From positions 1 through 20,322 of IMG/VR virus record IMGVR_UViG_3300033150_000799: a stretch of DNA of 20,322 nt, one strand, 5' to 3'. The notes beneath the pieces were generated by a model, which saw only the letters and a program-made list of their open reading frames with translations, did not search any database and was not told the DNA's origin. The stretch comes from a virus. Below are positions 1 through 20,322 of this stretch, piece after piece (position 1 is the first letter of the stretch; every line of letters starts with the position of its first letter). The translations under genes were made by a program, and so were the position numbers.

Positions 1-456
1 GACAAGTGGGCCGTCCGCGGGAGCCGGGCCGGTCTCTTCGCCCCGCGAGGCCAGACCCCCGAGCCGCCCCTCGTCATCGTCGAGGGCCCGACCGACACCG
101 CGGCCGTCGCCGACCTCGGCCTCACCGTCATCGGTCGCCCGTCCTGCAACGGCGGCGTCGATCACCTGGTCGAGGTCTGCTACCGCGTGCCCCGGAAATG
201 GAAGAGCGACTGGTACGAGATCGTCATCCTCGCCGACCGCGACACTGCCAAGACGGGCCCCGACGGCCAGCCGTTTCACCCCGGCCTCGACGGCGCCCGC
301 CGCCTCGCCGAGGAACTCGCCGCCATCGGCCGCCCGGCCCGGCTCTTGCAGCCACCCCGCGGCACGAAAGACGCCCGCGACTGGATCACCCGTAACGGCC
401 TCACCCGTGACGCCCTGCTCGCCAACATCGCCCAAGCCGACTATTGGAGACCCTGA
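1..456 (+). CDS. TOPRIM-domain primase/helicase, C-terminal part (5' truncated)
   Basis: The reading frame is open from the first base and ends at TGA 454-456, leaving about 151 residues. It carries the two TOPRIM signatures: VIVEGPTD with the acidic Glu near residue 28 of the fragment, and LADRD with Asp near residues 79 and 81, followed by a Gly/Ala helix (GARRLAEEL). In phage primases and primase-helicases these residues bind the catalytic metals used for RNA primer synthesis. The tail contains KDARDW, a usual closing element of such domains. The N-terminal zinc finger or primase catalytic part, and any helicase part, lie outside the window, so primase, primase-helicase and other TOPRIM proteins cannot be told apart. 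The next gene begins 4 bases after the stop, which fits a replication operon. Confidence 0.8.
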   Translation, partial: DKWAVRGSRAGLFAPRGQTPEPPLVIVEGPTDTAAVADLGLTVIGRPSCNGGVDHLVEVCYRVPRKWKSDWYEIVILADRDTAKTGPDGQPFHPGLDGARRLAEELAAIGRPARLLQPPRGTKDARDWITRNGLTRDALLANIAQADYWRP

Positions 457-460
457 CCCC

Positions 461-811
461 ATGGCCACGTGGATCGCCTGGACGAAAGGCCTGCCCGAGA
501 AACCCGAGATCTTCGACCTCGCCCGTACCCTCAACATCAGCCGTTACGAGGCCGCGTGCCGGTGCATGGCCGTTTGGGGGTGGGCGGACGAACACACAGA
601 GGACGGTCGGATCGACGGGATGATCCCCGAGGACCTCGACGCCATCACAGGCATGATCGGCTTCGGCCAAGCCCTCAAAGCGGCCGGATGGCTCGCCGCC
701 GATGGCCGCGGCCTGATCTTCCCCAACTGGGACCGCTGGAATACCAAGAGCGCGAAACGCCGCCTCCGCGACGCCGAGCGGAAACGCCGGGCCAGGGCCG
801 AAGCCTCCTGA
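461..811 (+). CDS. Phage replication protein O / DnaD-like N-terminal domain protein
   Basis: A 116-residue protein. I chose ATG 461 because GGAGA sits at 446-450, although the frame is open upstream from 407. The N-terminus (MATWIAWTKGLPEKPEI) followed by a helix-rich stretch with NISRYEA, VWGWAD and GRIDG is the pattern of the winged-helix domain of phage replisome organisers (lambda O, DnaD/DnaT-like). These proteins bind origin DNA and help load the helicase. The C-terminus (residues ~95-116) is strongly basic, as expected for DNA contact. It ends directly at an array of 11-bp repeats (812-881), which makes an initiator role attractive but unproven. It is much shorter than lambda O and lacks an obvious helicase-recruiting domain, so it could also be a transcription regulator. 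Confidence 0.6.
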   Translation: MATWIAWTKGLPEKPEIFDLARTLNISRYEAACRCMAVWGWADEHTEDGRIDGMIPEDLDAITGMIGFGQALKAAGWLAADGRGLIFPNWDRWNTKSAKRRLRDAERKRRARAEAS

Positions 812-881
812 CTGTCCGCAAAATGTCCACATCGCATGCGGACAGAACGCGGACGCCTGCCGGACAAAATGCGGACCACAG
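812..881 (+). repeat. Iteron-like array of GCGGACA heptamers at 11-bp spacing
   Basis: Six copies of a heptamer close to GCGGACA fall on exact 11-base spacing in each orientation. Minus-oriented copies read TGTCCGC at 813 and TGTCCAC at 824. Plus-oriented copies are at 838 (GCGGACA), 849 (GCGGACG), 860 (CCGGACA) and 871 (GCGGACC). The outer minus copy and the first plus copy make a 9-bp inverted repeat, 812-820 with 837-845. One helical turn per copy puts the sites on one face of the DNA, as in replication-origin iterons or cooperative operators. The array starts right after the stop of the replication O/DnaD-like gene. No protein start with a good ribosome site needs this stretch: the RusA gene is best started at 950. 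Confidence 0.7.
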
Positions 882-901
882 TACAGTACAGGACAGGACT
901 G
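877..901 (+). repeat. Short tandem pentamer repeat (NACAG)
   Basis: Five consecutive 5-base units read CACAG, TACAG, TACAG, GACAG, GACTG. The tract begins within the last iteron and lies between the array and the RusA gene. It may be part of the same origin or regulatory region, or simple slippage; nothing else supports a role. Confidence 0.5.
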
Positions 902-949
902 AAAGGCTTACGAGTAAGGAAGAAGTGGACTGCGGAAAGGAGCCCTGAC

Positions 950-1321
950 TTGACCCCTGCCTATGAGATCACCCTGAGATGGCCGCCCCGCCAACTGAAC
1001 CCCAACGCCCGGCCTCACCACATGGCCCTGAACCGGGCCCGCCAGGAATACAAGGAACTTGCCTACCTGACCACCCTCAGCGCTGTAGGCCGCGACCGCC
1101 CACTCAACTGGCCGACGGTCCGCTGCCGCGCCACGTTCTACTGCCCCGACCGCCGGCGCCGCGACCGCGACAACCTCGCCGCCATGCTCAAGCCCGCCTG
1201 GGACGGCATCGCCCTCGCCATCGGCATCGACGATGGCCGTTTCATCCACGAGCCCGTGCGGAAGGAACTCGACCGCGACGATCCCCGCGTCGAGATCACC
1301 ATCTACCGGGAGGAACGGTGA
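950..1321 (+). CDS. rusA: RusA-family Holliday junction resolvase
   Basis: A 123-residue protein, usual size for RusA. RusA enzymes are dimeric, metal-dependent endonucleases that cut four-way junctions and process phage recombination and replication intermediates before packaging. The start is taken as TTG 950, which has GGAAAGGAG just upstream (934-942) and gives the typical RusA opening (TPAYEITLRWPP then LNPNARPH). An in-frame ATG at 836 would add 38 low-quality residues reading across the iterons. Catalytic acidic residues are visible as D72 and D74 in RDRDNL and D94/D95 in GIDDGRF, with a Lys at 81 between them, matching the spacing of the E. coli RusA triad. The TGA overlaps the next gene's GTG start. 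Confidence 0.85.
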   Translation: MTPAYEITLRWPPRQLNPNARPHHMALNRARQEYKELAYLTTLSAVGRDRPLNWPTVRCRATFYCPDRRRRDRDNLAAMLKPAWDGIALAIGIDDGRFIHEPVRKELDRDDPRVEITIYREER

Positions 1322-1560
1322 CCACCGCCGGATACAGCATCGAGGATATCCCGCTCGGCCCGCCTCGCCAGGGTGCCCGCCTTGAGTGGAGCGAGCGTCC
1401 CAGCCCCGGCCTCCACAAGGGCCGCTGCATTGCCTGCCGGCACCTCGTCGTCCTCGAGGGCATTGGCCACGGGTGCGAGCGGACCGCTGTCGACGCCGAC
1501 CGCGACGTTACCCGCATGATCTACTGCCGACACTACAGCCCCATGGGACGGCAACCGTGA
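1318..1560 (+). CDS. Small Cys-rich probable zinc-binding protein (possibly frameshifted at its 3' end)
   Basis: An 80-residue protein starting at GTG 1318, overlapping the RusA stop as GTGA, with GGGAGGAA upstream at 1308-1315. Residues from about 38 carry a CxxC, then a single Cys in HGCERT, then another in YCRHYS: four cysteines arranged like the small zinc-binding proteins common in phage replication regions. No enzymatic motif is visible, and function is unknown. The frame stops at 1560. The +1 frame then reads a sensible charged helix (DRGEIRRLKANWERLQKEKP) and stops at 1625-1627, giving the ATGA overlap with the next gene that is typical of this operon. One fewer C in the run 1539-1542 would join the two parts, so the native gene may be 1318-1627. 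Confidence 0.6.
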   Translation: MTTAGYSIEDIPLGPPRQGARLEWSERPSPGLHKGRCIACRHLVVLEGIGHGCERTAVDADRDVTRMIYCRHYSPMGRQP

Positions 1561-1623
1561 ACCGGACCGCGGCGAGATCCGCCGCCTCAAAGCCAATTGG
1601 GAACGCTTGCAAAAGGAGAAGCC

Positions 1624-1983
1624 ATGAACCTGGAAGAAGCCAAAGCCATCGTCCGCGACTATGGCAACTGCGACCGCGAGGGCGAGGCCCGACACACCGT
1701 CCTACTGGCCCTCGAAGAAGCCGAAGCCGAACGCGACGGCGCGTGGGCAGCCCTGCGGCACGCCGCACGCCAAGAGGATGCCCTCCGCGACGCCCTCCGC
1801 CAGATGCTCGATGATGCCGAGGCCCTTATCCTGAATGGCGAACCCATGCCCGACAACGGCAACCTCGACCGCGAAGGCTGGCACGAAATCGCCGACCGCA
1901 TCGGCAAGACCCGTGGCCGTTTCGGCCTGCAGCCCAAAGAAGCCTACATCGGCATTTGCCCGTCTGCGACAAGCCGGGCGTGA
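1624..1983 (+). CDS. Helical protein, probably with a frameshifted C-terminal zinc ribbon
   Basis: A 119-residue protein starting at ATG 1624 with AAAAGGAG upstream. Residues 1-70 are a charged, alanine-rich helix likely to form a coiled coil (LEEAEAERDGAW, LRDALRQMLDDAEAL). The end reads GYIGIC-like (YIGICP) and then a meaningless SATSRA. In the -1 frame the sequence continues as PVCDKPG... and WCEHCSARFTVPVA, ending with TAA 2067-2069. Joined, this is a complete CPVC...CEHC zinc ribbon of about 40 residues. One extra C in the run 1959-1961 would restore it, so the native gene is probably 1624-2069. Whether the shift is a sequencing error, a mutation or programmed cannot be decided here. Function is unknown; nucleic-acid binding is a reasonable guess. 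Confidence 0.6.
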   Translation: MNLEEAKAIVRDYGNCDREGEARHTVLLALEEAEAERDGAWAALRHAARQEDALRDALRQMLDDAEALILNGEPMPDNGNLDREGWHEIADRIGKTRGRFGLQPKEAYIGICPSATSRA

Positions 1984-2141
1984 CCGAAGCCACCGAAAGC
2001 CGCAACGGCATTCACCGGACCTTCTGGTGCGAGCATTGCTCTGCCCGCTTCACGGTGCCCGTGGCCTAAAGTGCCATGGGCCGCAAAGAATCCTTGGCAG
2101 ATGGTCGATAGTACCCCACAGAAGGCCGGGAGAGTCACAGA

Positions 2142-2324
2142 ATGAAGGCGTGTGCCGCGAAAGGTCGCCCACCCGACGCATACCGCCACCCGCAAGGATC
2201 GGTCGCCAGAGAGCCGCACAGGGGCCTTAAAGGTACTACCAATGGCCCCCGCCAGCGCGAGCGGAAAGGGAACACCCGCGCGGTTACACAGACTTGCTTG
2301 CAGCCGAAAAAGGGGCCGAAATGA
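2142..2324 (+). CDS. Weak small ORF, basic 60-residue product
   Basis: ATG 2142 is preceded by GGGAGAG and the TGA (2322-2324) overlaps the next gene's ATG (2321) as ATGA, the usual junction in this operon. The product is short, strongly basic and low in hydrophobic residues, begins MKACAAKGRPP, and resembles nothing I recognise. Codon third positions do not show the strong G/C preference of neighbouring genes, which argues against coding. The surrounding 2070-2320 spacer holds nothing else I can support: no tRNA arm, terminator or promoter is convincing. Confidence 0.25.
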   Translation: MKACAAKGRPPDAYRHPQGSVAREPHRGLKGTTNGPRQRERKGNTRAVTQTCLQPKKGPK

Positions 2325-3001
2325 CAGGCCGACCTCAATCCCAGCCTGCGAAAGGGGCTAATACCATCGCCCGCCAGGGCCCGGAGTCCGGCTTCAGCGT
2401 GGAATGGCGTCCCATCGGCGACATCATCCCCTATGAGAACAACCCCCGGCTCAATGACGGCGCCGCCGAGGCCGTCGCCGCGAGCATACGCCAATTCGGC
2501 TGGCGACAGCCTATCGTCGTGGACGGCGACGGCGTGATCATCGCCGGACACACCCGCCTCAAGGCCGCCCAACACCTCGGCCTCGCCACGGTCCCCGTCC
2601 ACGAGGCCGACTTGACACCGGCCCAGGCCAAAGCCTACCGGCTCGCCGACAATCGGACCGGCGACCTTGCCGACTGGATACCCCAGGCCCTCGAAGCCGA
2701 GATGATCGCCCTCATCGCCACCAGCGAAGGCCTCGACCTCGAGGCCCTCGCCCTGCCGATCACCGACGGTCCCGAGCCCGAGCCGGAGGATACCGGCGAC
2801 GGCCAAGGCGGTGGCCGGCCCACCGACGATTCAGGTGCCGGAACCGAAGTGCTCCGCGTCACGTTCTCCGCGACCGGCTGGGATACCATCACCCGAGCCC
2901 TCAAGAAGGCTGTCGAGGCCGGACCGTTCCCCGAGACCGGCAACACGAACCGCCAAGGCAACGCCCTTGCCCGGATCTGCGAGACATACTATGCGGATTG
3001 A
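2321..3001 (+). CDS. ParB/Srx-fold protein, copy 1
   Basis: A 226-residue protein. Residues 27-115 are the ParB N-terminal (ParB/sulfiredoxin) fold: the opening IIPYENNPR near 35-43, the helix AAEAVAASIRQFGWRQPIV, the GHTR box at 76-79, and the YRLADNRTGDLADW end. In phages this fold is found in nucleases, CTP/ATP-dependent DNA-binding proteins and partners of DNA-modifying enzymes. After an acidic Gly/Pro-rich linker (about 145-170), a second small C-terminal domain (LRVTFSATGWDTI..., residues ~173-226) follows. Both domains recur in the next gene, so the two are tandem paralogues. Its last 11 bases overlap that gene. With Mom immediately downstream, a role in guiding or supporting DNA hypermodification is inferred, not shown. 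Confidence 0.85.
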   Translation: MTGRPQSQPAKGANTIARQGPESGFSVEWRPIGDIIPYENNPRLNDGAAEAVAASIRQFGWRQPIVVDGDGVIIAGHTRLKAAQHLGLATVPVHEADLTPAQAKAYRLADNRTGDLADWIPQALEAEMIALIATSEGLDLEALALPITDGPEPEPEDTGDGQGGGRPTDDSGAGTEVLRVTFSATGWDTITRALKKAVEAGPFPETGNTNRQGNALARICETYYAD

Positions 3002-3602
3002 ATACCGCGACCCCCGCGAGATCAGGCCGTACCACCACAATCCGCGGACCCAAGACCAGGCCGTGGAGGCTGTGGCAGCGTCCATCGCCAAGTACGGCTT
3101 CCGCCAGCCCATCGTCACCGACGCCGAGGGCGTTATCATCGTCGGCCACGCCCGCCACGCCGCCGCCCTGCGCCTCGACCTGGATACTGTACCCGTCCAC
3201 GTCGCCGCCGACCTCACCCGCAGCCAGGTACGCGCCTACCGCCTCGCCGACAACGCCACCCGCGACCTCGCCGAGTGGGACAACGAGGCCCTCATCGCCG
3301 AAATCCTCGCCCTCGACCCCGACGGCGAGGCCATCCCCGGATTCACCTCCGAGGACATCGACGCCTTGCTCGCCGCTGGCGAGGAACCGGACTATGACGA
3401 GTGGGACGTCGCCCTCGACGGCCTCTCGGACGGCGAACCCCAGGCCCGCCGGGCAACCTTCACCCTGACACCGGCTCAGCGGGCCCTTGTCCAGGCCACC
3501 GCCGAACGTGCCCAGCCGCACGTGCCCAAGGGCCATGGCGAACCCAACGCCGACGCCGCGGCCCTTGTGCACATCGCCCGCTGCTACCTGGGGGAGGCAT
3601 GA
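2991..3602 (+). CDS. ParB/Srx-fold protein, copy 2 (tandem paralogue)
   Basis: A 203-residue protein starting at ATG 2991 inside the end of copy 1. The ParB fold begins at once (IEYRDPREIRPYHHNPR), with the AVEAVAASIAKYGFRQPIV helix, the GHAR box at 52-55 and YRLADNATRDLAEW. The C-terminal domain (RATFTLTPAQRALVQ...ALVHIARCYLGEA) matches the C-terminal domain of copy 1 in layout (RVTF, then a closing LARICETYY/LVHIARCYL helix). Compared with copy 1 it lacks the N-terminal 25-residue extension and has a different acidic linker. Two diverged copies side by side suggest a heterodimer or separate specificities, which is inference. The TGA overlaps the Mom start as ATGA. Confidence 0.85.
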   Translation: MRIEYRDPREIRPYHHNPRTQDQAVEAVAASIAKYGFRQPIVTDAEGVIIVGHARHAAALRLDLDTVPVHVAADLTRSQVRAYRLADNATRDLAEWDNEALIAEILALDPDGEAIPGFTSEDIDALLAAGEEPDYDEWDVALDGLSDGEPQARRATFTLTPAQRALVQATAERAQPHVPKGHGEPNADAAALVHIARCYLGEA

Positions 3603-4411
3603 GCGCCAAAGACATCATCCTCAAGCCCATCAGCCGGGCCGCCGCCGACGCCGTCATCAAGCGCTACCACTACAGCGGCAAGGTGGTGAACAACACGCAG
3701 GTCAACATCGGCGTCTACTACCGCCGCCGCCTCGAGGGAGCCATCCAACTCGGCCCGCCCCTCGACCGGCGGAAACTGCTCGGGCTGGTAGAGGATACCC
3801 CGTGGGAAGGGGTGGCCGAACTCAACCGCATGGCGTTCAGCGAGCGGCTGCCGAAGAACAGCGAAAGCCGGGCCCTCGCCATCACGATGCGGCTGTTACG
3901 CCGCCACAAGCCCGCTCTGCAATGGGTGGTCTCCTACGCCGACGCGACGCAGAGCGGCGACGGGACGATCTACCGGGCCGCAGGCGCCCTGCTCACCATG
4001 ATCAAGCCCTCCACGGCCCTCGCCCGCCTGCCCAACGGCGACGTGATCCACGAGATGACCCTCGAGAGCAACCCCACAAGGCCCCGGCCGGAACTCGGCG
4101 GTCGGACGTTCTACGACGTGACGGGTGGCAAGTACGACTGGAACGCCTACGTCAAGGCGGCCGGGGCGACAATCCTCCCCGGCTTCCAGTTGCGTTACAT
4201 TTTCCCCCTCGACCCGACAGTCCGCGACCGGCTCACCGTGCCGGTCCTGCCATACTCGGCCATCGACGAAGCCGGAGCCCGCATGTACCGAGGCGAGAAA
4301 CCACGCGCGGAAAGTGCTGACAGCGGCACGCCCGAAAACCAATCGGGAAGGGGCGGTGCAAGTCCGACCTCCGCGCTCCACCATTCCCAAGAGGCCGCCC
4401 ATGCCGACTGA
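3599..4411 (+). CDS. mom: Mom-family DNA modification protein
   Basis: A 270-residue protein. The order of motifs is that of phage Mu Mom, a GNAT-fold enzyme that converts adenine in phage DNA to N6-carbamoylmethyl-adenine and so protects it from restriction: KRYHYSGKVV near 21-30, a beta stretch GVYYRRRLEGAIQLGPP, ELNRMAFSERLPKNSESRALA, and WVVSYADATQSGDGTIYRAAG with W109, Y113 and D115. Mu Mom is 241 residues, comparable to the conserved part here. The last ~35 residues (after RGEKPR) are Ser/Gly/Pro/His-rich and unlike the rest, and that DNA (4305-4380) can fold as a tRNA-like cloverleaf, so the extreme C-terminus may be translated read-through of an RNA element. ATG 3599 overlaps the previous stop, with GGGGAGG just upstream. 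Confidence 0.85.
   Translation: MSAKDIILKPISRAAADAVIKRYHYSGKVVNNTQVNIGVYYRRRLEGAIQLGPPLDRRKLLGLVEDTPWEGVAELNRMAFSERLPKNSESRALAITMRLLRRHKPALQWVVSYADATQSGDGTIYRAAGALLTMIKPSTALARLPNGDVIHEMTLESNPTRPRPELGGRTFYDVTGGKYDWNAYVKAAGATILPGFQLRYIFPLDPTVRDRLTVPVLPYSAIDEAGARMYRGEKPRAESADSGTPENQSGRGGASPTSALHHSQEAAHAD
4305..4380 (+). ncRNA. tRNA-like cloverleaf ending in CCA, within the 3' end of the Mom gene
   Basis: Seventy-six bases fit the tRNA layout. The acceptor stem is 4305-4311 (GCGCGGA) with 4370-4376 (TCCGCGC), 7 of 7 pairs. The D stem is 4314-4317 with 4326-4329 (GTGC/GCAC), 4 of 4. The anticodon stem is 4331-4335 with 4343-4347 (CCCGA/TCGGG), 5 of 5, with a 7-base loop. The T arm is GGCGG-TGCAAGT-CCGAC (4352-4368), 4 of 5, with one bulged C (4369). 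A discriminator T and encoded CCA follow (CCA repeats at 4381-4383). Against a working tRNA: no T at position 33 (loop AAACCAA), no GG in the D loop, and overlap with a coding frame. It may be a tRNA mimic, a decayed tRNA, or coincidence of stems. Confidence 0.45.
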
Positions 4412-5018
4412 TGACGACTTCCTGATCGACGACATCCTCACCAACAACAACGAGAATCTCGAGACCGAATACCGCCCGAAGGCCCGAGCCCACAAGATCA
4501 GCGCCCGCCAGCGATACGAGCGGATCCTCGCGCAGCAGGCCCTCGCCGAGGTAGTGCCCGAGGCCCCTGCTGCCGGCGAGTCGATCCACGTGCTGAGCGA
4601 CGCGCGGTTCGATTTCTGGACGTGGGTCCCACAGATGGCGGACTGGCTACCCGGAGCCGTCACCCTCTACTGCTCGACCTGGACCGTCAGCCGCCAGAAC
4701 GTCGTGGAACTATTCAGCCTTTGGGACCGCGGCAAGTTTCGCGACGTGGCGTTCCTCACCGGCCTCTACTTCAAACGCCGCGAGTCAGCCGTCTACGCGA
4801 CTCTCCTCCAGGGCCTCCGCGACCGAGGCGGTCGCTATCGCTGCAGCCCGAACCACACGAAGGTGCTGCTGCTCGCCGACGATGCCGGCAACTACCTCAC
4901 GTGCGAGGGTTCGGCCAACCTCACCAGCAACCCCCGCCTCGAACAGTACGTCATTACAAACGACCGCAGCCTGTACGAGTTTCACCGCGAGTGGATGGAG
5001 GAACTACTGGCCCGATGA
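4401..5018 (+). CDS. Phospholipase D-like (HKD) domain protein
   Basis: A 205-residue protein starting at ATG 4401, with GAGG at 4391; the frame overlaps the end of the Mom gene by 11 bases. The C-terminal half shows a single PLD-superfamily motif: H152-T-K154, a hydrophobic strand, D160, and GSAN at 170-173, followed by NLTSNPR, as in PLD-like nucleases and lipases. The spacing between Lys and Asp is one longer than the classic HxKx4D. The N-terminal 40 residues are acidic then basic and look like a flexible tail. Single-HKD proteins usually act as dimers on phosphodiesters, often DNA. Placement beside ParB-fold and Mom genes suggests a DNA-processing or defence-related job, but that is inference. 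The TGA overlaps the next ATG. Confidence 0.7.
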   Translation: MPTDDDFLIDDILTNNNENLETEYRPKARAHKISARQRYERILAQQALAEVVPEAPAAGESIHVLSDARFDFWTWVPQMADWLPGAVTLYCSTWTVSRQNVVELFSLWDRGKFRDVAFLTGLYFKRRESAVYATLLQGLRDRGGRYRCSPNHTKVLLLADDAGNYLTCEGSANLTSNPRLEQYVITNDRSLYEFHREWMEELLAR

Positions 5019-5512
5019 CCGAAACCGCTACCGCACCCGACTACAACGCGAAGAAGGTCGCCCTGCTGCTGGTCTCCGGCCTCACCGAAACCCAGGCCAT
5101 CAACACCGCCCAGGAGAAACTCGGCCTCGACGCCGACCAGGCCCAAGCCACCGTCCGCGAGGCCAAGCGGCTCATCACCGTGGCCGCCGACTACAACCGC
5201 GAGGCCGAGATCGGCACCGCCATCACCCGCCTCAATGACGTCTACAGCCGGGCCCTGAAGGTCCAGGACCTCAAGACCGCCCTCGCCACACAACGTGAAC
5301 TCGACAAACTCATGGGCCTGCACGCCGACACCCGCCAAGCCGAGCCCGACGGGGCCAACGTCGACACCGGCGAGAGCGAGTCCGCCAAGACCCTCGCCGC
5401 CGCCCGCCGCTATCTCGAGCCCCTCGGCCTCACCGACCTCGACACCCCCGTCGACGAACTCGCCCGCCTCGCCGCCGCCCGGATCATCGCCCTTGAATCT
5501 GAGGCCGGATGA
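5015..5512 (+). CDS. Putative terminase small subunit
   Basis: A 165-residue, almost wholly helical protein. The call rests mainly on position: it ends overlapping the large terminase start (5509), where phage small subunits usually lie. The N-terminus (NAKKVALLLVSGLTETQAI, then LGLDADQAQATVREAKRLI) could be a helix-turn-helix DNA-recognition domain. Residues ~60-105 (AAITRLNDVYSRALKVQDLKTALATQRELDKLMGL) form a long amphipathic helix that fits the oligomerisation core. The last 40 residues are a separate short helical region. Small subunits recognise the packaging site and regulate the large-subunit ATPase. No diagnostic motif is seen, so a generic DNA-packaging accessory protein remains possible. 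Confidence 0.6.
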   Translation: MTETATAPDYNAKKVALLLVSGLTETQAINTAQEKLGLDADQAQATVREAKRLITVAADYNREAEIGTAITRLNDVYSRALKVQDLKTALATQRELDKLMGLHADTRQAEPDGANVDTGESESAKTLAAARRYLEPLGLTDLDTPVDELARLAAARIIALESEAG

Positions 5513-7587
5513 CCACCGCCCTCGACAAACCGCCCACCGCATACGAGAAGCGCAAGGAGCGAGAGCGCCGCCGCATGGCCGTCCAGGCTGCCAGCGGCAT
5601 GGACATCGGCGATATACCGCCCGTCGAAAGCCCCCGCAGGCGAGCCAGCGGGGGCCGCAACCTCCGGCTGTTCTGCGAGACTTACCTCCCGGCCATCTTC
5701 TACCGGGCGTGGAGCGATGACCACCTCCGCGTGATCGGCCGGATGGAGCGGGTCATCCTTCGAGGCGAGCGATACGCCCTCGCCATGCCCCGCGGGAACG
5801 GCAAGACCGTGCTGACCTTCGCCGCCGCCCTGTGGGCGGTCCTGTACGGCCACCGGCGGTTCGTGGTGGTCGTCGCCGCCAACGGCAACCGGGCCCAGGA
5901 ACTACTCGAGGCCATCAAGACCATGGCCGAGACTAACCCCCTGCTGCTGGCCGACTTCCCCGAGGCCATCTATCCCATCCGGGCCCTCGGCCGTATCGTT
6001 AACCGCCAGAAAGGCCAGCGCTACCGCGGCGAGCCCACGCGTATCGAGTGGAGTACCGGCAAGGTCGTATTCCCGACGATTCCTGGAAGCCCCGCGAGCG
6101 GCGCCGTCGTCGCTGCGGCCGGCCTCAAGGGATCCGACATCCGCGGCCAGACCCACACCCTCCCCACCGGCCAAATCCTCCGACCGGACCTCGCCATCGT
6201 CGACGATCCACAGACCGGAGAGAGCGCGTGGAGCAACGCCGAGTGCGAGAAACGGGAGCGGCTCATCAGCCAAGACGTCCTTGGCATGGCCGGACCCGGC
6301 GAGTACCTAGCCGCCGTCATGCCCTGCACTGTCAACCGCGACGGCGACGTGGCCGACAACCTGCTCGACCGCGACAAGCACCCCGAGTGGCACGGTGAGC
6401 GCTACAAATTGCTCTACGCATGGCCGGAACGCATGGACCTGTGGGAGAAGTACGCCGAGATCAGGGCCACCGAATTGAAGAACGACGGCGACGGGAGCCA
6501 AGCCCTCGCCTTCTACCTCGAACACCGCAACGCCATGGACGCCGGAGCCAGGCCCGCGTGGCCGGAGCGTTACATCGAGAGTCAAAACGAGGCCAGCGCG
6601 CTTCAGCACGCCATGAACCTCTACTTTGAGAACCCGGAAGGGTTCGCCGCCGAATACCAGAACGAACCGCAGCCCGAGGCCGAGGCCGACACCATCGCCC
6701 TGAACGCTGACCAGATCGCCGCCCAGGTGAACGAATACAAGCGCGGCCGTGTGCCGACCGGCGCCCGCTGGCTCACCGCCAGCATCGACGTGCATGACAA
6801 ACTACTCTACTGGACCGTTACCGCCTGGGCCCCGGACTTCACCGGCTGGGTGGTCGACTACGGCACCTATCCCGACCAGCCCCGAAAGTACTTCACCATG
6901 CGAGCCGCACGCCGGACCCTTCGCCGGATGCACCAGGGCATCGGCCAGGAGGAAGCCATTCGCCTCGGCCTGCTCGCCCTGATCGAGGACCTCCAGGGCC
7001 GCGAGTGGAAACGGGAGGACGGCGCCGTCCAGCCGCTCGACCTCACCCTCATCGACCGCGGCCACAAGCCCGAGATTGTCGACGCCGTCGCCAAGCACTT
7101 CGGCCGCGGTGTCATGCCCTCATTCGGCCAATCGATCCGGGCCGCCCACAAGCCCCTCAGTGAATACACACAGAAGCCGGGCCAGGTCATCGGCCACCAC
7201 TGGTGGATACCGCCCGCCAAGAAACGCTGGGCCGTCCGATATGTGCGGGGTGACACGAACTACTGGAAGTCCTTTATCCACGCCCGTCTCGGCACCGGCC
7301 TCGCCGATCCCGCCAGCCTCAGCCTATTCGGCAAACGGGCCGCCGAGCACCGGCTGTTTGCCGAGCATCTTACCGCCGAGACCCCGACACGCACGCAGGG
7401 CCGCGAGCGGACGGTCGACGAGTGGAAGGAACGCCCGGCAAAACCCGATAACCACTGGTTTGACGCTATCGTCGGCACGGCCGTTGCCGCGTCCATGCTC
7501 GGGGCCAGCCTCGCTGCCGAGGGAGGCGGAGCCCCGAAACGCAAACCCAAGCGGAAACGGAAACGCAAACGAGTCACGTACCTGTGA
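5509..7587 (+). CDS. terL: Terminase large subunit (ATPase-nuclease, GpA-like)
   Basis: A 692-residue DNA-packaging motor protein. The ATPase part has a Walker A loop PRGNGKT at 94-100 and a Walker B strand ending in acidic residues, LAIVDDP at 228-234. The nuclease part has an RNase H-like first acidic strand with D427 in SIDVHD, a second acidic position D516 in IDRGHKP, and a third in DNHWFDAIVG (D647/D652). It docks at the portal, cuts concatemeric DNA and translocates it with ATP. The layout, including NHWFD, fits the lambda GpA group better than the T4-like group. The end is unusually basic (KRKPKRKRKRKR, about residues 675-690). The ATG overlaps the previous gene's stop. Confidence 0.93.
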   Translation: MTTALDKPPTAYEKRKERERRRMAVQAASGMDIGDIPPVESPRRRASGGRNLRLFCETYLPAIFYRAWSDDHLRVIGRMERVILRGERYALAMPRGNGKTVLTFAAALWAVLYGHRRFVVVVAANGNRAQELLEAIKTMAETNPLLLADFPEAIYPIRALGRIVNRQKGQRYRGEPTRIEWSTGKVVFPTIPGSPASGAVVAAAGLKGSDIRGQTHTLPTGQILRPDLAIVDDPQTGESAWSNAECEKRERLISQDVLGMAGPGEYLAAVMPCTVNRDGDVADNLLDRDKHPEWHGERYKLLYAWPERMDLWEKYAEIRATELKNDGDGSQALAFYLEHRNAMDAGARPAWPERYIESQNEASALQHAMNLYFENPEGFAAEYQNEPQPEAEADTIALNADQIAAQVNEYKRGRVPTGARWLTASIDVHDKLLYWTVTAWAPDFTGWVVDYGTYPDQPRKYFTMRAARRTLRRMHQGIGQEEAIRLGLLALIEDLQGREWKREDGAVQPLDLTLIDRGHKPEIVDAVAKHFGRGVMPSFGQSIRAAHKPLSEYTQKPGQVIGHHWWIPPAKKRWAVRYVRGDTNYWKSFIHARLGTGLADPASLSLFGKRAAEHRLFAEHLTAETPTRTQGRERTVDEWKERPAKPDNHWFDAIVGTAVAASMLGASLAAEGGGAPKRKPKRKRKRKRVTYL

Positions 7588-7589
7588 TC

Positions 7590-7610
7590 AGGTGGGGAAA
7601 TTCCCCACCT
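7590..7610 (+). promoter_or_regulatory. Perfect 21-base palindrome after the terminase gene
   Basis: AGGTGGGGAA is followed by a central A and its exact complement TTCCCCACCT. It lies three bases after the terminase stop and 8 bases before the AAAGGAGG ribosome site of the next gene (7614 onwards). There is no T run, so a simple Rho-independent terminator is unlikely. An operator or an RNA hairpin that tunes translation of the zinc-ribbon gene are the alternatives. Confidence 0.5.
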
Positions 7611-7627
7611 CGGAAAGGAGGCCCGCC

Positions 7628-7933
7628 ATGGCCAGGACGAAGAAGAAACGCAGGAGGAAGGGCGGTCGACCCCGCGGGAGCCGCGCCCAGGACTACCACC
7701 GCGTCGCCGTCGTCAGTACCCGATGCCCCCGGTGCGGATCAAGCGACCGCCACCGGGTGAAGGGAGCCGCCCCCATCGCTAGGCCCTTTGCCGGCACCCT
7801 CGCCGTCGGCCAGAGGCGCGTCACGTACAACCGCGTGGTGCGACGGCTGTTCCAGTGCGACGGGTGCGGCCAGCGATACCTTGAAGTCACCTACGAGCAG
7901 ACAGGACCGGCCGAAAAAGTGCCAGGAAACTAA
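7628..7933 (+). CDS. Small zinc-ribbon protein with basic N-terminus
   Basis: A 101-residue protein starting at ATG 7628 behind an excellent AAAGGAGG. Residues 1-20 are almost all Lys/Arg/Gly (ARTKKKRRRKGGRPRGSR), like a nucleic-acid-binding tail. A zinc ribbon follows, with CPRC near 33-36 and CDGC near 77-80. Such proteins are common near phage packaging genes, and some act as small HNH or transcription-related factors, but no HNH histidines are evident. Function is not known. The stop codon lies inside a hairpin (7921-7951). It is the last gene before a non-coding spacer. Confidence 0.75.
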   Translation: MARTKKKRRRKGGRPRGSRAQDYHRVAVVSTRCPRCGSSDRHRVKGAAPIARPFAGTLAVGQRRVTYNRVVRRLFQCDGCGQRYLEVTYEQTGPAEKVPGN

Positions 7934-7951
7934 CCCCGTTAGTTTTCCGGC
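7921..7951 (+). terminator. Hairpin spanning the stop codon of the zinc-ribbon gene
   Basis: GCCAGGAAACTAAC pairs with GTTAGTTTTCCGGC across a three-C loop: 14 positions, with one A-C mismatch and one G-T pair. The stop codon TAA (7931-7933) is in the stem. The sequence after it (ACAAAATG) is not T-rich, so this is more likely an RNA stability or processing element than a strong terminator. Confidence 0.45.
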
Positions 7952-8025
7952 ACAAAATGACGGCCTCCGCTCATTTCATGGCCGCACCAGGACGATAGGG
8001 CGGACGTGGAAGGCATAGACCGTGA

Positions 8026-8102
8026 CGCGGGTGGCGAGGACTGGAGTCCTGGCCGGTTTCATGCGCCGAGCAAACCCGGTTCGATTCCGGGGCCCGCAAC
8101 CA
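8026..8102 (+). tRNA. tRNA-Met (CAU)-like, initiator-type features, encoded CCA
   Basis: Seventy-seven bases fit a tRNA. Acceptor CGCGGGT pairs with GCCCGCA (8092-8098) except for the first C-A. The D arm GAGG/CCTG has A14 and GG in its loop. The anticodon arm is CCGGT-TTCATGC-GCCGA with T33 and anticodon CAT at 8060-8062. The T arm is perfect: CCCGG-TTCGATT-CCGGG. Discriminator A and CCA end at 8102. The unpaired C1-A72 and the A11-T24 pair are two marks of bacterial initiator tRNAs. Defects: G10-G25 and C27-A43 mismatches, one extra base before the D stem, no triple G-C in the anticodon stem, and G37 rather than A37. It may be a diverged functional tRNA or a decaying one. Methionyl status is read only from the anticodon. 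Confidence 0.6.
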
Positions 8103-8161
8103 TGACCCCAAGGGAACCTCGCATGAGGCTGTGAGCACCCCCAAAACCCGACGCTGTGGGA

Positions 8162-8187
8162 GGCCGGGTCCTGCCCGATGCCCGGCC
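8162..8187 (+). other. Small GC hairpin in the non-coding spacer
   Basis: GGCCGGG (8162-8168) pairs exactly with CCCGGCC (8181-8187) around a 12-base loop. It lies 9 bases ahead of a larger terminator-like stem, so the two may act as a tandem structure. The rest of the spacer 7952-8161, apart from the tRNA, shows no gene that I can support. Confidence 0.4.
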
Positions 8188-8195
8188 AACCGCCA

Positions 8196-8241
8196 CCAGA
8201 GGCCGTGTGGGGCCACACACCCGCGCGGCCTCTGGTTTCTT
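8196..8241 (+). terminator. Rho-independent terminator-like stem ahead of the head module
   Basis: CCAGAGGCCGTGTGGG (8196-8211) pairs with CCCGCGCGGCCTCTGG (8220-8235): 16 pairs with two T-G, and an 8-base loop, followed by TTTCTT. The gpW-like ATG is only 11 bases past this tract, leaving no room for a promoter. Transcription of the head genes must therefore pass through it, by leakiness or antitermination. The core GGCCGTGTGGGGCC recurs in the terminator at 15708-15760. Confidence 0.65.
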
Positions 8242-8251
8242 GGGAAGCCAC

Positions 8252-8452
8252 ATGACACACGCCGAACGCATGGCGGACAAGTACGCCGACCTCCTCGAGA
8301 AGATCGGTGGCCTCGACCGGATCACGGTCGACGGCCAGACCTACACCTACGCCGACCTCGAGGCCAAATACCAGTTTTGGGCCCGGAAGGTTGCCCGCCA
8401 GAAGGGCACCCGGCCGGCCGTCGCCACGCATAACCTCGGGAGCGCGTTCTAA
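8252..8452 (+). CDS. gpW-like head-tail joining protein
   Basis: A 66-residue protein, close to the 68 residues of lambda gpW. It shares the expected plan: an N-terminal helix (ERMADKYADLLEKIGG), a short beta hairpin around a Gly (ITVDGQTYTYADLEA), a second helix (KYQFWARKVARQ) and a flexible tail. In lambda, gpW lies between the terminase and portal genes, exactly the position seen here, and joins packaged heads to the neck. Sequence identity is too weak to be certain. The TAA overlaps the portal start as TAATG. Confidence 0.6.
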   Translation: MTHAERMADKYADLLEKIGGLDRITVDGQTYTYADLEAKYQFWARKVARQKGTRPAVATHNLGSAF

Positions 8453-9882
8453 TGGCGGTTGCCCCCGCTACCATCATCGACCGCGAAGCCACCGCCCTCG
8501 CCAGGCTTCACCAGCGCGCCCGCGCCTCCTACGACGCTGCGGAGGACAGCCCCCGCCGGCGGTCGCCGTCGAGCATCCTCAAGAGCGAGGATGACATCCT
8601 GCGGCCGCAGAAGCGGAGGAAACTGCTCGGCAACGCCCGCGATCTCCGCCGCAACTTTGCCGTGGCCGCCTGGGCGATTCGCCAGCACCTGAACTATGTC
8701 GCCTCGTTTTCCTTCCAGGCCCGCACCGGCGACGACGCCCTCGACGAAGCCATCGAGGAACGTATCCGCACCTGGAGCCGCCCCGAGAATTGCGACCTCT
8801 GCGCACGCCACGGCCTGCACCGCCTGATCCGTCTCGCAGAGGGTAGCCGCACCATCGACGGCGACGTGTTTGCCCTGAAACTCTCCAGCGGTCGCCTGCA
8901 GATGATCGAGAGCGACCGCGTCGCCCTCCCCGCGGACCTACCGCACACTATCGACCCGGCCGAGTTTCCCCACGGCATCCGCACCAGCCGCGGCGGTCGT
9001 GCGCTCGAGTACGTCATCTGCAAGCGGGCCGGCCTCGGGGCGCTCGAGTTTGACAAGACCGTGCCCGCCCGCCACGTCGAGCCCCTCGCCTACTTCGACC
9101 GGTTCGACCAAGTCCGCGGCATCGCCCCCATGGCCCCGGCCATCAACGCCTGCCGCGACCTGTACGAGGCCATCGACTACGCCCTCGCCAAGGCGAAGAT
9201 CTCGCAATTCTTCGGCCTCGTCTTCAAACGCGAGGCCGAGACCGCCCTCGGCGACATCACCGCCACCAGCGACGACACCGATGGCGACGGGGATGAGGAA
9301 GATACCAGATATGAGGTCGACCTGGGGAAGGGCCCGGTCCAACTGGACCTCGACCCCGGCGACGAGGCCGAGTTCCTCGAGAGCAAGACGCCGTCGCAGG
9401 AGTTTCAGCAGTTCGCCCAACTCAGCATCCAACTCGCCCTCAAGGGCCTTGACATCCCGTATTCGTTCTTCTCCGAGGACTTCACCAACTACAGCGGCGC
9501 CCGCCAGGCATGGATTCAGTACGAGAAGGGTGCCGAGGAACGCCGCCGCGACCTCCGCCACTGGCTCGACCGCCTCACCGCGTGGCGGCTCATGCTCTAC
9601 ATCGCCGACGGCGACCTGACCCTCCCCGCCGGTTGGACCCTCGCCGACGTCCGCTGGGAGTGGATCGCGACGGGCGTGCCGTGGATCGACCCGCTCAAGG
9701 AGGTCAAGGCGGACATCGCCGCCCTCAAGGCCGGACTCGCTACCAGGGCCGACATCCTCAAGCGGCACGGCCGCGACTTCTACGAGGTCGCCGCCCAACT
9801 CGCCCGCGAGCAGAAACACCTGGAGAGCCTCGGCCTCAACCCGGACCCCGACCCCAAGACCCCGGCCAAGCAGGAGGCCTGA
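8452..9882 (+). CDS. Portal protein (lambda gpB-like)
   Basis: A 476-residue protein that forms the dodecameric ring through which DNA enters the capsid. Markers include the N-terminal RRRSPSSILKSEDDILRPQ region, NFAVAAWAIRQHLNYV, the RIRTWSRPENCD turn followed by the GDVFALKL strand, and NYSGARQAW with N346, Y347 and R351, the well-known lambda-portal signature. The C-terminal third is charged and helical (KADIAALKAGLATRADILKRHGRDF), as in this family, and ends in a Pro/Asp-rich tail. Length is slightly below lambda gpB (533). The start overlaps the gpW-like stop, and the protease gene follows after two bases. Confidence 0.92.
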   Translation: MAVAPATIIDREATALARLHQRARASYDAAEDSPRRRSPSSILKSEDDILRPQKRRKLLGNARDLRRNFAVAAWAIRQHLNYVASFSFQARTGDDALDEAIEERIRTWSRPENCDLCARHGLHRLIRLAEGSRTIDGDVFALKLSSGRLQMIESDRVALPADLPHTIDPAEFPHGIRTSRGGRALEYVICKRAGLGALEFDKTVPARHVEPLAYFDRFDQVRGIAPMAPAINACRDLYEAIDYALAKAKISQFFGLVFKREAETALGDITATSDDTDGDGDEEDTRYEVDLGKGPVQLDLDPGDEAEFLESKTPSQEFQQFAQLSIQLALKGLDIPYSFFSEDFTNYSGARQAWIQYEKGAEERRRDLRHWLDRLTAWRLMLYIADGDLTLPAGWTLADVRWEWIATGVPWIDPLKEVKADIAALKAGLATRADILKRHGRDFYEVAAQLAREQKHLESLGLNPDPDPKTPAKQEA

Positions 9883-9884
9883 AC

Positions 9885-11189
9885 GTGCCGACGACCATCC
9901 GCAATGCCGAACCGCCCAAAGCCGAGATCGAGGTCGAAGGCGGCGACTACGCCGTCGATACCGAGACCGGCGAGGTCTGGCTCTACGGGGCCATCGGCCT
10001 CGGCCTTGGTGTCGCCCCGGTCCAACTCGCCCGCGACCTTCGGGCCATCCAGGCCGACCGAATCACCCTCTACATCAACAGCCCCGGTGGCTGGGTGGAC
10101 GACGGCACCGCGATCTACAACCTTCTCCGCCGCGAGACCCGGCCCGTCGACATCATCGTCGACGGCCTCGCCGCCAGCATCGCGTCGGTCATCGCCATGG
10201 CCGGCGACACCGTCACCATCGCCGACGGCGCATTCCTCATGATCCACCGGGCCTGGGCCCTCGTTCTCGGCAACGCCAACGACCTCGACGACGCGGCCCG
10301 GCTGTTGCGGAAGTTCGACGACGCCATCGTCGACATCTACGCCCGCCGCACGGGCCAGGATGCCAAGGCCATCAACAAGTGGATGGACGCCGAAACGTGG
10401 TTCACCGCCCAGGAGGCTGTGGACGCCGGGTTTGCCGACCGAGTCGGCACCACCGCCCAGGGCGACGCCGAGGCCTTCGACCTCTCGCTCTACACCAACG
10501 TACCGGCCGACCTCGGCGGCAACCAGCCGGGGCCCGCTGGCGAGACAGACGACCAGTTCCGGCGGCGAGCCGCCGCCTTCTTCGGGGCCCCCAACCTCAC
10601 GCGGCCCCGTGCGTTCCAATCACCTCTTACGAAGGGAGACACGATGGCCACGACCGACAAACCCAAGGCCCAGGACGCCGAACCCCAGGCCGATGAGCAG
10701 ACGCCCGAGACCCAGGAACCCGAGACGGAGCCGACGCAGACCCCGGCCGAACCCGAGCAGACCGACACGGACGCCGACAGCCAGGCTGTCCAGCCGGACG
10801 CCGACCAGCCCGAGACTCCGGAGGAAACCGAGGCCGACGGCGACGCCGAACCCACGCCGGACAGCGAGGCCCAGGCCCGCAAGGCCGAAGGCCAGAAGTT
10901 CATCGAGGCCTTCGGCGAGACCCTCGGGGCCAAGTACTTCGCCTTGGGCCTGACCTTCGACCAGGCCCGCGACCGCTACACCGCGGATCTCGAGCAGCGG
11001 GTCTCCGACCTCGAGGCCGCCAAGGCCGAGGCCGAGCAACGCCTCGCCAGCATCGACCGCGGCGAGGACGAACCCGCCGAGGTCGTGGTCCACGACGATA
11101 CCCCCGAAGCCAAGCGCCTGCGGGACCTCCGCCAGCGCCTCGGCCAGGGGGCGGGCCAGTACGCCGCCAGTCTCACGCTGCCAAACTAA
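9885..11189 (+). CDS. ClpP-like head maturation protease with C-terminal scaffold
   Basis: A 434-residue protein starting at GTG 9885, two bases after the portal stop, with GGAGG upstream at 9873-9877. Residues ~15-205 are a ClpP/S49-type serine protease: IYINSPGG-like LYINSPGGWVDDG, the nucleophile in GLAASIAS (S98), the histidine in FLMIHRAW (H121), and the TWFTAQEAVDAGFAD end with the last Asp. Such proteases trim scaffold and capsid proteins in the prohead. From ~250 on the protein is acidic, Thr/Glu/Pro-rich, then a coiled coil (DLEQRVSDLEAAKAEAEQRL), as in a scaffold. This is the lambda C/Nu3 arrangement in one frame, with an internal start for the scaffold at 10644. Confidence 0.88.
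   Translation: MPTTIRNAEPPKAEIEVEGGDYAVDTETGEVWLYGAIGLGLGVAPVQLARDLRAIQADRITLYINSPGGWVDDGTAIYNLLRRETRPVDIIVDGLAASIASVIAMAGDTVTIADGAFLMIHRAWALVLGNANDLDDAARLLRKFDDAIVDIYARRTGQDAKAINKWMDAETWFTAQEAVDAGFADRVGTTAQGDAEAFDLSLYTNVPADLGGNQPGPAGETDDQFRRRAAAFFGAPNLTRPRAFQSPLTKGDTMATTDKPKAQDAEPQADEQTPETQEPETEPTQTPAEPEQTDTDADSQAVQPDADQPETPEETEADGDAEPTPDSEAQARKAEGQKFIEAFGETLGAKYFALGLTFDQARDRYTADLEQRVSDLEAAKAEAEQRLASIDRGEDEPAEVVVHDDTPEAKRLRDLRQRLGQGAGQYAASLTLPN
10644..11189 (+). CDS. Nested scaffolding protein (internal in-frame start)
   Basis: An internal ATG at 10644 in the frame of the protease gene has its own strong ribosome site GAAGGGAG (10631-10638, five bases away). The 181-residue product would be the acidic, low-complexity linker (Glu/Pro/Thr-rich, 1-80) plus a helical part with FIEAFGETLGAKYFA and a coiled coil, followed by a basic tail (AKRLRDLRQRLGQG). 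This is the Nu3-like scaffold, made separately so that it outnumbers the protease. The ribosome site is visible, but independent expression is inferred. Confidence 0.6.
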   Translation: MATTDKPKAQDAEPQADEQTPETQEPETEPTQTPAEPEQTDTDADSQAVQPDADQPETPEETEADGDAEPTPDSEAQARKAEGQKFIEAFGETLGAKYFALGLTFDQARDRYTADLEQRVSDLEAAKAEAEQRLASIDRGEDEPAEVVVHDDTPEAKRLRDLRQRLGQGAGQYAASLTLPN

Positions 11190-11234
11190 GGCACGTGACC
11201 GCCAGAACCGCGCACACGCAGAAAGGAAACTACA

Positions 11235-12164
11235 ATGGCAGCCGATGATCGCCTGACCCTGTTGGACGTCATGAAACGGGCCGGGACGTCCGTCTCCGGC
11301 CTCATCGACGAAACCACGAAGCCCACGCCGGAGGTCCGCCTCGGCAACGCCCGGCCCGTGGCCGGGACGGTGTACGAGCAGCGCATCCGCGTCGCTCTGC
11401 CCACGGTGTCGTTCCGCGACGCCAACGAGGGCTCCACCGCCTCCAAGAGCCGCACCGAAAAACGGATGGTCGAGTGCTTCATCTTCAACCCCCGCTGGGA
11501 GGCCGACGTGGCGGTCTGCAACGCCTCGCCCGACGGGCCCGAGGCAGTGATCGCCGAGGAAGCTGACGCCGTCCTGACCGCGTCCTTCCACCACCTGGGG
11601 AAGGTGTTCTTTTACGGCACTGACACCAACTTCGGCGATCCGAAGGGCTTCCCCGGCCTGCTGCAGACCTACGACGCAGCCAACATGACCGTCGACGCCG
11701 GCGGCACGACCGACGATGTGGCCACCTCCGTGTGGGCCGTCAAATTCGGTCCCAAGGACGTCCGCTGGGCCATCGGCCAAAACGGTCGCGTTGCCCTGAG
11801 CGACCTCCGCAAGGAAAGCATCGCCGACGCCAACGGGAAGCGGTTTACCGCTTACGTCCAGGAAATCCTGGCCCGCATCGGCATGCAGCAGGGCCACAAG
11901 GCATCCGTCGCGCGCATCAAGAAGATCACCACGGACAATGGCTGCGGCCTCACCGAGGATCTGCTGACCTCGCTCATGGCCAAGTTCCCCGCCGGCATCA
12001 TGCCCGACGTGATCTTCATGAGCAAGCGGAGCCAAGGCCAACTCCGAAACGACATCAGCGGCAAGACCATCACCGGTCGCCAGGCCCCGCTGCCCACGGA
12101 TTTCGACGGCGTGCCGTTCGCCATCACGGGGTCAATCGTCGACACCGAGAAACTGGCCCTGTAA
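11235..12164 (+). CDS. Major capsid protein
   Basis: A 309-residue protein with an AGAAAGGAAAC ribosome site just ahead of ATG 11235. Its position (after protease/scaffold, before a cement protein) and composition (mixed alpha/beta, ADAVLTASFHHLGKVFFYGTD, DPKGFPGLLQTY, a C-terminal FDGVPFAITGSIVDTE strand) fit the HK97-fold major head protein. The GFPGLL turn after FYG is a usual feature of such capsid proteins. It has no N-terminal delta domain of its own, consistent with the separate scaffold. No sequence motif proves the fold. The 45-base gap before it and the 80-base gap after it suggest a gene expressed at high level. Confidence 0.8.
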   Translation: MAADDRLTLLDVMKRAGTSVSGLIDETTKPTPEVRLGNARPVAGTVYEQRIRVALPTVSFRDANEGSTASKSRTEKRMVECFIFNPRWEADVAVCNASPDGPEAVIAEEADAVLTASFHHLGKVFFYGTDTNFGDPKGFPGLLQTYDAANMTVDAGGTTDDVATSVWAVKFGPKDVRWAIGQNGRVALSDLRKESIADANGKRFTAYVQEILARIGMQQGHKASVARIKKITTDNGCGLTEDLLTSLMAKFPAGIMPDVIFMSKRSQGQLRNDISGKTITGRQAPLPTDFDGVPFAITGSIVDTEKLAL

Positions 12165-12244
12165 CCCAGCGACGCGACGCCTGCCCGGCCGGCCCACGTA
12201 GCCGGTAGGGCCGCTCGCACAAACCCGACAGAAAGGAGAGGCCC

Positions 12245-12655
12245 ATGCCTCAGTACCGCGTTGCAGACGCCGAACTCAAGGAAACCAAGGCCCTGCCGAA
12301 TGGTGCCGCTACCGTCGCCACCGACACCTTCGACCTCGGCCACGGCGACCGCGGCGACGTGCCCGGCAACTTCGAACTCAAGATCAGCGCCCCGGCCCTC
12401 GCCACCGCCGATCTCGGCGACGGCGACACCATGACCTACAGCGTCCAGCACGGCGACAAGGCCGACGGCTCGGACGCCGCCGATCTGCTGCCGAGCGTCA
12501 TCGTGCAGACCGGCGCCGACGCTTCGGGGGCCCCCGCCGCCACCCAGCAGGTGCGCCTGCCGGTCGACACCAAGCGCTATGTCCGCGTGACGGCGACGAA
12601 CTCCGCCGCCGGCGACGCCAGCGACAAGAGCATGACCGCGCAACTGCTGTTCTAA
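12245..12655 (+). CDS. Probable capsid cement/decoration protein (Bbp16-like)
   Basis: A 136-residue protein with AGAAAGGAGAGG ahead of ATG 12245. The pattern is beta-rich, with a central LATADLGDGDTMTYSVQHG stretch, VIVQTGADASGAPAAT, then LPVDTKRYVRVTATNSAAGDASDK and an AQLLF end. This resembles the Bbp16 family of capsid cement proteins, which bind the outside of the capsid and stabilise it. The position directly after the major capsid protein agrees. A symmetric CGGCCC/GGGCCG pair lies in the spacer before it (about 12190-12215). Confidence 0.6.
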   Translation: MPQYRVADAELKETKALPNGAATVATDTFDLGHGDRGDVPGNFELKISAPALATADLGDGDTMTYSVQHGDKADGSDAADLLPSVIVQTGADASGAPAATQQVRLPVDTKRYVRVTATNSAAGDASDKSMTAQLLF

Positions 12656-12667
12656 GGCCAGCCGTCC

Positions 12668-13045
12668 ATGAGCCTGCCCGAAACCATCGCGGCAGCGCAA
12701 CGCATCGCCGTTGCGTCCTCCGGTCGGCCCGTGACCTACCACCGAGGCACGTCCTCGGTGGAGGTCACGGCCATGGTCGGCCACACCGACGCCGCCAGCC
12801 TTGACGAGTACGGCGTGGCCGAGACCACCCGGCTCCGCGACTACATGATCCTCGTCGAGGACCTCATCCTCGACGGCGAGAGAGTGGAGCCGCGGCAAGG
12901 CGACCGCATCCGCGAGCGGGAAGGCGGAACCGTCCATGTGTACGAGGCCATGGGCCCCGGCGGAGAGCCGCCCTGGAGGTATAGCGGGCCAGGGCACTCC
13001 ATGTACCGCGTCCACACGAAACACATTGACACGGAGACCGGCTGA
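12668..13045 (+). CDS. Head-tail joining (stopper/adaptor-like) protein
   Basis: A 125-residue, beta-rich protein. Visible features are YHRGTSSVEVTAMVGHTD, the hydrophobic strand LRDYMILVEDLIL, the turn VEPRQGDRIRE and the end MYRVHTKHI. This is the layout of small phage head-completion proteins that close the portal and join the tail (lambda FII/SPP1 gp16 type) in similar genomes. The evidence is gene order and pattern only. The TGA overlaps the next ATG by one base (TGATG). Confidence 0.5.
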   Translation: MSLPETIAAAQRIAVASSGRPVTYHRGTSSVEVTAMVGHTDAASLDEYGVAETTRLRDYMILVEDLILDGERVEPRQGDRIREREGGTVHVYEAMGPGGEPPWRYSGPGHSMYRVHTKHIDTETG

Positions 13046-13746
13046 TGCCAGACGACGCCCCGAAAGCGGACACCGACTGCGGGCGCAAGCACCTTTACTT
13101 GGTGCTACGGATCGCCGCCGTCGTCGCGGCAATCTGCGGCAGCACCATCGGCTACTGCACCGTGCTGGTTGGCGGCCTCGAAGTCCGGGTCCGCGAGGTC
13201 GAGAAACACGACGCCGCCAACGCCGCCCGTTTCGAGTCCATCTGCGACCGGATCGACCGCCTCGACCGTCGCCTCGAGCGCATCGGGCTGTTGCCGCACG
13301 AAAGGACTATGCCCATGGCCCGCGCTACCGACCTCGCCGACGCCATCGTCACCCTGCTAAACGGTCACGAGTTCAGCCAGGACTTCACCGCCGAGCGACA
13401 GTTCCGGCCGCGATACGAGATGCGGGACCTCAAGACCCTCCGCGTCACCGTCGTGCCCGGCGGCCTGGAGGCCGAACGGTACAGCCGGACGGAGGACGCC
13501 GAGACCTACCGTGTCGGCGTGGCCGTGCAGAAGAAACTCGGCGACGAGGCCAACGAGGAAGCCGAGATCGAGACCCTCCTGGACCTCGCCGAGGAAATCG
13601 ACCTCTACCTCCGAGCCCAGCGCATCGATTCGCCGGAGGCCGTCTGGACCGGCACCGAACACCCAACCCTCTATGATCCCGACCACCTGGACCAACTCCG
13701 GTGCTTCACGAGCGTTCTCACCCTTACCTACGTGACCACGAGGTAA
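13045..13746 (+). CDS. Membrane/coiled-coil module fused to a tail-completion domain
   Basis: A 233-residue protein with two unlike parts. Residues 17-44 are a hydrophobic membrane segment (LYLVLRIAAVVAAICGSTIGYCTVLVGG, one span), and 48-82 a charged coiled coil (VREVEKHDAANAARFES, IDRLDRRLERIG). From M89/M91 a second domain begins (MARATDLADAIVTLLNG...) with RDLKTLRVTVVPGG, YRVGVAVQKKL, IETLLDLAEEIDLYL and a C-terminal strand SVLTLTYVTTR. That pattern fits phage tail-terminator or neck proteins. A GAAAGGA site (13300-13306) directly precedes ATG 13309, so the tail domain can be made alone (13309-13746), and the first part may be a small separate gene that has lost its stop codon. Confidence 0.65.
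   Translation: MPDDAPKADTDCGRKHLYLVLRIAAVVAAICGSTIGYCTVLVGGLEVRVREVEKHDAANAARFESICDRIDRLDRRLERIGLLPHERTMPMARATDLADAIVTLLNGHEFSQDFTAERQFRPRYEMRDLKTLRVTVVPGGLEAERYSRTEDAETYRVGVAVQKKLGDEANEEAEIETLLDLAEEIDLYLRAQRIDSPEAVWTGTEHPTLYDPDHLDQLRCFTSVLTLTYVTTR
13309..13746 (+). CDS. Nested tail-completion protein (internal start)
   Basis: A 145-residue product from ATG 13309, in the frame of the fusion above, with its own ribosome site GAAAGGA two bases upstream (spacing is short; ATG 13315 gives more usual spacing). It contains only the mixed alpha/beta tail domain and lacks the membrane segment, as would be expected for a structural protein that works in the cytoplasm. I consider this the more likely structural protein, but the long form cannot be excluded. 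Confidence 0.55.
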   Translation: MPMARATDLADAIVTLLNGHEFSQDFTAERQFRPRYEMRDLKTLRVTVVPGGLEAERYSRTEDAETYRVGVAVQKKLGDEANEEAEIETLLDLAEEIDLYLRAQRIDSPEAVWTGTEHPTLYDPDHLDQLRCFTSVLTLTYVTTR

Positions 13747-13749
13747 CCC

Positions 13750-14007
13750 ATGGCCAACGGCACCTACTTCGACAAGTTCGACCTCGGAGCGGCCTACGCT
13801 CCGCTCTCGACGAATCGCAAGCAACTCACCGTGACCGTTTCCGCCCCGCCCAGCAATAGCGCGACCGCCTACCTGAAGGGCAACGACGGCGGCGACGTGC
13901 CTCTCGAACCCGGCGAGTGGCACACGCTCGTCGACGTGGACCTCTCGAAGATCGAGCTCAAGGGCACGCCGGGCGACGCGGTCACCATCGTTGGAGGGAC
14001 CTGGTAA
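13750..14007 (+). CDS. Small beta-rich structural protein of unknown function
   Basis: An 85-residue protein starting at ATG 13750, three bases after the preceding stop, with GAGG upstream at 13739. It is rich in Val/Thr/Ser and Gly with alternating hydrophobic residues (LTVTVSAPPS, TLVDVDLSKIELKG, DAVTIVGG), so it is probably an all-beta head or tail accessory protein. No family is recognised. The TAA overlaps the fibre gene start as TAATG, so the two may be translationally coupled and their products may interact. Confidence 0.65.
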   Translation: MANGTYFDKFDLGAAYAPLSTNRKQLTVTVSAPPSNSATAYLKGNDGGDVPLEPGEWHTLVDVDLSKIELKGTPGDAVTIVGGTW

Positions 14008-14894
14008 TGCCGTATCGCACCGTCGGAATCCAGGCCGTTGCTGACGACGCCTCGCCCAAACTCGGCGGCGACCTCGACGTGAACGGCCACAAGATCACGT
14101 CGGCTGAGAATGGTGATGTGCAACTGGCGCCGCACGGGACCGGGGCCATTGTCGCCTTGCCCGGCGGCAACGCTCGCGGTGAATGCGCGGTGGACCTCGG
14201 CAGGGTGCGAGCGGTGGACACGGACGTGGCCAGCGGTGACTACGCCACCATTGGCGGAGGGCGTGCAAACACGGTCAGCGGCATCAACAGCGTAGTCGCG
14301 GGGGGATACGAAAACGACGCGACGGGAGCGAGCTGTGGAGTGGGCGGGGGGCGAGGCGCCAAGGCCCAGGCCAATTACGCGTGGGCGATGGGGTTTTCCC
14401 TGTCTGCACAAGCCTCCTATGCCCGCGCTACCGGCCGCCAAGCCATCGCCCGGCTTGAGGGCGAAGACGCCTGGTCCGGCGTCGGCAGCAGTTACGGCGT
14501 CCAGCGGTCCTGGTTCCAGCAGCATGGCGAGGTGACCTACAACGGGGGGACCCCTCAAGAGATAACCAGCCCCGAGAAACTGACCCTCGAAAGCGGGTAC
14601 ACGTACTTCATCCGCACGCGCGTTCTCGTCTCGTGCGACCCATCGAACAATCTGGCCGTCGCGGCCACTTACGAAACGCTCGTCGCCAACGACGGCGGTA
14701 GCATAGTCGTCTTCGACGGGCCGACGCAGATTTGCTCGATGGGGTCGGGTGCGAACATCAATGTGAACGTTGATACGTATGACGACGAGGCCCTGGAGGT
14801 TGAGGTTGGCGCGACCTTCGACGGAGACCACTGCCGAGTGCACGTGCTGCACGAAATCCTCCGAGTCGCCAACGGCTATCACTGCGGCTGTTAG
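14007..14894 (+). CDS. Trimeric fibre-like structural protein
   Basis: A 295-residue protein. The N-terminus carries DDASPKLGGDLDVNGHKI, a motif often found in phage tail fibres. Residues ~79-147 are repeat-like Gly/Ala/Ser stretches (YATIGGGRANTVSGINS, VVAGGYENDATG, GAKAQANYAWAMGFSLS, ASYARATGRQA) like the left-handed beta-roll head of YadA-type adhesins and some fibres. The last 120 residues are a beta-rich globular domain (GYTYFIRTRVLV, NINVNVDTYDD, CRVHVLHEILRV) with five cysteines. The gene sits between head-joining genes and the tail tube, not after the tape measure, so a head-attached fibre is as likely as a tail fibre. Confidence 0.6.
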   Translation: MPYRTVGIQAVADDASPKLGGDLDVNGHKITSAENGDVQLAPHGTGAIVALPGGNARGECAVDLGRVRAVDTDVASGDYATIGGGRANTVSGINSVVAGGYENDATGASCGVGGGRGAKAQANYAWAMGFSLSAQASYARATGRQAIARLEGEDAWSGVGSSYGVQRSWFQQHGEVTYNGGTPQEITSPEKLTLESGYTYFIRTRVLVSCDPSNNLAVAATYETLVANDGGSIVVFDGPTQICSMGSGANINVNVDTYDDEALEVEVGATFDGDHCRVHVLHEILRVANGYHCGC

Positions 14895-14905
14895 GGAGAG
14901 TTGAA

Positions 14906-15169
14906 ATGCTAACAGACGTGCCAGAACCGCAATTGACGAAGGCCGAGCAAGACGCCCTGATGATCCGCCAAACGATGGCGGACCTGACCGGGCATGCCGC
15001 ACACGCCCTGACGCGCATCCGGCAACTCGTTCGGGATTCGGCACACCGCCAGGCCGTCGTGGACGTTCTTGGGCCGGCGGACGCCAAGGCCCTGCGCAAC
15101 GCCTTCGCCGGCTACCGTGCGGGCGTGCAGGCAGCCCGCGAGGTCGATGTCGGAGGCCTGGAGGCGTGA
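14906..15169 (+). CDS. Small helical hypothetical protein
   Basis: An 87-residue, mostly helical protein with GGGAGAG ahead of ATG 14906. Features are KAEQDALMIRQTMADL, HALTRIRQLVRDSAHRQAVV, and an Ala-rich end AFAGYRAGVQAAREVDVGG. It is followed by a GTG start overlapping its stop (GTGA). It resembles no family I recognise. An assembly chaperone for the adjacent fibre is possible because such helical proteins often follow fibre genes, but this is speculation. Confidence 0.55.
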   Translation: MLTDVPEPQLTKAEQDALMIRQTMADLTGHAAHALTRIRQLVRDSAHRQAVVDVLGPADAKALRNAFAGYRAGVQAAREVDVGGLEA

Positions 15170-15681
15170 TTTCGCCGGATAACATCGCGGCCGGGGTGCT
15201 GACGTACCCCTGCGGCCATTGCCGGCCGGAGATCATCGCCTGGCTCACCCAGACGGACATCAATCCGGGCCGGGTGCATTTTCTCAACCAGGAAGGTCTG
15301 GCTCGGGCCCCGAACGATCTGCTCACCGTCCTGCTGGCCGAGGGGCGAGACTGGCTGCTCGTGGTCGAGCGCGACATCGTGCCGGTCGAGATGGCCGCCT
15401 GGTGGCAGGCCGACGCGGATGTCGTGGGCGTCTGGTATCCTCATTCGTCGGGCTGCACCGAGCGCACGGAGAGTATGTGGGCTCCTTGGCCGTCCGGCCC
15501 GGCATGGCACCGGGGGCTTTGGCGAGCCCGCCGCGAGGTCTTGGAAACTATGCCGAGGCCGTGGCTGCCGGCTTACCCGCGAGGCGGCTGCCGGTGCAAG
15601 AACTTTGCTGAAGAAGCACGCCGCAACGGCTTCACCGTCACAACCGCAGGCCGGGCCGAGCATGCCGAGTGCCCGAAGTAG
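15166..15681 (+). CDS. Putative glycosyltransferase-like (GT-A) protein
   Basis: A 171-residue protein starting at GTG 15166 overlapping the previous stop. The pattern suggests a small Rossmann-like GT-A fold: YPCGHCRPEIIAWL, VHFLNQEGLARAPNDLLTVLLAEGRDWLLVVERDIVP with the acidic Glu-Arg-Asp at the end of a beta strand (in place of DxD), ADADVVGVWYP, then AWHRGLWRARREVLETMPRPWLP and a C-terminal CRCKNFAEEARRNGFTVTTAGRAEHAE. The last His near AEH is where such enzymes bind metal. Six or so cysteines are scattered. Fold assignment is by pattern; the substrate is unknown, and it could modify capsid or fibre proteins. It ends just before the second terminator. Confidence 0.45.
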   Translation: MISPDNIAAGVLTYPCGHCRPEIIAWLTQTDINPGRVHFLNQEGLARAPNDLLTVLLAEGRDWLLVVERDIVPVEMAAWWQADADVVGVWYPHSSGCTERTESMWAPWPSGPAWHRGLWRARREVLETMPRPWLPAYPRGGCRCKNFAEEARRNGFTVTTAGRAEHAECPK

Positions 15682-15707
15682 GAACGTAGACAACCGAACA
15701 GAACAGC

Positions 15708-15760
15708 AAGCCGGCCGTGTGGGGCCGACGCGAACACCCCACGCGGCCGGCTTTTATTTT
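15708..15760 (+). terminator. Strong Rho-independent terminator-like stem between head and tail modules
   Basis: AAGCCGGCCGTGTGGGG (15708-15724) pairs with CCCCACGCGGCCGGCTT (15737-15753): 17 pairs with one T-G, and a 12-base loop, followed by TTATTTT. It lies 27 bases after the GT-A-like gene. The tail-tube ATG is 32 bases past the T tract, with a GGGAG ribosome site between, so a separate promoter is hardly possible. The bases 15713-15726 are identical to 8201-8214 in the other terminator. Confidence 0.8.
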
Positions 15761-15792
15761 GGCGCAGAACGGATAACCGAAGGGAGAACCCA

Positions 15793-16233
15793 ATGACTCA
15801 CCGTAGAGGCTATGAAGCCAAGATGTACCGGAACACCGGCACCTACGACACGCCGGTGTGGGAGGAAGTCACCAACATCCGCGACCTCACCCTCGGCAAC
15901 GAGAAGGGCGAGACCGACGTCACCACCCGCCAGAACAGCGGCTATGAGGCTGTTGTGGGGACGCTCAAGCGCGCCAACGTCGAGTTCTCGATGGTGTGGA
16001 ACACCGGCGACGACGACTTCACCGCCATCAAGGACTCCTACTTCAACGGCACCGGCATCGATGTGATGGTCCTCGACGGCAGCAAAGACGTCAGCGGCAC
16101 CCAGGGCCTCCGCGCGACCATGGAGGTCATGACCTTCAACCGCAACGAGAACCTCACCGACGCCCTCACCGTCGACGTGACCATGAAACCGACCTACAGC
16201 GACCATGCGCCCGAGTGGGTGACCATCGAGTAA
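15793..16233 (+). CDS. Major tail (tail tube) protein
   Basis: A 146-residue protein with AAGGGAG ahead of ATG 15793. Its sequence is typical of small phage tail tube proteins: an early YEAKMYRNTGTY strand, the NIRDLTLGNEKGETDVTTRQNSGYEAVVGTLKRANVEFSM-like order of strands (broken here at DVTTRQNSG), the loop DDDFTAIKDSYFNGTGID, and the end VDVTMKPTYSDHAPEWVTI. It polymerises as hexamer rings stacked on the tape measure to form the tail tube. The position after head completion genes and before the chaperone and tape measure fits. Confidence 0.85.
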   Translation: MTHRRGYEAKMYRNTGTYDTPVWEEVTNIRDLTLGNEKGETDVTTRQNSGYEAVVGTLKRANVEFSMVWNTGDDDFTAIKDSYFNGTGIDVMVLDGSKDVSGTQGLRATMEVMTFNRNENLTDALTVDVTMKPTYSDHAPEWVTIE

Positions 16234-16279
16234 CCCTCGCCACCCGCGCGAACGCTAACACACAGAAAGGGAGAACCCC

Positions 16280-16819
16280 ATGGCTACCGACCTCACCGGC
16301 CTCCAGGCCCGCGTTTCGCTGGGCGTAACGGCCACCCCGAAAAAGGAAATCGACCTCTCCACCCCGAAAGCCCCGCTCAACCTGAGCGACGTGATCCAAT
16401 TCGCTTTCGGCTCCGATGCCGACCAGGCAGACCAAATCTGGTGGGGCCGCCGGACCATCGGCCCCGGAGCGACCGACACCCTCGATCTCGCCGGAAGCCT
16501 GACCAACGCCTTCGGCGGAAGCGTCACCTTCGACAACATCAAGGCGATCCTTATCTTCAACCGCTCCGACACGGCCATCGGTGCCCACACCGCGACCGAC
16601 GCCGCCATCCAGATCGGCGGAGCGGCCAACGAGTTCACCGGCCCCCTCAGCGCGGCTGGGACGTTCGACGTGCCCGCCGGCGGTTTCGCCGGGTTCGCCA
16701 CGCCCGAGGCCGACGGCTGGGCCGTCACCCCCGACACCGCCGACGAACTCGACGTGACCAACCTCGACGGCGTGGAGGAAGCCCTCTATGACATCGTGAT
16801 CATCGGGGAGAGCGCGTAA
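16280..16819 (+). CDS. Phage structural protein, probably tail-associated, function unknown
   Basis: A 179-residue protein with GAAAGGGAG ahead of ATG 16280. The pattern is recognisable from other phages but has no known function: an N-terminal DLTGLQARVSLGVTATPKKEIDLSTP, DQADQIWWGRRTIGPGATDTLDL, AFGGSVTFDNIKAILIFNRS, VPAGGFAGFATPEADGWAV and a C-terminal YDIVIIGESA. It looks beta-sandwich-like. Between tail tube and chaperone it may be a tail-tube or tail-tip auxiliary protein. Start and reading frame are secure, and the role is inferred from position only. Confidence 0.7.
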   Translation: MATDLTGLQARVSLGVTATPKKEIDLSTPKAPLNLSDVIQFAFGSDADQADQIWWGRRTIGPGATDTLDLAGSLTNAFGGSVTFDNIKAILIFNRSDTAIGAHTATDAAIQIGGAANEFTGPLSAAGTFDVPAGGFAGFATPEADGWAVTPDTADELDVTNLDGVEEALYDIVIIGESA

Positions 16820-16841
16820 CTGGAAAGGAGGCTGTGCCGCG

Positions 16842-17324
16842 ATGGGCCAGTTCACTGATACCGAGGGCCGCATTTGGACCCTCGCCGTCGACGTAAACAT
16901 CGTGCGCCGCGTCCGGAACGCCTTGGGCGAGAACCTGCTCGACCTGGCAGGCGGCGAACTATGCAAGCGCGTCACCCGCGACCCCGTGCTGCTCGTCGAT
17001 CTCATGTACGAGGTTGTCCGGCCCGAGGCCGAGAGTCAGGACGTTAGCCCCGAGGCCTTCGGCCGGGCCCTCACCGGCGACGTGATCGACGCCGCCACGA
17101 CCGCCCTCTTGGAGAGCGTCGCGGATTTTTTCCCGAGCCGGAAGGCGACGGTTCTCCGGCGAATGATCGAGAAAGGGGCGGAGATCGACGCCAAGGTGGT
17201 GGCGAGGGCAGAGCGGGTCCTGGAGGACGGGACGCTCGACGCCGAGATCGAACGGTTGGCGAGCAAGCCTGGGAGACCATCCACCACCTCGCCGGCGCCG
17301 TCGGCCTCGACCCCGGCCCCCTGA
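16842..17324 (+). CDS. Tail assembly chaperone (gpG-like)
   Basis: A 160-residue protein with AAAGGAGG (16823-16830) ahead of ATG 16842. The N-terminal 130 residues (FTDTEGRIWTLAVDVNIVRRVRNALGENLLDL, LVDLMYEVVRPEAESQ, AFGRALTGDVIDAAT) fit the gpG-type tail assembly chaperones that keep tape measure and tube soluble. After ERLASKPGR the frame turns into a Ser/Thr/Pro-rich tail that looks out of frame. The -1 frame encodes GEQAWETIHHLAGAVG and continues as the next reading frame, so a programmed -1 shift near 17258 most likely makes a gpGT-like longer form. No perfect slippery heptamer is visible. Confidence 0.8.
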   Translation: MGQFTDTEGRIWTLAVDVNIVRRVRNALGENLLDLAGGELCKRVTRDPVLLVDLMYEVVRPEAESQDVSPEAFGRALTGDVIDAATTALLESVADFFPSRKATVLRRMIEKGAEIDAKVVARAERVLEDGTLDAEIERLASKPGRPSTTSPAPSASTPAP

Positions 17325-17344
17325 CCCTCCGCGACCTCGTCGCT

Positions 17345-17563
17345 ATGGCCAAGGGCCGGGTCGAGACTTTCGACCGGCTGCAATGGGCAACCACCAGCGC
17401 CGTGCTGGCCATGATTGCAAACGTGAATCGAGACCCGAGGAAAACCGGCCCGTTCAGGGCCCGCGACTTCGACCCCTACGCCAAGCGATGCCGGAATGGA
17501 GTGCCAATCACGCCCGACAATATCGAGGATCTCAAGGTTTTCGTTCCAGGAGAATCGCCATGA
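17345..17563 (+). CDS. Tail assembly chaperone C-terminal (T-like) part, reached by -1 frameshift
   Basis: In frame it is open upstream of ATG 17345, where residues HHLAGAVGLDPGPLTLRDLVAMAKGRVE read as real protein, so the ATG is likely not the true start: no ribosome site precedes it. The product continues with FDRLQWATTSAVLAMIANVNRDPRK and FRARDFDPYAKRC, the order seen in C-terminal parts of phage tail chaperones. The full extended product of 16842-17563 would be about 240 residues, near the size of lambda gpGT. The TGA overlaps the next ATG. Confidence 0.75.
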   Translation: MAKGRVETFDRLQWATTSAVLAMIANVNRDPRKTGPFRARDFDPYAKRCRNGVPITPDNIEDLKVFVPGESP

Positions 17564-18447
17564 CCCGCGCACTCGTTGCCGTTGCCTTGGCCGTCGCCGT
17601 GGTAGGCTGTGGCCAGCCCGACCTTACCCGCGACCGCCAGGCTGCCGAGGCCGCCCTTGCCGACATTCCCGACCGGGCCGACAAGGCCATCGGCCACATT
17701 GACAAAGCCAAGACGGGGGCCCGCGAGTCGGCCGCCGAGGTCCGCGACGCCGCCAGCGACGCCTCGACGATTCCCCAGGCCCGCCCCATCGCCGAGCGCC
17801 TCGCCACGAGCGCCGACCGCCTCGACCGCGAGGTCGTGCCCGAGTTGGACGAAGCCCTCGCCGACGTGGAAGCCGTAAAGACCGGGGCCGTCGACGCTGC
17901 CGGTCTCGCCGACGCCATCGCCAACCTTGAAGCCGAACGCGACCAATGGAAGGCCGAGGCAGCCGAGCAACGCGAGCGGGCCGACTCGGCCATCCGCAAG
18001 TGGCTACTGATCGTCGCCGCGGCCGGTTTCGCGGGCATCCTCGCCGGCGGAGCCCTTTTCGTATGGGTCGGCCGCAAGGTCGGCCTCGCCGTCGGTCTCG
18101 GAAGCCTCGCCCTCTTTGCCGCAGCCGTTGCCCTACACCGGTGGTACGAGTGGATTGCCTGGGGAGGCCTCGCCGTGATCCTGCTGGCCGTCGCGGGCCT
18201 TGCCTACGGCCTGTGGCGATACCGCGACGCTTTCCGGGCCGTTGTCGAGGGTGGCGAGCACTTCAAGGAATACCTTCAGGACGGCGTCACGTACACCCGC
18301 GAGCAAATCCGCGACATCTTCCGACGCATGCAGCGCGCCACGCAGTACCACGCCCGGAGCGACGCCGAGAAGATGGTCCGCGACGTGAAGAAGGAGGTCA
18401 AGACGGGATGCCCCGCATTGTCCTCGTTGCCCTTGCCGCCCTCGTAG
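17560..18447 (+). CDS. Lipoprotein-like membrane protein with coiled coil and three membrane segments
   Basis: A 295-residue protein starting at ATG 17560. The N-terminus RALVAVALAVAVVGC is a short signal with lipobox VVGC (C17). Residues 20-145 are a charged Ala-rich helix (DIPDRADKAIGHIDKAK; LADAIANLEAERDQWKAEAAEQRERAD) likely forming a coiled coil. From K147 there are three hydrophobic spans (about 148-169, 174-189 and 194-215), with a basic helical tail to 295. It overlaps the start of a second small lipoprotein by 40 bases, as i-spanin and o-spanin genes do. An i-spanin usually has one N-terminal span, so the layout is odd. Alternatives are a holin-like or tail-associated membrane protein. 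Function is unproven. Confidence 0.6.
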   Translation: MTRALVAVALAVAVVGCGQPDLTRDRQAAEAALADIPDRADKAIGHIDKAKTGARESAAEVRDAASDASTIPQARPIAERLATSADRLDREVVPELDEALADVEAVKTGAVDAAGLADAIANLEAERDQWKAEAAEQRERADSAIRKWLLIVAAAGFAGILAGGALFVWVGRKVGLAVGLGSLALFAAAVALHRWYEWIAWGGLAVILLAVAGLAYGLWRYRDAFRAVVEGGEHFKEYLQDGVTYTREQIRDIFRRMQRATQYHARSDAEKMVRDVKKEVKTGCPALSSLPLPPS

Positions 18448-18587
18448 TCGGCTGTGCCACGCCTGACCGGCCGGACCGGCGAGACATCCACTTCAAGTGG
18501 GACGGCGAGCGGTGGGAAAAGGTTATGCCACCCGACGAACCCGAACTGGAAAGGATACCTCCATGGCGCGTCGCTATATTCTCTTGA
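18408..18587 (+). CDS. Small lipoprotein, Rz1-like outer-membrane spanin candidate
   Basis: A 59-residue protein beginning inside the end of the previous gene. ATG 18408 has AAGGAGG at 18391-18397. Residues 1-17 are a lipoprotein signal (MPRIVLVALAALVVGCA, lipobox VVGC with C16), after which the chain is short, charged and Pro-containing (RPDRRDIHFKWDGERWEKVMPP, PELERIPPW). A short, proline-containing lipoprotein overlapping a membrane protein with a coiled coil is the Rz/Rz1 arrangement: the o-spanin joins the outer membrane to the inner-membrane partner during lysis. Size fits Rz1 (60). No lysozyme or holin is seen beside it, so a non-lysis surface lipoprotein is possible. Confidence 0.55.
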   Translation: MPRIVLVALAALVVGCATPDRPDRRDIHFKWDGERWEKVMPPDEPELERIPPWRVAIFS

Positions 18588-18820
18588 ACCCGGCCGACGG
18601 GCCCCTGTGGAGGCTCGCCCAGGCCGTCACCTGCCAGGGTGCGACCGAGTACCTCGACTTTGCCGACCTCGCCCGCCGCCTTTGCGAGAAAGAGGCCGGC
18701 GAGGCCGAGGTCAACATCGCGCAGATGAGCGAGATCGTGGCCGACCTCCAGCGCCTGCTCGCTGACGATCCGCAGGCCGTGCTGGCCGTCCTCGCCGACA
18801 AGCTGCCGGCCACCCCGTAA
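18563..18820 (+). CDS. Small hypothetical protein
   Basis: An 85-residue protein starting at ATG 18563, with GGAAAGGA at 18548-18555; it overlaps the end of the lipoprotein gene by 25 bases. An earlier in-frame start at 18497 is possible but has no ribosome site. It is helical and acidic (LARRLCEKEAGEAEVNIAQMSEIVADLQRLLADD, with QAVLAVLADKL). No family is recognised. The overlap suggests coupled translation with the preceding lipoprotein. Confidence 0.6.
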   Translation: MARRYILLNPADGPLWRLAQAVTCQGATEYLDFADLARRLCEKEAGEAEVNIAQMSEIVADLQRLLADDPQAVLAVLADKLPATP

Positions 18821-18833
18821 TGCGAGGCTACCC

Positions 18834-19322
18834 ATGCTCCGCTTCAACGTCGATTACAGCATGTTCTTCGACAAGATGCCCGTCAAGCGGGCCATAGACA
18901 AGGCCTCGCGCGACCGCCTGATGAAGGCCGGGTCCTTCGTCCGCACGACGGCCAAGCGGAGCATCCGTAAGCGCAAGAGCATCAGCGAGCCGGGCCAGCA
19001 ACCGCGAAGTCACCACGGCCTGCTGCGGAAATTGATCTTCTTCGGTCTCGAACCTTACGCCAAGACCGTCGTCGTCGGCCCGATGGACGCCAACATCGAG
19101 AATCCGCCTGTACCGAACCTGCTGGAGTTTGGCGGACGGGCCCGCCGGTACTTCCGGTGGCGTGGCTGGCCGCCCCGGCCCGAGCCCTGTAGCCGCAACG
19201 CCCCCGGCGCCATCGCGTACATGGCCCGATACCGGCCGCGGCCGTTCATGGGCCCCGCCCTCGAGGCCGAGGCCCCGAACTTCCCCGACCTGTTCAAGAA
19301 CAGCATCAGAAAGGTCGCCTGA
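18834..19322 (+). CDS. HK97 gp10-like neck/tail-completion protein
   Basis: A 162-residue basic protein with GAGG ahead of ATG 18834. The plan follows HK97 gp10-type proteins that complete the head-tail connection: an N-terminal helix (RAIDKASRDRLMKAGSFVRTTAKRSI, then RKRKSISEPG), GLLRKLIFFGLEPYAKTVVVG, LLEFGGRA, and the usual end RPRPFMGPALEAEAPNFPDLFKNSI, in which the RPFMGPAL box is the family mark. An ARRYFRWRGWPPRPEP loop is unusually basic. It lies after the tail chaperone, not next to the portal, but such proteins also occur there. The TGA overlaps the tape measure ATG as TGATG. Confidence 0.6.
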   Translation: MLRFNVDYSMFFDKMPVKRAIDKASRDRLMKAGSFVRTTAKRSIRKRKSISEPGQQPRSHHGLLRKLIFFGLEPYAKTVVVGPMDANIENPPVPNLLEFGGRARRYFRWRGWPPRPEPCSRNAPGAIAYMARYRPRPFMGPALEAEAPNFPDLFKNSIRKVA

Positions 19323-20322
19323 TGGGCCGCACCGGACAGATCAAGGCCGGAGAGGCGTTCGTCGAACTCAGCCTCCACGACCGCACACAACGGGCCCTCG
19401 GCCGGGTCCAGGCCCGCCTCAAGCGTTTCGGCCGGGACACCGCCGCCCTCGGCCGGTCCATGCTCACCGTCGGTGCCGCCGCCCTGGGGCCCCTCGCCGG
19501 AGCCCTCAAGACGTTCTCAAGCCTCGGCGACGCCACCGCCAAGATGGCCCGCCGGACCGGCCTGAGCGTCGAGGCTGTCCAGAGCCTCGGTTTCGCCGCC
19601 GAGCGGTCCGGTTCCAGTACCGAAGCCCTCGAGAAGGGCGTCCGACGGATGCAGCGGACCGTGTGGGATGCCACGAGAGGCCTCAGCACGGCAAACGATG
19701 CCCTGGACGAACTCGGCCTTACCGCCGATGACCTGGCAGGCAAGAGCCCCGAGGAACAGTTCAAGATCCTCGCCGACGCCCTCCACGGCGTCGACGGGGC
19801 CAGCCGCCGCGCCGCCATCGCCCAGCAGATCTTCGGCCGGTCCGGTACCGAACTGCTACCCATGTTCGAGAAAGGCCGGGCCGGGCTCGAGGCCCTGCAA
19901 GACCGTTTCCACAGCCTCGGCGTCACCCTCAGCAGCGAGGAAACGCAGGCCGCCGAGCGGTTCACCGACCAGCTGACCAACCTTTGGACCGGCCTCAAGT
20001 ACGGCGTCGCCCTGATCGGCAGCCGCCTAGAACCCGCCATCCGCGACCTGCTCGGCACCGCCCAGGACACCATCCGCGAGTGGGCCGGCTGGATCAAGAA
20101 CAACCGCGGCCTCATCACCTCCTACGCCCGCCTCGCCCTCGAGGTCGGCAAGTGGGTGGCCCTGATCGGCGGCGGCCTGCTCGTCGTGGGGAAATTCGCC
20201 GGGGCCATCGGCAGCCTGATCGGCGTCGTCAAGGGGCTGTCGGCCGCGACCGCGGCCCTCATCGCCAACCCCGTAGCCCTCGCCTTCGTCGGGGCCGCCG
20301 CCGTGATCGGCGGCGTTGTCTA
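19322..20322 (+). CDS. Tape measure protein (3' truncated by window end)
   Basis: The open frame starts at ATG 19322, overlapping the preceding stop, and runs to the end of the window (333 codons, no stop). It has the tape-measure N-terminal pattern: RTQRALGRVQARLKRFGRDTAALGRSM, FSSLGDATAKMARRTGLSVEAVQSLGFAAERSG, followed by RAAIAQQIFGRSGTELLPMFEKG and RFTDQLTNLWTGLKYGVALIG. Hydrophobic helices (GKWVALIGGGLLVVGKFAG; LIGVVKGL) follow near 275-310. Tape measures set tail length and enter the tail tube with the tail, and their length scales with it, so the missing part is probably long. Confidence 0.92.
   Translation, partial: MGRTGQIKAGEAFVELSLHDRTQRALGRVQARLKRFGRDTAALGRSMLTVGAAALGPLAGALKTFSSLGDATAKMARRTGLSVEAVQSLGFAAERSGSSTEALEKGVRRMQRTVWDATRGLSTANDALDELGLTADDLAGKSPEEQFKILADALHGVDGASRRAAIAQQIFGRSGTELLPMFEKGRAGLEALQDRFHSLGVTLSSEETQAAERFTDQLTNLWTGLKYGVALIGSRLEPAIRDLLGTAQDTIREWAGWIKNNRGLITSYARLALEVGKWVALIGGGLLVVGKFAGAIGSLIGVVKGLSAATAALIANPVALAFVGAAAVIGGVV

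Follow-up and report, generated by a model that had tools for sequence, protein, structure and literature searches.

Most tailed phages have no mapped replication origin, and the well-studied epsilon15 and Rac have none marked in their records at the position considered here. The locus described below raises the question of whether a cluster of short repeats directly behind a putative replication gene is such an origin or a protein-binding site of another kind. It lies in a 20,322-nucleotide stretch of viral DNA (IMG/VR record IMGVR_UViG_3300033150_000799, positions 1 to 20,322), which we refer to as the window. A first-pass annotation had reported six copies of GCGGACA in two orientations at 11-bp spacing. 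Direct inspection recovered all of the positions and orientations, in the order << >>>> with 11-bp steps within each group; exactness did not survive, as only the copies at 813 (-) and 838 (+) are exact and each of the remaining four has one mismatch. The 9-bp inverted repeat that was said to join the two groups is present and perfect (Table 1).

Taken by itself, the heptamer GCGGACA shows no enrichment in the window (6 exact matches compared with 5.25 expected). Its exact frequency is uninformative, and what is unusual is the ordering of the copies. Any four-copy heptamer ladder with 11-bp steps (at least 6 of 7 identical positions) occurred in 1 of 300 dinucleotide shuffles of the whole window, and the ladder together with two inverted copies at the same step occurred in none of the 300; an independent run gave 1 in 150. 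The first-pass annotation had stated that it would be refuted if such arrays were common in shuffled sequence, and this refutation fails. The iteron array is real and far above chance expectation.

Table 1. Coordinates of the features of the locus, in positions of the window
Feature	Positions	Strand	Details
Primase, 3' part (Toprim_3; DNA primase/helicase family), upstream neighbour	1-456	+	Pfam Toprim_3, E 8e-6; phrog_239, E 2e-7
Initiator DNA-binding domain gene, 116 aa	461-811	+	phrog_2509 'replication initiation protein', E 8e-35, aligned 4-115/277
Codons of C-terminal basic helix	743-805	+	Residues 95-115; R100, D104, R107, K108; helix co-varies with iteron type
Perfect 9-bp inverted repeat linking both iteron groups	812-845 (span)		812-820 CTGTCCGCA; 837-845 TGCGGACAG
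Iteron 1	813-819	-	GCGGACA, exact
Iteron 2	824-830	-	GTGGACA, 6/7
Iteron 3	838-844	+	GCGGACA, exact; start-to-start offset from iteron 2 is 14, as in L007
Iteron 4	849-855	+	GCGGACG, 6/7
Iteron 5	860-866	+	CCGGACA, 6/7
Iteron 6	871-877	+	GCGGACC, 6/7; pentamer tract abuts directly
A+T-richest 60-mer of the window, candidate duplex-opening region	867-926		53% versus 33%
Pentamer tract	878-899	+	ACAGT (twice), ACAGG (twice), AC; lag-5 self-match 0.89; proposed unwinding or single-strand loading element
RusA-like Holliday junction resolvase, downstream neighbour	950-1321	+	phrog_34, E 1e-18

Although that description of the array was borne out, it missed the second half of the locus, namely a 5-bp repeat that starts immediately after the last heptamer and the A+T-richest 60-mer of the window. 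One of the most purine-rich 60-mers of the window is also located here, at 883. The tract is nearly identical in the window and in its homologues L002 and L003, though much of the surrounding sequence has diverged.

The product of the gene in front of the array (461-811) corresponds to only the N-terminal part of the 277-position phrog_2509 family, and the C-terminal helicase-recruiting module is absent. An AlphaFold2 model (pLDDT 87) predicts a winged-helix-like arrangement followed by a long basic C-terminal helix (residues 95-115). The product has no Pfam family at E 0.1, no Pfam match to the lambda O family and no sequence match in the PDB, and 42 relatives have no Pfam match except a probably spurious one to CpeS. 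The best Foldseek match reaches only E 0.12, and VIA-align returned weak matches (Z up to 4.8) that include winged-helix chains. These searches place the domain no more precisely than 'winged-helix-like'; the earlier label 'O/DnaD-like' is right in kind, without a Pfam match to an O or DnaD family behind it.

The order of primase and then initiator is shared with the homologue L003. No helicase loader was identified in the window fragment, which has the primase upstream and RusA downstream; DnaC-like neighbours are present in the relatives L049, L302 and L304-L306. The rusA gene probably starts at the TTG at 950, judging from AAAGGAG upstream, and the array and tract are therefore probably intergenic; translation of the array from the ATG at 836 is not excluded, the frame from 812 being open into rusA. 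The initiator frame, broken only by the TGA at 809-811, continues open through the array into rusA in the same phase (809-1321). Two tandem ParB-like genes lie further along (2294-3001 and about 2998-3602), and a similar place in L003 is taken by a fusion of a ParB-like domain with a DNA methyltransferase-like protein.

We scanned IMG/VR for three exact copies of the heptamer with the query GCGGACA-N3-TGCGGACA-N3-TGCGGACA and found 44 sites with the 11-bp period, compared with 1 for the heptamers at 10 bp and 14 at 12 bp. Of the 44 period-11 ladders, 25 fall within a homologue of the gene 461-811 or at its edge, and two further loci (L039 and L043) have the initiator domain about 5 kb off, at the same locus. 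None of the 15 ladders with periods of 10 or 12 bp has the domain, and by this comparison the 11-bp period is specific. In fourteen stretches (L058-L071), GCGGACA recurs at exact 12-bp steps in the absence of an initiator domain, and several of them encode in-frame NAD/SADT repeats.

Partition (centromere) sites can likewise consist of short-spaced repeats, and a site of this type, bound by ParB or a ribbon-helix-helix protein, would fit with the two ParB_N-domain genes at 2294-3602 and with one marine family in which the ladder is in a short gene with a ribbon-helix-helix-like N-terminus. We regard this as scarcely credible: the first of the ParB-like proteins (2294-3001) matches phage ParB-like nuclease/methyltransferase families (phrog_620 and phrog_498), and in most loci with a nameable family the array follows an initiator.

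The association of array and initiator was examined in 247 homologous domains, reduced to 49 representatives with less than 80% identity. In the 90 bp behind the domain of 48 divergent loci, self-similarity compared with shuffles is strongest at lag 11 (z = 43; 38 of 48 loci), followed by lag 5 (z = 30), lag 12 (z = 21), lag 10 (z = 20) and lag 15 (z = 15); the region 300 bp further on from the domain is flat in these loci. Lag 11 is also in excess within the 5' part of the domain, which is explained by a second, in-domain iteron cluster that many genes have, those of the Rac and epsilon15 type among them. The order of elements is constant (divergent iterons, an AC[C/T](T) junction and a tandem tract, usually of AGAGA repeats), with a fixed geometry of << 13-14 bp >> and a fixed junction in which AC[C/T](T) is followed directly by AGAGA; the layout of L007, << 14 bp >>>, matches that of the window. 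Three types of iteron predominate: TGTCCGC(A), GTAACGC and GTCACGC. The array is at the 3' edge of the initiator domain in most homologues and recurs in other initiator families; no clear array was seen at this edge in L272, L275 and L276.

Relatives were sought with the sub-alignments A2 and A3, as an alignment of 14 sequences was too divergent for this purpose. Family searches around bacterial relatives yielded few distant loci, which were useful, and a search for more members of the clade of the window returned only L002 and L003 again. Whole iteron clusters lie within the coding sequence of the DNA-binding domain in L013 (844-883), L026 (7524-7563), L029 (2262-2301) and L050 (1542-1584); those in L013, L026 and L029 are insertions of about 11-13 residues in the domain, and L026 has matching clusters both inside and behind it. 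In L028 (992-1471), the TGCGGACA ladder with 11-bp steps is contained in a short gene that encodes a ribbon-helix-helix-like N-terminus and immediately precedes a DnaB-like helicase gene, an arrangement also found in L008, L010, L014, L024, L033, L034, L036 and L038. Loci of this type have the same iteron as the window and apparently a different DNA-binding domain.

The positions of the arrays bear on the other role proposed in the first-pass annotation, which had left the choice between a replication origin and a cooperative operator. As an operator, the array would be bound by the initiator or a repressor that represses the rusA operon or the initiator's own gene, and replication would start elsewhere. 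Initiators often autoregulate, the helical spacing of the iterons suits cooperative repressors, and L021 has extra iteron copies upstream of the initiator start. However, most arrays occupy the interior or the end of the initiator's coding domain and not a promoter, the Rac- and epsilon15-type genes have their second cluster within the domain, and the fixed junction ties the arrays to a pentamer tract that an operator does not need. An operator in place of an origin is therefore quite improbable; as an additional role it is not excluded.

A tract with a period of 5 or 6 bp (self-match of at least 0.83) was detected behind the initiator domain in 34 of 62 loci, whereas the same criterion was met in 0 of 62 within the domain, in 1 of 62 at +300 and in 0 of 620 shuffles. 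Tracts of like period differ in sequence (ACAGG, AGAGT/AGACC, ACCTA and the 6-bp GCCAGA). In the pentamer A-n-A-n-n, the two adenines are the most conserved positions (A1, 94%; A3, 96%), with only the phase chosen; an earlier regular expression for the junction fixed A at tract positions 1 and 3, and its values of 100% are true by construction. These adenines place a TnnT on the complementary strand in every repeat.

A search that used the tract alone led back to the same genes. With only the canonical 22-mer AGAGAAGAGAAGAGAAGAGAAG as the query in IMG/VR, which gives a sample, the matches listed comprise 114 non-redundant sites, 85 of which are directly behind the initiator domain; 91 of these 114 listed sites have the domain or one of the three iteron types, and 73 have the exact junction. 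Several of the remaining sites are in other initiator families (Lin1244_N, phrog_270 and phrog_9327), often with 11-bp repeats of their own.

The C-terminal modules of the relatives include DnaT (PF17948; L050 and L053) and Phg_2220_C (PF09524; L266), and one tract is common to different N-terminal families that are joined to these modules or to none. This pattern would also fit a tract that, without the iterons, is a recombination seam: phages would swap helicase-recruiting C-terminal modules at this short stretch of common sequence, which would have no part in opening DNA. We consider this unlikely, as the tract is kept in loci whose initiator has no C-terminal module that could be exchanged (the window, L002, L003 and L247), array and tract are detached from the gene in L039, and tracts that share the period and not the sequence would be of no use for homologous exchange.

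Most relatives translate the array and tract, which form a linker between the N- and C-terminal modules. This raises the possibility that the DNA repeats are merely the by-product of selection for a charged, flexible peptide (CPQNVRTSAD, REEKRREEK). The 11-bp repeat is out of frame, so that successive copies encode different residues, and the base sequence of the iterons tracks the DNA-binding helix. Moreover, the initiator open reading frame stops before the array in the window, L002, L003 and L247, and in L039 and its kin the array and a tract of ACAGG repeats are intergenic and about 5 kb away from the initiator; in L039, the flanking genes are terminase-like and integrase-like. Such untranslated copies largely refute the peptide-linker explanation, which we rejected as having only a very small chance of being correct; they indicate that selection acts on the DNA. 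About 100 bp from the first array, L039 has a second intergenic cluster of about ten GCGGAC copies in mixed orientation (4730-4845).

To what extent does the initiator match its iterons? The iteron types of 42 classified representatives are told apart best by a set of alignment columns that includes residues 108, 104, 50/51 and 100. Residues 50/51 are partly encoded by the in-domain iteron cluster; residues 100, 104 and 108 are not, and they share a face of the C-terminal helix (i, i+4, i+8). In all 42 training loci, Lys108 occurs with TGTCCGC and GTCACGC, and other residues, mostly Val, occur with GTAACGC. A tree built without the helix requires six parsimony changes of each trait (iteron class and residue 108); strongly supported branches that separate iteron classes provide only two independent contrasts, compared with 6 on the best tree. 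An informative contrast is that between the window and L002 and L003, its nearest relatives, with R100/D104/K108 accompanying TGTCCGC versus K/S/Q and E/A/M accompanying GTAAC.

The correspondence held out of sample, in 60 new non-redundant loci with at most 80% identity to the training set. Lys108 occurs with GTC-type iterons in 23 of 23 classified loci and Val108 with GTAACGC in 12 of 12, and all 17 TGTCCGC loci have R100, D/E104, R107 and K108, as does the window. Two loci combine TGTCCCG with Lys107, and three combine TGTAGAC with Lys104/Gln108; Gln108 by itself is ambiguous, as it occurs with more than one iteron type. Some iteron class labels were set by inspection (L013 and L003). Across the loci compared, iteron type (TGTCCGC, GTAACGC, GTCACGC and others) tracks residues 100, 104, 107 and 108 of the basic helix.

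We conclude that the element is very probably the replication origin of this phage, at which the initiator would bind the iterons, the adjacent tract would open and a helicase or primase would be loaded. This reading rests on the return of initiator genes by DNA-only searches (25 of 44 with the 11-bp period, and none of 15 with 10 or 12 bp) and by the tract alone, on the initiator family match, on the co-variation of helix and iteron, on the other families that have the tract and on the location of the top A+T 60-mer at the array. The origin role that the first-pass annotation had inferred is thus strongly supported by comparison (initiator family, recurrence, 11-bp specificity and helix co-variation), without any experiment. 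Counting against it are the lack, in the initiator of the window, of the C-terminal module of most relatives and the absence of replication, binding or opening data. GC skew in three complete genomes is mixed and not decisive: minima near the array in epsilon15 and MW202710, which coincide with a switch in transcription direction, have no counterpart in CP2.

The array, its geometry and association with an initiator, the tract with its fixed junction and the helix-iteron co-variation are visible in the comparison; binding, opening, loading and the start of synthesis are inferred from it. Subunits of the initiator may each bind one heptamer, read by the C-terminal basic helix, and the 11-bp step would place neighbouring subunits on one face of the DNA, able to contact each other. 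The resulting nucleoprotein complex would strain the duplex such that the adjacent strand-asymmetric, A+T-richer pentamer tract opens, and one exposed strand would take the replicative helicase or primase. In most relatives, loading may proceed through the exchangeable C-terminal module (DnaT-type, Phg_2220_C-type or others). As its initiator has no such module, the phage of the window probably relies on a primase-helicase of its own, whose gene lies just upstream.

Lambda is the textbook case of iterons and an AT-rich tract inside an initiator gene. The window has an initiator with an N-terminal DNA-binding domain, direct-repeat iterons beside its gene and an adjacent A+T-rich, strand-asymmetric region, as in the lambda origin, where such elements are in or beside the initiator gene. 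However, lambda has four longer iterons, each of which binds an O dimer, whereas here 7-8-bp heptamers one helical turn apart form a divergent array, followed at a fixed junction by a 5-6-bp tandem tract. In lambda, O binds single-stranded DNA of the tract, two iterons and the AT-rich region are enough for unwinding, and the extra iterons of Stx phages are simply translated, adding 13 residues to O (PMC7466680). In-gene origins are also indicated for SPP1 and 80alpha, and 80alpha ORF20 cannot be complemented in trans, which suggests that the origin is inside the gene (PMC5499656). Whereas the origin is embedded in SPP1 gene 38 and 80alpha ORF20, the array of the window is behind a gene reduced to the DNA-binding domain, and its iteron sequence and tract differ from theirs; L303 has an SPP1 gp38-like gene as a neighbour.

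Short single-stranded repeats beside initiator boxes are known from bacterial oriC as DnaA-trios, and repeats also occur in Vibrio cholerae ori2 (PMC10797057); Bacillus subtilis DnaD needs pairs of 5'-TnnT-3' on one single strand (PMC10201434). The phage tract resembles these elements as a short-period, strand-asymmetric tandem repeat that abuts initiator boxes, with the inference that it, too, is read as single-stranded DNA. Unlike DnaA-trios, its period is 5 (or 6) and not 3, and a phage initiator stands in place of DnaA; the parallel between the TnnT of its complementary strand and the DnaD motif remains a hypothesis by analogy. Initiators of RepA_N and iteron plasmids similarly place a winged-helix-type N-terminal domain on repeated sites, and a Rep-DNA chain (5kbj, Z 4.0) is among the weak structural matches; there is no sequence match to the domain of the window, and such matches are common to many winged-helix proteins.

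The design of iterons in or beside the initiator gene is therefore already known (lambda O, SPP1 and 80alpha). The literature searched contains no description of this array or tract, with the limitation that few subscription papers were covered and that, for example, Weigel and Seitz (2006), on phage replication modules, may list some of the repeats. As far as that literature goes, the new features are the divergent array with one heptamer per turn, the constant junction that links iterons to a 5-6-bp tract in many initiator families, and the correspondence of helix and iteron. If the origin reading is correct, one DNA signature would point to the origin in the genomes of many phages and prophages, and the range of origins open to a given initiator could be predicted from its helix residues; the unusual 'CPQNVRT' and 'REEKRREEK' peptides of phage replication proteins would be translated origin DNA. 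The tract would also pose a testable question, namely by what means a small initiator that has no AAA+ motor opens DNA and picks a strand.

In Paenibacillus, Faecalibacterium, Roseburia, Microcystis and Synechococcus phages, distant initiators come with the same order of elements, in which the iterons are their own and the tract has a period of 5 or 6 bp, and several of these loci have DnaC-, DnaB-, SSB- or SPP1-gp38-like neighbours. It is possible, although we would not yet favour it, that a two-part origin of helically phased iterons, a fixed junction and a 5-6-bp single-strand loading tract is a general grammar of many distantly related or unrelated tailed-phage initiators. The tract would then be the phage counterpart of the DnaA-trio/DnaD element, iterons would be predictable from four helix residues, and origins and compatibility groups could be read from genomes. 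Eight loci with phrog_270-like initiators (L311, L329, L342, L348, L399, L409, L421 and L426) have no obvious 11-bp iterons; their canonical AGAGA tract follows a conserved gttaggat/gctagcat.
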